Assembly: GCF_003545715.1 (NCBI RefSeq)
Contig: NZ_QVNU01000007.1
Span: 372,001 to 436,000 of the forward strand
Reading direction: 5' to 3'
From: Taibaiella koreensis
Lineage (GTDB): Bacteria > Bacteroidota > Bacteroidia > Chitinophagales > Chitinophagaceae
Length of the DNA: 64,000 bases
The first letter of the stretch is position 1. Every line of letters starts with the position of its first letter. Shown piece after piece: positions 1 to 64,000 of the stretch. The notes under the pieces were generated by a model. The model was not told the DNA's origin, made no database searches, and saw nothing but the letters and a program-made list of their open reading frames with translations. A program made the position numbers and the translations under genes.

Positions 1-1
1 G

Positions 2-139
2 CTGAATGGTAACATTCGTGTAGAGGACGTAAAGATAGACAATGTGGAGCTGATGAATCCAGCCCGTCAGCCTATCGCTTCGGTAGTAATGACCCGTGCG
101 CTGCGTCAGGCCGAAACCGAAGAAAAGAAAGGTAAATAA
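2..139 (+). CDS. 3' end of an unidentified protein (partial)
   Basis: An open frame enters from the left edge and ends at a TAA, giving the last 45 residues of a protein. The tail contains the segment VEDVKIDNVELMNPARQP and closes with a charged, Lys/Glu-rich stretch. I do not recognise the family and assign no function. It is followed after about 20 bases by a strong intrinsic terminator, which supports this being a true gene end rather than a chance frame. Confidence 0.6.
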   Translation: MNGNIRVEDVKIDNVELMNPARQPIASVVMTRALRQAETEEKKGK

Positions 140-159
140 GCTATTGCATTTTGCTTACG

Positions 160-190
160 AATGCCGTACCGTCTGGTGCGGCATTTTTTT
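160..190 (+). terminator. Rho-independent terminator
   Basis: An 11-bp stem (AATGCCGTACC / GGTGCGGCATT, with one G-U pair) closes a four-base GTCT loop and is followed directly by a run of T. It sits just after the stop codon of the partial left-edge gene and would end that transcript. Confidence 0.85.
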
Positions 191-299
191 GTGCAAACCG
201 GAACATGTTAATTGTGTCCTCCTGCATATACCTTCATGGGGAAGATGCGTTAAAGCATATTGCATTAGAACCGCTGATCTGAATGCGCTACCCTAATCT

Positions 300-986
300 A
301 TGAAACGGTCTGTTTGTTGCCTGTTAGTATTATTGCGTTGTACTATCAACGCTTTTGCCCAGGAAAGCGATATTCATTCGCAGGAAATACCTTTGGTTAC
401 GATCGAGGCTCATGCAGGCAAGAAGCAGGAGATGTCTTCCTTTAACCTGTTGCGCTATGGCTCACGTATGGGCAGCATGTTGCTTTGTACCGAGCAACTC
501 GGTATCCTGGTCCCGCAGCGCGTCGATTCGGTGCTGTACCTGCATTCGGCTGTGATCCCTTTCGAATACGTGAAAGAAGCGCTAGCGCTTACCGGAACCA
601 GCAGGCCGGAATACGACTTTTTTCTCCTGCTGCCTTTCCCTTCAGGCGATAGTTTTATCCGGCTGGATCCGGAGTATATTGTGGAAAAGGGGAGGGCTAC
701 CTGGTATGGAACCGTGCGGCGCCGCCTGATACTGGATATCGGTGAGCGCCTGTTGTTGAAAGAGGCTATTCCCTATTTCTATTTTTTCATGAAACCCAGA
801 TGCGCCGGCGAGGCGAGCAGCAGAGAGATCTTCCGTTTTGTGCATCGCTTCCGTTCTAAGCTTACCTACCAGAAGATAAATGATAAGGTCCTGTTGTGGG
901 ACCTTCGCCAGCGGGATGTGGCATTTCTTCGAAGCGCCTTCTTTTTAAACTGGCAGCTGAAGCTGGATTATCGCTGTGATCTTTAG
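300..986 (+). CDS. Secreted protein of unknown function
   Basis: This 228-residue protein begins with a classical signal peptide (MKRSVCCLLVLLRC... ending near AFAQ at residue 21), so it should be exported across the inner membrane. The rest is a mixed alpha/beta sequence with many Phe, Tyr and Leu residues, including FFLLLPFP and PYFYFFMK. I see no catalytic motif or recognised domain, and no sorting domain or lipobox. It stands alone between a plus-strand terminator upstream and the convergent metal-efflux operon downstream. The function is unknown. Confidence 0.6.
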   Translation: MKRSVCCLLVLLRCTINAFAQESDIHSQEIPLVTIEAHAGKKQEMSSFNLLRYGSRMGSMLLCTEQLGILVPQRVDSVLYLHSAVIPFEYVKEALALTGTSRPEYDFFLLLPFPSGDSFIRLDPEYIVEKGRATWYGTVRRRLILDIGERLLLKEAIPYFYFFMKPRCAGEASSREIFRFVHRFRSKLTYQKINDKVLLWDLRQRDVAFLRSAFFLNWQLKLDYRCDL

Positions 987-1008
987 TGTACCCGGGAATC
1001 TGAGGCGA

Positions 1009-1043
1009 TAATAAAGAAAGGCCGCCTCTGAACAGAAGCGGCC
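1009..1043 (-). terminator. Terminator of the metal-efflux operon
   Basis: GGCCGC, a mismatch, TCTG, an AA loop, CAGA, a mismatch and GCGGCC form a long hairpin between two convergent genes. Read on the minus strand it is followed by TTTCTTTATT, so it suits the efflux operon. It may also act weakly on the plus-strand gene. Confidence 0.75.
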
Positions 1044-1097
1044 GTTTCCAACAAAAAATAAGAACAAGGCCGGATTGGAAAAAGCGGCCATTATCTG

Positions 1098-4000
1098 TTA
1101 TTGGCCTACAGCGCCAATCTTTTTGAGCAGCTTACGGTTCTCCCTTTTATGAATAAGGTTGTAAGCTTTGTAATACAATATAGGAAGGATGAGCAGTGTC
1201 AATATGGTGGAGGTAACCAGGCCGCCGATCACCACAATGGCCAGGGGCTTTTGGGTCTCGGAACCAATGCCTGTGCTGATCGCCGCCGGCAGCAGGCCTA
1301 TGGCTGCCATCAGGGCTGTCATGACCACGGGCCGGGTACGGGCGATCACACCCTGTTCCAATGCTTCTTTGATCGGTATCTTGGCCTCCAGGTTTTTCTT
1401 AAATACACTGATGAGGATAACGCCGTTCTGGATACACACTCCGAAGAGGGCAATAAAGCCGATACCGGCGCTGATGCTGAAATTCATACCGGTGATGTGC
1501 AGGGCCAGGATACCGCCTATAAGCGCGAAAGGCACGTTCATCAATGTCAATACTGAGTCCTTTACATTACCGAACAGTACGAACAGGATCATGAAGATGC
1601 CCAGCAGGCACAACGGTACCACGTTGGACAGTGTTTTGGATGCCCTTTGTGCATTTTCAAATTCACCGTTCCAGGTAAGGTCATAGCCCTTGGGCAGCTT
1701 TACATGGGCTTTTACTTTTTCCTGTGCCTCTTTAATAGTGCTGCCCAGGTCGCGGCCACGTACGGAGAATTTTACCGGGATATAACGCGAGTTGTTGTCA
1801 CGGTATACAAACGAAGGACCGGTCAGCACCTTGATCTCGCTGATCTCCTTAATGGGGATCTTGGAGCCGTCCTGGGTAGGTACCATCAGCTGCTCGATCT
1901 TTTCTTCCGTATTCCGGAATTCCTTATCGTAGCGGATACGGATGTCAAACTTGCGTTCGCCTTCGTAAAGCTGAGTGGCTGCTTTACCACCGATCGCCAT
2001 TTCGATCACGGAGTTGGCATCGGTAATGCTGACGCCATACAAAGCCATTTTCTGCTGGTTGAGCTCGATACGGAATTCGGGCTGGCCCAGATTACGCAAT
2101 ACGCCCAGGTCCTCTACGCCCTGGACAGTACGCAACTGATCCATCACCTGGTTGGCCAGGCCATTGAGCGTATTGAAATCCTGACCGAAGATCTTGACCG
2201 CAAGCGATGCCGGCACACCAGCCACGGCCTCTTCTACGTTGTCGCGTATAGGCTGCGAGTAGTTGAACAGGATGCCGGGAAACTGGCTCAGCTTCTTGTT
2301 CATATCCTCAACCAGGCTTTCTGTAGTCACGCCTTTGGGCCAGTCTTTTTTCTGTTTCAGGTCGACCGCGATCTCTACATTGAAAAAACCTTTAGGATCG
2401 GTACCGTCGACCGTACGGCCCACCTGTGCCAGCGTATGATTGACCTCGGGATACTTTTCAATGATGCTCATCATCTTGCGGGCCATATCGTTGGACTGTT
2501 CCAGCGAAGCGCTCATAGGCAGCTGCGCTTTTACCCACAGTGCGCCTTCGTCCAGCTCGGGCAGGAATTCGGAGCCCAGGAATTTGGAGGAAAAGAAGGT
2601 GAGCACCATAAAGGAAACTGCTGCGATGAGGCTGAGACGCTGATGTCTGAATACCCAGCGAAAAGCGTTCCCGATGTTCTTTTCGAAGAAAGAGACGAGG
2701 ATGTTATGCTTTTCCTTAACGTTCTTACGCAGCAGCACACTGGCAAAGGCAGGCACGAAGGTAAGTGTATAGATAAGCGCACCCAGCAAGGCAAAGCCAA
2801 GGGTAAAGGCTAGCGGAGAAAACATTTTACCTTCAACTTTCTGGAATGCAAAGATGGGAATAAGACAGGTAATGATGATGAGCTTGGAGAAGAAGATCGC
2901 CTTGCCCATTTCGGTGCCCACCTGCTTGAACAGTCCCAGCTTGGCCAGCTTGTTGAAGCGTTCCATGCCTACCTCTTTTGCTTTATGGTCGAGCGCTACA
3001 AAGATGCCCTCGACCATGACGACCGCACCATCGATAATGATACCGAAATCGACAGCACCCATCGATAAGAGGTTGGCGGTCATGCCGCGCATACGCATCA
3101 GCATAAAGGCGAAAAGCAGCGCCAGCGGCACGATCAGGCTCACGATAAGCGTGGTGCGCCAGTCGGCCATAAAGAGGAGCACGATCACGGTTACCAATAC
3201 GATACCTTCAAACAGGTTGTGCAGCACGGTCTCTGTGGCGAAGTCCATCAGTGTGGTACGGTCGTAGAAGGGAACGATCTTGACATCCTTGGGCAGGATA
3301 TTCTCATTCAGATCTTTCACTTTATCATGGATGCGTCCCAATACCTCTGCTGCATTCTCACCCTTGCGCATCACTACGATCCCTTCTACCACATCGTCCT
3401 TGTTGTCGCGGTGTACCTGTCCCAGCCTGGGTTTTTCGGTTTCTACTACATCGGCCAGGTTTTTGACCAGGATGGGCACGCCGTTGATCTTCGTCACGAT
3501 CACATTCTTGATCTCATCCACGTTGTTGAGCAGGCCTATGCCCCTTACAATAAAAGCTTGTCCGTTGCGTTCGATCACATCGCCGCCCACATTGATATTG
3601 CTTTTGTTGACGGCCTCGTATACATCGAGTGCCGTCAGGCCGTAGTGGTTGATGCTATTGGGATTTACCCGTATTTCGTATATCTTTTCACCACCGCTGA
3701 AGGTGTTTACATCGGCTACGCCGGGAATCGATTTAAAGCGGCGGTCGAGTACCCATTCCTGTATAGTATTAAGCTCTCTTATATCGCGGCTCTTGCTTTC
3801 GAGGGTATAGCGGTATACCTCACCCGTAGGGCCATAGGGCGGCTGCACATCGGGCTTGATGCCGTCGGGAAGGTCGGCGTCGTTGAGCCGGCTGAATACC
3901 TGCTGGCGGGCAAAGGCGTCGTCTACATCGTCGTCGAAGATCAGCCGTACGTAGGAAAGGCCAAAGGAAGAAGTCGAGCGGAGGTTAATCTTTTTTTGCA

Positions 4001-4235
4001 CCGAGTTCATGGCGGTTTCCAGCGGAACGGTGACGAAGCGTTCCACCTCTTCGGCGCTGCGTCCCGGCCATTGCGTAATGATGATGATCTGGGTATTGGT
4101 CACATCTGGAAAGGTCTCGATAGGCGTGTTGCGGTAGCTAATGAAGCCGATCACTGCCAGCACCGCGGTCAGGAAGAAGACCAGGTACCTGTGCCTTAGC
4201 GAGAAATGAATGATTTGCTTTATGACTTTATTCAT
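1098..4235 (-). CDS. Heavy-metal RND efflux pump, CzcA/CusA family
   Basis: This 1,045-residue inner-membrane pump has the usual length for the HME-RND family. It exports metal cations by proton antiport through a tripartite envelope complex. Visible hallmarks are the N-terminal membrane helix (residues 12-30), the large periplasmic loops, and the TM4 motif DFGIIIDGAVVMVE with the acidic triad D396, D402 and E409, which corresponds to the proton-relay residues of CzcA. It follows the adaptor (lipoprotein) gene by 56 bases and ends the operon. The metal (Cu/Ag versus Zn/Co/Cd) cannot be fixed by reading. The DFG...DG...E motif is the generic heavy-metal type. Confidence 0.95.
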   Translation of the reverse strand: MNKVIKQIIHFSLRHRYLVFFLTAVLAVIGFISYRNTPIETFPDVTNTQIIIITQWPGRSAEEVERFVTVPLETAMNSVQKKINLRSTSSFGLSYVRLIFDDDVDDAFARQQVFSRLNDADLPDGIKPDVQPPYGPTGEVYRYTLESKSRDIRELNTIQEWVLDRRFKSIPGVADVNTFSGGEKIYEIRVNPNSINHYGLTALDVYEAVNKSNINVGGDVIERNGQAFIVRGIGLLNNVDEIKNVIVTKINGVPILVKNLADVVETEKPRLGQVHRDNKDDVVEGIVVMRKGENAAEVLGRIHDKVKDLNENILPKDVKIVPFYDRTTLMDFATETVLHNLFEGIVLVTVIVLLFMADWRTTLIVSLIVPLALLFAFMLMRMRGMTANLLSMGAVDFGIIIDGAVVMVEGIFVALDHKAKEVGMERFNKLAKLGLFKQVGTEMGKAIFFSKLIIITCLIPIFAFQKVEGKMFSPLAFTLGFALLGALIYTLTFVPAFASVLLRKNVKEKHNILVSFFEKNIGNAFRWVFRHQRLSLIAAVSFMVLTFFSSKFLGSEFLPELDEGALWVKAQLPMSASLEQSNDMARKMMSIIEKYPEVNHTLAQVGRTVDGTDPKGFFNVEIAVDLKQKKDWPKGVTTESLVEDMNKKLSQFPGILFNYSQPIRDNVEEAVAGVPASLAVKIFGQDFNTLNGLANQVMDQLRTVQGVEDLGVLRNLGQPEFRIELNQQKMALYGVSITDANSVIEMAIGGKAATQLYEGERKFDIRIRYDKEFRNTEEKIEQLMVPTQDGSKIPIKEISEIKVLTGPSFVYRDNNSRYIPVKFSVRGRDLGSTIKEAQEKVKAHVKLPKGYDLTWNGEFENAQRASKTLSNVVPLCLLGIFMILFVLFGNVKDSVLTLMNVPFALIGGILALHITGMNFSISAGIGFIALFGVCIQNGVILISVFKKNLEAKIPIKEALEQGVIARTRPVVMTALMAAIGLLPAAISTGIGSETQKPLAIVVIGGLVTSTILTLLILPILYYKAYNLIHKRENRKLLKKIGAVGQ

Positions 4236-4291
4236 TGATTATCGTTTGTGGGAAAAATATGGCGAAAGCTACTCTGGAAGCGGCCTTGCAC

Positions 4292-5386
4292 CTATTCATT
4301 CATCAGCTGGTTGAAGATAAGGTTCTGATAACTGGTGATGAGCTTTGTTCCCGGCTGTACACCTTCGGAAATGTAAGTGCGATCGTTCACCGTCTTCAAT
4401 ACAGTGACCTGGGCTATCTTGATATCGCTTTTGCCATTGTATACCACCACGTAGGTCTTGCCGTCCTGCGACACCAGGGCTGCAGTAGGGATACAGATCG
4501 CTTTTTGTCCTTCGTTGTTGCTTACGATCACTTTGGTAAACATGTCGGGTTTCAGCAGCATATCTGTATTCTCGAGCACCACCCTTATCCGCATGGTCTT
4601 ACTTTGCGGATCAAGCACCTGGCCGGTTTTGTCGATCTTACCGGTATAGGCCTTATCGGGGTAGGCGGCAGGCACTACTTTTACTTCGAAACCTTCCCGC
4701 ACTTTGGCGATATCGGTCTCGTATACATTGGCGTAGATCCATACATTTTTCAGATCGGAAATGGTGAACAGGTTGTCGCCCATGTCGGGACGGATAAATG
4801 CACCTGTAGCCGTCTTTTTTTCCACCACATAGCCGTCGATAGGAGAGGTGAGCACGTATTCGCCGTTAGCATTGGTGCGGCCGCCGCCATTGATGCTGAT
4901 CGTGGCCTGTACCTTTTCCCTGCCTGCCAGGGCTTTTTCATAGGTTTGTTTCGCCTCGGTATATTCCCTTTCGCTGCTGATGCCATTTTTATAAAGTGCT
5001 TCCGCATTGTCCAGCTGCCTTTTGGCGATCGAAACATCTGCCTTGGCGCTGCTCAGGTCACTGTAATTGCCGGCCACGTCGGCGCTGCGGATCACCGCCA
5101 GCACCTGGCCTTTGCTTACTTTATCACCCACCGATACACGGGTATCGGTTACCTGGCCGCTGCTGCGCGGAAATATACGTACCAGGTTATTTTCATTAAA
5201 GCTTACCTCGCCGCTCAGCGACAGCTCATCGCTGATATTGCAGTAAGATACCGTATCGATCCGTATCAGCCGCTGCATGGAATCGCTTAGTGTAAAAGGC
5301 TGCGGCGCTTCTTTCTGCTCCTGCTTTTCTTTGCAGGAAGCCAGCGTGATCAGGGTGATAAGGATGATGGCTATTGAAGATTTCAT
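4292..5386 (-). CDS. RND periplasmic adaptor (membrane fusion protein), CzcB/CusB type
   Basis: This 364-residue adaptor links the RND pump to the outer-membrane channel. It starts with a lipoprotein signal whose lipobox is LASC (Cys18), so it is probably anchored by lipid. The order of parts is typical: a beta-barrel/lipoyl half-motif (RSSGQVTDTRVSVGDKVSKGQ, about residues 74-94), an alpha-helical hairpin (about 100-150), the second lipoyl half (LTSPIDGYVVE), then a barrel ending with VYNGKSDIKIAQVTV. It sits between the channel gene (48 bases upstream) and the pump gene (56 bases downstream) in one minus-strand operon. Confidence 0.93.
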   Translation of the reverse strand: MKSSIAIILITLITLASCKEKQEQKEAPQPFTLSDSMQRLIRIDTVSYCNISDELSLSGEVSFNENNLVRIFPRSSGQVTDTRVSVGDKVSKGQVLAVIRSADVAGNYSDLSSAKADVSIAKRQLDNAEALYKNGISSEREYTEAKQTYEKALAGREKVQATISINGGGRTNANGEYVLTSPIDGYVVEKKTATGAFIRPDMGDNLFTISDLKNVWIYANVYETDIAKVREGFEVKVVPAAYPDKAYTGKIDKTGQVLDPQSKTMRIRVVLENTDMLLKPDMFTKVIVSNNEGQKAICIPTAALVSQDGKTYVVVYNGKSDIKIAQVTVLKTVNDRTYISEGVQPGTKLITSYQNLIFNQLMNE

Positions 5387-5434
5387 ATGCTTAAATTGAT
5401 TTTTTTCGGGAACGGCAGGTTCAGGGCCGTTGTA

Positions 5435-6748
5435 TTAAAAGATATCGGCACCCAATTGAAGGTTCAGCTCTTCTTTGGCCAGCTGGGTATCCAGCTGTAG
5501 TTGCAGCTGTTTGGTGCGCACCTCCTCGTAATCGTTGAAGTAGTCGATAAACTCCAGCAGGCTGATCTGCCGTTGTCTGAAGCTTTCTGCAATGTTTTCC
5601 TGCAACTTCTTATAATCGGCATAGAAGTCCTGGTGGGCGCCCGTTTGTAGCTGCAGGGTATACTGGTATTTTTTGTAGGCGCTGGCCACATCGTTTTGCA
5701 GGCGCACGTCGGCTTGCGACAAATTAGTTTCCTCCTGCTTCACTTGCCAGCGTGCAGCCTTAATATTGCCCCTGTTGCCATTCAGGATGGGCAAAGGCAA
5801 CGACAGGCCCAGGCCTACATAGTGCGGCGTATAATTGCTGTTATGATCGTAGCTGGGACCTACAGTTACATCGGGTACTGCCAGCGCTTTTTGGAACGCC
5901 AGGTTCTGCCGCTGGTACTGTACCTGCAGCTGTCCCAGCTGGTAAGTGGCATTGTTCTCTTTGGCCGTATCAACCAACGAAGCCACATTAAGCGAAGGAC
6001 GCAGCTGGCCCGACTGTACTTCCGGTATGGGGTGGAGCACGGTGTCGCCGGTGATCTGCAGCAGTGTTTTCAATTCCGACTGGCTGTCTTCAATCTGCTT
6101 CAGGTTATCGGCCATTTGCTGCTTCAGGTTTACCTGTAACGCCTGCACACGAAGCAGGTCTTTACGGGCAATGTTGCCTGCGCTGAACTGGCCGGTCATG
6201 CCTGCGAGCAATTGATCGAGTTGCCGGTCCTGCTCGGTATACAAGTCCTGTACTGCCTGCAGCTGCACCAGTGTATGAAAGTCGCTGCGCAGCTGGAATT
6301 TCAGGTGTTGCATCAACTCGGTGAACCGCCACTGGCTGATGTTAACGCCGGTTTGGGCCATGCTGATCTGCTTGCCGCGTTTACCGGCGGTCTTGATCAA
6401 CTGCTGCACCTGGACGAAGAACTGCCCTTTGGGCGTGCCGTCAGGATTGGTGCCATGTTCAAACCATTTGTTGTTGGAATATACATTTTGATCTGTCGTT
6501 AGCGTAGGGTCGTCCCAAAGCCTGGCCTGCTGTACCAGCGCTTTGCTGGCTTCGATATTGTAGTGCTGTGCCAACAGTTCAAGGTTCTTCTCCAGGAAGA
6601 TCCTTTCGGTTTGTTTTAGTGTCAGGGAGAGGGTGTCGGTCCGGCTTTGCGCTTGGACCGGCTGTGTCCCCAGCAGCAGGGTAAAGAGACCTGGTGCGAT
6701 ACGCAGGACCCAGCCCCATCCACGAAGGGAATGTTTGAGGGTAATCAT
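5435..6748 (-). CDS. TolC/CzcC-family outer-membrane efflux channel
   Basis: A trimeric outer-membrane channel subunit that completes the tripartite metal exporter. The 437-residue protein has a signal peptide ending at VQAQ and two homologous halves of long amphipathic helices rich in Gln, Leu and Ala, the OEP fold. I start it at the ATG at 6748 because this places the hydrophobic signal sequence at the N terminus. A longer frame to 6799 adds 17 residues of unlikely leader. It precedes the adaptor and pump genes in the same direction, the usual czcCBA order. Confidence 0.9.
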   Translation of the reverse strand: MITLKHSLRGWGWVLRIAPGLFTLLLGTQPVQAQSRTDTLSLTLKQTERIFLEKNLELLAQHYNIEASKALVQQARLWDDPTLTTDQNVYSNNKWFEHGTNPDGTPKGQFFVQVQQLIKTAGKRGKQISMAQTGVNISQWRFTELMQHLKFQLRSDFHTLVQLQAVQDLYTEQDRQLDQLLAGMTGQFSAGNIARKDLLRVQALQVNLKQQMADNLKQIEDSQSELKTLLQITGDTVLHPIPEVQSGQLRPSLNVASLVDTAKENNATYQLGQLQVQYQRQNLAFQKALAVPDVTVGPSYDHNSNYTPHYVGLGLSLPLPILNGNRGNIKAARWQVKQEETNLSQADVRLQNDVASAYKKYQYTLQLQTGAHQDFYADYKKLQENIAESFRQRQISLLEFIDYFNDYEEVRTKQLQLQLDTQLAKEELNLQLGADIF

Positions 6749-6845
6749 AAATAAATAATAGATTAAAGACGTGATCCGGGTATAGGAACAATGAGCCAAG
6801 GCCTCTTAAAAGGCATAGCAATGCATCAATCTGGAAGAGGAATAA

Positions 6846-7247
6846 CTATGCAGGGGGATGATTGATCTCTTTCCAGAACAAATAGGAATAGTTATCGCAA
6901 AAGCCGGGAAGGGCCATGGCGGCCCCATCATTATGATAGACGATATTCTCCGGAAGCCTGGCGAAATGATCCTGGTGGACCATTTTGAAAGAGATATTGT
7001 GCTTCAGCTCGCCCGACTGCTTATCGTTCTTGTGCCTGGGCTCAGGGAAAGCGTTCTGATAGCCTGCAACATCCTCTACCATGAGCTCGGCGAAGGAATC
7101 GATAGGGTTAGCATCCTTTAACTGGGCCTTTGCAGAGCAAAAGCAGTTGTTGCAATAGAAGTTCGTATTGTAAATACTGAGGTTCAGTATCTGCAAGGCC
7201 AGGATAACCAGGAGGAACTTTCTAGAATATAAGCGGACGAAGGGCAT
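6846..7247 (-). CDS. Small Cys/His-containing membrane-anchored protein heading the efflux operon
   Basis: A 133-residue protein that is first in the metal-efflux operon, 97 bases ahead of the channel start. It has one N-terminal hydrophobic segment (about residues 11-26) followed at once by a Cys cluster (YCNNCFCSAK). The remainder is polar and contains several His residues. A small gene in this position suggests an accessory role such as metal capture or sensing, but this is inference from context. I do not recognise the family. Confidence 0.6.
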   Translation of the reverse strand: MPFVRLYSRKFLLVILALQILNLSIYNTNFYCNNCFCSAKAQLKDANPIDSFAELMVEDVAGYQNAFPEPRHKNDKQSGELKHNISFKMVHQDHFARLPENIVYHNDGAAMALPGFCDNYSYLFWKEINHPPA

Positions 7248-7283
7248 TTAGGTTCAAACGAAGAATCGTTTCGATTATTGCCA

Positions 7284-7291
7284 CAAAAGTA
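7284..7291 (-). promoter_or_regulatory. Probable promoter (-7 box) of the metal-efflux operon
   Basis: On the minus strand TACTTTTG matches the Bacteroidota -7 consensus TAnnTTTG, 36 bases ahead of the first operon gene. No good -33 TTTG is present. Between the box and the start codon lies the dyad AATCG-TTT-CGATT (7264-7276), which could be an operator or a small leader hairpin. Confidence 0.5.
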
Positions 7292-7353
7292 ATAGCAATT
7301 TAGATGGGATAAAACAGGGAAACATTAAATAACGAATAATTTACCAAAGGCTG

Positions 7354-7395
7354 TATATATAAAATGCCTCCGCAAAGGAAGGCATTTTATATATA
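7354..7395 (-). terminator. Terminator of gap
   Basis: A perfect 16-bp inverted repeat (left arm 7354-7369, right arm 7380-7395) around a 10-base loop directly follows the gap stop codon. The outer part of the stem is A/T only, which allows it to act as a terminator without a separate T run. Confidence 0.75.
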
Positions 7396-7412
7396 GTATA
7401 TCGCTGAGCTGC

Positions 7413-8423
7413 TTATTTGATCAGTCCCGCGAAGTATTTTACGGTACGCACCAGCTGAGACACATAGCTCATCTCGTTATCGTACCAGCTTACGGTCTTT
7501 ACCAGCTGTGCGTCGCCTACAGTCACCACTTTGGTTTGTGTAGCGTCGAACAGGGAACCAAAGGTGGTACCGATGATATCGCTGGAGACGATCTCATCTT
7601 CATTGTAGCCGAAGGATTCGTTGGCGGCAGCTTTCATTGCAGCGTTCACTTCTTCGGCGGTTACTTTTTTACCCAGGATGGTGGTCAGCTCGGTGAGGGA
7701 GCCGGTTACAGTAGGCACGCGTTGTGCACCGCCGTCCAGCTTGCCTTTCAGGTCGGGTAGTACCAGGCCAATGGCTTTGGCAGCACCGGTGGAATTGGGA
7801 ACAATGTTCTCGGCAGCAGCACGGGCGCGGCGCAGGTCGCCTTTGGCGTGCGGTGCATCCAGCGTATTCTGATCGTTGGTATAAGCGTGCACGGTAGTCA
7901 TTTGGCCGGCCTTGATCTCGTATTGCTCATGCAGGACTTTAGCCATGGGAGCCAGGCAGTTGGTAGTGCAGGAAGCGCAGCTGATAATAGTTTCGGAACC
8001 GTCGAGGATATCGTGGTTTACGTTGAACACTACGGTTTTGAGGTCGCCGGTAGCAGGAGCGGAGATCACGACACGCTTGGCGCCCGCAGTAATGTGGGCT
8101 TTAGCCTTCTCCGCATCAGTAAAGAAACCGGTGCACTCCAGTACAACATCTACCTCATGCTGTCCCCAGGGGATCTGCGAAGGATCCCGCTGAGCGTATA
8201 TTTTAATCTCGTGACCATTAACGGTAATGGCGTTTTCGGAATGATTTACTTCTTGTCCGAAACGGCCCTGGGCGGTATCGTACTTCAGCAAATGCGCCAG
8301 TACCTTCGGCTCAGTAAGATCGTTGATGGCAACGACATCAATTCCTTCCATGTTGTAGATTTGACGGAAGGCGAGGCGGCCAATACGCCCGAAACCATTA
8401 ATGGCAACTTTAACTTTACTCAT
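7413..8423 (-). CDS. gap: Type I glyceraldehyde-3-phosphate dehydrogenase
   Basis: This cytosolic glycolytic enzyme oxidises glyceraldehyde-3-phosphate to 1,3-bisphosphoglycerate with NAD. The 336-residue length is standard. The N-terminal Rossmann motif ([16 protein letters not shown]), the catalytic Cys motif [12 protein letters not shown] (about residues 150-160) and the C-terminal [16 protein letters not shown] are all present. The ND pair near residue 35 ([10 protein letters not shown]) is typical of NAD preference. It is a single-gene unit with its own promoter and terminator. Confidence 0.98.
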
Positions 8424-8462
8424 TGTTTAAAATCGGATTTTTACTGTGTTAAAAAATCGGTG

Positions 8463-8493
8463 CAAAGGTAAATGCAAGCAAAGTATTTTCCAA
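8463..8493 (-). promoter_or_regulatory. Promoter of gap
   Basis: On the minus strand TTG, 20 bases, then TACCTTTG: a near-perfect Bacteroidota housekeeping promoter ending 40 bases before the gap start codon. Confidence 0.75.
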
Positions 8494-8549
8494 TTAATGT
8501 GGACAGCCTGCGTAAGCAAAATGATTTTTTGGAAAATTTTTTGCGTTTT

Positions 8550-8580
8550 TTTGGAAATGTAAAAAAGTATGCTACCTTTG
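8550..8580 (+). promoter_or_regulatory. Promoter of tRNA-Glu
   Basis: TTTG (8550-8553), exactly 19 bases, then TACCTTTG (8573-8580) matches the Bacteroidota -33/-7 consensus in full. It lies 19 bases upstream of the mature tRNA 5' end. Confidence 0.85.
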
Positions 8581-8599
8581 CCATCCCAAAGCAATCAAC

Positions 8600-8671
8600 G
8601 CCGCGTTGGTCAAGGGGTTAAGACGCCTCCCTTTCACGGAGGAATCACGGGTTCGATTCCCGTACGTGGTA
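8600..8671 (+). tRNA. tRNA-Glu, anticodon TTC
   Basis: The cloverleaf can be drawn completely. The acceptor stem GCCGCGT/ACGTGGT has two G-U pairs. The D arm is short (GTC/GAC). The anticodon stem CCTCC/GGAGG encloses loop CTTTCAC with anticodon TTC at 8633-8635. The T arm ACGGG/CCCGT encloses TTCGATT. No CCA is encoded. It has its own promoter and terminator. Its 3' end is the likely left edge of the A+T-rich islet that follows. Confidence 0.93.
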
Positions 8672-8673
8672 CA
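8657..8673 (+). repeat. attL-like site: tRNA-Glu 3' end
   Basis: The last 15 bases of the tRNA plus two (TTCCCGTACGTGGTACA) recur in degenerate form, in the same orientation, at 12414-12430, with 14 of 17 bases identical. The two copies bracket the A+T-rich block. This resembles the att repeats left by tRNA-targeting integrases, but no integrase gene lies between them. The att reading is therefore inference. Confidence 0.35.
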
Positions 8674-8678
8674 CAAGC

Positions 8679-8704
8679 AAAACCCGCTCTCAGAGCGGGT
8701 TTTG
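8679..8704 (+). terminator. Terminator of tRNA-Glu
   Basis: AAAACCCGCT, a CTCAG loop, then AGCGGGTTTT form a strong hairpin with a built-in T run, eight bases after the tRNA. Confidence 0.85.
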
Positions 8705-8805
8705 TGTTATAACCCTTAATGGGAATTGAACACTCAAATTTTTGACAATGTGGATTATAAGCAATAAGGTTTCGGACATCTTAAGCCTTATTAATTTGAT
8801 AGGCT

Positions 8806-9156
8806 CTATGCTCCATACAATTCAATATTCTTATCCTTGCGGTTAAAAATCATTCTTGTAGGCGCATTGATATTTGATCTTGGCACAGTTACAGAATTTA
8901 TATCAGGACTTTCACTCAACCATTCAAATATTTCATCTTTCAACTTTTGAATAGCATTCTCGTGATTAGTTAATTCAGCTTGAATCGCGATTTTATCCTG
9001 CCTCGCTTCTTCTAAGTGGGTGATAACATTCATAGATACATCCCCTTTATTATCGCGCAAAATATCATTAACGAGTTTTGATACAGCATCGAGACGTTGC
9101 TTTATTTCAGGTGTTGCATAATGAAGTTGTAAATAATCCGTAAGCTTTGAGTTCAT
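8806..9156 (-). CDS. Small helical protein of the tRNA-Glu islet, unknown function
   Basis: A 116-residue, mostly alpha-helical and probably coiled-coil protein. It has a heptad-like stretch with many Glu, Lys, Ala and Ile (about residues 45-85), followed by a short beta-like tail (NSVTVPRSNINAPTRMIFNRKDKNIELYGA). I see no catalytic motif. It lies 70 bases downstream of the HEPN gene on the same strand and is probably co-transcribed with it. A partner or antidote role is possible but only inferred from position. The A+T-rich codon use matches the islet, not the flanking chromosome. Confidence 0.55.
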   Translation of the reverse strand: MNSKLTDYLQLHYATPEIKQRLDAVSKLVNDILRDNKGDVSMNVITHLEEARQDKIAIQAELTNHENAIQKLKDEIFEWLSESPDINSVTVPRSNINAPTRMIFNRKDKNIELYGA

Positions 9157-9226
9157 AGTTTTTATGTTTTTTGTTTTGGGTATTTGGTACGGTCAAATAA
9201 ATTTTCGTTTTGTTTTTCTCACCCCA

Positions 9227-9997
9227 TCATTTAGCTGGTCGAATTTTATAATTTAGCATGACAGCACCGTCATGATCACCATCTGCATGATATTCTCGGT
9301 CACTCTTGATTATTATAACAAACGCTTTCCATTTGGCGATATGAGAATTGTCTAAATCCACCTTTAGTACGTGACTGTCTTGCCATTGTAGATTCGGATG
9401 AAATCCATATTGGAGTTTTCTACCTTCAGGATCAGTAGCTTTCACGTTAAATTCTAATTTTTCCCCTGGATATAAAATTGTTTCGAACATTCCCGCCCCT
9501 TGTCCTGGCACCCAAACATTCCCGTAATTATCCGTGATGCTTTCAATGCGTGGAAAAATGTCATTATCTGTTTCCATTTTGCTGCGATGTACTACTATTT
9601 TGTTTCTAAGATATCCGGACATTCCAGCTACCAAATGTTTTTGAAAAGTCAATAGTTCTCTACGATGAGCGTCAGGGTTGCGATAATCTCCAAGTAGTTT
9701 CCAAAAAATCGTAAACGTCTTTTTATCTTCAAATACTGGGTGAAATATCTTCTCCCAATTCTTCTCGATAATTACTCCGAGATCGTAGAAATCTGAAAAA
9801 TACAATAGTCTTTCTTCCAATACTACCGCACCAAATTTCCTACGCTCCTCCTCCCTTTTTTCTTTCCATTTCTCTATTCTCTCGGCTGAAATCCCAGATG
9901 ATGGAAACCAATCAGCGCCAAACTGTGCTTCCATTTTTACAGCGATGAAATCTCTCATCGCATTTTCTACGTCTTTAAGTTCCTGTGTTTCGTTCAT
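9227..9997 (-). CDS. Swt1-type HEPN domain protein with C-terminal beta domain
   Basis: A 256-residue protein when started at the ATG at 9997. A longer frame to 10045 adds 16 residues without a better start context. Residues about 1-125 resemble Swt1-family HEPN domains: all-helical, with a WF(P)-x-GIS segment, a YFSDFYDLG segment and the diagnostic motif RNPDAH (R106, H111), which fits the HEPN RNase signature R-x4-H. Residues about 155-256 are beta-rich and look like an Ig/PKD-type sandwich (LYPGEKLEFNVKATDPEG). HEPN proteins commonly act as RNase toxins or effectors in phage defence. Here that role is inferred from the motif and from the divergent ATPase-nuclease neighbour. Confidence 0.65.
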   Translation of the reverse strand: MNETQELKDVENAMRDFIAVKMEAQFGADWFPSSGISAERIEKWKEKREEERRKFGAVVLEERLLYFSDFYDLGVIIEKNWEKIFHPVFEDKKTFTIFWKLLGDYRNPDAHRRELLTFQKHLVAGMSGYLRNKIVVHRSKMETDNDIFPRIESITDNYGNVWVPGQGAGMFETILYPGEKLEFNVKATDPEGRKLQYGFHPNLQWQDSHVLKVDLDNSHIAKWKAFVIIIKSDREYHADGDHDGAVMLNYKIRPAK

Positions 9998-10065
9998 CGT
10001 AATTTTGTTTCCTATGGCAAAGCAATTATAACTTAATTTTACCACAAATTACAAGAATGAATAAT

Positions 10066-10080
10066 AATTTGAGTCAAATT
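10066..10080. promoter_or_regulatory. Dyad in the divergent promoter region of the islet
   Basis: AATTTGA-G-TCAAATT is a perfect 7+1+7 inverted repeat in the 114-base gap between the divergent HEPN and GHKL-nuclease genes. Its position suits an operator acting on both directions. No regulator gene is evident in the islet. Confidence 0.3.
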
Positions 10081-10111
10081 TTTAACTTCAGTATCAAACA
10101 TCTAATCTTAT

Positions 10112-12217
10112 ATGCTTTACCAAAACGATGAATTTATAAAGGCAAAAGATTTATCATTTGTTGGTGTACTCCACGATTTAAAAAAGTCGCGAACTGCGAT
10201 GCAGCCGGTATTTGAAGCATTTACAAATGCATTGGAAGCAATAAAAATTAAGTCAAAGGGAGCCAAAGGCTATAAGGGTGAGATTAAAATTAGCCTTGTT
10301 GCTAAAGAACGGATAGATGGTGGAAAGGAATTTGAAAGTTTATCAATAACTGATAATGGGATCGGATTTAACGATCAAGAATTTCAAAGATTCAACACAT
10401 TTAAATTAACAACTAAAGGATTCAAAAATTTGGGATCCGGCAGAATCCAATACGTACATTTTTTTCAATCAGCAACAGTAGATAGCTATTTTGAATCAGA
10501 GAAGAAATTCTGGCATCGCAACTTTGTGGTTTCTAAAAGAGAAGAATTTCTAAGGCTCAATGCTATTGTAAAACATCGCTTTTGCAATGAAATAGAAACA
10601 GAATTAAATGAGACAACCATTAAGTTTGAGGGCTTAATTGATAATAGTAATGTCTATAACGAGCTAAATGAAATGGTTCTTAAGCAAAAATTATTAGAAA
10701 GATATTTGCCCTATCTATGCCACAACAGCAATAAATTGCCAAAAATTTCAATTGAGTTTTATGAGCAAACAGAACTAAAAGGTACCGCTACTATTTCAAA
10801 AAGTGATATACCACCTATTGATAAGAAAGACAAAATCTCCATTAATTACTATCATAAAACTGCAAAAGGTATTGAAAAGAAAGATGAGAAAGAGAATTTT
10901 TTTATTGAAGCTTTTAAGATTGAGCAGAGTCTCCTAAATGAAAACAAGCTCAATTTGGTTTCGAAGAATGAGGTCATTGAAGATTCCGCTATTCTTCTTG
11001 AAAGCTTATCACAACATGACCAAATAAAAGGTTATAAGTATCTATTTCTCGTATCAAGTGACTTCATAGATGCACGGGATACTAATCTTAGAGGTGAATT
11101 GAATATCTTAAACAGAGATTCATTTTATAAGGATGCATTTAGTAATGACTCGGAAATCTTCATCGAAGATATTCAATCCGAAGTGAATAGCAAGATAAAT
11201 GAAATGTATCCAGAAATCGAGAATGTCAAAAGAAAACATGCTGAGGATTTTGAAAAATTAAAGGAGATGTTTTTGCTTGATGATGAAACAGCGGAGTCAA
11301 TAACAATATCAATCAATGACAGTGAAACGGATATCTTGAAAAAATTTTACGAGGCAGAAGCAAAAAAGGAAGCTGCTATTGACGCCACTCTTAAAAAATC
11401 AATGGATAATTTGAATAACCTTGATACTAGAAGTCCAAATTATGACGAAGAATTAAAGAAGGAGATAAATATTTTAGTTAATGCAATTCCATTACAAAAC
11501 AAATTGGCCTTAACTCATTATGTCGCGCGCCGTAAGCTAATATTGGATTTATTCGATAAGATTTTGATGAGGGAACTGAATGTCCAGCAACAAAAGGAAA
11601 ACTATGACGAAGCTTTAATTCATAATCTTTTATTTCAGAAGGGCTCAACTGATGCGTCTGACAGTGATTTGTGGATGATAAACGAAGATTTCATCTATTT
11701 TAAAGGAAGTTCAGAAAAACGATTGAGCAAATTGGAAATTGATGGAAAGCCCGTATTTAAAAAAAGTTTTTCCGATGAAGAAGAACGTTATTTAAGCTCT
11801 TTAGGCGAAGATAGAAAAATTAAACGGCCGGATGTATTGCTATTTCCAGAAGAAGGTAAATGTATAATCATTGAATTTAAGGCACCGCATGTTAACGCTT
11901 CCGACCACTTAACTCAAATAGATAAATACGCAAATTTTATTAGAAACTATACTGAAGATGAGTTTCAAATAACTACGTTTTATGGATATCTACTAGGAGA
12001 AAATATAGAACCAAGAGACGTTTTAGGAGCAGTAAGTAGATATGAACAATCTTATCAATTTGACTATCTATTTAGACCATCGGAAAATGTAATAGGGTTT
12101 GATGGAAGGACAAATGGCTCAATATATTCTGAAGTAATTAAGTATTCGACGCTACTTCAAAGAGCTCGTCAAAGAAATAAGATCTTTATCAACAAACTCA
12201 ATCAGATCAGGAAATAA
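10112..12217 (+). CDS. GHKL ATPase fused to a PD-(D/E)XK nuclease domain
   Basis: This 701-residue protein begins with a GHKL (Hsp90/MutL/MORC-type) ATP-binding domain: N box EAFTNALEA (E35, N39), G1 motif TDNGIGF (D81) and G2-like LGSGRIQY (about 107-114). A long helical middle (about 330-540) is rich in Glu and Lys. The C-terminal part has a PD-(D/E)XK core: D574 in KRPDVLLF, then E588 and K590 in IIIEFKAP, followed by a conserved helix (HLTQIDKYANFIRN). MORC/MutL-like GHKL ATPases joined to restriction nucleases are known in prokaryotic restriction systems. ATP-gated DNA cleavage in defence is the likely role, inferred from the domains. It is divergent from the HEPN gene, A+T-rich, with the typical look of acquired DNA. 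Confidence 0.8.
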   Translation: MLYQNDEFIKAKDLSFVGVLHDLKKSRTAMQPVFEAFTNALEAIKIKSKGAKGYKGEIKISLVAKERIDGGKEFESLSITDNGIGFNDQEFQRFNTFKLTTKGFKNLGSGRIQYVHFFQSATVDSYFESEKKFWHRNFVVSKREEFLRLNAIVKHRFCNEIETELNETTIKFEGLIDNSNVYNELNEMVLKQKLLERYLPYLCHNSNKLPKISIEFYEQTELKGTATISKSDIPPIDKKDKISINYYHKTAKGIEKKDEKENFFIEAFKIEQSLLNENKLNLVSKNEVIEDSAILLESLSQHDQIKGYKYLFLVSSDFIDARDTNLRGELNILNRDSFYKDAFSNDSEIFIEDIQSEVNSKINEMYPEIENVKRKHAEDFEKLKEMFLLDDETAESITISINDSETDILKKFYEAEAKKEAAIDATLKKSMDNLNNLDTRSPNYDEELKKEINILVNAIPLQNKLALTHYVARRKLILDLFDKILMRELNVQQQKENYDEALIHNLLFQKGSTDASDSDLWMINEDFIYFKGSSEKRLSKLEIDGKPVFKKSFSDEEERYLSSLGEDRKIKRPDVLLFPEEGKCIIIEFKAPHVNASDHLTQIDKYANFIRNYTEDEFQITTFYGYLLGENIEPRDVLGAVSRYEQSYQFDYLFRPSENVIGFDGRTNGSIYSEVIKYSTLLQRARQRNKIFINKLNQIRK

Positions 12218-12413
12218 CATCTAGAGTCTTTACGAACTAATCTCTAAAAAACTGAATTTCATATAAATAAGCATAAAAAATTTTCGAACTTTGACAGGTT
12301 CTCCAGGCAGAATGAAACTGATAATTATAAATGCATATCCGTAATTTCTCTAACAACATTCAAGATCTTGCCCATATCTGTAAGACCATTTTCGCCTAAA
12401 GTGTTCAATTGAG

Positions 12414-12430
12414 TTCCCGTTAGGGGTACA
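12414..12430 (+). repeat. attR-like degenerate copy of the tRNA-Glu 3' end
   Basis: TTCCCGTTAGGGGTACA matches the tRNA-Glu 3' end at 8657-8673 in 14 of 17 positions and in the same orientation. It is followed six bases later by an intrinsic terminator, just as the tRNA itself is. It marks the probable right border of the islet. Confidence 0.35.
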
Positions 12431-12435
12431 AGAAT

Positions 12436-12460
12436 AGCCTGCAAATTTGCAGGCTTTTTT
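12436..12460 (+). terminator. Rho-independent terminator at the islet border
   Basis: AGCCTGCA-AATT-TGCAGGCT, a perfect palindrome, is followed by TTTTTT. It would stop transcription from the GHKL-nuclease gene. Confidence 0.8.
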
Positions 12461-12551
12461 ATTGCTTCTACTTCAAGCTGGAAGCTCCGGGTCAAGCGGG
12501 ATGTAGCAGATCTGATGTTACCTGTAAGATGTTGTACATTCCACAAATCAA

Positions 12552-12583
12552 TTGCTACAATCTAAAAATAGTGCATAGCTTTG
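12552..12583 (+). promoter_or_regulatory. Promoter of the small membrane protein gene
   Basis: TTG (12552-12554), 21 bases, then TAGCTTTG (12576-12583) matches the Bacteroidota consensus. The ATG follows only 10 bases later, so the mRNA would be almost leaderless. Confidence 0.5.
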
Positions 12584-12593
12584 AGCCAGATCA

Positions 12594-12977
12594 ATGCTGT
12601 CTGCTTTTATGCCGGTAATCATAGTAGGTATTTCTTGTATCATCGCCGGTATAGCGCTTCTTTTGAACTTCGGAAAGCGAAAGCACTATAGTTCCGGCTT
12701 TAATGATCCGGGAAAATTACCGGGTCGCAACAAGTCCCGGCTTTCGGTTTTTGTGGAACAAATTGAAGAACTGAAAATTAATCGGCGCAATTATAGGGAA
12801 CCGAACACACTGACAATCTACGAAAGAGCTTCGTTGCGTAAGACTACTAAACGACTAAAGATTGTCGCGGCCTGTTTTCTTATTATTGTTGGTATGTCTT
12901 TCATCTTCGCCTATAGCGCAGGGAAAAACGACCAAAAACCAGATCAAAGGAAGGCACCGGTAGAAACGTTGCGCTAG
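12594..12977 (+). CDS. Small two-helix membrane protein of unknown function
   Basis: This 127-residue protein has hydrophobic segments at about residues 5-25 and 90-108, with a basic cytosolic-looking stretch between them (KRKHYSS...RNKSRLS...RKTTKRLK) and a polar tail. The charge pattern suggests both ends face outward and the loop inward. No recognised family. The -7 promoter box ends 10 bases upstream and supports the start chosen. Confidence 0.55.
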   Translation: MLSAFMPVIIVGISCIIAGIALLLNFGKRKHYSSGFNDPGKLPGRNKSRLSVFVEQIEELKINRRNYREPNTLTIYERASLRKTTKRLKIVAACFLIIVGMSFIFAYSAGKNDQKPDQRKAPVETLR

Positions 12978-13049
12978 CTGGGGCGCAACTATAAACACGA
13001 TTATAAGGGGTGGGATGAATTAGTTTAGCTTGAGCATATAAGTAAGGAA

Positions 13050-13295
13050 ATGGAACATTTTTTTGAGTTACCAGTAAATCACAATGGAGAAGAGCTATTG
13101 CTAAAGGGGCGATTGGTCACCTTTGCTTACACGTACAAGTTTTACGTTATGGTAAACGGCAGGGAACTTGTGTTTGAACGAGATGATAGTGGCGAATTTC
13201 GTGCGCTGGTACAAGCCGTTGACAGCGGCAGTGAGATAGACGCATCATTTATCCACAATATTATTGTTGTATTGGAAGCGGTTCAGCCGGCTTAA
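13050..13295 (+). CDS. Small cytosolic protein of unknown function
   Basis: An 81-residue acidic protein of mostly beta strands (ELPVNHNGEELLLKGRLVTFAYTYKFYVMVNGRELVFERDDSGEFRALV) ending in a helix. It lacks a signal peptide or membrane segment. A TAAGGAA stretch immediately before the ATG could serve as a ribosome-binding site. It follows the small membrane protein gene by 72 bases on the same strand. I know of no function. Confidence 0.5.
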   Translation: MEHFFELPVNHNGEELLLKGRLVTFAYTYKFYVMVNGRELVFERDDSGEFRALVQAVDSGSEIDASFIHNIIVVLEAVQPA

Positions 13296-13356
13296 CGTGC
13301 AGTCAGGAAGGCCATTTCGTCAACTTAACCCTATGCCTACCGAGTCTATAGTGTAC

Positions 13357-13662
13357 TTAGCCCCCTTCGTTTCCGGAGAAAATGCAGTTGGTGATCAAAC
13401 GGACTGGCATTTTCATTGTATAGGGCACCGCCCGGCCACTTTTGCTACCCGTAAACATAAATCCATCCAGAAGCGTGGCATGGGTCAGGTTGGTAGCATA
13501 GTTCCTCACGCTCTTAATAATGGTAACGTTTGTACCTGGGTTTCGCTGATTGAATGAAGTGTGCGTATTCAGAAAGCCCCCAATAATTTTATGCCCTCTT
13601 TCAAATTGATTGGTCCGCCCTAAGCACCAGCATATGTCCGTGAAACCCGGCATCTGCGACAA
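13357..13662 (-). pseudogene. Remnant of a right-handed beta-helix repeat protein
   Basis: The minus-strand frame carries NATNLTHATLLDGFMFTGS-like and LITNCIFSGNEGG segments. These match the repeating ...LDGFTITGG...TNCIFSGN... pattern of secreted parallel beta-helix proteins. Only about 70 recognisable residues remain, no proper start is seen and the frame stops right after GNEGG. I read it as a decayed fragment. A short functional gene is unlikely. Confidence 0.4.
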
Positions 13663-13701
13663 CTATTGTTTAGCTGGCTGGTCTGTCAGCTAAACAATAG
13701 T
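13662..13701. repeat. Perfect 15-bp inverted repeat (hairpin)
   Basis: Arms 13662-13676 and 13687-13701 are perfectly complementary around a 10-base loop. It lies 25 bases beyond the stop codon of the RiPP precursor gene and may end or stabilise its transcript. No T run follows. Confidence 0.6.
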
Positions 13702-13726
13702 GATCAAAGCAGGATTTTGTGCCTGA

Positions 13727-14056
13727 TTAACCTCCGCAGCCACCGCCGGGAGTAGAAACTATGGTACCGCAGGCACCCTTAAGGACGCTCTGGCAGGCGA
13801 GATTCCCGGTTGGATTACAATCGCCAGGGATCTTGGAGGTTGCAAAGTTACAAAGGTTAACAGGTTGGGTTATCTGGGTGTTAACGCAGTCTGGAGTTTG
13901 CGTTTCATGGCAAAGAGCGCAGGGACTCGTCGCATTGGACGGACAGTTCGTTGCCGTATTATTGCCGCCACCAACTGTCTGTAAGCTATTGAGGGAGCTC
14001 ACAACAGTTTTGTTTAAAAACAATTTGGCATTCAATTCGATTTTTTTCTTTTTCAT
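13727..14056 (-). CDS. GG-leader RiPP precursor, class I lanthipeptide-like
   Basis: A 109-residue peptide whose leader (MKKKKIELNAKLFLNKTVVSSLN...) has the Bacteroidota natural-product precursor pattern: Lys-rich start, L-N-K-L-LNK repeats, SSLN, then a GG(G) cleavage site at residues 29-31. The core of about 78 residues is rich in Thr, Ser, Asn and Gly and contains nine Cys, ending GGGCGG. This composition would allow several (methyl)lanthionine rings. Typical helpers (LanB/LanC, radical SAM enzyme, peptidase-containing ABC exporter) are not found in this window. The product and its modification are inferred. A LytTR/histidine-kinase pair lies downstream on the same strand side and might regulate it. 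Confidence 0.65.
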   Translation of the reverse strand: MKKKKIELNAKLFLNKTVVSSLNSLQTVGGGNNTATNCPSNATSPCALCHETQTPDCVNTQITQPVNLCNFATSKIPGDCNPTGNLACQSVLKGACGTIVSTPGGGCGG

Positions 14057-14258
14057 AGCATTTTGTTTTTTGAAAATGGTTTTAAATGAGCGTATGTGTA
14101 AACCTGGTCAATCTGGCTTTAATTTTTATAGTAGCCGAACATTGAAAAGCCTTACTGACACAATAATAGCGCTCATTTTAAATTCGGAAAAAGAAAATAC
14201 GCCGTTGTGTTATCCGAGGCCGTAGTTATGCAGGATTTGCTGCCTTTTGTGTTTTCGT

Positions 14259-15005
14259 CTAGAAGCCATCCCGGAGTTTTCCTAAGAAAGCGTCCTTTTT
14301 ACTGGCAGCCACTTCTACGATACTTTTGTCCTGCATGACTACGCTACCGCCTCTTCCGCGAATATATCGGACCATGTATTGCAGGTTGATAATATGGGAA
14401 TGATGCACCCTGAAAAATTGGTTTGACGGTAATAACGTTTCGCATTCCTTGAGCCGCATACTTGCCAGTATTTTTTTACCGTCGGTAGTAAAGAAAAAGC
14501 AATAGCTATCGGAAGCCTCACACCTGATAATATCCTGGCAGTTGAGGAAAAGATAGCCATCCAGTACCGGTATGCTGATCCTGTTGTTGTGGGTGGGTTG
14601 CAGGGTTTGCATATATCTGACCAGGTATTCATTGGTTTGCTTCTGAATGATTCGATGCTCTGCCTTAACTACCGCCTGCTGCAAAATGTCTATGTCGATA
14701 GGCTTTAACAGGTAGTCCAGTACATTTTCCCGGAAGGCCTGAACGGCATATTGGTTGTAAGCCGTTGTAAAGATGACTTCAAAAGAAAGGGTATTGAATT
14801 TCTTCAATAGATCAAATCCGTTACCATTGGGCATTTCAATATCGAGAAAAACCAGCGCAGGCCTAAGCTCCTGGATAGCTTTATACCCGTCTTCCACATT
14901 TCCCGCTGTTCCGCAAACCTGCACCTGCGGACAGTATAAGCCCAGGAGCTTGCTCAGCGTATCTATATTGGCCGATTTATCATCAATAATCAGACTCTTC
15001 ATCAT
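14259..15005 (-). CDS. LytTR-family response regulator
   Basis: A 248-residue regulator. The N-terminal receiver domain (residues 1-120) has acidic residues D8/D9, phospho-acceptor D55 (FLDIEMP) and the conserved K near 107 (LLKPI). The C-terminal LytTR DNA-binding domain (about 145-248) includes the HHSHIINLQY-like segment typical of the family. It overlaps the end of the kinase gene by 23 bases, so the two are co-translated and form a cognate pair. The first Met is used, but the second (15002) is equally possible. Confidence 0.93.
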   Translation of the reverse strand: MMKSLIIDDKSANIDTLSKLLGLYCPQVQVCGTAGNVEDGYKAIQELRPALVFLDIEMPNGNGFDLLKKFNTLSFEVIFTTAYNQYAVQAFRENVLDYLLKPIDIDILQQAVVKAEHRIIQKQTNEYLVRYMQTLQPTHNNRISIPVLDGYLFLNCQDIIRCEASDSYCFFFTTDGKKILASMRLKECETLLPSNQFFRVHHSHIINLQYMVRYIRGRGGSVVMQDKSIVEVAASKKDAFLGKLRDGF

Positions 15006-17922
15006 AGTATTTAACAGGAAGGTTAATCATAATTCTTGTTCCGGTGCCCCCAACACTTTCCTCTTCGCCGACATCAATTACCTGTATCCGTATCGGCCGG
15101 TCTCCCGACTGTAATTGATTAAGAGTAAGTATCCTTTGGTTGGTAATGGACATGCCCTTCGCGGGGAACTGCCGGCCATATTTTTGTTTCAGCTCCATGC
15201 TTTGTTTTATGCCGGGGCCGTTATCATCTATCGCACATTGCAGCATCCGCCGCTCTTCCAGGAGAATAAAGGAAACTGTCAGCTTACCTTGTATCCCGGG
15301 ATGATCCAGGCCATGCTTGATTGCATTTTCAACAAACGGTTGCAATACCATGTTGGGGATCATGAGCTCTGCCTGATTTATAAGCGGGTCAATAAGAATA
15401 ACATACTCAAATGCATCTTGTATCTGTACACGCTCCAGGTCAATATAATTGGTCAGGTACCGGATTTCTTCTTCGATGGTGATAAATACCCTCGCTGCAT
15501 TATCAAGTGTTTCCCGTACCAATGCAGCAAAACGGGACAGGTAAAAATTTGCTTTTTTAATGTCTCCGTCGATAATGTATCGCTGCATCGAGTTAAGGCA
15601 ATTAAAAATAAAATGAGGATTCATTTGTGCCCTCAATGCCATTTGTTCCAGAGACTTCATTTTATGATCAGCCATTAACGCCTTCCTCTCTTTCCGGTGA
15701 GATAGAAGAATGACATACCGGACAATCACGATGATAATGATTATGCCTGCAATTATCATTACGCTTTTGAACCAGGCGGTTTCCAGAATGGATTTTTCAA
15801 TTTCAAAATGATATCTCAGCGGTTTGCTTTCATTACGAAACTTATTAATCGCGATCAGTTCGAGTGTATATTTTCCGGAAGGTAATGAAGGATAGGTAAG
15901 CACTGTTTCCTTTGTGTATTTCCAGGTATCGTCCAAACCCAATACCCTATATTTATAGGTGATATCGCCTCCGGATAAAAAAGAAATGCCCGAATACGCA
16001 AAAGAGATGTTGTTTTCTTCATGCTTCAATAAAAGACTCCGTTGGCTGGGTTTTTTGTATTGTCCTGAAACGATAATGTCCGTCATGTTCAGATAACAGA
16101 TTCCATGAGTCTGGACTTTTCTTTCATCAAATACCGTAATACCAACCGGCGTTCCTACGTATATAAAGCTCCCATCAACATAAACCGAGTTTACAATATT
16201 TGAGTTCAGGCCGTCGCTTACCGTTATGTTTGAAACCACTTTATAGACGCCCGGTGTAATATCGATCTGGTTGAGTCCTTTTTCCGATCCAACCCAAAGC
16301 TTGTTCCCGGAGGCACAAAGACTGCTGCACATGTTACTGCTCAGGCCGGTTGAATTGTCAAAAGCGGCAATAATTTTGCCCTCTCTATATCCATAAACAC
16401 CGCCGCCATTACTTCCCACCCAAAGGGTACCATCGTTACTTTCCGCGAATGTGCTGATATTATTTTTGAACTCAGGAAATCGTGTCCCTTTGTAAAGCGC
16501 TTTACTACCATCGGAAGTTGTGTACAGGCCTTTAAGCGTACCTATATAATAAGTCTCCCCTTGTTTATAGGCACACGTCGCCCGTTCATGATAAAGGGTT
16601 TTAATAATCTTTTTGTTCTTTATACTGACAAGGAATACACCGGCACTGTTCGTAAGGAGTAATGTATCCTGAAGCGATTGCATTGTTTTTACTCCCGATG
16701 AAAATTTAGCACTCAAGCGACCAAGATTTAGAAAATCAGCATTTGCGACTTGAAAGATGGTCTGTTTCGGCAATTGCTGTAAAAAATGGTCATCTGCAAC
16801 AAACGATCTCGATTTATTTTTTGTTTCATTCTCAAAAAAAGCATCACTAATGGTATCAAATTTCCAGTAATCATTACTCTTGGTTCCGATGCATATAGAA
16901 GATCCTACCCTATGAATATCGCAAATATAAGTGTCTGCCTTTTCTTTCGTAAATAGGCTTTTAAACCGGTTTGGGCTAACTTTAAATACGCCCGAACCCT
17001 GAGTGGAAAACCAAATATTTTGCTCACGGTCTTTGATGACAGCGTTGATATCATAATCGGTAAAATAGCTGCAGGATGTCATTTCCCTGCCTTGTTCAAC
17101 TACTTTGACGCCTTTCAGGCGATTATAAATAACATACTGATGATCGTTTAAAAAAACGGTTCTATATTGCGAATGAGGCGCATATATCCTTTCATTTCCC
17201 GAGGGTGTAACAAACCAAAGTGTATCCGTGCCTGCAAAGGCGTAATACGGCTTATTCACTGATCCTGATTTACGCAAGAAGATCCAGTTAGGTCTGACCG
17301 CTTTACGGATATCATTTGGTAACATGACAAAATTGGCCGGAAGTGTACCCGAGAAAGTAGAAATATTAATTAACATTGCTGCCAACTTATCCCAGTCACT
17401 CGTTCCCCAGGGATAAGTAGTAACCTTACCTGCGGCAGTGATGATATGCGTAAAATTTGCCTCCTGAACTGTAATATTGCCATCGGGACTTTCCACTATG
17501 GCATTCCAACTCGCATGAATGTGAACCTTTTTTAAAATGCTATCATTTTCCTGGTTGTGTATCTTACCGTCTGCATAATAACAGATAGCGTCTTTAAACA
17601 TCATTAGCCATAATCTTCCACGACTGTCCTCCCAAGCATTCAGAACCTGATTACTGGGTAACCCATTTGTAGTTGTAAATGTTTTAAAACGACAACCGTC
17701 AAAGCGGGTTAAGCCTGTTTCGGTACAAAACCAGATAAAACCGTCTTTAGTCTGGCATATATTATATACGGTCGAATTAGCCAGCCCATCTTTTGTATCA
17801 TAATGGGTATAGCTATATTCTTGTGCAAATGTTCTGAGCGAAGAAAGAGCGCAGCATAGAAGAATCACAAGCAAACTTCGCATTAAGCATATGTTTGTCG
17901 AAAAATAGCGCATTTTCGGCAA
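14983..17922 (-). CDS. Sensor histidine kinase with periplasmic beta-propeller (LytS-type kinase)
   Basis: This 979-residue membrane sensor starts with a signal peptide ending at RTFAQ. Met14 at 17883 is an alternative start. Two-component Reg_prop repeats follow (for example KDGFIWFCTETGLTRFDG, about residues 55-72, and GTLWVGSNGGGVYGY), forming a periplasmic propeller. Next come a Y_Y_Y domain (about 640-705), one membrane helix (about 717-740) and a His_kinase/HATPase unit with RAQMNPHFIFN (His770) and GLDHPG...IDDNGPGI. It should sense an extracellular ligand and phosphorylate the overlapping LytTR regulator. The ligand is unknown. Confidence 0.93.
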   Translation of the reverse strand: MPKMRYFSTNICLMRSLLVILLCCALSSLRTFAQEYSYTHYDTKDGLANSTVYNICQTKDGFIWFCTETGLTRFDGCRFKTFTTTNGLPSNQVLNAWEDSRGRLWLMMFKDAICYYADGKIHNQENDSILKKVHIHASWNAIVESPDGNITVQEANFTHIITAAGKVTTYPWGTSDWDKLAAMLINISTFSGTLPANFVMLPNDIRKAVRPNWIFLRKSGSVNKPYYAFAGTDTLWFVTPSGNERIYAPHSQYRTVFLNDHQYVIYNRLKGVKVVEQGREMTSCSYFTDYDINAVIKDREQNIWFSTQGSGVFKVSPNRFKSLFTKEKADTYICDIHRVGSSICIGTKSNDYWKFDTISDAFFENETKNKSRSFVADDHFLQQLPKQTIFQVANADFLNLGRLSAKFSSGVKTMQSLQDTLLLTNSAGVFLVSIKNKKIIKTLYHERATCAYKQGETYYIGTLKGLYTTSDGSKALYKGTRFPEFKNNISTFAESNDGTLWVGSNGGGVYGYREGKIIAAFDNSTGLSSNMCSSLCASGNKLWVGSEKGLNQIDITPGVYKVVSNITVSDGLNSNIVNSVYVDGSFIYVGTPVGITVFDERKVQTHGICYLNMTDIIVSGQYKKPSQRSLLLKHEENNISFAYSGISFLSGGDITYKYRVLGLDDTWKYTKETVLTYPSLPSGKYTLELIAINKFRNESKPLRYHFEIEKSILETAWFKSVMIIAGIIIIIVIVRYVILLSHRKERKALMADHKMKSLEQMALRAQMNPHFIFNCLNSMQRYIIDGDIKKANFYLSRFAALVRETLDNAARVFITIEEEIRYLTNYIDLERVQIQDAFEYVILIDPLINQAELMIPNMVLQPFVENAIKHGLDHPGIQGKLTVSFILLEERRMLQCAIDDNGPGIKQSMELKQKYGRQFPAKGMSITNQRILTLNQLQSGDRPIRIQVIDVGEEESVGGTGTRIMINLPVKYYDEESDY

Positions 17923-18272
17923 TCATACACTAAATATAGAAAAGCCGGCTTCAGGCAAGGAAGGCACGAAGACGTTGCAATGATACAACAGCCTCACCGG
18001 ATAAGTAGCGTGGGGCCGGCCTTGCCTTCTTATTGACATTCCGGGAATGTCATCATCTGGTTGCCATTTAATGATACCCCAAACGTTATTAGTGTTTGAA
18101 GCATTTCTCTTTGTGGTACAAGAAGAGTCTGTCTAAACAGGTTTCAGGCCTGTCACATTAAACGAATTGCCCCAAGCCCCACGCGGGACCAGAGCGCTAA
18201 CTTTATTTCTTTTTATCTTGCATGCCAGATCCCAACCAAAACCATTAACCACCCAAACGAATAACCTGCAGA
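17923..18272. other. Divergent intergenic region
   Basis: 350 bases between the kinase gene (minus) and the DUF5700 gene (plus). They hold a perfect dyad at 18034-18052 and a short GGCAAGG/CCTTGCC inverted pair. TATCTTGC at about 18216-18223 resembles a -7 box for the plus-strand gene, but no -33 partner is clear. No coding signal. Confidence 0.5.
18034..18052. promoter_or_regulatory. Perfect inverted repeat, possible operator
   Basis: TGACATTCC-G-GGAATGTCA is a perfect 9+1+9 palindrome in the divergent gap upstream of the kinase and DUF5700 genes. No T run follows it, so an operator is likelier than a terminator. Confidence 0.4.
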
Positions 18273-19373
18273 ATGAAGAAAATAATATTGCTGCTTGCTT
18301 TGAGCTGGCTTGCCACACGGTCAATGGCCCAATCTATCGACGATCGTTCCTGCTGGGAATACTTCAACATCACAGCCCGCTTAAAAGCCGGCGACAGCCT
18401 TAGTAAGGAAGAATGGAACGGTTTCCTGCAAAATGAAGCGATAAGGGTTTACATGAAGGACCAGGGCGTCGATAGCGCTTATTTTGAACGTTACCGCAGG
18501 ATCATGGAGATTGTTTATATGCCTGCCAACGAGGCAAAGTTGCAGCGGCAATTGAAAGACCCCGAACAATATTGGTGGACCTATATCGTAAATGAATATA
18601 AGGTAAACGAAGATAAAATGAAGGCCTACCTGGAGTGGATCGATAAAAGCAAGACGGACTATCTTGATACCTGTTATCATTACAGCTATGGTATGTTGCC
18701 GGTCCAGGCTCATGGACGCGTACCTGGTCTGCGCTTTTCGATAATCCCTTTACACAATGATGCGCATGTGGAAAATGGCTGGATCATTTATACTTTGATG
18801 GCAGCTTATTTTAATGATGCCAACAAATTGGGTGTGCTGGGTGGACATGAGCTGCACCATATATTGCGGCCCAGGTTCCTTTTTGAAACAGAAGCGGAAG
18901 ACAAAGTTGTGGTTACTGTATTGCAGCGCATCCTCAACGAGGGCAGCGCCGACCTTATCGACAAGCCGTACATGGGTAGTCGTTCCGGCCTCCTTGAATT
19001 TCAGAAAGGATACCCGGAAAGCTTTCTAGAGGAAGGCGTTCCGGTGCTCAAGCATATCGATTCGCTATTGGCACAAGATAAAGTGGATAAGGGCGCACTT
19101 AAAGTAAATCAGCTGATCAATACGTCCAATACCAGTGGCCATATTCCCGGGTACTACATGATGCAGGTGATCGAACGCAATGGTTACAGGAAGGAATTGA
19201 TAGCGCACATCAGCAACCCCTTTTACTATATATACCTGTACGATCGGGCATCAAAAAAAGACAGGCAAGGCGCTTATATATTATCGCCCGCGACGCTGAA
19301 ATATATCGGGAGCCTGGATAAGAAATATGCCGCTAAAGGGAAAATATATTCGCTTGCAGAGCAATTGAAATGA
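18273..19373 (+). CDS. DUF5700-type putative zinc-dependent peptidase, exported
   Basis: This 366-residue protein has a signal peptide (MKKIILLLALSWLATRSMAQ). The zinc motif HELHH (H192, E193, H196) is followed 27 residues later by NEGSADLID (E223), which fits a gluzincin-like active site with the third ligand in an ExxxD helix. This pattern matches the DUF5700 putative zinc peptidases of Bacteroidota. It probably acts in the periplasm or outside. It stands alone, with a perfect dyad about 220 bases upstream. Substrate unknown. Confidence 0.75.
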   Translation: MKKIILLLALSWLATRSMAQSIDDRSCWEYFNITARLKAGDSLSKEEWNGFLQNEAIRVYMKDQGVDSAYFERYRRIMEIVYMPANEAKLQRQLKDPEQYWWTYIVNEYKVNEDKMKAYLEWIDKSKTDYLDTCYHYSYGMLPVQAHGRVPGLRFSIIPLHNDAHVENGWIIYTLMAAYFNDANKLGVLGGHELHHILRPRFLFETEAEDKVVVTVLQRILNEGSADLIDKPYMGSRSGLLEFQKGYPESFLEEGVPVLKHIDSLLAQDKVDKGALKVNQLINTSNTSGHIPGYYMMQVIERNGYRKELIAHISNPFYYIYLYDRASKKDRQGAYILSPATLKYIGSLDKKYAAKGKIYSLAEQLK

Positions 19374-19394
19374 TCGCTGCTAAAGGTACAGTAG

Positions 19395-19652
19395 CAGAAA
19401 CAATTGACTTTTTACATCAGAAAACCGATGCCCCCTTTTGAGCAACACGAACAGCTGACCGGAGGGCGTGAGCAGGTCTCCGACCGCATATTTATTTATC
19501 TCAGCGGCTGGGAGGATACGCCTTTCAGGGAGCAATACGAAAGGTTGAAAGAAACTTCCGGCTGGCGTGTCGAGACGATCGATTGTGGCCACAATGTAAT
19601 GATGCAGCGGCCGGATGAGCTAACGGCTATATTGGTTGACCTGGATCCATAA
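19395..19652 (+). pseudogene. C-terminal remnant of an alpha/beta hydrolase
   Basis: About 85 codons encode the end of an alpha/beta-hydrolase: PMPPFEQ, then IFIYLSGWEDTPFREQYERL, then WRVETIDCGHNVMMQRPDEL, where the His in DCGHN is the expected catalytic His. The nucleophile-bearing N-terminal two thirds are absent, an in-frame stop lies at 19392, and the only start is TTG. It follows the DUF5700 gene directly. I read it as a truncated pseudogene rather than a functional small protein. Confidence 0.6.
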
Positions 19653-19751
19653 GCTGATACTAAAAAAAATTCGCAGCCATTTCCTGCGGTTAAAAGATTA
19701 ATAACATCGTATCTTCCGGTACCATAACAAAGGCTATTGCCGCCTGATCTT

Positions 19752-19759
19752 TATTTTTG
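19752..19759 (+). promoter_or_regulatory. -7 box implying a leaderless mRNA
   Basis: TATTTTTG fits TAnnTTTG and ends three bases before the ATG of the glycosylase gene, so transcription should begin at about the A of that ATG. No -33 element is visible at the right distance. Confidence 0.35.
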
Positions 19760-19762
19760 CCT

Positions 19763-20374
19763 ATGACAAAGCTGGATGCCACCTATTACCGGAACAGGGA
19801 TGTTCTTTTCCTCGCCAAAGACCTTTTGGGCAAAGTGCTTGTTACCCATGCAGAGGGCAAGCTTACTTCAGGTCTCATTGTCGAAACGGAAGCTTATGCC
19901 GGCGTCGTGGATAAGGCATCGCATGCCTATGGCGGCAGGCGCACCCGGCGTACGGGGCCGCTGTATGCCGGAGGGGGCATTGCCTATGTTTACCTGTGCT
20001 ACGGTATTCATCACTTGTTCAATATTGTCACTTCGATCGAAGAGGAGCCACATGCTGTGCTGCTACGCGCCGTAGTGCCCCTGGAAGGAACGGAATGGAT
20101 GGAAGCCAGGCGGGGTATGCCGGCTACGAGGGTGGCTATTTCATCGGGTCCCGGCGCAGCCGCCAAAGCCTTGGGAATCGATCTTGCTTTTAATGGAAGA
20201 AGCCTGACGGGCGACGATATCCGGATCGAAGACCGGGGCATCCATTATCCCGCTGAGGCTATAGCTGCGGTTCCCCGTGTCGGCGTTGCTTATGCAAAGG
20301 AAGATGCGCTGCTACCCTGGCGGTTTTTTGTAAAGGGCAATCCCTATGTTAGTAAACCCAATAGCTTTAAGTAA
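19763..20374 (+). CDS. 3-methyladenine DNA glycosylase (AAG/MPG family)
   Basis: This base-excision repair enzyme removes 3-methyladenine and other alkylated purines from DNA. The 203-residue protein has the family length. It shows the family core VETEAYAG...DKASHAYGGRRTRRTG (catalytic Glu in VETEAY), YVYLCYGIHHLFNIV and the Gly-rich SGPGAAAKALGI. I use the ATG at 19763; a TTG two codons earlier is possible but overlaps the promoter box. The gene appears to stand alone. Confidence 0.93.
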   Translation: MTKLDATYYRNRDVLFLAKDLLGKVLVTHAEGKLTSGLIVETEAYAGVVDKASHAYGGRRTRRTGPLYAGGGIAYVYLCYGIHHLFNIVTSIEEEPHAVLLRAVVPLEGTEWMEARRGMPATRVAISSGPGAAAKALGIDLAFNGRSLTGDDIRIEDRGIHYPAEAIAAVPRVGVAYAKEDALLPWRFFVKGNPYVSKPNSFK

Positions 20375-21332
20375 TGATCTCCAGGGGGCCGGTATCAGAT
20401 GTTTAAAGCTTTGGTGCCGTACTGAGCCGATCAGGAGCCGCTGCAGCACGGTTACGTTTACACTGTGCTCAGCAGCCGGCGGGGGCATGTCATAACGCCG
20501 TGTATGGTTCGCCGGCTGATTAAAGCGAATAAGTAAAATAGAGCTATTGAGGACGGGTATAAAGCCTTTGGCATTCATTAGATCAGTTTTGTACAGTGTA
20601 TTTTTTGCAGTTCTCTCCTGCGCCCCAACTGTGCTTACATGTTTTGTACCGGTGGAAAACCTATAATAGGTGGCCGCTCATTGCCAGGATGTCCCGGTTG
20701 TAAGCCTTTAACAGCACAATACTTTGGTTTGCCCATTATGCTTTCGGTTGTTCGTTTTTTCAGAATTGACCAATACCCGGATGCTACTTTATACGTCCGT
20801 TTTTTTCCTGAACCTGCTTTTGGGTAATCCAAATACCTTCTGTATCAATCAGAATGTACTCCGCCTCATTCCCGGATCTTTCCGCCGCCTTGCAGCCGAT
20901 AAGAAAACTGCTGTTCCCGTTGTAATGAGGCAATGTTGTTCTGTGCACAGGCTCCGCCCGCCAATTCGGTAAGCACAGCACTCTTTCCCGGAGGAAAATC
21001 TATTTCCTGTTTTATACAAACCAAAATAAAGATGTTTCGTATTTTTAAAATACGCAAATTACTACAAATCACCTTGTTTTAAGTGAATAAGTTGTAAAAT
21101 ATAAACATTGTTTATAATTTAGCATTTTGTTAGATTGTTGAAAAAATCCTCATTCTGGTGTGCCTGCTTATTGCGGTCAACCCAAAAATGTACCATCCAA
21201 TTAAAAGAGTTAATCATTTTATCTGCTATGACGTCTTCGATCAACCTGTCGACCAGGGCGCCGCCATAACGTGCTACCCATGCCTAGCTGAACCATCGCT
21301 CCTTTCCTTGACTGACCAAAAAAATTACACTT
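20375..21332. other. Long intergenic region without a convincing gene
   Basis: 958 bases. It holds an 8-bp stem AGCCGGCG/CGCCGGCT (20474-20517) that may end the glycosylase transcript. An A+T-rich part (about 21000-21140) contains a perfect dyad at 21100-21116. On the minus strand between about 20980 and 20635 two short frames, overlapping at a run of seven A, could be a decayed small gene: the second contains GYWSILKKRTTES and PPIIGFPPVQNM. I cannot support it as functional. Confidence 0.45.
21100..21116. promoter_or_regulatory. Perfect inverted repeat upstream of the large secreted protein
   Basis: TATAAACA-T-TGTTTATA is an 8+1+8 palindrome about 220 bases before the start codon of the large T9SS protein. 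It is a possible operator. Confidence 0.3.
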
Positions 21333-24300
21333 ATGAAAAGAACATGCGTATCTTTCAACAGTTCGCTGCTGGTCTGTGTCCTGTTCCTGCTGCTCTCCTT
21401 AGCAGCGCGGGCCCAGATCTTTATTACGTACCCCACGCCGGCCCAGGGCCTTACCCGGCAACTGGATTCCTCGCTTCTGACCGTTAACGTTGCTTTTGCT
21501 GCTGCCTGCAACAATGCCGCCGTCAATATCCGGTTCCCTGCAGGAGTCAATTATATTCCCGGTAGCGTGGCCAAGACCGGTGGCTCTGCATCTGTGGGGA
21601 TCACAGCTACCGGCAGTTCGCTTAGCTCTCCCACTTTCAGCATTACCGGTGTGACCGGGGTATCCGATATTACCTTTACCATCAGGCGAAAAGCGCTATG
21701 CAATGCGCCCGCCGGCAGCAAGGATACGGTAATGGTAACCGGCGATTGCGGAACACAAACGGAGAACACCGGTACTGTCAATAGCTATGCGATCATCTCC
21801 CCTTCACTGACCATGCCAGCCGTAGCTCCGCTGAACAATGCGGTGAATAGCGCTATGATTACCCGTACGCTTTCCGTGATCAATGGCGGCAACGGTTGCC
21901 TGGATACCTTGTACTTCTTCATCCGTTATCCTTCGTCCGGTATGCAGCTGCAAAGCCTAACGGCCAACGGTAATACGATTACCAGCTATCGCAGCAATGG
22001 CGATACCCTGTTCTTTAAAGCATCGGGCGCTGAGCTCAGCGCCAATGGCGGGCTCTGCAATGGCGGCACAGTAGCCTTTACCGAGACTGCCACGATCAAA
22101 CGTTGCAATACCACCACCACCTTCGGGGCCCGCTGGGGCCATGCCGACGATGCGACGGCCTGTCAGACGGTGACCGCTACCGGCACCATGAACATGGCAC
22201 CCATCACCGTCAGCACCAATGTTACCTTTAATGCCAGCCAGGAAATGGCTACCTGCGGCCAGAGCGTCTTTGACCTCACCTATGTCAACGGCAATACGGC
22301 CAATGATACCACACCCGGCGGCCGTATCTTTAACGTGATCCCTACTTATACTCTTGGCGGCGCCGAGGGCATCGACAGCATACGCCTGTATATGGGCGCT
22401 GCTACGATGAGCAATGCCATACCTTATACTCAGAGCGGCAGTACCTACCAGATACCGATGTCGTTCTTGAGCGCCGATCCGGATGGTCCCGGCGGTCTGC
22501 AGGACCTGGACGGCGACGGCCAGTACGACGACCTGGTGCGGGGCGGCAGCTTTCGGCTGCGGTATTATATGCATTTTGGCTGCGGAGCCAACATGCTCGC
22601 CCGTCCTCAAAGCCGTTTGAATTATACCGATAATTGTGGCACCCTTAAACAGGGGCAAGGTAGTATCGGGGATACAGGCTTTCCTGACATGATCTATGGA
22701 TCTACCTTCAATCCCCGGTCCCGGAATGCTCTCTATCCTACGGTGATCAGCCCGGGAGCGCCTTTTACCATAGTAGTGAACCAGAGTATGCAGTCCAACT
22801 GGCTGCCCTTTCCGGCGCCTACCAATACCTCCTATTTCAGCCTGCTGCTGCCACCCGGCCTTTCCCTGTCAGGCACGGGTAACATTACCCGCAACGGCGG
22901 GGCCGTGCCGGCCGGCCAGGTAAGCGTTCATGCTGCTGCTGTGCCTTTGGCTCCCGATACCCTGGTGGTCGTTGCCGGCACTGGCTTCACGGCCGGCAAC
23001 TTTTCGATCGACCTGGTCAATAATGGTGCGGCTACGACCATTACCAGCGGTTCTTCCAATGATTATGTGGCCGACAACAGCTGTAACTGTAAGATTACCG
23101 GCCTGCCCCTGCAGCTATACAATATAGCTGTTGTACAGCCGCCCGGTTGCCCCGATATGATCGCCAATAACGGCGCCCTTTTTGCGCGAAAGACATTCGG
23201 CTATACCAACAACACCATGACTACCCGTGTAGCGGCCGCTGCGGTCACCGGTCTTGCCGCCATCACGGTGGCGCAATCCGACAGCTTTACCCTCAGCCAG
23301 GGCGGTGTCAATCACGGTAGCCGCAGCAATGCCTATTATAATTTCCAGGTCAGAAAAGAAAACAGCGCCAACCTGGTTACTTATGGGCGTGGTATTTTCT
23401 ATATCAGGAATGGTCTGGGGCAGATCTCCAGCTGCGTCATGCCTGCGCCGGCCGATTCCAGCACAGCTATGCTTCAACGGCTGGTCTGGAACCTGAGTGG
23501 CTGCCTGCCGCCCGGCGGCCTGGCAGAGGGCGACTCGGTATGGACGGAGGTTTACTACCGGCTGGAAGAAGCCCGTTCCAGTACCCGTACGGCAGTGGAT
23601 AGCACGGCCAGCTATTTTTTCAGCCGCTCGGGTGGCGCACAGGATACGCTTCAGATATGTAACCGTTCGCCCTTCTATTTCTACGCAGTGAAGCCTGTTT
23701 TAACGAGCAATTTCAACGCCGGTTTTGCTACCGCCCCGGTGTGCGGCGCCGTCCCTGGTTCCCCGGCTTTCGGCTATGGTTTTGCCGAGGGCGACCTATA
23801 CCCCGGCGAGTTCCGGCCCTCGGTGATCATCGACTCGATGAGGACCACTTTACCGGCTTATTACAACTTCGGCAGCCCAATGCCGCTAAACTATACCGCT
23901 GCCGGCGCGCTCACGGTCAATGTCGCCACCACCGTTGCCGGTAATATGATCAGGGCTACCAATCCGGGCCCGGGCAATCCTGGTTACTGGGCCCCGGCCG
24001 ATATCGGCGATCAAAGCGCTCAGGGCAGTTATGGGCGGATCGCCAACTTTTTGATAAGGGCCTCCTCACAAGGAGCGGGACAAGCCGGCCAGAATATGAC
24101 GGTAACCTATTATGTGCGCAGGAATGCTTACGCCGACCAACCGGTAACCGATGTGATCGCCCAAAACGTATTCATCCACCTGACCCAGCAGCCGCAACTG
24201 AGTGTGACCAACCTGAGCGGGAATGTACAGGTTATACAGCAGCAGAGTAGCTGGGATATCTCGGTAAGCAATACCGGCCCCAATGCCTCGCCCAATACCT

Positions 24301-25460
24301 GGTTGCAGCTCAATCCTGCTGCCGGAACCGGCATAGTGGTCGATAGCGTGTGCCCCCTTACCGGTTCGGTAGCCGGTATGGCGCTTAGCCAATTGGGTTA
24401 TAGCCAGGGCACCTGGTACCAGCTGCCTAATGTGCCAGCCAGCCAGGCGCAGCAATACCGGGTATTTTTCCATGCCACCAACTGCCAGCCGGGTACACTG
24501 GTAGCCCGTGCCGGCTGGAAATGCGATGGCTATTATCCCGATCCTTCCCAGGCGACCTGGACTTTGCCCGCCACCAACCTGACGTTCTCCCTGCAGCCCA
24601 GCCAGGTTCAATTCTCGATCGGCAGCCAGCCTACGCAGCCGATACCGATGTGCAGCACCGATAGTGTGGTGCTGGATATGAACAGCGCACAGGCGGCCAA
24701 TATCACTAGCCCTGCCATAAAGGTAACGGCGCCGCAGGGTATGACCCTGACGGTACCTTTTGAGGTTGAATATCCCTTCAACAGCGGCAACTGGCAGGGC
24801 ATTAATCCCGTATTGGCGGGCGGCAGCTATAGCATCGACCTGTCGCAGCATACCGGCATGGGGATCAATGGCCTGCCGGGTACCCTCTCCAATCCCGATG
24901 CTGAGGACAGGCAGGCCCGGCTAAAAGTCCGGTTCACTACTGATTGCTCTTTTGCCAGCGGAAGCCAACTGGCATTTGTGCTGCACGGTCAGCGGCCCTG
25001 TGGAGAGCCCGCGCCCGGCGATGGCGTTTCGCTGCGTAGCAACCCGGTCCATATCCTCGGCGCGCCACCGGTCGTCAGCAGTGCTGCGACACAAATCGAC
25101 ATTGCTGCTCCTTCTATAGGTTGCAGCAGCGGCACTACGGTAGACCTGACTATAACGCCGGTGGGCGCGCCATTGGGCGTAGATACAGCAGTATATCAGC
25201 TGCCGAAAGGAATACAATATGCCGGAAGCTTCACTCCGGGCGCCAATTGCACCGGCTGTGTGCTGGCCGAGGAAGTGCGGTCCGACGGCTTGACTTATCT
25301 TAGTGTAGGGCTACCGGTGGGGTCGCCTGCCAACACACCCATCCAGTTCAGCTATACTATTGCCACCGATGGTGCTACCTGTGGTTCCGATTCGATAGCA
25401 TGTACCGTCGAACGTTCGGTGATACCGCCCCCTGACTTGTGGCACAGTAATTTGCAGTAG
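21333..25460 (+). CDS. Giant secreted T9SS cargo protein, N-terminal part (frameshifted)
   Basis: 1,375 codons starting with a signal peptide (MKRTCVSFNSSLLVCVLFLLLSLAARAQ). The body is a long array of beta-rich, Cys-containing, Thr/Asn/Gly-rich domains resembling conserved repeat/DUF11-like adhesin modules, for example LSVTNLSGNVQVIQQQSSWDI near residue 960. The frame ends with PPPDLWHSNLQ just after a run of five C (25428-25432). Removing one base there joins it to the next frame through PPLTCGTVICSSSK. It has no sorting domain of its own, so it is probably the first part of one protein of about 1,680 residues. Confidence 0.8.
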   Translation: MKRTCVSFNSSLLVCVLFLLLSLAARAQIFITYPTPAQGLTRQLDSSLLTVNVAFAAACNNAAVNIRFPAGVNYIPGSVAKTGGSASVGITATGSSLSSPTFSITGVTGVSDITFTIRRKALCNAPAGSKDTVMVTGDCGTQTENTGTVNSYAIISPSLTMPAVAPLNNAVNSAMITRTLSVINGGNGCLDTLYFFIRYPSSGMQLQSLTANGNTITSYRSNGDTLFFKASGAELSANGGLCNGGTVAFTETATIKRCNTTTTFGARWGHADDATACQTVTATGTMNMAPITVSTNVTFNASQEMATCGQSVFDLTYVNGNTANDTTPGGRIFNVIPTYTLGGAEGIDSIRLYMGAATMSNAIPYTQSGSTYQIPMSFLSADPDGPGGLQDLDGDGQYDDLVRGGSFRLRYYMHFGCGANMLARPQSRLNYTDNCGTLKQGQGSIGDTGFPDMIYGSTFNPRSRNALYPTVISPGAPFTIVVNQSMQSNWLPFPAPTNTSYFSLLLPPGLSLSGTGNITRNGGAVPAGQVSVHAAAVPLAPDTLVVVAGTGFTAGNFSIDLVNNGAATTITSGSSNDYVADNSCNCKITGLPLQLYNIAVVQPPGCPDMIANNGALFARKTFGYTNNTMTTRVAAAAVTGLAAITVAQSDSFTLSQGGVNHGSRSNAYYNFQVRKENSANLVTYGRGIFYIRNGLGQISSCVMPAPADSSTAMLQRLVWNLSGCLPPGGLAEGDSVWTEVYYRLEEARSSTRTAVDSTASYFFSRSGGAQDTLQICNRSPFYFYAVKPVLTSNFNAGFATAPVCGAVPGSPAFGYGFAEGDLYPGEFRPSVIIDSMRTTLPAYYNFGSPMPLNYTAAGALTVNVATTVAGNMIRATNPGPGNPGYWAPADIGDQSAQGSYGRIANFLIRASSQGAGQAGQNMTVTYYVRRNAYADQPVTDVIAQNVFIHLTQQPQLSVTNLSGNVQVIQQQSSWDISVSNTGPNASPNTWLQLNPAAGTGIVVDSVCPLTGSVAGMALSQLGYSQGTWYQLPNVPASQAQQYRVFFHATNCQPGTLVARAGWKCDGYYPDPSQATWTLPATNLTFSLQPSQVQFSIGSQPTQPIPMCSTDSVVLDMNSAQAANITSPAIKVTAPQGMTLTVPFEVEYPFNSGNWQGINPVLAGGSYSIDLSQHTGMGINGLPGTLSNPDAEDRQARLKVRFTTDCSFASGSQLAFVLHGQRPCGEPAPGDGVSLRSNPVHILGAPPVVSSAATQIDIAAPSIGCSSGTTVDLTITPVGAPLGVDTAVYQLPKGIQYAGSFTPGANCTGCVLAEEVRSDGLTYLSVGLPVGSPANTPIQFSYTIATDGATCGSDSIACTVERSVIPPPDLWHSNLQ

Positions 25461-25467
25461 TAGTAAA

Positions 25468-26379
25468 ATGATCATCGGCAGCGCCTTTTCTGAGCCGATA
25501 GCGATCAACAAACCGGACCTGGTATTGTCCGCTGCCCAAAGGATCTCGGGCAATTGGATGCCCGGTCAGCAAGGGGAGGCAGCCTTTACGTATGCCAATA
25601 ACGGTACGCTTTCGGCGCCGGCCGGCACCTACCAGGCCGAATTCTTCTGCGATCCGGTGGCGGCGCCCTTTTTTACGGCGATACTTTCCAAAGCGGTAGC
25701 TCCGGGTGCTTCACAAACAGATACTGTAAACCTGACCTTCCCGGCCAGCGGATGCAGCAACCAGTCGGCAATTACCATTAAAGTGCGGCCGCTGACTGCC
25801 GGCAATACAACACAATGTTTGTGCGCCGAAAGGTCGGCGGTATTCAGTACGCCGCTGCCCGTAAGCCTGCAAACTTTTGTCGCGAAGGCTGAACAATGTA
25901 CGGCACTCCTGGCCTGGACCACGGGCACGGAGGTGAACGCCGGCCGTTTTGACATTCAATATTCGACCGACGGCCGGTTATTCGAGACCATAGGCAATGT
26001 TTCCTACCAATACCCCGGAACCGGCGGCGATTATGCTTATACTTATGTTTTGTCTGGAGAACATAACTTTTTCCGGCTATCGATGGTTGACCGTGATGGA
26101 ACGGCAATATTAAGCCGGACAGTTGCGGTACCGGCCCATTGCGCTGCAGAGATCGGGATCAGTCCTAATCCGACGAGCGACGACATCCATATCAACGGAT
26201 TGCAGGCAGGCGATAGGCTTTATCTCTATGGCATCGAAGGCAAATTGCTGGTGTCGTTTAAGGCTAAGAGAAAAAGAGAAACCCTGCCTATGCATACCCT
26301 GACGCAGGGTTTTTACCTCCTTAAAGTATTTAACAGCACAGGACAGGTAAAGGCTACCTTTAAAGTAAACAAGCTATAG
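25468..26379 (+). CDS. C-terminal part of the giant secreted protein, with T9SS type A sorting domain
   Basis: 303 codons from an internal ATG. The same frame reads upstream without a stop through TCGTVICSSSK to the C5 run of the preceding frame. It contains a further CARDB-like beta domain (KPDLVLSAAQRISGNWMPGQQG), then the familiar TPLPVSLQTFVAKAEQCTALLAWTTGTEVNAGRFDIQYS module and a type A sorting domain (ISPNPTSDDIHINGL...GFYLLKVFNSTGQVKATFKV). It lacks a signal peptide, so it cannot be secreted by itself. It is best read as the end of the preceding gene after a +1-type frame change. Confidence 0.8.
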   Translation: MIIGSAFSEPIAINKPDLVLSAAQRISGNWMPGQQGEAAFTYANNGTLSAPAGTYQAEFFCDPVAAPFFTAILSKAVAPGASQTDTVNLTFPASGCSNQSAITIKVRPLTAGNTTQCLCAERSAVFSTPLPVSLQTFVAKAEQCTALLAWTTGTEVNAGRFDIQYSTDGRLFETIGNVSYQYPGTGGDYAYTYVLSGEHNFFRLSMVDRDGTAILSRTVAVPAHCAAEIGISPNPTSDDIHINGLQAGDRLYLYGIEGKLLVSFKAKRKRETLPMHTLTQGFYLLKVFNSTGQVKATFKVNKL

Positions 26380-26906
26380 CAAGAGCATGGTGTCTCACAC
26401 AGAAGCGGGCTGCACGGATTTTTCCGGGCAGTCCGCTTCGTTCTGCCAGATAGGTTCATTGTCTCTTTAACGGAGGAAGGGCTTAAACGCCGGTTGGTCT
26501 CCGCTGAAGTCTGTCCCTGGCTGTAATAACAGATTTGAGTAATGCAGGATGAAACAGTGCAGCATATCTCTGCCGCTTCATGCTCCGGATAGTCTGCTGC
26601 CCGGTGCCGGCAATGCCGGCTTCTTTCCGGTGTTTTCTTATCTCCCCGTATTTCCTTGCATGTGTTTTATCGTTAATGCTACCCGCATTTTCATGTTGGA
26701 GCGTATTGGTTTTGTTTTCGAAGATGAAAATGTGTTAAATGAAATGTGTTCATTGTCAAGACTATCTTTGTCCTTTTTTTTGTCCTCTTGGTTGTCTTAC
26801 GCTTTGTCTATACCTGTTCCCAACAAATGATGTCTTCGATGAATAAATTCACAAGACACAATTTATGATTTGTAACCGGCAACCCTTCAGCCTAAATCTT
26901 TCACGC
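26380..26906. other. Intergenic region, terminator only
   Basis: A hairpin terminator follows the preceding gene at 26402-26439. The rest of these roughly 500 bases shows no supported gene or regulatory motif. A short plus-strand frame at 26549-26830 has no coding character. Confidence 0.5.
26402..26439 (+). terminator. Hairpin terminator after the giant T9SS protein
   Basis: Arms 26402-26417 and 26424-26439 pair over 16 positions with one mismatch and one G-U around a T-rich loop. The downstream T run is poor. Confidence 0.5.
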
Positions 26907-28826
26907 ATGACTCGGTCTTTTTTTCTCTTTTGGGCATTATTTGCAGCAGGTCTTTCCCTGCATGCACAGAACAGCTGTAACGGTGTATGGGGTCAGTTCC
27001 TGGTCAACCAGACCTTTGGCCAGGGAACAGCGACGGATACCTGGTACGGACCATTGAGCGCCTATGCGCCCGGCGCCTCGACCTCCACGACCTTTGTAGG
27101 CGCCGCCGGTCCTGTAGGCGGTGTGTTGAGCGATGGCTTTTCGGGCCTGGCTAAGCTCCCCTCCGCCAGCGGACAAGGCAACTGGGTATCGACGCCCGAT
27201 CATACCGGCAATACCAATGGCCTGATGTTCCTCATCAACGCACCCTCCACTGCTGCTACCGTCTTCTTTGAATATGTGATGGATAACCTTTGTCCCAATA
27301 CGACATTAAAGCTCTCGGTATGGATACTGAATGCCAATGATCCTTCGCTGATCACCAATCCTATTTACCAATATCCCAATATGACGCTTAAGGCCGTTGA
27401 CGGGGTTACCAACGCGGTGCTGGGTACCGCCGAATCGGGTGATGTGGCCGCCGATGAAGCCTGGCACCAATACTCGATCGTATTCAACAACGGCACCAGC
27501 ACCAGCATTAAGCTACAGCTGGTCAACAACTCTGTCGGTTCGGGCTGGGGCAACGACCTGGCTATTGACGACATTACTGTGCAACCCTGTGTACCCGAAT
27601 CCCACATATTGCCCAAGCTGGACGAGACCGTTTGCCAGAATACGGTCATCGATTTTGATGCCAATGTGATCAACAGCCCTTATAATCCGGCAGAGTATCA
27701 ATGGCAGTACACTTCAGATAACGGCGTTACCTGGCAAAACCAGGGGCCACCGAGCGCGGGTACCCACTATTCCTTCAATACAACCGGTCTTGCGCCGGGA
27801 ACTTACATGGTGCGGTTTATGACCGGGCCACAGGGGCTTACCGGCAATTATAATTGCGTCGCTGTAAGCGATACCAGCATTATCGAAGTGGCGGAGTTCC
27901 CACATACGACCATAGATGCATCGGTATGCGCGGGCGTCGCCTATGAATTTTACGGCCGCTACCTGGGGGTTTCGGGGAGCTACGATACCTTGATCAAAAG
28001 CGGGCCGGCCGATATCTGCGGTACGCTTTATACCTTAAATCTTACGGTAAAGCCACTACCTTTTGTCGACATTGCCGGCGACCGCAGCCGCGATCTTTGT
28101 ATGGGCGATACCCTGCAGCTGGCTGTAGGTAACCCGGATGCCGGCGCCACCTACCAATGGCTGAACGAGCGCATACCCATCGAAGGGGAGACAGGCAGTG
28201 TATACAAAATTATTGCAGGCGGCAACTACCGCGTAGCCGGCCTGCTCGACGGTTGCGCCGACACTTCTCTAAGGGTAAAAGTGACCGAAAGGGAGGTACC
28301 TGAAGCCGCAATCCGCTACGACGCCATCTCGCTATGCACTTACGATACGCTGGTATTCGAGGCTGTGCCGCAGGCTGCAGGTTCCTACTACAATTGGGAG
28401 CCGGCCAAAGCGTTTCGCCTGTTGGGCGGAGAAGAAGGGATAAGCGTACAGGGTACCTTTAAGGAGAGCCAGAAGGTATACCTTACGGTATACAGCCCCT
28501 ACGGTTGCCATGCTGTCGATTCGGTACTGGCCCTGGTGCATCCCTGTTGCCAGGCCCTGGTACCGACGGCATTCAGTCCCAACGGCGATGGTCTTAACGA
28601 TTACTTTAACCCGGCCCTGAAGCCCGGCCAGTTGCTGCTTACCCTGAAAGTATTTGATCGTTACGGGAAGCTGGTGTATGACAACGACAATATACAAAAG
28701 GGATGGAACGGCAGCTACAGGAATGGGACTGCAGCCAATGCAGGCACCTATATGTATATGATGAGTTATACCTGCGACGATAAAAAAGTGTATGAGCTGA
28801 GGGGCGATCTTACCTTGCTACGATAG
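26907..28826 (+). CDS. Secreted protein with T9SS type B (gliding-type) sorting domain
   Basis: 639 residues from the ATG at 26907. That start places the signal peptide (MTRSFFLFWALFAAGLSLHAQ) at the N terminus; a frame to 26865 adds 14 unlikely residues. Residues about 20-230 look like a jelly-roll/carbohydrate-binding-type beta domain (NQTFGQG...TWYGPLSAYAPG ... WGNDLAIDDITV). Ig-like modules follow. The C terminus is a CHU_C/type B sorting domain (LVPTAFSPNGDGLNDYF...FDRYGKLVYD...GWNGSYRNG...GTYMY). It should be exported and surface-attached or released by the T9SS. It is convergent with the TPR-LuxR gene, four bases apart. Confidence 0.85.
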   Translation: MTRSFFLFWALFAAGLSLHAQNSCNGVWGQFLVNQTFGQGTATDTWYGPLSAYAPGASTSTTFVGAAGPVGGVLSDGFSGLAKLPSASGQGNWVSTPDHTGNTNGLMFLINAPSTAATVFFEYVMDNLCPNTTLKLSVWILNANDPSLITNPIYQYPNMTLKAVDGVTNAVLGTAESGDVAADEAWHQYSIVFNNGTSTSIKLQLVNNSVGSGWGNDLAIDDITVQPCVPESHILPKLDETVCQNTVIDFDANVINSPYNPAEYQWQYTSDNGVTWQNQGPPSAGTHYSFNTTGLAPGTYMVRFMTGPQGLTGNYNCVAVSDTSIIEVAEFPHTTIDASVCAGVAYEFYGRYLGVSGSYDTLIKSGPADICGTLYTLNLTVKPLPFVDIAGDRSRDLCMGDTLQLAVGNPDAGATYQWLNERIPIEGETGSVYKIIAGGNYRVAGLLDGCADTSLRVKVTEREVPEAAIRYDAISLCTYDTLVFEAVPQAAGSYYNWEPAKAFRLLGGEEGISVQGTFKESQKVYLTVYSPYGCHAVDSVLALVHPCCQALVPTAFSPNGDGLNDYFNPALKPGQLLLTLKVFDRYGKLVYDNDNIQKGWNGSYRNGTAANAGTYMYMMSYTCDDKKVYELRGDLTLLR

Positions 28827-28830
28827 GCCG

Positions 28831-30687
28831 CTAGCGGCTGTCCATCCGCTTGAAGATCTCTTCTTCCGTGATGCCCAGCTTTTTAAACAACCTTAGTTTT
28901 GTTTTCCTTACCGAATCAGGCGAGATGCCCAGGGCACTCGCCTTTTCGTTTATCGACAAGCCTATTTTGGAGAGTGCCAGCAGGCGTATCTCTGCATTGG
29001 TAAGGCCGGGAAAATGCTGTTCGAGATGTGCAAAGAACTGGGTATGGATCTGGCCGAAGGTCTTCTTGAAATCGCGCCAGTCATCCTCTGTCAATATGGT
29101 GGCCTGCTGCAGCTTGTGCAGGATCTCATCGTTCTGCTGCTGGTCGTAGCCCGACGTCTGGTTGAGCAATGCCAGTTCGTGCTTTGTCTCTTCCAGAAGC
29201 TTGCTTTTTTGCTTCAGGGTACTGATGTAGGTATCGAGCAGTTGCCGGGCATTGCCCAGTTGTCTTTTGGTGTGTGTTTTTTCTGCCTGAACCCGTCTGA
29301 CCAATTGCCAGCCCGCCAGCGCCATTAGCACCACAATAATAATCACGCCCTTTCGCTCGGTACGGTGCCGCCTGCTTTCGCTTTCCAGCAATTTGATATT
29401 GGCCTGGAGCTTTTCCGCCTCCAGCTTGCTTTTTACCCTGTCCGCAGCCACAATGTCCATTTCCTTTGCAGCCTTCTCCTGGTAATAGAGAAAGGAGTCT
29501 ACGAAACGGATGGCTTTTGTTGCATCCCTGCCTTTGTTGATCTCGAAGAGGTTGAAGTAATATCCGGCATACACCTTGTTTTCATTGGCGGCAAACACAA
29601 GGGGTGCGGCATCCTGTAGTATTTTATCGGCGGAGTCCTTTTCCGAAAGGGCCAGGTATATTTTCGCGATATCGATGCTGGCCCTGGCGGCGCTGGCGAT
29701 CTGCTGTGTTGCCTCGCTTATCTGCACATCCCGGTACAGGTAGGGTAGCGCCTCCCGGTATTGTTTTTTACGGAACAGGAGCTCGCCTATATTACCGCTT
29801 ACGATACCGGTCCAGTCGGCGACGTGCGCCTTGTCGGCCAGTTTGAAGGCGTATTGGAAATAATACCCGGCGGAGTCGTAATTACCCATCTGGCGATAAC
29901 ACAAGGCAATCGTATTATAGGCATCGACTACTTCCCTCATTTCTACCGTGCGCTGAAACTTTATGCCTTCCAGCAGGAAAGCAAGGGCGTTCTCATAGTC
30001 GGAGAAAGAATAAAATGTGTTGCCCAGCATGGCATACAGTTCGAAGGTATTGGGAAATGCGGCAAGGCCTTTTTCTGCCGCCATCTCTTTGGCACGGATG
30101 ATGTATTCAAAGCCTTTGGAATAGGCCGGGGTTTTACTGAGCGTATACCCTTTGAAGAACATGGCTTCAATGTATAAAATATCGGAACATTTGGGCTGTG
30201 CCAGCACTTCGTCGAAAAAAGGAAGACAGGTTATTGACCTGAATTTATTATTGGCGTCCAGCAGGAAACGGTATTTACCCTTCAGGAAAATGACGGTAGT
30301 GCGCAAGGGGCACGATTTCCTGGCTTCTGCTATCTGCATCATGCCGTCCAATCTGGCTAAAGCCGTTGCGGAATCGGCATATTGGAGCTCATCGCTGAAA
30401 AGGCGAAAGCTATAACCGATCAAAGCATCGTCTTCCAGGCGACTGAGCGAATCGGAAGGATTGCTGCGCGCGATAACGGTTTTACAGAACAACAGACAAA
30501 TAACCAGTAAAAGCAACGGAGCCTTTTTCTCGATGATCTTTGAGCAGGTATAAAATGCCCTTGACGGCTCCTGCCTGGCAAGGATAAGTATCCTGGCACA
30601 AAGGCCGGCTGAGTAGCTTTCTTTGTGCTGATGGAAAAGGATAGATGCCCGGCGCCGGACCAGTGAAGTAGCGTTTAAAGAAAACAT
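28831..30687 (-). CDS. Membrane-anchored TPR protein with LuxR-type HTH
   Basis: 618 residues from the ATG at 30687. A longer frame to 30795 lacks a better start. Near residue 60 a hydrophobic segment (KKAPLLLLVICLLFCKTVIA) acts as signal or anchor. Then come TPR repeats (NTFYSFSDYENALAFLLEG, AYNTIALCYRQMGNYDSAGYYFQYAF, about residues 210-370), a membrane helix (GVIIIVVLMALAGWQLV, about 445-462), a coiled coil, and a C-terminal LuxR/sigma-4-like HTH (LTNAEIRLLALSKIGLSINEKASALGIS...). This layout suggests sensing outside and DNA binding inside. The neighbouring T9SS cargo genes are plausible targets, by context only. Confidence 0.8.
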   Translation of the reverse strand: MFSLNATSLVRRRASILFHQHKESYSAGLCARILILARQEPSRAFYTCSKIIEKKAPLLLLVICLLFCKTVIARSNPSDSLSRLEDDALIGYSFRLFSDELQYADSATALARLDGMMQIAEARKSCPLRTTVIFLKGKYRFLLDANNKFRSITCLPFFDEVLAQPKCSDILYIEAMFFKGYTLSKTPAYSKGFEYIIRAKEMAAEKGLAAFPNTFELYAMLGNTFYSFSDYENALAFLLEGIKFQRTVEMREVVDAYNTIALCYRQMGNYDSAGYYFQYAFKLADKAHVADWTGIVSGNIGELLFRKKQYREALPYLYRDVQISEATQQIASAARASIDIAKIYLALSEKDSADKILQDAAPLVFAANENKVYAGYYFNLFEINKGRDATKAIRFVDSFLYYQEKAAKEMDIVAADRVKSKLEAEKLQANIKLLESESRRHRTERKGVIIIVVLMALAGWQLVRRVQAEKTHTKRQLGNARQLLDTYISTLKQKSKLLEETKHELALLNQTSGYDQQQNDEILHKLQQATILTEDDWRDFKKTFGQIHTQFFAHLEQHFPGLTNAEIRLLALSKIGLSINEKASALGISPDSVRKTKLRLFKKLGITEEEIFKRMDSR

Positions 30688-30861
30688 AGTGATCAGGGCG
30701 AAAGTAAAAAAATGTTTCGATAATACGCCGCGTATCTGTATCGCCAATGACCCGGGCTGCCGCGCAGATACAGGAGCTTCAGACAAGCAATGCATTTTAC
30801 AGACGGCATCTTGTAACCGTTACGAAGCCAATTGTTATTCCGTGCTTTGTTCCGAAAACAA

Positions 30862-30893
30862 AATACCCTGTGACCAGCCGGTCACAGGGTATT
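30862..30893 (-). terminator. Terminator of the 566-residue T9SS protein gene
   Basis: A perfect 14-bp stem (AATACCCTGTGACC / GGTCACAGGGTATT) with an AGCC loop. On the minus strand it is followed by TTGTTTT. Confidence 0.8.
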
Positions 30894-30932
30894 GCATTAA
30901 TGGGGCTATTGGGCTACCTGCAGTTAACCGGC

Positions 30933-32633
30933 TTAGTGAATACTTATTTTACGCACTTCTGAGCTTTGGTCGGCATAACCGATGCGGACAACATAAATGC
31001 CTGGTACCAGGATGTGGGCAAAGTGCTGTTGAAAGTTGCTGCTATTGATATTCCCGGCTGTCAACAGGCAGCGGCCGTCGATAGAGAGCAGCTGCACGGT
31101 AGCAATGGCTTTGTCTGTTGTTATGCGAAGGTGTTCGGTATTCATTTGTACGGTGCTGGCACTTTGAAGCAGGAAGCCGGTATTATCCGGCGCCGTGCCG
31201 CGTTGTTCGGTTTCACATTCAGGGATCGCTTCCACGCGGACATCGCTCACTTTAACCATATCCAAGGTAGCGGCATTGTAGGAGCCGTATGTGGTTATAT
31301 TGATATCATCTGTACGCTCCCGTAAGGTATTATCGGCCACTTTAAGCTCGTATAGATCGGTGCAGGACATTTCGCCTATAGTAGAAGCATTACCTGTGCC
31401 AAACTTGAAACCATGCTGTTGGTTGAAGCGGTCGGCAGCAAATGTGTAGATACTCCCCGGATCATCGGTGGTGTTGGGGGCACCATCTCCTTGTGTAATG
31501 CCAATACCGGAGAAGTGCCATATGTTGGCTTTATTGATGTCTCCGTTAAGCAAATTATAGTGTAAGGTGCTTATCTGTCCTTCATGATCGCTGAAATTGA
31601 GGTGTAGCGCGCTCACAATAAAGTAATCCATGCCAGTGTATCCCTTGATACCATGGCCATCGTGACCCATGCTCATACGCCATTTGCCGCCTGTCAGGTG
31701 ATAAGCCCTTCTCCAATTACGTGTGGTCGGATCTGTTTTCTGCTGTATGCACATATCGCCATCTGCATCCATAAAAGCCATGGAGAGCTGATACTGGCTG
31801 CCATTGTTAGCATAAGATCCGTTCATCTGTACGCCGGCTACTTCATCGGTCCCCGTTAGCGATAGGAGATTATACTGTTCGTATTTGTTACCCCAATTGC
31901 AGAAAGCTATGGATTTGCCCTGTGCTATGCCGGTACCATAGAAGGATGTTTTCGTGCCCGGATTGATAAAGCCATAATGATCTAAACGCAAATAATAAAC
32001 GGATTTGTATTGTTCCGGGAGAAGTGATGCCGGGTTGTATTGTAATACCTTGTACTGAGCCGTAACAGGGTTGAACAACAATTCCATTACACTTTGTTTA
32101 CCGTCTTTTTTTACTGTACAGAGTACATGCAGCTCAGCGTGATTTGCATCCATGATGACATCAAAAGCACGGAGTAAAGTAAACCCGGAAGGTAAAGCCT
32201 TAAGTTCCCAGGCTTTGTCGAGATTGCCGTTAATCCTGTTGTAATACAGTATGGCTGCACTTCTTACCGTGCCCGATACTACCTTTTCCGCAAGTAAAAA
32301 GAAGGACGTACCCACGACGCCCGATACTTGCAGCTTACGTGCCACAAGCTGTTCGCTGGTGCTATTCAGGCGATAATGCGTGGCATAGCTCATACTACCC
32401 GTTGCGCCCCGGAAGCGCATGGTACCGATGGCCGTATTGCCACTGGGGAGGTCGAGGTTGTAAGCGTCCAGCGTTTCGGCCAGGGTAGCATTATTCTGCT
32501 CCCAGGCAGCATGGTCGGCAATACGGGTGTATTTGTCGCCGTTGATCTTAATGTAATAACTCTGGGCCTGGGCGGCAATACCGGCCGTCAGTAATTGAAG
32601 GGCTATCAGCCGGGGGATCATGGTAGATCTCAT
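30933..32633 (-). CDS. Secreted protein with T9SS type A-like sorting domain
   Basis: A 566-residue protein with a signal peptide (MIPRLIALQLLTAGIAAQAQ after MRST; the Met at 32621 is an alternative start). The body is beta-rich with regularly spaced Tyr/Asn-rich strands and resembles a propeller-like fold (SVYYLRLDHYGFINPG, KSIAFCNWGNKYEQYNLL, GSQYQLSMAFMDADGDMC). The C terminus (LLSIDGRCLLTAGN...LVPGIYVVRIGYADQSSEVRKISIH) is a type A sorting domain. No enzyme motif is recognised. Two dyads lie just upstream and could control it. Confidence 0.75.
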   Translation of the reverse strand: MRSTMIPRLIALQLLTAGIAAQAQSYYIKINGDKYTRIADHAAWEQNNATLAETLDAYNLDLPSGNTAIGTMRFRGATGSMSYATHYRLNSTSEQLVARKLQVSGVVGTSFFLLAEKVVSGTVRSAAILYYNRINGNLDKAWELKALPSGFTLLRAFDVIMDANHAELHVLCTVKKDGKQSVMELLFNPVTAQYKVLQYNPASLLPEQYKSVYYLRLDHYGFINPGTKTSFYGTGIAQGKSIAFCNWGNKYEQYNLLSLTGTDEVAGVQMNGSYANNGSQYQLSMAFMDADGDMCIQQKTDPTTRNWRRAYHLTGGKWRMSMGHDGHGIKGYTGMDYFIVSALHLNFSDHEGQISTLHYNLLNGDINKANIWHFSGIGITQGDGAPNTTDDPGSIYTFAADRFNQQHGFKFGTGNASTIGEMSCTDLYELKVADNTLRERTDDINITTYGSYNAATLDMVKVSDVRVEAIPECETEQRGTAPDNTGFLLQSASTVQMNTEHLRITTDKAIATVQLLSIDGRCLLTAGNINSSNFQQHFAHILVPGIYVVRIGYADQSSEVRKISIH

Positions 32634-32683
32634 AAGTTTTGAATGTTGGTTTGGTGGTGAAAATGTAATATACTTTTTTTAAA

Positions 32684-32697
32684 ATGATTATAATCAT
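32684..32697. promoter_or_regulatory. Perfect 14-bp palindrome upstream of a T9SS gene
   Basis: ATGATTATAATCAT is self-complementary and lies about 50 bases before the start of the minus-strand T9SS gene, next to a degenerate -7 box (TACATTTT, 32660-32667). Confidence 0.35.
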
Positions 32698-32699
32698 AT

Positions 32700-32728
32700 A
32701 TTGTACAGGCGACAACTTGCTGTACAAT
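32700..32728. promoter_or_regulatory. 9-bp inverted repeat upstream of a T9SS gene
   Basis: ATTGTACAG and CTGTACAAT are perfectly complementary, separated by 11 bases, immediately beside the 14-bp palindrome. They are candidate operator half-sites. Confidence 0.35.
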
Positions 32729-32856
32729 AGTGATTAACTCTTAGACGGTAACCAAACTCCCGTTCTTAGTCAAGGAAAAAAAAATCTGCACTGGCTAAAG
32801 AATTGCGGCGGGATGGTATCCGGAGGACGGAACGGCAATCGGGATAGGAGTTTTTA

Positions 32857-32912
32857 AAAAAAGAGGCTGTCTCCTACACTTGCTTGCGCAAACATAGGAT
32901 ACAGTCTCTTTT
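32857..32912 (-). terminator. Terminator of the aldo/keto reductase gene
   Basis: A long stem (AAAAGAGRCTGTNTCCTA type arms, two imperfect pairs) around an 18-base loop. On the minus strand TTTTTAAAAA follows. It lies about 70 bases beyond the reductase stop codon. The rest of the 350-base gap holds the two dyads upstream of the T9SS gene. Confidence 0.65.
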
Positions 32913-32983
32913 GGGACGCAGCATGCTCTTTACATGAATGATCGCAATCGCTCTTTGTTGCAGTCCAGTAGTGTCCGGCGCTT

Positions 32984-34003
32984 TTAAAGGATATCTTTAT
33001 GCACGGTATCCTGCAGCATCTGGTTAAACCAATGCGGGTATAACGGCGCTTTTTCCGACAGCTTGTCGAGGGTAGCGATGTCGGCCGCCGAAAGGGGTAC
33101 GTCAATAGCACCCAGGTTATCTTCCAACTGATGCATTTTGCTGGCGCCGATAATGATGCTGGCAACAACAGGCTTGCTCAGCAGCCATGCCAACGCTATT
33201 TGCGCTACGGATGCCTGGTACCCGGGAGCCATCTCCCTCATTTTATCAATGATCAGGAAACCTTGTTCCTTATCGGTAGGCAGCAGGTCGAAGCCGGAAA
33301 GGCGGTTATTTTCATCTTTCAGGTTTTCGCGGGTATACTTGCCGCTCAGGAATCCGCTGGCCAGCGGGCTCCACACCGTCATACCCATGCCTGCATACTG
33401 CATGAAGGGGATAAGGTCCTGTTCCGCGTCCCGGCCGGTGAGCGAATAATTGAGCTGTGCGTTAATGAAGGTAGCCCAGCCATTGTCGCGCTGCATCTGG
33501 TAAGCCACTGCCGCTTTCCAGGCCGACCAATTGGAGAAGCCTACATACCTTACTTTACCTGCTTTTACCAGTTGGTCCAGCGCCAAAAGCGATTCTTCCA
33601 GCGGCGTCCAGGGATCTTCCTTATGAAGAATATAAAGATCGATATAATCTGTCCCAAGGCGCCTCAGGCTCTGATCGCAGGAGTACACGATGTGTCGCCG
33701 GGAAAGACCGGCCTGGGTAACAGGTTGGCCTGTGCGAAAACCTACCTTGGTGGCAATGATCACGTCGTGCCGCCGGGGCGCCAGTATTTTGCCCAGCATC
33801 AGCTCCGATTGCCCGCCGGAGTAGCCGTCTGCCGTGTCGAAGAAATTAATGCCGTTGTCCAGGGCTTTGCCTACCATGGCCGAGGCGTCAGCGTCTGATA
33901 CTTTGTAAACGCTGGGCATCGAAGGGTCGCTGCCGAAAGTCATAGCGCCGAAAGAAAGCCGGGAAACAATGAGGCCCGAATGGCCGAGTGTGGTGTATTT
34001 CAT
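32984..34003 (-). CDS. Aldo/keto reductase
   Basis: A cytosolic NADPH-dependent oxidoreductase with a TIM-barrel fold. The full catalytic tetrad is visible: D56 and Y61 in FFDTADGYSGG, K86 in IIATKVGF and H127 in DLYILHKEDPWTP. The length (339) and the opening MKYTTLGHSGLIVSRLSFGAMTFG are typical of the YajO/IolS-like branch. The substrate cannot be told. It is a monocistronic unit with its own terminator. Confidence 0.93.
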   Translation of the reverse strand: MKYTTLGHSGLIVSRLSFGAMTFGSDPSMPSVYKVSDADASAMVGKALDNGINFFDTADGYSGGQSELMLGKILAPRRHDVIIATKVGFRTGQPVTQAGLSRRHIVYSCDQSLRRLGTDYIDLYILHKEDPWTPLEESLLALDQLVKAGKVRYVGFSNWSAWKAAVAYQMQRDNGWATFINAQLNYSLTGRDAEQDLIPFMQYAGMGMTVWSPLASGFLSGKYTRENLKDENNRLSGFDLLPTDKEQGFLIIDKMREMAPGYQASVAQIALAWLLSKPVVASIIIGASKMHQLEDNLGAIDVPLSAADIATLDKLSEKAPLYPHWFNQMLQDTVHKDIL

Positions 34004-34148
34004 CCTGTAGATAAATGTGACTTAAAAGTACACACTATCGATCCGCAAAACAAAAAGGCAGCTGCGGGCTATGGTAATAAAAAATGAAAACCTGCCGCCC
34101 GGATGAGCATCTGGTAGCGTCACGTCACAACAAGCGTGTACAACAGGC

Positions 34149-36074
34149 TTAGCGGAGCAGGACAACATCCCCCTTCCGGTAGAAGGACTCCTGGCGAATA
34201 CCGCCACTGAAGCTGAGCTCATAAAAATAGGTCCCGGGGTCCGCAGGCCGGTTATTGAAATAGCCGTTCCAGCCTTTTGCGGGGTCATTGCTCAGGTACA
34301 CCCGCTGCCCGTAACGGTTAAACACCGCAAATGCGAAATGCTGTACGCGACAATCCGGCGCGATGACCGGGAGCAGTTGATCGTTGATGCCGTCTCCGTT
34401 AGGGGAAAAGGCATTGGGTACATTAAAGCCGCAATGGCAGGAGATGAGTCGGACCGAAACCGTATCGGAAGCAGTGCAGCCTTCATTTTCGATACGGGCC
34501 CAATACCGGCCCGTTTGGGTAGCAGCATAGCGGCTTCCGGTGCTGCCATCCTGCCACAGATACGAGGCGCCGGGAAAGTCCGCATTCAGTGTGAACCCTG
34601 ATTCATCGCAAAGCAGGGTATCGGGCCCCAGGTCCAGCGATAGGGTATGCTCTTTTACGGCAAACGTATCAACGCGGGTGCGGCATTGGTCTTTATAGCT
34701 TACCCAGTAAACGCCTGAAGCCTTCACCGTTAGAGTGCGCTCTGTACTGCCATCATTCCAGTGGTACTCAGAACCGGCATCTGCGGACAATACCACAGGT
34801 TGCTGGTTCCCGTCGACGATACAAAGAGATGCAGTATCCTGCTGGTTAAATGCAGTATCCACCGGCGACAGCAATACCTCGGCAGGCAGGCCGGTACGGC
34901 TTTGATGCAATAGCGGTACGCTGTTGATCTGGAAGTCGCATGCCAGGCCGGCCAGATCAGGCTTGTTGATCGTATGCAGGAAAGGGCAGGCGCTGGTGAT
35001 ATAGATCTTACCGTTGTATTGCCGCAGGTAACCGGGCAGGTTACCGGTTGTATCTACCCGTCCGACAAGCACCTTTGAGGCCGTAATGGCGAGCGAATCG
35101 TGACTGCTCACATCATATTGAAGAATGTCTATACCGGAGCCGAATATTTCGGGATGGGCCCTGTAGGTTACATACAGCTTGCTGCCGTCGGGAGAAAAGG
35201 CAGGTATATAAGTACCGTTGGGGACCAGGCCGCCCAGGTGCACCGGGTCCGATACCGTGCCGGTCGACCGGTCCAGCTTATAGATCAGCAGACCTCCCGG
35301 ATTGTTCATATCATTAAAGCCCCATTCCGCTACAGCCATCCGTTTCAGATCCGAAGTGACTGCCATGCTATGACAGCTATAAGAAGAAAAATAGGAGGCA
35401 GTGGGAGTCGCTATGGGAACAGGATTCAGGCCCGATGCCGTAATGTGATAAGCTAGGAAGACGGGTGTTGTTTGCAGGTGGACCATGAGCCAGATGTCGC
35501 ATTGCGTGCCGGGAATGGCGATCATGCCTTCGCTCATCAGTGCTGTATTGAGCGGTATATTCTTTTGTCCAGGTACAATATCACCTTTGCCTCCGTCCAG
35601 GCTCATATCCACTATGGAATAAAACAAATTACCACCCATGGGCGGGTTGCCGGCCGCTGTACTGGCGCCTCTTAGTGAAAAGATATAATACTGATGCGGC
35701 GTGCCGATAACGGGAACGATACAAACACCCTGGATGGTGCTGCCGGGCACATTAAAGGGCTGTGAACTGTTGCCCAGCAGCGAATCTCCGTTGGGCATGG
35801 GCATATGGTCGCGGTTGAAGCATATGGGACCCGCGCAGTAAAAAAGAAGTGCTCCGGTACGTGGATCGGCTACAGATGCAGCGCCCTCCCAGCAATCCAC
35901 CGCCGAGGTAAAGGGCAGTCCGGTATTAAAATCCATCCCTGCTTTCTGGCCGAAGACCCATACGCTATTGGCTTTGATAAAGCCCGACTCCTGGTTGTAG
36001 TATTGTGCCTGCAGGCTGGTGCAGCTGCAGCAAAGCATCAAGATGATGAGGGTATACAATAGGGGCCGGTTCAT
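34149..36074 (-). CDS. Secreted WD40/propeller-like protein with T9SS type B sorting domain
   Basis: 641 residues from the ATG at 36074, which puts the signal peptide (MNRPLLYTLIILMLCCSCTSLQAQ) first. Residues about 30-400 form a propeller-type domain (SVWVFGQKAGMDFNTG ... YIPAFSPDGSKLYVTYR, the last being a WD40-like TolB motif). Two Ig/SprB-like modules with Cys pairs follow (GSEYHWNDGSTERTLTV, ASYLWQDGSTGSRY). The C-terminal CHU_C domain reads NVPNAFSPNGDGINDQLLP...FNRYGQRVYLS...GWNGYFNNR. It should be surface-located or released through the T9SS. Role unknown. Confidence 0.85.
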   Translation of the reverse strand: MNRPLLYTLIILMLCCSCTSLQAQYYNQESGFIKANSVWVFGQKAGMDFNTGLPFTSAVDCWEGAASVADPRTGALLFYCAGPICFNRDHMPMPNGDSLLGNSSQPFNVPGSTIQGVCIVPVIGTPHQYYIFSLRGASTAAGNPPMGGNLFYSIVDMSLDGGKGDIVPGQKNIPLNTALMSEGMIAIPGTQCDIWLMVHLQTTPVFLAYHITASGLNPVPIATPTASYFSSYSCHSMAVTSDLKRMAVAEWGFNDMNNPGGLLIYKLDRSTGTVSDPVHLGGLVPNGTYIPAFSPDGSKLYVTYRAHPEIFGSGIDILQYDVSSHDSLAITASKVLVGRVDTTGNLPGYLRQYNGKIYITSACPFLHTINKPDLAGLACDFQINSVPLLHQSRTGLPAEVLLSPVDTAFNQQDTASLCIVDGNQQPVVLSADAGSEYHWNDGSTERTLTVKASGVYWVSYKDQCRTRVDTFAVKEHTLSLDLGPDTLLCDESGFTLNADFPGASYLWQDGSTGSRYAATQTGRYWARIENEGCTASDTVSVRLISCHCGFNVPNAFSPNGDGINDQLLPVIAPDCRVQHFAFAVFNRYGQRVYLSNDPAKGWNGYFNNRPADPGTYFYELSFSGGIRQESFYRKGDVVLLR

Positions 36075-36383
36075 GAGAATAGGGTTAAACAAAGGATTGT
36101 GCTATCCCGGTAAAGCGCGGATCTGCTGCCGTTGCAGTTTTCGATACTTTGGTCCTGTCAGTAGGAATGGCAAGTTAAAGTAAGACCCTCTACGATTTCC
36201 CACCGTTGGGCATAAGCCCGGAGTTAGCCAAAAATACAGGTTTTCCGGGATACTTTCTGGCTGTAAACCGGCAATAGTTCTTGTAGTGGCTGCAGCGTAT
36301 CAATAAGCAGATGAAATTCTTTGTGTATGGGCAGCAGGTACAACAGCGCTCAGGTAAAAAAACTTCTGGTCCTGGCATGTCAC
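36075..36383. other. Intergenic region, no gene seen
   Basis: About 310 bases upstream of the propeller T9SS gene and downstream of the MFS terminator. I see no promoter match to TAnnTTTG and no coding signal. Confidence 0.5.
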
Positions 36384-36428
36384 AAAAATGCCGTGACAGG
36401 CTCAGGGAACAGACCATCACGGCAATTT
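36384..36428 (-). terminator. Terminator of the MFS gene
   Basis: AAATGCCGTGA and TCACGGCA-ATTT pair with a one-base bulge. On the minus strand TTTTTGTG follows. It begins just past the MFS stop codon. Confidence 0.75.
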
Positions 36429-36448
36429 CAATTTAAGGCAAACTATGC

Positions 36449-37639
36449 TCAGGCATGCATCACTACAGGCATCGCTTCTTTTTCCGCTTCGGTGGCTTCT
36501 GTCACCACCGGATGTTGCTTGCCTACCCGTATAAAACTTAGCGCCAGGGTAGCGGCCAGCAGTGAAATGCTCATCCATACCACCTCGTGCACACCATAAT
36601 GCGCAATCACGAAGCCGCCCAGCATAGTGCCCAGCGATATGCCAATGTTATAACAGGAAGTCAATAAGCTGTTGACCAATTCCAGTGCACTATGCGGCAC
36701 CGAACGGGTAGTGCGGATATTGCCGATAAGGAATCCGCCGGTATGTATGGCGCCCCACAGCGAAAGGATAAACACCATCGCTATAAAGATGCCGCCGAAG
36801 GTATAGGCAAGCAACTGGGCCAATATCAACGATGCAAAAAAGATGCGTGTGGTCAGCATTACGTTCTTACTAAGGGCAATGCCGGTGAGCCAGTTGCCCA
36901 GTACACCCATGCCACCGAACAGCAACAGCATAATGCTCACCTGTGTGCCATTCATGTGGGTAATCTTTTCCATATAGGCGGCGAGGTAGCCATAGCTGGA
37001 GAACATACCGGCCAGCATGAGTACGGTAGAGACCAGGTTGAGCCATAGCTGCGGGTTTTTCAATACATACAGCTGGCTGGCACCTGCTTTTTTCTTCGGT
37101 GTGGGCATTGAGGGTACAAAGAACAGAAGGCCCAGGAATGCGATCAGGCTCAGCAGGCTGGACAGGTAGAAGGAGGCCTGCCAGTTGTGGAAGAACTCAG
37201 CGGCGTAGGTGGTGATGGGAACACCCATAACGGTAGCAATGCTCACACCTGACATGACTACGGAGACGCCCTTGCTTCCCGATTCTTTCAGGGCCACTGC
37301 CAGAGAGATATTCCAGAAAAGCGGGTGCAGTACGGCCGGGAGCACACGGGCGATCATCAGTACAGTAAAATTGGGTGAAAATGCAGAAAGCAGGTTAGAT
37401 ACTATAAATACGGCCAGGACGGCAGACATGAGCAACTTACGGTTAAGCCTGGCGGTGAGCGCGGTGATCAGTGGTGACGACACCGCTACCGTCAAGGCGA
37501 AGGCACTGAGCAGCCAGCCCGCAGTATCCAGCGATACGCCAAACACCTTGGCCAGGTTGGGTAGGATACCGATAACGCCAAACTCGGTGGTGATAATACC
37601 AAATGCGCCAAGGGCCATTGCATAGATCGATCTTTTCAT
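36449..37639 (-). CDS. MFS transporter, DHA1/AraJ-type exporter
   Basis: A 396-residue inner-membrane protein with about 12 hydrophobic helices and a short cytosolic loop after helix 6 (PSMPTPKKKAGAS). The opening (GAFGIITTEFGVIGILPNLA) is the TEF..G.LP motif of the AraJ/YdhP/NepI drug-and-sugar efflux group. Loop 2-3 has the RLNRKLL variant of the MFS signature. It lies 80 bases downstream of an ArsR-type regulator on the same strand, and an operator-like sequence shared with the regulator gene lies directly before its start. Expression is probably repressed until an inducer binds. The cargo is unknown. Confidence 0.88.
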   Translation of the reverse strand: MKRSIYAMALGAFGIITTEFGVIGILPNLAKVFGVSLDTAGWLLSAFALTVAVSSPLITALTARLNRKLLMSAVLAVFIVSNLLSAFSPNFTVLMIARVLPAVLHPLFWNISLAVALKESGSKGVSVVMSGVSIATVMGVPITTYAAEFFHNWQASFYLSSLLSLIAFLGLLFFVPSMPTPKKKAGASQLYVLKNPQLWLNLVSTVLMLAGMFSSYGYLAAYMEKITHMNGTQVSIMLLLFGGMGVLGNWLTGIALSKNVMLTTRIFFASLILAQLLAYTFGGIFIAMVFILSLWGAIHTGGFLIGNIRTTRSVPHSALELVNSLLTSCYNIGISLGTMLGGFVIAHYGVHEVVWMSISLLAATLALSFIRVGKQHPVVTEATEAEKEAMPVVMHA

Positions 37640-37650
37640 TGGTTTTATTT

Positions 37651-37671
37651 ATTTAAATATTTAAATGTTTC
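37651..37671. promoter_or_regulatory. Operator-like palindrome before the MFS gene
   Basis: ATTTAAATATTTAAAT (37651-37666) is a perfect palindrome, and the block ends in TAAATGTTTC (37662-37671). The same ten bases occur in the arsR promoter dyad at 38051-38060. Confidence 0.5.
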
Positions 37672-37719
37672 GATGTATTATAAAAGTGGGTTACTTGCGT
37701 TAAGCGTATAGGAAAAAGG

Positions 37720-37998
37720 CTATTTTTTTAAAGCATTGAGGCCATTAATATAAGCGTCCAGCACTTTTTCATTTAAAACGTACTTCAGGTTCCTTCCCTC
37801 TTTCTCCGGTATCAGCAGGTCGGCATCGACCAATTGCTTCAGGTGATGCGATACGGAAGGCTGGGTCAACTCAAGCATTTCGGTGATCTCTGAGCAGTAC
37901 AGGCAGCCTTTCTTTCGCTTGAATTGCTGGAGAATGGTAATCCTGCTGGCGTCGCTCAACGCGCGGGATATCTTTTCAAATTTTTTATTATCCATCAT
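37720..37998 (-). CDS. ArsR-family winged-helix repressor
   Basis: A 92-residue regulator when started at 37998. The next ATG at 37995 is equally good, and a frame to 38112 would run over the promoter and is rejected. The wHTH is clear: ALSDASRITILQQF, then EITEMLELTQPSVSHHLKQLVDADLLIPEKEGRNLKYVLN. A Cys pair (GCLYCSE) sits at the start of the recognition region, where ArsR/SmtB metal sensors carry their CxC site, so metal, metalloid or redox sensing is possible. It is likely autoregulated and controls the downstream MFS gene through shared sites. Confidence 0.88.
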   Translation of the reverse strand: MMDNKKFEKISRALSDASRITILQQFKRKKGCLYCSEITEMLELTQPSVSHHLKQLVDADLLIPEKEGRNLKYVLNEKVLDAYINGLNALKK

Positions 37999-38021
37999 TA
38001 GAAACAGATGAAATTCCGGGG

Positions 38022-38062
38022 CAAAGGTAATAGTAAAACATAGAAACATGTAAATGTTTCTA
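38022..38062 (-). promoter_or_regulatory. arsR promoter with overlapping operator dyad
   Basis: On the minus strand TACCTTTG (38022-38029) is a perfect -7 box. Upstream of it, over the -33 zone, lies TAGAAACAT-GTAA-ATGTTTCTA (38041-38062), a perfect 9+4+9 dyad. Binding there would block the promoter. Confidence 0.65.
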
Positions 38063-38119
38063 TCGTCATTGCTTAAGTACCCATTGTCTTCTTTAATACC
38101 TTGTAGCAACAATGAAAAA

Positions 38120-38141
38120 GGAGCAGGCGATCGCCTACTCC
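38120..38141 (-). terminator. Hairpin between arsR and glgX
   Basis: GGAGCAGGCGA-TCGCCTACTCC is a near-perfect 22-base palindrome. On the minus strand TTTTTC follows, so it would stop antisense transcripts from the glgX side before they reach arsR. Confidence 0.5.
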
Positions 38142-38349
38142 CGGTTAGTGCTGGTGATGGTTAGGCTATTGCCTTATTTTAATAAGTTTATCGGTTTTGA
38201 TAGGCCGGCCAGGAGTGGTTAAAATGCTTTTCAAAGCAGTTTAAACGATACGTCTGACGGTAATGTTTTATGAGCGAAAGGCATTTGTCTGTAACGATGG
38301 CACCTTATAAAAAGGGAGTTGATAAGGAATCGTTATACTAAGGAGATGA

Positions 38350-40515
38350 ATGATGTGGCCGCCCAACAATAACGATATTGTGTTGTTGATCTTCCCTATG
38401 GAATTGAAAACGTATACAGGGTTTCCTTTTCCCCTGGGTGCCACCTGGGATGGCAAAGGCGTTAATTTCTCATTGTTCTCCGACAATGCTACAGCAGTGG
38501 AAGTCTGCCTTTTTGATAGCAAGAACGATACGGTGCCATCGGCCTGTCTGCGCATGACGGATCGTACCTATAGTGTATGGCATGTATATGTACCTGGAAT
38601 AAAACCCTGCCAGCTATACGGGTTCCGGGTGCATGGGCCTTACCAGCCCGAAGAAGGGTTGCGGTTTAATCCCCATAAACTGCTGATCGATCCCAATGGC
38701 AAGGCTATATCGGGCGTACTGGAATGGCACGATGCTTTATTTGGCTACGAAGTAGGAAGCAAGGAAAAGGACATGAAGATGAGCACGACGGATAGCGCTC
38801 CTTATATGCCGAAAGCGATTGTAGTAGCCAACGATTTTGATTGGGAAGAGGATAAGCCATTAAATATCCCATATCAGAATACGATTATCTACGAGGCCCA
38901 TGTGAAAGGATATACCTGGCTCAACCCGGAAATACCGGAAGCGATAAGGGGTACTTATGCGGCCATCGCTCATCCCGCTTCTATTAAGTACCTGCAGGAG
39001 CTAGGCATTACGGCTATTGAGCTGATGCCGGTGCATCATTTTGTTACCGATCGCTACCTGCAGGACAAAGGCCTGATCAATTACTGGGGCTATAACACCA
39101 TCAATTATTATGCGCCCGATATCCGCTATTCTTCGTCACCCGAATGCGGCGGACAGATCAACGAATTCAAGCAAATGGTAAAGGACCTGCACAAGGCCGG
39201 GATCGAAGTGATCCTGGATGTGGTCTATAACCATACGGGCGAGGGGAGCGAGCTCGGACCTACCTTGTCGTTCCGGGGAATCGACAACGCGTCCTATTAT
39301 CGTTTGCAGGATGACAAGCGTTATTACATGGACTATACCGGCACCGGCAATACCCTCAACACTGTCCAGCCCAATGTGCTGCGCATGATCATGGACAGCC
39401 TGCGCTATTGGATACTGGATATGCATGTGGACGGCTTCCGCTTCGACCTGGCGTCGACGCTGGCCCGTGAGTTGCACGAGGTGGATCGCCTGGGATCGTT
39501 CTTCGATATCATTCACCAGGACCCTGTTATTTCACAGGTCAAGCTGATCGCCGAGCCCTGGGATGTAGGCGAGGGCGGCTACCAGGTAGGCAAGTTCCCG
39601 CCGGGCTGGGCCGAATGGAACGGAATGTTCCGGGATTGTATACGGGACTACTGGCGTGGCGCCGACAGCATGCTGGCTGAATTTGCCGGCCGCTTTACCG
39701 GTTCGGCCGACCTCTATAAAGACGATCGTTATCCCACGGCGAGCATCAATTTCGTTACGGCCCACGATGGTTTCACCATGCACGACCTGGTCTCTTATAA
39801 CGAAAAGCATAACGAGGCGAATGGTGAGGAGAACCATGATGGTGAAAGCCATAACCGGAGTTGGAATTGCGGAGAAGAAGGTGATACAGAAGATGAAGCT
39901 GTTCTGAAGCTCCGGCGCCGGCAGGTACGTAATTTCATGACGACGCTTTTTTTATCGCAAGGCGTTCCGATGTTGCTGGCGGGCGACGAGATCGGCCGCA
40001 CGCAAAAAGGTAACAACAACGCCTATTGCCAGGACAATGAAATATCATGGATGGACTGGCCCAATAAAGATGAAGCCCTGCTGGCCTTTACGCAAAAGCT
40101 GATATGGATCAGGAAGGAGCATCCGATCTTTTGCCGTACACGTTGGTTCAAAGGAGCAAAGGTGAAAGGCGGCGCGGTGGCCGATATTGCCTGGTTCCTG
40201 CCGGAAGGAAAAGAGATGACCGAAGAGAACTGGAACCACGATTATGCAAAGTCGCTGGCTGTGTTCCTGAACGGGCAGGGGATCAATGCCCATACGTACG
40301 AATGTGCGCCCATTATAGACAGTCATTTCTATATCATTTTCAATGCCCACTATGAAGACCTGGTATACCGGTTGCCTGAGGCAATTTACGGCGAGCAGTG
40401 GTTAAAGATCGTCGATACAGCATTGGAAGAAGACGACCAGCAGGTGTACCGTTATGGCCAGGAGCTGACGGCGGCAGCCCGCTCAGTTATTGTCTTACAG
40501 CAAAAGACCCAATAA
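38350..40515 (+). CDS. glgX: Glycogen debranching enzyme (isoamylase type, GH13)
   Basis: Hydrolyses alpha-1,6 branches of glycogen, releasing linear maltodextrins for TreY. The 721-residue protein has an N-terminal CBM48 (residues about 20-115) and a GH13 barrel with VILDVVYNHTGEG, FRFDLAS (nucleophile), LIAEPWD (acid/base) and TAHDGFT. The LSFRGIDNASYY and NGEENHDG segments are typical of GlgX. An AGGAG stretch at 38341-38345 supports the ATG pair at 38350/38353. The family usually begins at the MELKTYTGFP motif (38398), so the 16 leading residues are uncertain. The stop codon abuts the treZ start with no gap. Confidence 0.95.
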   Translation: MMWPPNNNDIVLLIFPMELKTYTGFPFPLGATWDGKGVNFSLFSDNATAVEVCLFDSKNDTVPSACLRMTDRTYSVWHVYVPGIKPCQLYGFRVHGPYQPEEGLRFNPHKLLIDPNGKAISGVLEWHDALFGYEVGSKEKDMKMSTTDSAPYMPKAIVVANDFDWEEDKPLNIPYQNTIIYEAHVKGYTWLNPEIPEAIRGTYAAIAHPASIKYLQELGITAIELMPVHHFVTDRYLQDKGLINYWGYNTINYYAPDIRYSSSPECGGQINEFKQMVKDLHKAGIEVILDVVYNHTGEGSELGPTLSFRGIDNASYYRLQDDKRYYMDYTGTGNTLNTVQPNVLRMIMDSLRYWILDMHVDGFRFDLASTLARELHEVDRLGSFFDIIHQDPVISQVKLIAEPWDVGEGGYQVGKFPPGWAEWNGMFRDCIRDYWRGADSMLAEFAGRFTGSADLYKDDRYPTASINFVTAHDGFTMHDLVSYNEKHNEANGEENHDGESHNRSWNCGEEGDTEDEAVLKLRRRQVRNFMTTLFLSQGVPMLLAGDEIGRTQKGNNNAYCQDNEISWMDWPNKDEALLAFTQKLIWIRKEHPIFCRTRWFKGAKVKGGAVADIAWFLPEGKEMTEENWNHDYAKSLAVFLNGQGINAHTYECAPIIDSHFYIIFNAHYEDLVYRLPEAIYGEQWLKIVDTALEEDDQQVYRYGQELTAAARSVIVLQQKTQ

Positions 40516-42369
40516 ATGAACCAGCCAGAAATTAAAAGAAGAATGCTTGGCGTCCATTTCCGGGAGGGCGTTGCCGAAGTGTTGCTTTGGGCGCCTAACG
40601 CCAGGGAAAGTGTGGTATTGCACAATGAGAGTACCGGCGAGCAGTTACCGTTGGAAAAAGGAGCGCTCGGCTATTGGCACTTAAGGACAGACCGTATACG
40701 CGACGATGACCTGTACCGCGTCGCTATTGATGGCGCAAAACCTTTGCCCGACCCAGTATCGCTGTCACAGCCCGATGGTGTGCATGGGCCTTCGCAGGCG
40801 TTGGACCTGCTTCAATTTCCATGGACCGATGAACACTGGCACAACCCGGACTTTGGTGATTATATCATTTATGAGTTGCATACCGGCACCTTCAGCGAAG
40901 AAGGTAATTTCAACGGCATCACCGGAAAGCTCGATCACCTGAAAAGCCTGGGCATCAATGCCATCGAGCTAATGCCCGTGGCGCAGTTTCCAGGGAGGCG
41001 TAACTGGGGCTACGACGGCGTTTATCCATTTGCTGTACAGGAAAGCTATGGCGGTGCGCGGGCGCTGCAGGAGCTGGTGGATCATTGCCATAGCAAAGGC
41101 TTTGCCGTTATCCTGGACGTGGTGTACAACCACCTGGGTCCCGAAGGCAATTACCTCAGGGCTTATGGACCTTACTTTACAGACCGGTATAAGACGCCCT
41201 GGGGTGAAGCGGTGAATTTTGACGACGCCTGGTGCGACCCGGTGCGTCGCTTTTTTATTGAGAATGCCTTGATGTGGCTTCGCGACTTTCACATTGACGC
41301 GCTGCGGCTGGACGCAGTGCATGCGATACGGGATTTTAGCCCGGTACACATTGTCAAAGCCATAAATGATGCGGTGATGCTGCTTGAAAGCCTTTCTGGT
41401 ACCCGGAAATACCTGATCGCGGAAACGGATCTCAACGACAGCCGATTTGTGCGGCCACTGGCAGAGCAAGGATACGGGCTCAGGGCGCAATGGAGCGATG
41501 AGTTTCATCATGCCTTAAGGGTCGCTGCCGGCCAGGCACGGGAAGGATACTACGCCGACTTTAATGGCCTGGAAGATCTTGCGGTGTCGATGAAAAATGC
41601 CTATGTCTTTACCGGCCAGTATTCCGGGCACCGGCACCGGAATTTCGGCACGCCGACCTGGGGCATTAGCGGCGATCATTTTGTCGTGTTTGCCCAAAAT
41701 CATGACCAGGTGGGCAACCGGATGCTGGGCGAGCGCCTGTCCGCTTTGGTGGACTACGAAATGCAGAAGCTGCTGGCTGCCGTTGTGCTGACAGCACCCT
41801 TCGTTCCTTTATTGTTTATGGGCGAAGAGTGGGGCGCAACCACGCCTTTCCTGTATTTCACCGATCACGGGGATAAGGACCTGATCCGGGCAGTGGAAGA
41901 AGGTCGAAAAGCAGAGTTCGCTGCCTTTCAGCACGAAGGCATACCCTTTCCCGCCAACGAAGAAGGCACGTCCCTTCGTTCGCGGCTGGACTGGTCCGAA
42001 AGGACAGGCAAGGCACAAGATACTTTGTTCCGGTACTATGCCCGGCTGATCGGGTTGCGGCAAGCCCATCCGGCCCTGAAGCACTATGAGCGGTCCGCCG
42101 TTGAGGTGCTTTGCGATACAGACAAAGGAACGCTTATCCTGGAGCGGTCTTACAAAGAGCAGCATGTATATTGCCTGTTCAACTTCTCTACACAGCCACA
42201 TGAAGTGCGGTTACGGCCCGAGCTATTTCCCTTACAAGTGCTCCTGTGTTCTTCCGATAAGACCTGGATGGGCGATGCCGATAGCTATCCGCGATACGAT
42301 CACGACACGCTGCTGACCCTTCAACCCCGATCTGCCATTATTCTCGCCAACTACCATGTACCTTCCTGA
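40516..42369 (+). CDS. treZ: Malto-oligosyltrehalose trehalohydrolase
   Basis: Releases trehalose from the maltooligosyl-trehalose made by TreY. The 617-residue GH13 protein has an N-terminal CBM48-like domain (FREGVAEVLLWAPNA) and the motifs DVVYNHLGPEGNYL, LRLDAVHAIRD (nucleophile), LIAETDLND (acid/base) and QNHDQVGNR. The string GPYFTDRYKTPWGEAVNFD is diagnostic for TreZ. It begins on the base after the glgX stop and overlaps treY-malQ by 14 bases, so the three genes form one translationally coupled operon. Confidence 0.95.
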   Translation: MNQPEIKRRMLGVHFREGVAEVLLWAPNARESVVLHNESTGEQLPLEKGALGYWHLRTDRIRDDDLYRVAIDGAKPLPDPVSLSQPDGVHGPSQALDLLQFPWTDEHWHNPDFGDYIIYELHTGTFSEEGNFNGITGKLDHLKSLGINAIELMPVAQFPGRRNWGYDGVYPFAVQESYGGARALQELVDHCHSKGFAVILDVVYNHLGPEGNYLRAYGPYFTDRYKTPWGEAVNFDDAWCDPVRRFFIENALMWLRDFHIDALRLDAVHAIRDFSPVHIVKAINDAVMLLESLSGTRKYLIAETDLNDSRFVRPLAEQGYGLRAQWSDEFHHALRVAAGQAREGYYADFNGLEDLAVSMKNAYVFTGQYSGHRHRNFGTPTWGISGDHFVVFAQNHDQVGNRMLGERLSALVDYEMQKLLAAVVLTAPFVPLLFMGEEWGATTPFLYFTDHGDKDLIRAVEEGRKAEFAAFQHEGIPFPANEEGTSLRSRLDWSERTGKAQDTLFRYYARLIGLRQAHPALKHYERSAVEVLCDTDKGTLILERSYKEQHVYCLFNFSTQPHEVRLRPELFPLQVLLCSSDKTWMGDADSYPRYDHDTLLTLQPRSAIILANYHVPS

Positions 42370-45300
42370 AGCAACATACCGGATACAGTTCAGTAAGCAG
42401 TTCACCTTTGCCCGTCTGCGTACGGTGATTCCTTACCTGCACCAGCTCGGCATCAGTACCGTATATGCGTCGCCCATATTTGCCGCAGTGCCGGGATCGA
42501 CGCATGGCTACGACGGTATCGATCCCAATGCGATCAATCCTGAGATCGGCACCCTGGCCGAATTGCGTGAGATCGCATCGGCGCTGAAACAACGGGGAAT
42601 GGGATGGGTCCAGGATTTTGTACCCAATCATATGGCCTTTTCGCCGCTCAATCCCTGGCTTTGCGATTTTCTGGAAAAAGGAAAGATGTCCTTTTACGAT
42701 CACTATTTTGATAAGAATCCCGATGAGCCGCTGATGGCGCCCTTCTTGGGCCGCCCTTTCCCCGAAGTGCTGGATGCGGGCGAGCTGGAAGTGGTTTATG
42801 AAAAGGGTCGTCTCCGGCTGCGCTATTTCGATAATTGCTATCCGCTCAATTATACCGCCTGCTATGATATCCTCTATCACGAGTATTTCGATGATCTTCC
42901 TTTTGGGCAGGTGCGGCAGCAACTGGACCAGCTGTCGGAGGTTACAGAAAGCGAGGCTTTCCAGGATACCTGGGAGCTTTTGCTGAATCACCTGGATTGG
43001 TCGCTGGCAGATACAGCTGTTAGCAAGCGCTTCACACAGGGGCTTGCCCTCATCAGTGAAAATAAGGTATTGCTACAGCGCTTATGTGAACAGCAATTTT
43101 ACCGGCTATGCTATTGGCAGGAAACAGATGAGCGGATCAATTACCGCCGTTTTTTTACCATCAATAGCCTTATCGGGATGAATATGCAGCATCCCGATGT
43201 GTTTGACCATTACCACCGGCTGTTGCTCCAGCTGATAGATGAAGAAGTGATCCAGGGGATCCGCATTGACCATATAGACGGTTTATACGACCCTGATGCT
43301 TACCTGGACCAGTTGCGGCAACATGCAGGTCCCGGCGCATATGTTGTTGTGGAAAAGATACTGGCGGCAGAGGAGCGGCTTCCCGCTGTGTGGCCGGTAC
43401 AGGGAACTACCGGATACGATTTCCTGGCATCGGTCAACCAGGTGTTGACGAGCTGTGCGGCGGAAAAAACATTTACCCATCTCTATGAGACCCTGGCGCC
43501 CGGTGAAGGACCGGTGCAGCAGCAGGTTTACCGTTATAAGCGGAAAATACTGGACGTGCATATGCAGGGAGAGCTCAGTAACCTGCTGCGGTTATGGGTA
43601 GCCCTGCCTGAAATGCAGCTGCCTGCAGGTATCGGCGAGGGATCTTTAAAAGAACTGTTCACGGTCTTATTGGTTTGCTGTCCCGTTTATCGTTTTTATC
43701 CGAATAAGCTGCCGTTCAGCAAAACAGAGCAGGAGCAGTTTGAGCGCTTGTTGTCGTTGGCCGGCCACATGGGATCGGTCGGCGGCGAAGCGCTTTCCTT
43801 TTTCGAAAGCTGCTTTATGCCCGATGCCTTAAGCGATGTGACTTACCGGGAACGCCTGCTGCATTTCTGGCGTCGCTTTATGCAGTTGAGCGGGCCGCTT
43901 ATGGCCAAAGGTGTCGAAGACACGTTTATGTACAACTACTTGCGGTTCCCTGCGCATAATGAGGTAGGAGACAGTCCGGAAAGCTTTGGTATCAGCGTCG
44001 CTGTCTTTCATGAACGTATGCAGCGGCGACAGCAGGAAACACCGTTCGCACTGAATGCTACGGCGACGCACGATACCAAAAGAGGAGAAGAAACAAGAGC
44101 CCGGTTGCGGGCAACCAGCCATGATCCCGAAGCCTGGAAAAATGATGTCAATCGTTGGCTGCAAGGGGCCAAAGACAGCGCAGGTTCGCTAAGTGCCAAA
44201 GACAGCGCAGGTTCGCTAAGTGCCAAAGATCAGTATATGGTGCTTCTGGCCGTATATGGTAGCCTGCCTTTGGAAAAAACCGGTGAGGAAGACTACGCAG
44301 AAAGGTTATCGGAGTATCTGCAAAAGGCTGCAAGGGAAGCCAAAAGCCATTCCTCCTGGGAGAACCCCGATGAAGCCTATGAAAGCGAGTTGATCCGCTA
44401 TGGTCTTGTACTGGCAGATGGTACTACAGTTGTGGGACAGGCTATAAGGAATAGGCTAAAGCAACAATGTGATGAGATAAAACGGCAGTCTCTTTCTCAG
44501 CTGGTGTTGCAATGCACCTGTCCTGGCATACCGGATATCTACCAGGGTACGGAATATCCCGACCTGAGCTTTGTGGATCCGGACAACCGGCGCCCTGTCG
44601 ACTATGAAGACAGGTGGCAGCTGCTGCGACGTATAGTGGAAAATAATGTTGCAGACTTATCATGGTTAAAGGAGGAAACGCAGGCAGCGAAGAAGCTGTT
44701 TGCCCTGCATCGTCTGCTGCAGCTGCGGCATACCTGGCCCGAGGTGTTTAATCTCGGGTTGTACGAACCGCTGACGAGCCACGGGCCCTATCTTTCCTTT
44801 TTACGTCGTTACGAAAAACGGTGGGTATGGGTGGTCTTACCGTTAGCACCAACACCGGGTATTGAGAGCAAAGCGCCTGAGCCGCCTCCGGGTGCGCCAG
44901 TACAATGGGAAGCCCTCTTTACCGGAATGGTCATGTCTGCCGATCAGATCGATTGGCGGGCGCAGCTGGCCGTGTTTCCGGTGGCGGTCTTTACCGGCGT
45001 GATCCCTGATCGTGGCCGTAACGCAGGTGCGCTGTTACCGCTTTTCTCAGTTCCTTCGGAGCAGGGTATTGGTAGCCTGGGCCAGAGCGCGCAGGAATGG
45101 GTCCGGTTCCTTTCCCGGTCGGGGCAGCGGATCTGGCAGCTATTACCACTCAATCCTATATCGGAAGCAAGCGGATGGTCGCCTTATGCCGCCAGCTCGG
45201 CTTTTGCGGGCGAGCCTTTGTATATCGATATGGCGTTGTTGGTTGCAGATGGATTGCTATGCGGAAATGATAGTAAAAACACGGCCTGGTCCCAAAGTAC

Positions 45301-46504
45301 AAAAGTGTCTTATAAGGAAATATGGGAATGGAAAGCCGCTTTGTTGTGGCAGGCCTGGAAAACCTTTCTTCTGGATGATTTCCTTATACTGAAAAGAGAT
45401 TTCGCATGCTTTCTCAAGGAGCAGGTATTTTGGCTGGAAGATTATGCATTGTTTGTGGTGCTCAAACAAAAATATAAAGACGCACCCTGGTACGAATGGC
45501 CGGAGCCCCTACGGGACAGGCATCGGCCGGCCCTGGACGCGATCAAAGAAGAGGATAGGGAAGCCATAGACTATGAGCAGTGGCTGCAATTCCTTTTCTT
45601 CCGGCAGTGGCGTCAGTTGAAGCATGTCGCCGTGCAATACGGTGTGGCGTTGATGGGTGACCTGCCTTTTTATATGAATCATGATTCGGTGGATACCTGG
45701 GTACATCGCCGTTGCTTTATGGTAGATGCCGGAGGCCACAAGCAGGCGCAGGCCGGCGTACCCCCCGACTATTTCAGCGAAACCGGCCAACTGTGGGGGA
45801 TGCCTACTTACAATTGGGATGCCCTGCGTAAAGAGGGTTATTCCTGGTGGCTACAACGGCTTGCAGCCAATATTGCCATGTACGACCTGGTACGGCTGGA
45901 TCATTTCCGTGCCTTTTATGATTACTGGGAGCTGCCGGGCAATGCCGTTACGGCTGTGGATGGTCAATGGCGTGCCGGACCCCGGGATCACCTGTTTGCG
46001 CTGCTGCAGCAAGCTTTCCCTACAATGCCTTTTGTTGCTGAAGATCTCGGCGATCTCCACCAGGAGGTATTCGATTTCAAAGATCATTACCAGCTACCCG
46101 GCATGCGTGTGTTGCAGTTTGGTTTCAGTGGCGATGACAGTACACTGCGTGATCTGCCGCACAATTTCGACAGGCAATCGGTGGTCTATACCGGCACTCA
46201 TGATAACGATACGACGCTGGGTTGGTACCGGCAGCTGGATGCCGATGCGAAGGCCGCTTTGTCGGCCTATTCCGGTTTTGATATTACAGAAAATAATGTC
46301 GCAGAGGCAATGTGCCGCATGGCTTACGCATCCGTAGCCCGTATTCTTATTTTGCCGCTTCAGGATATATTGGGACTTGATTCGGACAGTCGTATCAATG
46401 TACCGGCAACTACGGACGGTAACTGGAACTGGCGGCTGAAGCAATTACCGGACGAAACGATCGCCCGGCATTTACGGGAATGGGTAAGACGCTATAATCG
46501 TTAA
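42356..46504 (+). CDS. Fused malto-oligosyltrehalose synthase and 4-alpha-glucanotransferase (TreY-MalQ)
   Basis: Two enzymes in one 1,382-residue chain. Residues about 1-800 are TreY, which turns the reducing end of maltodextrins into a trehalosyl unit: DFVPNHMAF (about 88), GIRIDHIDGLYDPDAYL (Asp305), VVVEKILAAEERLP (about 333) and TATHDTKRGEETRARL. Residues about 885-1382 are MalQ, which disproportionates short dextrins: RNAGALLPLFSVPSEQGIGSLG, the 250s/460s motifs VRLDHFRAFYDYWELPG and VAEDLGDL, and TGTHDNDTTLGWY. No stop or start separates the two. A nine-residue motif is duplicated in tandem near residues 605-622. Convergent with glgB, 22 bases apart. Confidence 0.93.
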   Translation: MYLPEATYRIQFSKQFTFARLRTVIPYLHQLGISTVYASPIFAAVPGSTHGYDGIDPNAINPEIGTLAELREIASALKQRGMGWVQDFVPNHMAFSPLNPWLCDFLEKGKMSFYDHYFDKNPDEPLMAPFLGRPFPEVLDAGELEVVYEKGRLRLRYFDNCYPLNYTACYDILYHEYFDDLPFGQVRQQLDQLSEVTESEAFQDTWELLLNHLDWSLADTAVSKRFTQGLALISENKVLLQRLCEQQFYRLCYWQETDERINYRRFFTINSLIGMNMQHPDVFDHYHRLLLQLIDEEVIQGIRIDHIDGLYDPDAYLDQLRQHAGPGAYVVVEKILAAEERLPAVWPVQGTTGYDFLASVNQVLTSCAAEKTFTHLYETLAPGEGPVQQQVYRYKRKILDVHMQGELSNLLRLWVALPEMQLPAGIGEGSLKELFTVLLVCCPVYRFYPNKLPFSKTEQEQFERLLSLAGHMGSVGGEALSFFESCFMPDALSDVTYRERLLHFWRRFMQLSGPLMAKGVEDTFMYNYLRFPAHNEVGDSPESFGISVAVFHERMQRRQQETPFALNATATHDTKRGEETRARLRATSHDPEAWKNDVNRWLQGAKDSAGSLSAKDSAGSLSAKDQYMVLLAVYGSLPLEKTGEEDYAERLSEYLQKAAREAKSHSSWENPDEAYESELIRYGLVLADGTTVVGQAIRNRLKQQCDEIKRQSLSQLVLQCTCPGIPDIYQGTEYPDLSFVDPDNRRPVDYEDRWQLLRRIVENNVADLSWLKEETQAAKKLFALHRLLQLRHTWPEVFNLGLYEPLTSHGPYLSFLRRYEKRWVWVVLPLAPTPGIESKAPEPPPGAPVQWEALFTGMVMSADQIDWRAQLAVFPVAVFTGVIPDRGRNAGALLPLFSVPSEQGIGSLGQSAQEWVRFLSRSGQRIWQLLPLNPISEASGWSPYAASSAFAGEPLYIDMALLVADGLLCGNDSKNTAWSQSTKVSYKEIWEWKAALLWQAWKTFLLDDFLILKRDFACFLKEQVFWLEDYALFVVLKQKYKDAPWYEWPEPLRDRHRPALDAIKEEDREAIDYEQWLQFLFFRQWRQLKHVAVQYGVALMGDLPFYMNHDSVDTWVHRRCFMVDAGGHKQAQAGVPPDYFSETGQLWGMPTYNWDALRKEGYSWWLQRLAANIAMYDLVRLDHFRAFYDYWELPGNAVTAVDGQWRAGPRDHLFALLQQAFPTMPFVAEDLGDLHQEVFDFKDHYQLPGMRVLQFGFSGDDSTLRDLPHNFDRQSVVYTGTHDNDTTLGWYRQLDADAKAALSAYSGFDITENNVAEAMCRMAYASVARILILPLQDILGLDSDSRINVPATTDGNWNWRLKQLPDETIARHLREWVRRYNR
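44168..44221 (+). repeat. In-frame 27-bp tandem duplication inside treY
   Basis: Two identical 27-base units (44168-44194 and 44195-44221) encode AKDSAGSLS twice, followed by eight bases of a third copy. The repeat lies in a loop of the TreY half shortly after the conserved THDTKRGE motif. Confidence 0.9.
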
Positions 46505-46526
46505 ACGCTTGTTCCCTGATGTAATG

Positions 46527-48515
46527 TTACGATTCAAATTGTTCCTCTTGTATCGGCACATTGCTGCCTTCTGGTTGCAGCACCAGCAGTGCCAGTGGCG
46601 GCAATGTTAGCGATACGGAGCAAGACCTGCCGTGCATCGGCTGTTTGACCGGGTACAATAAGTCTGCATGGCGCACATCGCTGCCGCCATACTTTGCGTT
46701 ATCTGTATTCAGCCGTTCCTTTAGGGGCCTTTCGCCGGGTACGCCCAGTTCATATTGCCGTAGTACACGCGGCGTGGCATTGGCGATGAACAGCAGGTAA
46801 TCATCCTCTGTTTTCCCTTTTCGCATCCAGCAGAAGACGCTGTTTTGTGTATCGTTGAAATCGATCCACTCAAAGCCTTCAGGACTGTAATTATTCTGGT
46901 ACAGCGCCGGTTCGCTTGTGTACAGGTGATTAAGATCGCGTACCAGTTCCGATATTCCTTTATGAAAAGGATGATCCAGCTGATGCCAGCTGAGACTGTG
47001 ATCGTGCCGCCATTCGTGGTCCTGGCCCCATTCGTCGCCCATGAACAGCAGCTTGGCGCCGGGGTGCCCGAACATGTAACCGTAGAGCAGCCGCAGGTTG
47101 GCTGTACGTTGCCATTCGTCGCCCGGCATTTTGGCGATCAGGGCTCCTTTGCCATGTACCACTTCATCGTGCGATAGGGGAAGGACGAAACGCTCGGAAT
47201 AAGCATAGTGCATGCTGAACGTAAGCTGGTGCTGATGAAAAGAACGGTAAACGGGATCTTTATGGAAATACGCCAGCGTATCGTGCATCCAGCCCATCAT
47301 CCACTTAAAGTCGAAGCCCAGGCCGCCTTCGGCGATGGGCTGCGTTACGCCGGGAAAGGCCGTCGATTCTTCGGCTATGGTAAATGTTCCTGGCTGTAAG
47401 GTATGCACGGCATCATTGAGCTGCTGCAGGAAGTAGATCGCCTCCAGGTTTTCCCTGCCGCCCAGATGATTAGGTATCCACTCACCCTCTTTGCGGGAAT
47501 AATCACGGTAGAGCATAGAAGCAACCGCATCCACGCGCAGGCCGTCAATATGAAATTCGGCGAGCCAGTAAATAGCATTAGAGATCAGGAAGGATCTTAC
47601 CTCGTTGCGGCCGTAGTTGAAAATATAGCTCTGCCAGTCGGGGTGATAACCTTCCCTGGGGTCGGCATGCTCGTATAAATGGGTGCCGTCGAAATGAAAC
47701 AGCCCATGAGCGTCGCCCGGGAAATGCGAGGGTACCCAATCCAGGATAACGCCGATATGACTTTCGTGCAAGGCATTGACCAGGTAGCGGAAATCATCGG
47801 GTGTTCCAAATCGTGCGGAAGGCGCAAAATAACCGGTTAGCTGGTAACCCCAACTGCCGAAAAAAGGATGTTCCATAACGGGCAGGAACTCTACGTGTGT
47901 AAACCCCATAGTCCCGCAATAAGAAGGTAGCCATTCGGCAACCTCGCGATAGCTCATCCATCGGTCGCCTTCTTCGGTTATCCTGCGCCAGGAACCGATA
48001 TGCATCTCATAAATACTGAGCGGTATCCCGGTAATGGGTTCCTGATCTCGCTGTGCCATCCAGGCTTCGTCATTCCAGGTAAAGCAGGAGGGAGCGCTGA
48101 TACGGGATGCAGTATGGGGTGGCATTTCCATTTCAAAGCTGAAAGGATCCGCTTTGTCGGCATTGGATCCCGAAGCATTACCGATATGGAATTTATAAAG
48201 CGCGCCTGCAGGTACGTTGGGGACATATAGTTCCCAGATACCGCTGCTATCCCATCGGGGCTGTAGCTTATGGCTGCTCTTGTCCCAGTGGTTGAAGTCG
48301 CCGATCACCGATACATAATTGGCGCCCGGCGCCCATACAGAAAACAAAATACCCTGCCGGCCGTTGTGGGCGAAGGGTTGCGCTCCGAGATGCTTATACA
48401 GCATATAATGGCGCCCTTCGCGGAAAAGGCTGATATCGAATTCCGAAAGCAGGCTGGGAGGTGCCGGCTCCACATCTGTCTTCTTATTGGGACGCTTTAC
48501 TATCTGTGAGCTCAT
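46527..48515 (-). CDS. glgB: 1,4-alpha-glucan branching enzyme
   Basis: Introduces alpha-1,6 branches into linear glucan made by GlgE. The 662-residue GH13 protein has a CBM48 (GILFSVWAPGANYVSVIGDFNHWD, about residues 55-78) and barrel motifs VEFLPVMEHPFFGSWGYQ, LDWVPSHFP, LRVDAVASMLYRDYSRKEGEW (nucleophile Asp), TIAEESTAFPGVT (acid/base Glu) and LPLSHDEVVHGKG, all diagnostic for GlgB. Its start overlaps the end of treS-mak by 32 bases, placing it last in the glgE-treS-glgB operon. Confidence 0.96.
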   Translation of the reverse strand: MSSQIVKRPNKKTDVEPAPPSLLSEFDISLFREGRHYMLYKHLGAQPFAHNGRQGILFSVWAPGANYVSVIGDFNHWDKSSHKLQPRWDSSGIWELYVPNVPAGALYKFHIGNASGSNADKADPFSFEMEMPPHTASRISAPSCFTWNDEAWMAQRDQEPITGIPLSIYEMHIGSWRRITEEGDRWMSYREVAEWLPSYCGTMGFTHVEFLPVMEHPFFGSWGYQLTGYFAPSARFGTPDDFRYLVNALHESHIGVILDWVPSHFPGDAHGLFHFDGTHLYEHADPREGYHPDWQSYIFNYGRNEVRSFLISNAIYWLAEFHIDGLRVDAVASMLYRDYSRKEGEWIPNHLGGRENLEAIYFLQQLNDAVHTLQPGTFTIAEESTAFPGVTQPIAEGGLGFDFKWMMGWMHDTLAYFHKDPVYRSFHQHQLTFSMHYAYSERFVLPLSHDEVVHGKGALIAKMPGDEWQRTANLRLLYGYMFGHPGAKLLFMGDEWGQDHEWRHDHSLSWHQLDHPFHKGISELVRDLNHLYTSEPALYQNNYSPEGFEWIDFNDTQNSVFCWMRKGKTEDDYLLFIANATPRVLRQYELGVPGERPLKERLNTDNAKYGGSDVRHADLLYPVKQPMHGRSCSVSLTLPPLALLVLQPEGSNVPIQEEQFES

Positions 48516-51500
48516 GTGCTGCCGTTTCGTTTTGAAGAATACTCATAATACCTTTTAAGGGGATCATTACCCAGCCGGGGCGGTTGTTCAATTCATAATT
48601 CAGCTCATAGAAAGCCTTAGACAACAGGAAGACATCAAGTAGTATACGGATATCTTCTTCTGCATCCGGTATTAAGCCTGTTCCCCTGGCCATTTCAAGA
48701 TAAGCTTGCATAAAAAAGCTTGACATGTAATGGCTCCACAGCTCTGAATAAGGGGTCAGCTTCTGCACGTCCTCATTACGTGTTTCGCCTTCCAGGAAAA
48801 GACTGCCGTAAGCGGCATAGTGAAACGACCGGATCATGCCCGCCACATCTCTCAGGGAAGAGAACTTGAGCCGCCGTTCGCTGTAACTGCGGGCAGGTTC
48901 TCCTTCGAAATCGAGTATGACCAGGTCCTTTCCGGTAAATAAGATCTGCCCCAGGTGGTAATCGCCGTGGATCCTTATTTTCATCAGGTCGAGCTTGCGG
49001 CGATAGATAGCCTTCATGGCCGACATGATAGTGCTGCGGGATGCGATCACAGTTTGCGCTACCTCCCGGATGGAAACATCGAGGTTGGGCAGGTTTCTTT
49101 CCAGGTTATCGAAAGCTTCCCGTACCTGTGTAATGAGGCTGGAATAGATAGAGCGCTGGTAGTGCAGGGAATATGGCTCCGGGCGGAAGGCAGGATACCC
49201 CGTTGCCGACATCAGTTTCAAATGCATTTCAGCAGTGCGGATACCGATCAGGCGGGCCTGTGCCGCCAGGGAAGGATCGATAAGTTCCCGTATCTGGTCG
49301 GGAAGCTCTTCGAAGCGGCAGGGAGCCGTAATGGTACCGCATAAGTCCGTACCGGGAAGCTGATCGGCAGGCTGGGAAAGAATGAGGTCGTTATAAGCAG
49401 TAAGTTTCTCTTGCATATACAACCAGGCATCCCCGTGATTTTCGACCAGCTGCTGCACCATAGCCAGGGTAATATTTCCCTTCCCCGATATCCAGTCGAC
49501 AGTACCCATAAAGGCCGGTGCATATTCAAATTGCAATGGCCCGGTCAGCATCCGGATCATTTCCTGGTCGGGGTTAATGTCATAATCCACCTTACGGTAG
49601 AGCTTCAGGTAAAATTTATCTTCGAAGATGACAGAAGTATTGCTTTGTTCGGCATGCAATAGTCTGGACTTAAGCTGCCGGCCTGTCGCAGCCGCTATTT
49701 CGCGAAGCGCCTCAGTGCTGTTACAAGATACTTTCATTCCCTTCAAATAGCCTTCGCCTGCTGCCAGCCGCTGCATCAGGTAGCGATGCAGCCGCGTATC
49801 ATACAGGGCGTCGCATAGATAGCCTTCTTCTGCTCCCAGGCTAAGGTTGACGATAATGCTTTGCGGATAATCCCTCGTCATATCTTCTGCACTTCCTTTA
49901 GGAATAAACACCAGGGGTAGCTGATAGATCTCCGGGAAGCCGTAGTAATAGTGGACTTTGAGCAATAGCCATGCTACTGTCTGTGTACCCTCAACTACCA
50001 GGTTTTGCTGGTCTTCGAGCTCGATGTGATGGATCTCTCTTCCCTTCCCGCCGAACCAGCGCACCCGTTTCAGCCACTCGGGAAGGATCGTGTTGAGAAG
50101 CAACTCTCCTGACAGGCCTTCTGTGAGCGCATCAAAATGTTCCAGACTGTACTCGGGCAGGTCTTTTTCGGTGATCACGGCAGCGGATAGATTCTGCAGG
50201 GCAAACCATTGGAAGCTATGACCTCCCAGGGACAGAAAATAGCGTGTATCCTTGATCACCGGGAATTTATTCCTGCTTTGAAGTTCTATCGGCTGAAAGC
50301 CTTCAAACGCGTGCAGGTCCAGCTCTGCGGGTTGTGCATAGCGGGAAAGATTGACCACTACCAGCAAGGTCTCCTCTTCATAGCTACGAATAAAAGCCAG
50401 TATTTTGGGATTGTCGACCATCAGGAACCGGAAGTCGCCACGGCCAAAGGCCTTAAACTTCTTGCGGAGATCGATCATCCGCTTCATATACCAAAGCAGG
50501 GAGGAGGGATTGGCCGATTGCAACTCGACATTGACGATCTCGTAGTGGTACTCGGGGCTCAGGATCAGGGGCAGGTAAAGTTTTTGCGGATTGGCTTCGG
50601 AAAAGCCGCCGTTACGGTTTGGCGACCATTGCATGGGTGTACGTACGCCATCGCGGTCGCCAAGGTAGAAGTTGTCGCCCATGCCGATCTCGTCGCCGTA
50701 ATAGATCACGGGCGTGCCGGGTAGTGATAGCAGCAGCGAATTGATAAGCTCTATCTTGCGGCGGTTGTTCTGCATCAGTGGCGCCAGGCGCTGGCGTATG
50801 CCCAGGTTGATACGGGCTTTCGGATCGGTAGCATATACTTTGTACATGTAGTCACGCTCCTCATCCGTCACCATTTCCAGTGTCAGCTCATCGTGATTAC
50901 GCAGGAATATTGCCCACTGACAGTTGTCCGGTATGGCCGGCGTCTGGTCGAAGATATCCGTGATAGGGTAGCGGTCTTCCATTTGCAGGGCCATGAACAT
51001 GCGGGGCATCACCGGGAAGTGATAATTCATATGGCACTCGTCGCCTTCACCGAAATAAGCCGCGGAGTCCTCAGGCCACATATTGGCTTCTGCGAGCAGT
51101 AACGTGTTGGGATAATGAGTGTCCACATGCCGGCGCAGGCGCTTCAGGAAGGCATGGGTTTCGGGCAGATTTTCGCAATTGGTTGCTTCTCTTTCAAACA
51201 GGTAGGGCACGGCGTCCAGCCGGAACCCATCCACGCCCAGCCCACACCAGAAGTCCAGTATACGGAAAACTTCGGCCTGGACTTCGGGGTTGTCAAAGTT
51301 AAGATCCGGTTGGTGGTGGAAGAAACGATGCCAGTAATACTGCTCCGCTACCGGGTCCCAGGTCCAGTTGCTGGTCTCGTAATCCTGGAAGATGATACGG
51401 GCGTCTTTATATTGTGCCGGGTTATCGGTCCATACATAGAAGCTGCGGTCAGGGCTGTCTTTGGGCGCCTGCCTTGCCTTTTGGAACCAGGGATGCTGGT

Positions 51501-51834
51501 CTGAAGTATGATTGATCACCAGCTCGGTGATCACTTTAAGCCCACGTTGATGCGCTGCGGTCAGGAATTCGCGGAAAAGGTCCACGTCGCCGTAGGCCGG
51601 ATTGAATGTATAATAATCGGCAATATCGTATCCGTCGTCTCTCAGCGGCGATGGGTAAAAAGGCAAAAGCCATATGGCCGTAATACCCAGGTCGCGCAGG
51701 TAGTCCAGCTTCTGCATCAATCCCTGCAGATCGCCTACGCCATCGCCGTTACTGTCGAAGAAGGCCTTAATGTGCAATTCGTAAATGATAGCGTCTTTAT
51801 ACCAATAGTGACGGTCGTCCTGTTCGCGGTTCAT
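48484..51834 (-). CDS. Fused trehalose synthase and maltokinase (TreS-Pep2)
   Basis: 1,116 residues from the ATG at 51834. A frame to 51951 adds 39 residues of non-family sequence overlapping glgE. The N-terminal GH13 TreS part (about 1-550) interconverts trehalose and maltose: YWYKDAIIYELHIKAFFDSNGDGVGD, VINHTSDQHPWF, FRLDAVPYLFERE, LLAEANMWPED and LRNHDELTLEM. The C-terminal part (about 600-1100) is a maltokinase of the aminoglycoside-kinase fold with IRIHGDYHLGQILF and VILDFEGEPARSYSERR, making maltose-1-phosphate with ATP. The fusion channels trehalose into the GlgE pathway, and glgE lies 26 bases upstream. Confidence 0.95.
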   Translation of the reverse strand: MNREQDDRHYWYKDAIIYELHIKAFFDSNGDGVGDLQGLMQKLDYLRDLGITAIWLLPFYPSPLRDDGYDIADYYTFNPAYGDVDLFREFLTAAHQRGLKVITELVINHTSDQHPWFQKARQAPKDSPDRSFYVWTDNPAQYKDARIIFQDYETSNWTWDPVAEQYYWHRFFHHQPDLNFDNPEVQAEVFRILDFWCGLGVDGFRLDAVPYLFEREATNCENLPETHAFLKRLRRHVDTHYPNTLLLAEANMWPEDSAAYFGEGDECHMNYHFPVMPRMFMALQMEDRYPITDIFDQTPAIPDNCQWAIFLRNHDELTLEMVTDEERDYMYKVYATDPKARINLGIRQRLAPLMQNNRRKIELINSLLLSLPGTPVIYYGDEIGMGDNFYLGDRDGVRTPMQWSPNRNGGFSEANPQKLYLPLILSPEYHYEIVNVELQSANPSSLLWYMKRMIDLRKKFKAFGRGDFRFLMVDNPKILAFIRSYEEETLLVVVNLSRYAQPAELDLHAFEGFQPIELQSRNKFPVIKDTRYFLSLGGHSFQWFALQNLSAAVITEKDLPEYSLEHFDALTEGLSGELLLNTILPEWLKRVRWFGGKGREIHHIELEDQQNLVVEGTQTVAWLLLKVHYYYGFPEIYQLPLVFIPKGSAEDMTRDYPQSIIVNLSLGAEEGYLCDALYDTRLHRYLMQRLAAGEGYLKGMKVSCNSTEALREIAAATGRQLKSRLLHAEQSNTSVIFEDKFYLKLYRKVDYDINPDQEMIRMLTGPLQFEYAPAFMGTVDWISGKGNITLAMVQQLVENHGDAWLYMQEKLTAYNDLILSQPADQLPGTDLCGTITAPCRFEELPDQIRELIDPSLAAQARLIGIRTAEMHLKLMSATGYPAFRPEPYSLHYQRSIYSSLITQVREAFDNLERNLPNLDVSIREVAQTVIASRSTIMSAMKAIYRRKLDLMKIRIHGDYHLGQILFTGKDLVILDFEGEPARSYSERRLKFSSLRDVAGMIRSFHYAAYGSLFLEGETRNEDVQKLTPYSELWSHYMSSFFMQAYLEMARGTGLIPDAEEDIRILLDVFLLSKAFYELNYELNNRPGWVMIPLKGIMSILQNETAAHELTDSKASQ

Positions 51835-51860
51835 CGGTCTCAACTTGAGGGGGTGTTTAA

Positions 51861-53834
51861 TTAAGATTGCGTGGGTTGGTTGGCTATGCTGAAAATGTGC
51901 GCCGGTTTGAACCCAGGTTCCAGGGCTACATAGTTCCAGTCCTGGTCCCATTGGTAATGTTCCTGGTTCAGCTCATCGGATAGATACAAGATATCGCCGC
52001 GGTCGCCAGTCAGCCTGGCCCTGGGCGTATGGATCCAGGCGCTTTGCGCGTGGTGCGGATCAAGGCTGATGACGATGAGCAGATGCTCCCCGTCTTCCTC
52101 GCTGTATTTGACATAAGCCATGATCTGCTCATTAGATGTATCGAGAAATTCGATATTATTGGTTTGCTGCAGGGCCCTGAACCTTTTCCTGATGTGGTTG
52201 ATCTTTACGATCGCTCTGCTGATCGCCGTATCGGGAAGCGTATCCCAATGCCTGATCTCGTATTTTTCATTGTCGCTATATTCTTCCTTGCCTGGCATGA
52301 GCTTATTGATTCCTCTTTCAAATACCGGTCCGTAAATGCCGTAGCTCGAAGACAGTGTGGCTGCGAGCAATAAGCGGATCACATGCATGTTGTCGCCGCC
52401 GGTGACCAGGTGTTCCGGGAGAATATCGGGCGTGTTGGGCCAGAAATTGGGGCGGAAGAAATACTGCTGCGGTCCCTTAGTGAGCTCTGTCAGGTATTGT
52501 TGCAACTCCTGCTTGCTGTTGCGCCAGGTAAAATAAGTGTAAGATTGGGTAAAGCCGGCCATGGCCAGGTGTTCCATAATGTGTGGACGGGTAAATGCCT
52601 CCGCGAGGAAGATCACCTCTGGAAATTCCGCTCTTACCGATGAGATCAGCCATTCCCACAACCGCAACGATTTCGTATGGGGATTATCAACACGAAAAAT
52701 GGTGACCCCTTTCCCGATCCAGAACAGGAAGATGCTGAGCAGCTCTTCCCACAAAGCGGGCCATTCGGTCGATTCAAAATCGAAAGGCAAAATGTCTTCA
52801 TATTTTTTGGGCGGGTTCTCGGCAAACTGTACCGTACCGTTGGGCCGCCACCGGAACCATTCGGGATGCTGCTGGACATACGGATGGTCAGGCGCGCATT
52901 GAAATGCAATGTCCATGGCAATGTCAATCCCTTGCCGTTTGGCCTCCCGCACCAGGTTCTTAAAATCGGCCATGTTCCCCAATTGCGGGTGAATGCTCTT
53001 ATGCCCGCCCTCTTCACTGCCGATGGCCCAGGGCGAACCAGGATCAGATTCCCCTGCGATAAGACTGTTGTTCTTTCCCTTACGTTTCTGCCTGCCGATA
53101 GGATGGATGGGTGGCAGGTAAAGCACGTCGAAGCCGGCGGCGGCCAGGTAAGGCAGTTGACGGGCAACGTCGGCGAAGGTCCCATGCTGGTCTGGTGCTG
53201 CTGCACAGCTTCTGGGGAACAGCTCATACCAGGTGCTGAATTGGGCGCGCGTGCGTTCGATATCGATAAAATAACTATCCGTTACACTGATGCGTTCTTT
53301 GGGTACAAGCAGAAGGAGGCAGTTGTACAGTTCCCCGGGTATATCTGAAGGCAGGATACCCTCGCGGCTGTCCAGGAATCCCTTTAATGTTTTTTCTTCT
53401 GCTTTTGAGGCTAGCTTCAACTGGTGTTGCAATAGCATGAACCCCCTTCTTTCTTCCAGCGTAGTATCGATACCGGCTTGCCGTTTCTTTTCCGTGGCGT
53501 CGCGCCAGCTATCCAACTCACTTATCCAGGCCTGGATTCTGAATTCCACCAGGCCGGTAATTTCGGGCTTATAGCTGGCTTGCCAGAGGTCGTTATGCAC
53601 AAGCGTCATAGGGATCGCCTGCCAGGCTTTGCTTCCGGGTATTTTCAACAGCACACGGGCATAAAGCTTATCATGGCCATCGGCAATAATATTTGCTTTG
53701 AAGTACTGCAGGAAACCTTCGGCCCCTTTTGCCGGATATTGTCCTCCGTCTACGGCCGGCCTTACATTCTTGATCACGACTCTTTTGATACCGTCCGGTG
53801 GTATTGCCGGCGATACCCTGGCCTTCGTACTCAT
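51861..53834 (-). CDS. glgE: Alpha-1,4-glucan:maltose-1-phosphate maltosyltransferase
   Basis: Adds maltosyl units from maltose-1-phosphate to alpha-1,4-glucan. 657 residues from the ATG at 53834; a frame to 53876 adds 14 unlikely residues. Features are the N-terminal domain (KRVVIKNVRPAVDGGQYPAKG), then GH13_3 motifs DVLYLPPIHPIG, DIAFQCAPDHP, FRVDNPHTKSLRLWEWL (nucleophile Asp), FLAEAFTRPHIM (acid/base Glu) and NFWPNTPDILPE, all typical of GlgE. It is first in the minus-strand operon and divergent from otsA. Confidence 0.96.
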   Translation of the reverse strand: MSTKARVSPAIPPDGIKRVVIKNVRPAVDGGQYPAKGAEGFLQYFKANIIADGHDKLYARVLLKIPGSKAWQAIPMTLVHNDLWQASYKPEITGLVEFRIQAWISELDSWRDATEKKRQAGIDTTLEERRGFMLLQHQLKLASKAEEKTLKGFLDSREGILPSDIPGELYNCLLLLVPKERISVTDSYFIDIERTRAQFSTWYELFPRSCAAAPDQHGTFADVARQLPYLAAAGFDVLYLPPIHPIGRQKRKGKNNSLIAGESDPGSPWAIGSEEGGHKSIHPQLGNMADFKNLVREAKRQGIDIAMDIAFQCAPDHPYVQQHPEWFRWRPNGTVQFAENPPKKYEDILPFDFESTEWPALWEELLSIFLFWIGKGVTIFRVDNPHTKSLRLWEWLISSVRAEFPEVIFLAEAFTRPHIMEHLAMAGFTQSYTYFTWRNSKQELQQYLTELTKGPQQYFFRPNFWPNTPDILPEHLVTGGDNMHVIRLLLAATLSSSYGIYGPVFERGINKLMPGKEEYSDNEKYEIRHWDTLPDTAISRAIVKINHIRKRFRALQQTNNIEFLDTSNEQIMAYVKYSEEDGEHLLIVISLDPHHAQSAWIHTPRARLTGDRGDILYLSDELNQEHYQWDQDWNYVALEPGFKPAHIFSIANQPTQS

Positions 53835-54166
53835 AATGGAATCGATTGTTTTAAGGATGGTCAGAAGTAACAACAACCGGTATAAAAGGTTAGCGCAGAT
53901 AGGGTATAATCAGCCTGATATCGGATAGGTCCTGTCAATATTAAGATAACCTTACCATATGGGGAAATCCTTGCCCGGCATCGCTTCGGGGTCTTATTTA
54001 CACAACCTGTGGCAATGTCCAAGCATGGAAAACAAACCTATATCTGCCGGCTTATCTGTAAGCAGCTGAATGTTTAACGATTGCAGAATTGTTGGTGCCG
54101 GGCGCCTTTAAGGAACGTTTTTTGCGGTATTATTTACCTCCGCTTTACCATTTAACCACCAAGCAC
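53835..54166. other. Divergent glgE/otsA intergenic region
   Basis: 332 bases that must hold promoters for both directions. I see no match to TTTG-N19-TAnnTTTG on either strand and no strong dyad. An alternative sigma factor or an uncommon promoter is possible, but I have no direct evidence for one. Confidence 0.4.
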
Positions 54167-55759
54167 ATGATGAAGGAATCCAGGACGATAATTGTCTCTA
54201 ACCGGCTGCCTGTAAAAATTACTTTGCAGGAGGGTGAGATATTGAGCCAGGGTAGCGAGGGTGGCCTGGCAACAGGCTTGTCCAGCATTTATGGTAAAGA
54301 TAATACGATCTGGATCGGTTGGCCCGGCGTCTCCACCGGCGCAGAGGAATTCCGGCGCATCGAGGCACATCTCGAAAAGCAGCGCCTGGCGCCGGTTCCG
54401 CTAAGCACAAAGGAGGTCAGGGATTTTTATGAAGGCTTCTCCAATGAGACCCTATGGCCACTCTTTCATTACTTCCCAGATTATGCATGCTTCAAGGCAG
54501 ATCAATGGGAAGTGTACAAAATGGTTAATCTGAGGTTTGCCGAGAAGATAGTGTCGCTGGCAGCGCCCGGAGACAAAATATGGATCCATGATTATCATTT
54601 GCTGCTGGTGCCCGATATGGTACGGGAACGGCTGCCGGGGGCATCGATAGGATTCTTTCAGCATATTCCTTTCCCCAATTTTGAAATGTTCCGTTTCCTG
54701 CCCTGGCGTAATGAGTTGATGAAAGGACTGCTCGGCGCAGATATTATCGGTTTTCATACGCAAATGGATGTTGATCATTTTATTGAAGTGACGCAGCAGC
54801 TAACAGATACAGGGTTCCTGGATGCTTCGGTATTGTCCAATGAGATACTGGTGGAAGACAGGACCATAACAGTAGAGGCCTTCCCGATGGGTATCGACTA
54901 TGAAAAATACAGGAGCCTATCCTGCATGCCCATAGTAAAGAAGGTGCGGGATCGCATCCTTGATTTTTGTGGCAGTCGCAAACTGATGGTCTCTGTAGAC
55001 CGGCTGGACTACAGTAAGGGTATCCTGCACCGGCTTAAAGCCTACGATCGTTTCCTGGAGCAGCATCCCGAATTTCATGAAAAAGTGATATTTATCCAGC
55101 TGATCGTGCCGTCGAGAGACCAGGTATCCCAGTACCACAAGCTTAAAGAAGAAGTCAACCAATTGGTTTCCGACATCAATACGCGTTATGGCGGGTTTGA
55201 TTGGGAGCCCATCCGCTATTGGTATCGCTCGTTAGATCCGGAAATGTTATCGGGTCTCTATGCTGCGGCTGACGTGGCACTGGTAACGCCCTTGCGCGAT
55301 GGCATGAACCTGGTGAGTAAAGAATACATCGCCAGCAAAACGGAATCGCCAGGCGTGCTGGTCCTCAGCGAGCTGGCTGGCGCTGCACAGGAGCTGACGC
55401 AGGCGTTGATCATTAACCCGCATAACGAGCAGGAATTGGCAGATGCCATTTTTGAAGGTTTGATCATGCCCGTGCGGGAGCAGCTGCGACGCCTTGGCGC
55501 CATGCAGCGAAGCCTGTCGCGCCATACAGTACAACGCTGGGCTGCCGGTTTCCTCGATGCGCTGGATAGGAATAAGACTGAGCAACATGCCTTCAATGAA
55601 TATTTTTTCAGCAGGGAAATGGAGGAGCACATGTTGCAACAGTTCATTTCCCGCGATGATGTAGCGTCGATCATGGACCATCTGCAGCCGGAAGCAAATA
55701 CACCGCCGCCTCCGATAGTAAGAGGCATTCCCATCCGTTCTCCTAAACGCGTTAGTTAA
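54167..55759 (+). CDS. otsA: Trehalose-6-phosphate synthase (GT20)
   Basis: Joins glucose-6-phosphate with a nucleotide-glucose to form trehalose-6-phosphate. 530 residues from the ATG at 54167; a frame to 54089 adds 26 residues outside the family. GT20 motifs are in order: SNRLPV, SEGGLATGLSSI (glucose-6-phosphate loop), IWIHDYHLLLVPDMVRER, GFFQHIPFPNFEMFR, VDRLDYSKGILHRL and PLRDGMNLVSKEY. There is no HAD phosphatase domain, and no separate OtsB gene is seen in the window. Dephosphorylation must then come from elsewhere in the genome. Confidence 0.95.
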   Translation: MMKESRTIIVSNRLPVKITLQEGEILSQGSEGGLATGLSSIYGKDNTIWIGWPGVSTGAEEFRRIEAHLEKQRLAPVPLSTKEVRDFYEGFSNETLWPLFHYFPDYACFKADQWEVYKMVNLRFAEKIVSLAAPGDKIWIHDYHLLLVPDMVRERLPGASIGFFQHIPFPNFEMFRFLPWRNELMKGLLGADIIGFHTQMDVDHFIEVTQQLTDTGFLDASVLSNEILVEDRTITVEAFPMGIDYEKYRSLSCMPIVKKVRDRILDFCGSRKLMVSVDRLDYSKGILHRLKAYDRFLEQHPEFHEKVIFIQLIVPSRDQVSQYHKLKEEVNQLVSDINTRYGGFDWEPIRYWYRSLDPEMLSGLYAAADVALVTPLRDGMNLVSKEYIASKTESPGVLVLSELAGAAQELTQALIINPHNEQELADAIFEGLIMPVREQLRRLGAMQRSLSRHTVQRWAAGFLDALDRNKTEQHAFNEYFFSREMEEHMLQQFISRDDVASIMDHLQPEANTPPPPIVRGIPIRSPKRVS

Positions 55760-56523
55760 CCGTATGCGGAGGGAAGGGGTTTCCTGACTTAGTCGTTATC
55801 CGAAGATAGCGAGGACATTTATTTGTGATAAGATATACCAATGTCACGCAGATGCCAGGGGTCAGGCGGAAAAGTTGGGGAAAGAACGAATCAATAGAAA
55901 AATTTGGGTAGAGATATGTCTTGATGATCTTTTGAAGGTTTAGCGCTAAAGAGTATAGGCGGTAACGTCAAGACTTAATCAAACAAATTTTAGGCGTACG
56001 GGTATTGCGAGCCATTTTCCAATGGTCGTTGGCGGGTATTGGTAGCTTGCTCCACCAGGTCTGGATTCCGGCAGCAGGAAGCAGAGGGAGATTAGAGCAA
56101 AGAAAAAAAGATCCTGTTGGTTAATTTATTAAAATGTTGATCTGCGATCCTATGCCTGGCAATGCGGTATTGACGTTGATAGCTGTTTTTAAGCCCGGGT
56201 GTGTTGGCCACAAAAAAACAGCGGAGCATTGTTTTTTTGCCGCCTTTTTTGTTTCTTTTTTGGCGGAGCAAAAAAGAAAAATATATTAACATCAAACAAG
56301 AAGACGGGTAAACCAAAGCGTGTTGGCTGGTATTTATAGACGTACAAAAAATTGTTTCCTTTATCCGGATAGCCATTTGTTTTTTATCAATCTTCCGGAA
56401 ATTCCGCTTGATCCGATGCCGGCATAGCAATGTTTATAATTGAGGCCAGGGATGCAATCGGAAGCGACCTTCCGGCACCCGGCATGATTTTCGAAAACAG
56501 CCATATCCGCTTGGCATATAGTA
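55760..56523. other. Long intergenic region with A/T-rich hairpin
   Basis: About 760 bases with no supported gene. A minus-strand frame of 112 codons (56092-56430) is mostly the translation of an A/T homopolymer-rich hairpin (56233-56275: TTTTTTGCCGCC pairing with GGCGGAGCAAAAAA). Its encoded FSFLLRQKRNKKGGKKT stretch has the look of a repetitive intergenic element rather than a protein. Confidence 0.45.
56233..56275. repeat. A/T-run hairpin in intergenic DNA
   Basis: TTTTTTGCCGCC and GGCGGAGCAAAAAA pair with a two-base bulge around a 17-base pyrimidine loop. A second GCGGAGCA copy lies just upstream at 56221-56228. It is possibly a dispersed repeat unit. Confidence 0.4.
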
Positions 56524-56553
56524 AAAAGGACCCGCAGTAGTGCGGGTCCTTTT
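56524..56553 (-). terminator. Terminator of the M43 protease gene
   Basis: AAAAGGACCCGCA-GTAG-TGCGGGTCCTTTT, a perfect 13-bp stem. On the minus strand it lies 24 bases beyond the stop codon and carries a T run. Confidence 0.85.
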
Positions 56554-56577
56554 GGGTGGCGGATCAATTCACCGGAA

Positions 56578-57765
56578 TTAGCGTTGGAATTTCAATACCT
56601 TGATTTTCCCGTCATGACCAATAGCTTTGAACAGGAAGATGCCATGGGGTAGTGAGCTGATGTCAATGTGGCCTTCTTTGCCGGTAAGCTGCTGACTGCT
56701 CAGGTTGCGGCCGGCCATATCATAGATCACCATACGCTCGTAGTCATTATTGGCATGATAGAAAAGCTGTGTGGCATCGGTATGAATATAGAGCTTATTT
56801 TCATCGCTTGTCATAAGTGGATCAGGGCTACCGGGAGCGGCTGGTTTGGATTCGCCGCCCGGTGGTGTGAGCGTACAGGCACAAGCATTGGGGTTGGTAT
56901 AATTGTAATCTACCCTTTTTGTATGGATCATATTACCGCCGTTGTAGGCAAACTTATAGATGATATAGCGGATACCCCAGCAATTGCTGATGTATGTAGG
57001 CTGGCTGTAATTGGTGATCGTTTGGTTGATCACCGACTGGTCGGCGCCATTACCGCAGTAGGTATGTATCTCGCAGGTTATATAATTGGGCAGGGCCGCA
57101 CCCGGGCAGCCATTGTCAAACCTGAAGCCCAGCAAGCCAGTTGCAGGGTTCAGTGATTCCACGGGGACCACATAATTGGATGAAAAGCTAAGTGCTCCGG
57201 AAGTGCTGAAGCCATGGCCGATACAGCTGGAATATACCCTGGACGCCTGGCAGGCAGTGAATGTGCCGGTACCCATATTGCCCTGGTTCATCCAGTTGCC
57301 ATTGATAACCGGTGGTGTATCGCTGCAGCAATCCGGGTCGCCAGCGCCGCTGCAACCGCTGCCGGGAGGATTGTTGCCTTCGGGATGTAGCAGGCTGAGG
57401 CAATGACCTATCTCATGGGTAAGAACCGATGCATCGATCCCGGCAGCCTTGATCTTCGAATATCCATCGCTGGTATTATCATTCTGGCCATTATAAATAT
57501 TGATGCCCCCGGCATAGGCATTGGCGCCATAAGCAGGATTGGAATCATCGATACCTGCAATGAAAAAGCTTACAGCGACGTTATTGGATCTGTAATTGTA
57601 GTTGATCTGGCAAACCGTGCTATACAGGACTTGTATGGCATTAGGGGTACTCATAGTGGCGGGGCTGCCATGGAAATAGAGTGGAACCACAGCATTCTGG
57701 GCGGTAGCGACAGAGCCGGTAAGCGCGATGAGGCCGGCTAGCAGGCGAAACGTTTTCTTTTTCAT
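56578..57765 (-). CDS. Secreted M43 (pappalysin-like) metalloprotease with T9SS sorting domain
   Basis: A 395-residue protein with signal peptide (MKKKTFRLLAGLIALTGSVATAQ). The metzincin site reads HEIGHCLSLLH (H117, E118, H121, H127). The usual Gly between the second and third His is Ser124. The downstream DCCSDTPP is the Cys-Asp-Thr-Pro motif of M43 peptidases. The C terminus (LYIHTDATQLFYHANNDYERMVIYDMAG...GIFLFKAIGHDGKIKVLKFQR) is a type A sorting domain, so secretion by the T9SS is expected. Many Cys suggest disulfides. Substrate unknown. Confidence 0.85.
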   Translation of the reverse strand: MKKKTFRLLAGLIALTGSVATAQNAVVPLYFHGSPATMSTPNAIQVLYSTVCQINYNYRSNNVAVSFFIAGIDDSNPAYGANAYAGGINIYNGQNDNTSDGYSKIKAAGIDASVLTHEIGHCLSLLHPEGNNPPGSGCSGAGDPDCCSDTPPVINGNWMNQGNMGTGTFTACQASRVYSSCIGHGFSTSGALSFSSNYVVPVESLNPATGLLGFRFDNGCPGAALPNYITCEIHTYCGNGADQSVINQTITNYSQPTYISNCWGIRYIIYKFAYNGGNMIHTKRVDYNYTNPNACACTLTPPGGESKPAAPGSPDPLMTSDENKLYIHTDATQLFYHANNDYERMVIYDMAGRNLSSQQLTGKEGHIDISSLPHGIFLFKAIGHDGKIKVLKFQR

Positions 57766-57841
57766 GTTTAAGTCGTTTGTAGATTAAAGTGGATGGTTTG
57801 AAATGGATGTGTAATGGAAATAAGGATGTTCTTGCCGGTAG

Positions 57842-59830
57842 CTAACGGATGACGAGCTTCTTCACACCACTTGTTCCGTTGCTGATGCGATACGAGAGCC
57901 CGTATACTCCTTTCGCCAATTTAGGCAGGTACAATTTCCTGTTGACCAGTCCATCGGCCTTTCCCGAATACAGTGCAGCGACTGTCCTGCCGCTGACATC
58001 GGTGAGCGTAAGGGTAATGGTGCTTTGGCCGTCTGCTACATTTGCCTCAAACTGGATATAGTCCTGGGCAGGGTTGGGGTGAAGCGATATCGCAGGTGCT
58101 GTCTTGTTTCCCGATACGATGCCGGTAGGTTTAAACACCTTATCGATGCAGGAAGCCGTTTTCAGAACGATATCGTCCTCGGTAGGGTTACCGGTAGCCG
58201 ATGCCACCAGGTCGGAAGGAAGACTTTGGCCTTTTTCCGATTCATAGACGGAGTACAGGATGTGCTGGGGAATATGATCCTTATAATAAGGGCATTTAGC
58301 CATGTCTCCATTGTCGTCCATACGGGCCAGCTTCATATTGAGTTTGTTGGCATTGCTGTTCCATATAGGCGCTGTAAGGATGACGTCGTTGCTGCCGGTG
58401 CTGAGATCGGTGATGGCATTAACGGGGGTATGGGCAATACTGCTGAAATAGCTGCCCAGGCCAAGGTAATTGTTGGTATAGATATTGGCATCGCCGGTAC
58501 CTTCGGCGGAAAAAATGGTACTGAACCATTTGGTGTCAATGATGATGCTGTCGCCATTGTACCGGGGCGCGATGCGGGTAAGGAAGGGATTGATATTAGC
58601 GGTGTTGGTCGGGTATTGCGAAGGGCCATAAGGCCGGCCGCTCTGGAAACCACTGAGAATTACCTCGTCGCTTTTGTCGGTCTCAACAATGTTCACGCTC
58701 CAGCCATTATCGAAATCCGGACCACGATAACGGTTTAGCTGATCGACATCCATATTGGGATCGACATGCGTAATGGTATAAAAACGCATGTCAAAAGGAA
58801 CATTGTTGGGGAATGCATAACGCGTGTTGCCAAAGATGAAGAAGCCTGTTCCGCTTACATCTTCCCATATATCGGTACCGTATTCGGCATGGCCGTTACT
58901 ACCGCCAAAATAATTGAACTCGCTGAAGGGTTTATCGCTGAGTAGGTTCAGATCCTTATCCATCATGAGCGAAAGGGTAGCACAATACATACCGGCGCTT
59001 TGCGGCTCATTGGCCAGTAGTTGCGGCATCAGCAGGCTATTGTAGGCATTGCAGCTCCCGGTAATAAACAGCCGGTCGTTATCCAACAGCTTTATCCTGG
59101 TAGCCATATCAAAGTCGTAGACCACGCCGGTGGGCGGCACATAGTCAAGGAGCCTGGAAGCGACAACTACCTGATCTTCCAGAGAATACTTGAGCACGAA
59201 TACTTTTTTGGGCGTGAAATTGTCGGGCTCGTTGGGCCAGAGGGCGTTAGGCTCGGCGCTATAGCCGCAGATATACAAGGTGCTGCCCGAAATAGCAGTA
59301 GACATAGGATACAGGCAGTCATTGGCTCCCGCGTCGGCAACAATAACCTGCGAAGCAATATGATCGCCACCGTCGCCCGAAACCAGGATCTCGATCTTGT
59401 CCGGTTCCGGTTGGGTCATATTCCGCCTCGAAGCGACGATTACCACCTGGTCCCTTTTGTCGTTGATAAAATGCACGCCAATGGGACGTTCGTCAAAACC
59501 ACTGTTGTTAAACTCCCGGTTCACCATGGTCAGGGGAGGCATGCCAGGATAATTCTGGATCACCTTTAGTTGGATACCGTGATCTCCGCCGGGGTAAAAG
59601 ATAGTGCCGGCAGTAATACAGATACCCGTTTTGGGCAACTTGTCCAGTACATAATGCTTTACATCATTGTTGTTCATGATGAATGTGGTTGCATCGGTAA
59701 ACTGTGCCATGCCGGCATAAGGCGCGGTCATCAGCGCTGCGTGGAAGGCAAAAAGGGCCCAAGCGCCCTTACGGGTAAGGAGTGGTTTCCTCTGATTGGT
59801 ACCACCCGGTTTTGGTAATCGTGTGTGCAT
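57842..59830 (-). CDS. Large secreted protein with T9SS type A sorting domain
   Basis: 662 residues with a long N-terminal leader whose hydrophobic part (GAWALFAFHAALMTAPYAGMAQ, ending near residue 43) is the signal peptide. The body is beta-rich with propeller-like repeats (HFINDKRDQVVIVASRRN, STLYICGYSAEPNALWP, DNDRLFITGSCNAYN). The C terminus is a type A sorting domain (SLHPNPAQDYIQFEANVADGQSTI...GVYGLSYRISNGTSGVKKLVIR). No enzyme motif seen. It is 76 bases upstream of the M43 protease gene on the same strand and may be co-transcribed with it. Confidence 0.8.
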   Translation of the reverse strand: MHTRLPKPGGTNQRKPLLTRKGAWALFAFHAALMTAPYAGMAQFTDATTFIMNNNDVKHYVLDKLPKTGICITAGTIFYPGGDHGIQLKVIQNYPGMPPLTMVNREFNNSGFDERPIGVHFINDKRDQVVIVASRRNMTQPEPDKIEILVSGDGGDHIASQVIVADAGANDCLYPMSTAISGSTLYICGYSAEPNALWPNEPDNFTPKKVFVLKYSLEDQVVVASRLLDYVPPTGVVYDFDMATRIKLLDNDRLFITGSCNAYNSLLMPQLLANEPQSAGMYCATLSLMMDKDLNLLSDKPFSEFNYFGGSNGHAEYGTDIWEDVSGTGFFIFGNTRYAFPNNVPFDMRFYTITHVDPNMDVDQLNRYRGPDFDNGWSVNIVETDKSDEVILSGFQSGRPYGPSQYPTNTANINPFLTRIAPRYNGDSIIIDTKWFSTIFSAEGTGDANIYTNNYLGLGSYFSSIAHTPVNAITDLSTGSNDVILTAPIWNSNANKLNMKLARMDDNGDMAKCPYYKDHIPQHILYSVYESEKGQSLPSDLVASATGNPTEDDIVLKTASCIDKVFKPTGIVSGNKTAPAISLHPNPAQDYIQFEANVADGQSTITLTLTDVSGRTVAALYSGKADGLVNRKLYLPKLAKGVYGLSYRISNGTSGVKKLVIR

Positions 59831-60230
59831 AGCATTTGCGTTTTAAATTGTGGAAAAGGATTTTTTCAATAGCCTTGCGTGTCCGGCACAGAAGAGGGGC
59901 GGGCTTGCGTAGGCAGGCCGGCTGGATAAGCAAGGAGCAACAATAATTGTCGGTAAGGTCAGGTGGAGATAGGGGAGGTGGGTGTAAGAGTCTGGGCCAT
60001 GGCTATACGATTTTAGATATGTTCGGTCGGGTTTGGATTCCGGTCTGTAATGCTGATAACAAATCTATAGCAGGGATATGGCTATACAGGTAGCCGATCC
60101 CAATCCGGTGGAAGCGGATCGTTATTTGTAGGCCACGAAGCCTAATTTGTACAGGATGGCTGGTTACAAGGCGCCGTAAACCCTTCTCTTTTCCCGGTTG
60201 ATCATACAGCGTATTCTTGTATCGGAACCG
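59831..60230. other. Intergenic region, nothing recognised
   Basis: 400 bases between two minus-strand genes. A ten-base word ATGGCTATAC occurs twice (59999-60008 and 60078-60087). I see no promoter, terminator or gene that I can support. Confidence 0.45.
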
Positions 60231-60782
60231 CTACCGGGACATACAGGCTATTACAAAAGCGGCCCTGTGCCGGACATCGCCTTTGGGGACCACTACCGGC
60301 TCGTAACCATAACGGATATAGACCTGTTGTATCATGTGGTAGGTAGCTACAGCTTCTTCGAAAGTTTGCCTCCGCTCGGGATCCTTAGTATAAATCCCGG
60401 GCCAGGGAGGAGTAAGCGCTACCAGCCGGTGATAGCGGTAATCCCGGGCTGCCGCTTCCATTTCCGGCGGGATGGGCAGGCCACAAAATTCAAGATAGCC
60501 GATTACATCCGGCAGCCCACGGTCAAAGAAAACAAGCCCTTGTTTGTCCATAGCCTCTTTACGGTCGATGAGTGTCTGCCGGAACATGAGTCTTGCAAAG
60601 GCTTCACGGTCCTGCCAGGGCAGCGCCTGTCCACCGGTCGCCTGCTGCTGCCTGATGATGGCGCGGCCGCTTTCTGGGAAGCTCGCGTAACCAAGGTCGG
60701 TCAGGTGGTGGATCAGGGTTGTTTTTCCCATGCCGGGGCCACCGGAAAGAATACAATAACGGGATGGATCGCTGTGAAGCAT
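60231..60782 (-). CDS. AAA_28-type P-loop ATPase/kinase
   Basis: A 183-residue cytosolic protein with Walker A GGPGMGKTTLI (about residues 14-24) and a Walker B-like VFFDRGLPD (about 91-99), followed by RYHRLVALTPPWPGIYTKDPERRQTFEEA. This order fits the AAA_28 family of small nucleoside-triphosphate-binding, kinase-like proteins. The biological substrate is unknown. It is divergent from the acetyltransferase gene, with a MITE-like element in between. Confidence 0.82.
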   Translation of the reverse strand: MLHSDPSRYCILSGGPGMGKTTLIHHLTDLGYASFPESGRAIIRQQQATGGQALPWQDREAFARLMFRQTLIDRKEAMDKQGLVFFDRGLPDVIGYLEFCGLPIPPEMEAAARDYRYHRLVALTPPWPGIYTKDPERRQTFEEAVATYHMIQQVYIRYGYEPVVVPKGDVRHRAAFVIACMSR

Positions 60783-60901
60783 AGCAACAACAAAATGGTT
60801 CTTGGGGGTTTCCCGGCACCGGTTAGATGAATAAAATGATGAGTTGGTAAAATTGCGGCCGGACCGGCAGCAGTAATAAGAAGCAGGGCAAAACCAGGGT
60901 T

Positions 60902-61050
60902 TTTGTCTAAGTGACTATCCGGATATAGGAAACAAAGCCGGTCCTCGAGCTCGTCGAAAGGACAAAGATGATGCTTCGACAAGCTCAGCAGCCGTTAATT
61001 GGAGGCGAATTGTATCCTGTTTCCTATATCCAGATAGTCAGATTTGTCTA
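60902..61050. mobile_element. MITE-like element with REP-type core
   Basis: Terminal inverted repeats 60913-60934 and 61018-61039 match in 21 of 22 positions. The interior holds a second nested dyad around GAGCTCGTCGAAAG and CTTCGACAAGCTC, a word like those of known REP repeats. Outside, TTTGTCTA occurs on both sides (60902-60909 and 61043-61050), each three bases from the inverted repeat, as an 8-bp target duplication would. There is no coding capacity, so it must have moved with a transposase from elsewhere, if mobile at all. Confidence 0.6.
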
Positions 61051-61099
61051 TTGCTCAAGTCACTTTCCTTTTCTTTGCAGGAAAAATACGAACTGGATT

Positions 61100-61588
61100 A
61101 TGGGGTCGAAAGAACAAAAGCCGATCAGGGCGCTTCAGCCGGGTGAAGCGATTCCATTTGAGCTGTTGCTGCTCGCCGATGAAACGAAGGAAGCGATCGG
61201 CCGTTATTTGCACGGCGCTTCGCTGTATGTGTGGGAGGAAGCGGAAAAGATAGTGGGCGTTTATGTATTGGCGATCACCGGTCCGCGTCAGTGCGAGATC
61301 ATGAATATAGCGGTAGCAAGAGAATGGCAGGGTAGAGGTATAGGCTTCCATCTGCTCACCCATGCGATAACAACCGCGCGGGATATGGGTTTCCGCTGGC
61401 TGGATGTTGGTACTTCCAACGCTGCCTGGGGTCCGCTATACCTGTATCAGAAGGCGGGCTTCGAGATCGACCGTATCCGTAAGCATTTTTACCGGGATCA
61501 TTATCCCGTTCCCATCTTTGAAAACCGTTTATTGCTGAATCATATGATCGTGCTCAGGAAGGCGCTGCAGGATACAGACGAGGGATAG
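61100..61588 (+). CDS. GNAT-family N-acetyltransferase
   Basis: A 162-residue enzyme from the ATG at 61100. A frame to 60968 would translate part of the MITE-like element and is rejected. The acetyl-CoA pocket is clear: EIMNIAVAREWQGRGIGFHLLTHAI, where QGRGIG is the R/Q-x-x-G-x-G/A loop, and later LYLYQKAGFEI. It probably moves an acetyl group to an unknown amine. Its promoter must lie in or next to the MITE-like element, which ends 50-60 bases upstream. Confidence 0.88.
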   Translation: MGSKEQKPIRALQPGEAIPFELLLLADETKEAIGRYLHGASLYVWEEAEKIVGVYVLAITGPRQCEIMNIAVAREWQGRGIGFHLLTHAITTARDMGFRWLDVGTSNAAWGPLYLYQKAGFEIDRIRKHFYRDHYPVPIFENRLLLNHMIVLRKALQDTDEG

Positions 61589-61611
61589 CTGATTCAGGCA
61601 GTGGACCTATG

Positions 61612-61956
61612 TTACTGTGCCAATACAGGTCTTGGATCAAAAACGACTTTAAGCGAAGTGACTTTATCGCCGGCTACCTGGTACCAGGCCGCGCAGAAAA
61701 CATTGGCCCCGCCCATATCCAGGGTATAGAACAGGCAGACATCCTTGCCTTCTTCGAAAGATTGCTGGAGCTTATACTTTAGCTTCATCTTTTTCATATC
61801 CTCAAAATAGGCATCGGCGCCGTCGCGTTTCCCCAGCACGCCTTCAAATGTCATGTTGTCGCTGGTATATTCTCGCGCTTTTTCAAAATCTTCTTTATTC
61901 AAAGCATCGATCAGTGCGAGTACAATAGAACGGGGTGTTCCGTTGGTTGTTGTCAT
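61612..61956 (-). CDS. SnoaL-like/NTF2-fold small protein
   Basis: A 114-residue protein of the NTF2-like superfamily, judged from the opening helix (IVLALIDALNKEDFEKAREYTSDNMTFEGVLG) and the sequence VCLFYTLDMGGANVFCAAWYQVAGDKVTSLKVVFDPRP, which matches SnoaL-like folds. It could be a small enzyme or a ligand-binding protein; no catalytic residue can be fixed. It lies 39 bases downstream of the single-domain response regulator on the same strand and is probably co-transcribed with it. Confidence 0.8.
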   Translation of the reverse strand: MTTTNGTPRSIVLALIDALNKEDFEKAREYTSDNMTFEGVLGKRDGADAYFEDMKKMKLKYKLQQSFEEGKDVCLFYTLDMGGANVFCAAWYQVAGDKVTSLKVVFDPRPVLAQ

Positions 61957-61995
61957 ATTATTGGTTTTGTGCTATAGGATTGATCCAGTCATTGT

Positions 61996-62355
61996 TCAGG
62001 CGATCTGCTGCTGCACCCGGGTAGTAAAATCATCGATATCGAAAGGTTTGCTGATAAAGTCATTTGCTTCGGAATCCTGGGCTGCGATCTTATTGTTGAT
62101 ATTGGCCGACATCAGCAGGACCGGGATATGACGCGTATGTTCACCAGTCTTCAGTTCATGACAAAGCTGAAGGCCGTTCCCATCGGGTAACATAATATCC
62201 AGTATGATAAGGTCGGGAAGGGTGAGACTTAGCTGCTGTTTGAAATAGGCTATAGAGGCACAACTGGTCACCTGTAGACCCCGTTCGGCAAGCAAGTATT
62301 CCACGATTGTTCTAATGTCAGGATCATCTTCTACCAAGTAGATATTTTTTCCCAT
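61996..62355 (-). CDS. Single-domain response regulator (receiver only)
   Basis: A 119-residue CheY-like protein from the ATG at 62355; a frame to 62388 adds 11 residues. Acidic pocket E9/D10/D11, phospho-acceptor D53 (LIILDIMLPDGNG), and the conserved Lys in FISKPFDIDDF are all present. There is no output domain, so it acts by protein contact or as a phosphorelay step. A possible -7 box TATTTTTG lies at 62450-62457 on the minus strand. Its partner kinase is not identified here. Confidence 0.9.
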   Translation of the reverse strand: MGKNIYLVEDDPDIRTIVEYLLAERGLQVTSCASIAYFKQQLSLTLPDLIILDIMLPDGNGLQLCHELKTGEHTRHIPVLLMSANINNKIAAQDSEANDFISKPFDIDDFTTRVQQQIA

Positions 62356-62499
62356 ATGCAAGGGTAAATTAGCAGGGTGTAATGGCATTAAGCCGTCCTG
62401 ATAATCTTTGTGGAAACAAGTATTTCGTCATTTTGTTCTAAGCTGCGCGCAAAAATATTATATTTCTTCTATGCCCAGACTATTGGGTGTTGGCATAAT

Positions 62500-62976
62500 T
62501 TATAGCTGCGTGCTGTCTTCTCCTGTTTTGCGGCGTAGCTGTAGCTTACTATCATGGATCTTGTCGGCGGCGTCGATCGAATGGGACTGATGGAGGGCTA
62601 TGTCCTTTTGCGACCGTTCTGCCAGGTGGCTATAGAACTGGTGCAGGAGATCGAGCTCTTTTTCGTCCAGGTCTTCAATGTCAACCATACGATTGCTGGC
62701 CTCTTTGCTGGCTGCAATAAGCTCATTGAGCTTGAGTTGTATGGCTTTTGAATCTTTATTCTGCGTTTTCTGGATAAGAAATACCATCAGGAATGTAATG
62801 ATCGTGGTACCGGTATTGATCACCAGCTGCCAGGTGTCGGAATAGCCGAAAAGAGGACCGGATACGATCCAGATAATGATCAATAAGGCCGCTGCGCCGA
62901 AGGCGTAGGAAGAGCCGGTCCATTGCGTGATCCTGTTGGCCGTCCGCTCAAAAAAACTTTGCTTTTTCCTGCTCAT
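62500..62976 (-). CDS. Low-affinity iron permease family membrane protein
   Basis: This 158-residue protein has two N-terminal membrane helices (about residues 22-44 and 52-69). The family-typical text reads FERTANRITQWTGSSYAFGAAALLIIIWIVSGPLFGYSDTWQLVINTGTTIITFLMVFLIQKTQNKDSKAIQLKLNEL, given here only as start and end markers FERTANRITQWTGS and QNKDSKAIQLKLNELI. The tail is helical and charged. The name comes from a fungal iron permease, and the bacterial role is not established. It stands alone. Confidence 0.85.
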   Translation of the reverse strand: MSRKKQSFFERTANRITQWTGSSYAFGAAALLIIIWIVSGPLFGYSDTWQLVINTGTTIITFLMVFLIQKTQNKDSKAIQLKLNELIAASKEASNRMVDIEDLDEKELDLLHQFYSHLAERSQKDIALHQSHSIDAADKIHDSKLQLRRKTGEDSTQL

Positions 62977-63199
62977 GGGGAGAAAATTTGGGGGAAAATA
63001 CCGCCTGGTGAAGGCTGCTTACCGCCTGTATAACCCCTGGCGATGCATAAGGTTCGGACTGGTAGACAATATACCGGGGTATCTGTTAAGGGTTGGCGGC
63101 GACGGCATCACCCGGGGGGGCATCAGCAGGTTGGTCCCGGATACAGCAGCCAGGAAAAATGCGATACTTGATTTGATCCGGAAGCTTGCGAGATGTCGG
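62977..63199. other. Intergenic region, no gene seen
   Basis: Together with the terminator that follows, a gap of about 300 bases between the iron-permease-like gene and the NarL-type regulator gene. A G-rich run (GGGGAG...GGGGG) lies just before the permease start. No coding or promoter signal I can support. Confidence 0.5.
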
Positions 63200-63239
63200 A
63201 AAAAAAGACGGGTCGCCGGCGATCAGCTGGCGACCCGTC
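63200..63239 (-). terminator. Terminator of the kinase-regulator operon
   Basis: GACGGGTCGCC and GGCGACCCGTC form a perfect 11-bp stem with an 11-base loop. On the minus strand a run of T follows. It lies 39 bases past the NarL-type regulator stop. Confidence 0.85.
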
Positions 63240-63277
63240 AAGCTGTTTTGGCCCGGCAGGCATTTACAGGGGTAATT

Positions 63278-63913
63278 CTAGATCATATGTCTCTGTACGG
63301 CTTCCTTAATGAGCGCCGCCACATTCTTTACCTCAAATTTCTGCATCAGGTTTTTCCGGTGCGTTTCGACGGTAAGCGGGCTCAGGAACAGCTCGGCGGC
63401 GATAGCGGAAGTTGTTTTCCCATCGGCGATGAACTTAAGTATTTCTTTTTCTCTTTTGGTGAGCTGCGGTACGCCTTTGAGCTCCGTCATAGATGGCCGG
63501 GCCATGATCTCTCTTACTGCCTTGCTGAAGGTGACCTGGCCGTTAAGCGCCTCGTGGATACATTGGGTCAGCTCTTCGGCCGATACATTTTTCAGCAGGT
63601 AACCGGTCGCGCCGTTGTGCAGCATCTGTACGATCATGCTTCGTTCGCTATGATTGCTCAGGCCCAGCACATGTGTGTCGGGGGACAGCTTTTTGATATC
63701 ACGGCACAGGTCCATGCCATTGACATCGGGAAGGGTAATATCGAGCAACACAATATGCACTGTGTTGCTTTTTAGAAAATCGATAAAAGCGGCGCCTGTA
63801 GTGAAGCTGCCGGCTATTTCAATGTCTCCGGCGCTGGTCAGCAGCTTTTGCAGCCCTTCCAGCACGATTAGGTGGTCGTCTACGATCGCGAGTTTTACTT
63901 TATGCTCCAACAT
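63278..63913 (-). CDS. NarL/FixJ-type response regulator
   Basis: A 211-residue DNA-binding regulator. The receiver domain has D12/D13, phospho-acceptor D58 (VLLDITLPDVNG) and LLKNVS with the conserved Lys near 108. The C-terminal LuxR-type HTH reads LTKREKEILKFIADGKTTSAIAAELFLSPLTVETHRKNLMQKF (about 150-192). Its start overlaps the end of the histidine kinase gene by 14 bases, showing a translationally coupled cognate pair. Confidence 0.94.
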   Translation of the reverse strand: MLEHKVKLAIVDDHLIVLEGLQKLLTSAGDIEIAGSFTTGAAFIDFLKSNTVHIVLLDITLPDVNGMDLCRDIKKLSPDTHVLGLSNHSERSMIVQMLHNGATGYLLKNVSAEELTQCIHEALNGQVTFSKAVREIMARPSMTELKGVPQLTKREKEILKFIADGKTTSAIAAELFLSPLTVETHRKNLMQKFEVKNVAALIKEAVQRHMI

Positions 63914-64000
63914 ATAATTCGATATTTATAATGGTTCCTTCATTAATAGACGAGTCAATCTCCATACGCCCGTTGAGAAAGCCCACACGGTTCCTGATAT
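63900..64000 (-). CDS. C-terminal end of a sensor histidine kinase (partial)
   Basis: The minus-strand frame entering from the right edge gives IRNRVGFLNGRMEIDSS and then EGTIINIELYVGA. This is the G2-type end of a HATPase_c domain of NarX/DesK-like kinases, where NRV...GRM/L...G.GT.I...P is usual. It ends inside the regulator start region. The rest of the kinase lies beyond the window. Confidence 0.85.
   Translation of the reverse strand, partial: IRNRVGFLNGRMEIDSSINEGTIINIELYVGA

Follow-up and report, generated by a model that had tools for sequence, protein, structure and literature searches.

A putative class I lanthipeptide precursor of Taibaiella koreensis among about 98 dispersed genes with a common leader type

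The gene described here, located on the minus strand of a 64,000-nucleotide stretch of the Taibaiella koreensis genome (the window), probably encodes a class I lanthipeptide precursor that is functional and belongs to a set of about 98 in this genome with a common leader type, whose products would be modified and exported in trans. Taken singly, the gene would add one to the class I lanthipeptides of the Bacteroidota, and the system around it seems best explained as a class I counterpart of the prochlorosins. Our argument draws on features that can be read in the genome sequences, namely the leader and the core, the enzyme inventory, the dispersal of the precursors, the selection acting on their cores, the order of kinase, regulator and precursor, and a mosaic history of the gene. 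The host assembly (5.94 Mb in 24 contigs, 99.65% complete) carries the window at positions 372001-436000 of contig C21.

The precursor gene and its relatives

The target ORF is intact, with its ATG at 14056 and its stop codon at 13729-13727, and the plus-strand reading of the same interval contains two stops. Residues 1-26 match the NCBIfam leader profile NF038153 ('class I lanthipeptide') with 27.9 bits at a cut-off of 22, and the stretch LFLNKTVVSSL reads as an exact LxLxKx5L motif, followed by GGG; judged by these two features, the leader is that of a class I LanA. A preliminary description, made from the letters alone, had placed the leader in the Bacteroidota natural-product precursor type, an assignment which the profile bears out. 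It had also called the core rich in Ser, Thr and Cys, and indeed there are 5 Ser and 11 Thr next to nine Cys, all of which lie in the core and none in the leader. The core length of 78 residues given there is correct for a cut behind the GGG, a cut behind the first GG giving 79, and its being unusually long is reflected in the finding that none of the 98 cores of the genome is longer. A regular expression combining the leader, GG and at least three Cys retrieved one ORF from the window and none from 20 shuffles in three-base blocks. The target had no match in PHROGs at E≤0.01 and none to the Nif11 leader among the Pfam hits at E≤1; its sole Pfam match, Attacin_C, stayed below the threshold (E 0.075, 13.7 bits, cut-off 28.8) and was rejected as due to chance.

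Table 1. Features of the precursor gene and its upstream neighbours (window positions).
Feature	Position	Strand	Basis
Class I lanthipeptide-type precursor (putative), 109 aa	13727..14056, stop included	-	NF038153
Leader, residues 1-30 (MKKKKIELN...VGG), with LxLxKx5L and GG	13967..14056	-	
Core, 79 aa, 9 Cys, 16 Ser/Thr	13730..13966	-	
Switch zone: orthologue homology ends, paralogue core homology begins	13910..13939	-	blastn
5' flank, alignable to that of T. chishuiensis (72%, in a segment that extends into the gene)	14057..14255	-	
Response regulator of the LytTR family, immediately upstream of the precursor	14259..15005	-	
Histidine kinase of the two-component-propeller type (Reg_prop/Y_Y_Y), preceding the regulator	14983..17922	-	

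Other precursors with the same leader, to which the preliminary description had pointed as a check, are abundant. The NF038153 profile found 98 places in the host genome at E≤0.01, 93 of them over the curated cut-off, and matched none of 14 control genomes. All 98 translate as small ORFs with a Lys-rich start; 95 contain an LxLxK-like motif by a loose pattern and 83 by a strict one, and 97 have GG at residues 19-40. Cys is scarce in the leaders (5 in 3000 residues) and makes up 13.6% of the cores, together with 12.1% Thr, the number of Cys per core ranging from 1 to 13 with a median of 6. The precursors are spread over 12 contigs, and for 52 of them the genome holds no core relative at E 1e-4. 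The nearest LanB, LanC or LanB-linked C39 gene, with the stand-alone C39 gene left out of the count, is no more than 5 kb away for 7 precursors, no more than 10 kb for 8 and no more than 20 kb for 11. Distance from the modifying enzymes is the rule in this genome, not the exception, and the target is an orphan only locally: the orphan status to which attention had been drawn is shared in that 91 of the 98 precursors lie more than 5 kb from these genes. Mining of the few genes around the enzymes would miss most of the precursors, as 90 are more than 10 kb away.

In a survey of 394 genomes of the family, in which the best candidates (at most 19 per genome) were scored, a leader turned up in 24 genomes, in 17 of them with a score over the cut-off, and LanB in 45. 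Those 17 include 15 with LanB, vs 30 among the 377 others (Fisher p 8e-14); two genomes, G140 and G292, have the leader without a detected LanB, and the 30 with LanB and no over-cut-off leader imply that LanB serves other leaders too. Among the congeners for which every candidate was scored, T. chishuiensis (G174) displayed 71 matches (63 over cut-off) and G001 60 (51), and the fourth congener, G101, has neither leader nor LanB. Outside the genus, genomes of the family sample hold one to seven leaders (again from the best candidates, at most 19), which, where there are several, are mostly close together, with the exception of G065, whose three leaders lie far apart. A sample of 395 genomes of the phylum gave the leader in nine at E≤0.001, and besides the host only G592 reached at least 19. 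Among the genomes examined, with leader counts taken from the best-scored candidates, tens of dispersed precursors were seen only in this genus.

In contrast to the dispersed Taibaiella set, G592, which belongs to the same class, has a tandem array of about 3.3 kb (C1:2257066-2260358) that comprises at least 19 precursors with this leader, whose leader scores are in many cases equal; the best 19 of 55 candidates were scored and all fall in the array, so that dispersed copies are possible among the other 36. A contig scan for relatives returned only two, T. chishuiensis and Chitinophaga qingshengii. At the locus of the latter (L119), two ORFs that look like precursors adjoin one that looks like LanC, all named by resemblance only.

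Enzymes, proposed route and known systems

Contig C21, which holds the window, gave no match to LanB, LanC or C39 peptidase. The preliminary statement that no modifying enzyme or exporter lies within the window thus stands for these three families, which is the scope of our search. Of the two explanations it had offered for this, dependence on remote enzymes is the one favoured, given that two LanBs, four LanCs and a C39-ABC exporter are encoded elsewhere, and a genome devoid of lanthipeptide enzymes, which would have told against a lanthipeptide, is not what we found. Both LanB genes were recovered by a PF04738 search and contain PF04738 and PF14028. The first lies on C16 (L069) in a locus on one strand that comprises a precursor, the LanB (1066 aa), a C39-ABC transporter (731 aa) and an HlyD-type adaptor; the precursor has the NF038153-type leader class of the target, and the relatives of this LanB in the PDB are 9g04 and 5ehk, the latter presumably MibB. 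The second LanB (922 aa) is located on contig C20 (C20:115786-117462; L096:8703-11471) beside a LytTR regulator, about 20.2 kb from the nearest same-leader precursor (C20:95483). Four separate LanCs, on C18, C10, C19 and C2, each lie less than 2 kb from a precursor and all contain the motifs LAHG, WCYG and CHG, which we take to be the catalytic His and the zinc ligands. At 407-448 aa, their open frames are too short for a LanM, and we therefore count none in the genome. LanB and LanC do not stand in one operon, the C16 locus being without a LanC. C39 matches number two, the C16 exporter and a frame of 164 codons at C10:1226182. This second match (C10:1226182-1226538, L114) is too short for an exporter fusion.

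We propose that the C16 LanB, the second LanB or both would recognise the leader of the target, that LanB would dehydrate Ser and Thr of the core using glutamyl-tRNA, that one of the four separate LanCs would close thioether rings onto Cys, and that the C39-ABC exporter adjoining LanB would cut behind GG and export the product. Dehydration by LanB, thioether formation by LanC, and C39 cleavage at GG with export are established class I biochemistry; as C21 has neither LanB nor LanC, the assignment of these enzymes to the target is made through its leader alone. We infer their action on the target, the ring chemistry and the export, and likewise a regulation by the neighbouring LytTR pair and whatever biological activity the product may have. 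In this proposal the leader alone would recruit the enzymes, so that precursor genes need not adjoin them; this would leave the cores free to vary and recombine, as is the case for the class II prochlorosins. The ratio of 98 precursors to two LanBs suggests a substrate-promiscuous enzyme. If all of the about 98 are used, one enzyme locus, the second LanB and the scattered LanCs would serve mostly unlinked substrates.

The PedA15-type lanthipeptides of Pedobacter lusitanus are known from a gene cluster, unlike the target, which lies away from its enzymes. In being class I and from Bacteroidota the two are alike, a comparison which is second-hand through the review PMC12328550, where the C39 peptidase domain LahT150 is mentioned as used for PedA15.2. 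As outlined in PMC7268733, LxLxKx5L, often with GG ends and C39 peptidases, replaces FxLD in some Bacteroidetes class I precursors, and the precursors described there came from a search that reached no further than seven genes from a LanC-domain protein. The target resembles the Bacteroidota class I precursors (NF038153) in LFLNKTVVSSL, GG, the Cys/Ser/Thr core and the presence of LanB, LanC and C39 in the genome, and differs from the described members in that 91 of the 98 precursors are more than 5 kb from the enzymes and in its core of 79 aa; certain predicted core lengths listed in PMC11251773 run from 7 to 53. The target is not clustered with its enzymes, none of which is on C21. For a LanA such clustering is usual but not defining, because prochlorosin genes are scattered as well, as stated in PMC10783134.

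The prochlorosins and synechococsins (ProcM/SyncM) come, by the account in PMC10783134, from scattered precursors, up to 83 in one Synechococcus strain. The system found here is like them in its tens of dispersed precursors (98 matches), a conserved GG leader, variable cores and one or few synthetases, but it has class I LanB and LanC instead of LanM, an L1a leader instead of Nif11, and a host from the Bacteroidota instead of the cyanobacteria. Many dispersed precursors with variable cores are seen in the host, a single LanM and a Nif11 leader are not, and the system is for this reason no member of the prochlorosins, though it would work similarly. The prochlorosin-like subfamily is moreover listed with 2-3 Cys in PMC11251773, unlike the median of 6 Cys per core in our set. 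In the literature on lanthipeptides and RiPPs in Taibaiella, Chitinophagaceae and Bacteroidota and on dispersed precursors, no such system appeared in the titles and abstract starts among the matches listed, a coverage outside which most subscription journals fall. If our reading is true, nature would have a second combinatorial system of this sort, one that exceeds the 83 precursors cited in PMC10783134 and has multi-Cys cores and unlinked LanB and LanC; peptide engineering would gain a LanB that may be promiscuous, and the diversification of unlinked precursors could be studied in this system.

The kinase-regulator pair upstream

The target follows a histidine kinase and a LytTR regulator on the same strand (Table 1), and its promoter probably lies within the conserved 5' flank. 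T. chishuiensis (L118) has the same order of kinase, regulator and precursor, with a regulator 81% identical to that of T. koreensis. The best regulator matches reach 51% in G001 and 38% in G101, neither of which has a close orthologue, and the target has no match at E≤1e-6 in G001 (best 12 of 37 candidates scored) or G101 (2 of 2); regulator and precursor are thus both present in two and both absent in two of the four congeners. In the host genome, 13 of the 48 LytTR genes have a precursor no more than 4 kb away, against a mean of 4.98 under rotation (1 of 1000 rotations). At the other three of the four distances tried the counts were 7 within 2 kb (11 of 1000), 3 within 1 kb (138 of 1000) and 3 within 500 bases (29 of 1000), and the enrichment is accordingly modest, and weak at the two shortest distances.

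Such an arrangement could mean that the target is a peptide signal which, after modification in trans and export, is sensed by its own adjacent kinase-regulator pair (14259-17922). The order kept in T. chishuiensis, the joint presence and absence in the congeners and the nearness of LytTR genes to precursors at 4 kb agree with this, as does a close regulator paralogue in T. chishuiensis (C3:33687) about 3.1 kb from a precursor (C3:37512). We nevertheless regard it as rather unlikely, as the enrichment is weak at 1 kb and 500 bases, two close regulator paralogues of T. chishuiensis (L214, L217) have no precursor-like ORF within about 1.5 kb, 82 of the 98 precursors are without a LytTR gene within 4 kb, and glycan sensing is the role that sensors of the propeller type are usually given.

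Upstream of the precursors we also looked at TANNTTTG, which we take to be a Bacteroidota-type promoter box. It precedes 23 of the 98 (shuffle mean 5.9), but equally 110 of 414 control stretches (ORFs of at least 200 aa), and therefore marks promoters; a common regulon through this box was rejected. The 7-mers AAAACCA, AACCAAA and ACCAAAA each occur within 150 bases upstream of 12-13 of the 98 precursors, at 3.6-3.9 times the frequency in the controls (n=414), and may be a translation or regulatory element. Elsewhere in the window, at 10112-12217 on the plus strand, an ORF of 701 aa revealed weak sub-threshold matches to HATPase_c and an HSDR_N-like domain, and could be an ATPase-nuclease protein of defence type.

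Selection on the cores and mosaic history

Reciprocal best hits link 44 pairs of precursors from T. koreensis and G001, and shared neighbours back 33 of these. One of these syntenic pairs, with less than 55% identity, was dropped, a choice favouring conservation, and the remaining 32 gave dN/dS values of 0.12 for the leaders and 0.08 for the cores, which are rough because dS exceeds 1. Identical core columns amounted to 179 of 185 for Cys, 228 of 267 for Ser/Thr and 657 of 905 for the other residues, and the number of Cys was equal in 28 of the 32 pairs. The target, having no partner in G001, stands outside this set and was compared with its paralogue C10:733823 over a stretch of our choosing, 66 residues beginning at the first motif with Cys that the two have in common: 42 of 66 residues are identical, 8 of 8 aligned Cys are shared and dN/dS is 0.19, and the ninth, most N-terminal Cys of the target precedes the stretch and has no counterpart. 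By these values the core appears to be what is expected of a LanA, with ring-capable Cys and Ser/Thr under selection. A homologue retaining both leader and Cys pattern, the lack of which would have weakened the case, is thus at hand in this paralogue, which keeps the leader class along with the eight Cys.

Another reading supposes a different chemistry, in which the target would be a secreted disulfide-rich peptide, exported by way of its GG leader and C39 without LanB dehydration, its Cys being oxidised outside the cytoplasm. Export alone would account for the conservation of GG and Cys, even Cys numbers are common among the 98 precursors, and the LanC genes are not found with LanB. On the other hand, the leader tracks LanB across the family (15 of 17 genomes vs 30 of 377), core Ser and Thr are kept more than the other non-Cys residues, the target itself has an odd number of Cys, and the precursor adjacent to LanB has the same leader class, all of which makes this reading improbable. 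That the target is a relic, a former precursor drifting after its enzymes were lost or moved away, as had also been suggested, is most improbable: a window without LanB, LanC or C39 matches and a distal core without homology to that of the syntenic T. chishuiensis orthologue would suit it, but the ORF is intact, the genome encodes the full enzyme set, the cores of the 32 pairs (the target not among them) are under purifying selection, and so, by dN/dS and the eight Cys shared with the paralogue, is the target core, which together with the syntenic orthologue led us to reject it.

For the functional precursor that we favour, comparison with the orthologue and the paralogue points to two histories. 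By blastn, the homology to the T. chishuiensis orthologue (72%) covers the 5' flank, the leader and the proximal core and ends at 13910, beyond which no homology between the two was found; the paralogue matches with 70% from 13939 to 13736, within the core, and its matches at the start of the leader are no more than short and weak (E 0.02 and 0.26). The core match of target and paralogue is the best of all pairs in the genome (E 7e-36), whereas their leader identity of 0.39 falls at the 42nd percentile of 4753 pairs; with the T. chishuiensis orthologue the leader identity is 0.77. From a best core match combined with a median-like leader identity, the leader and the core would seem to differ in history, with a joint near their border. 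The target thus looks like a mosaic, its leader and flank following the orthologue and its core following a paralogue with an unrelated leader. As for direction, it may instead be that the orthologue lost its distal core or that the paralogue changed its leader.

As a general rule, leader-core exchange was rejected. Of the 14 pairs with the most similar cores (E up to 2e-9), 12 have leaders at or above the 71st percentile of similarity, so that plain duplication explains most of them, and in the other two, target with paralogue and the pair at ranks 55 and 93, the leaders do not exceed the median pair in similarity. At E≤1e-4, 17 of 51 core-similar pairs have leaders at or below the 50th percentile, though the weaker core matches among the 51 may reflect shared composition. 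Tentatively, and with somewhat less than even confidence, we consider a genome-wide class I library in Taibaiella, of about 60-98 single genes per genome with leaders and cores exchangeable by recombination, on whose products one LanB-exporter locus and several LanCs unlinked to it would act in trans. In this library the target would be a recombinant of a leader and flank from the kinase-regulator locus and a core of the C10:733823 type. A further candidate for exchange is the pair at ranks 55 and 93 (C19:277921 and C18:25011), with similar cores (E 2e-9) and leaders at the 0th percentile.
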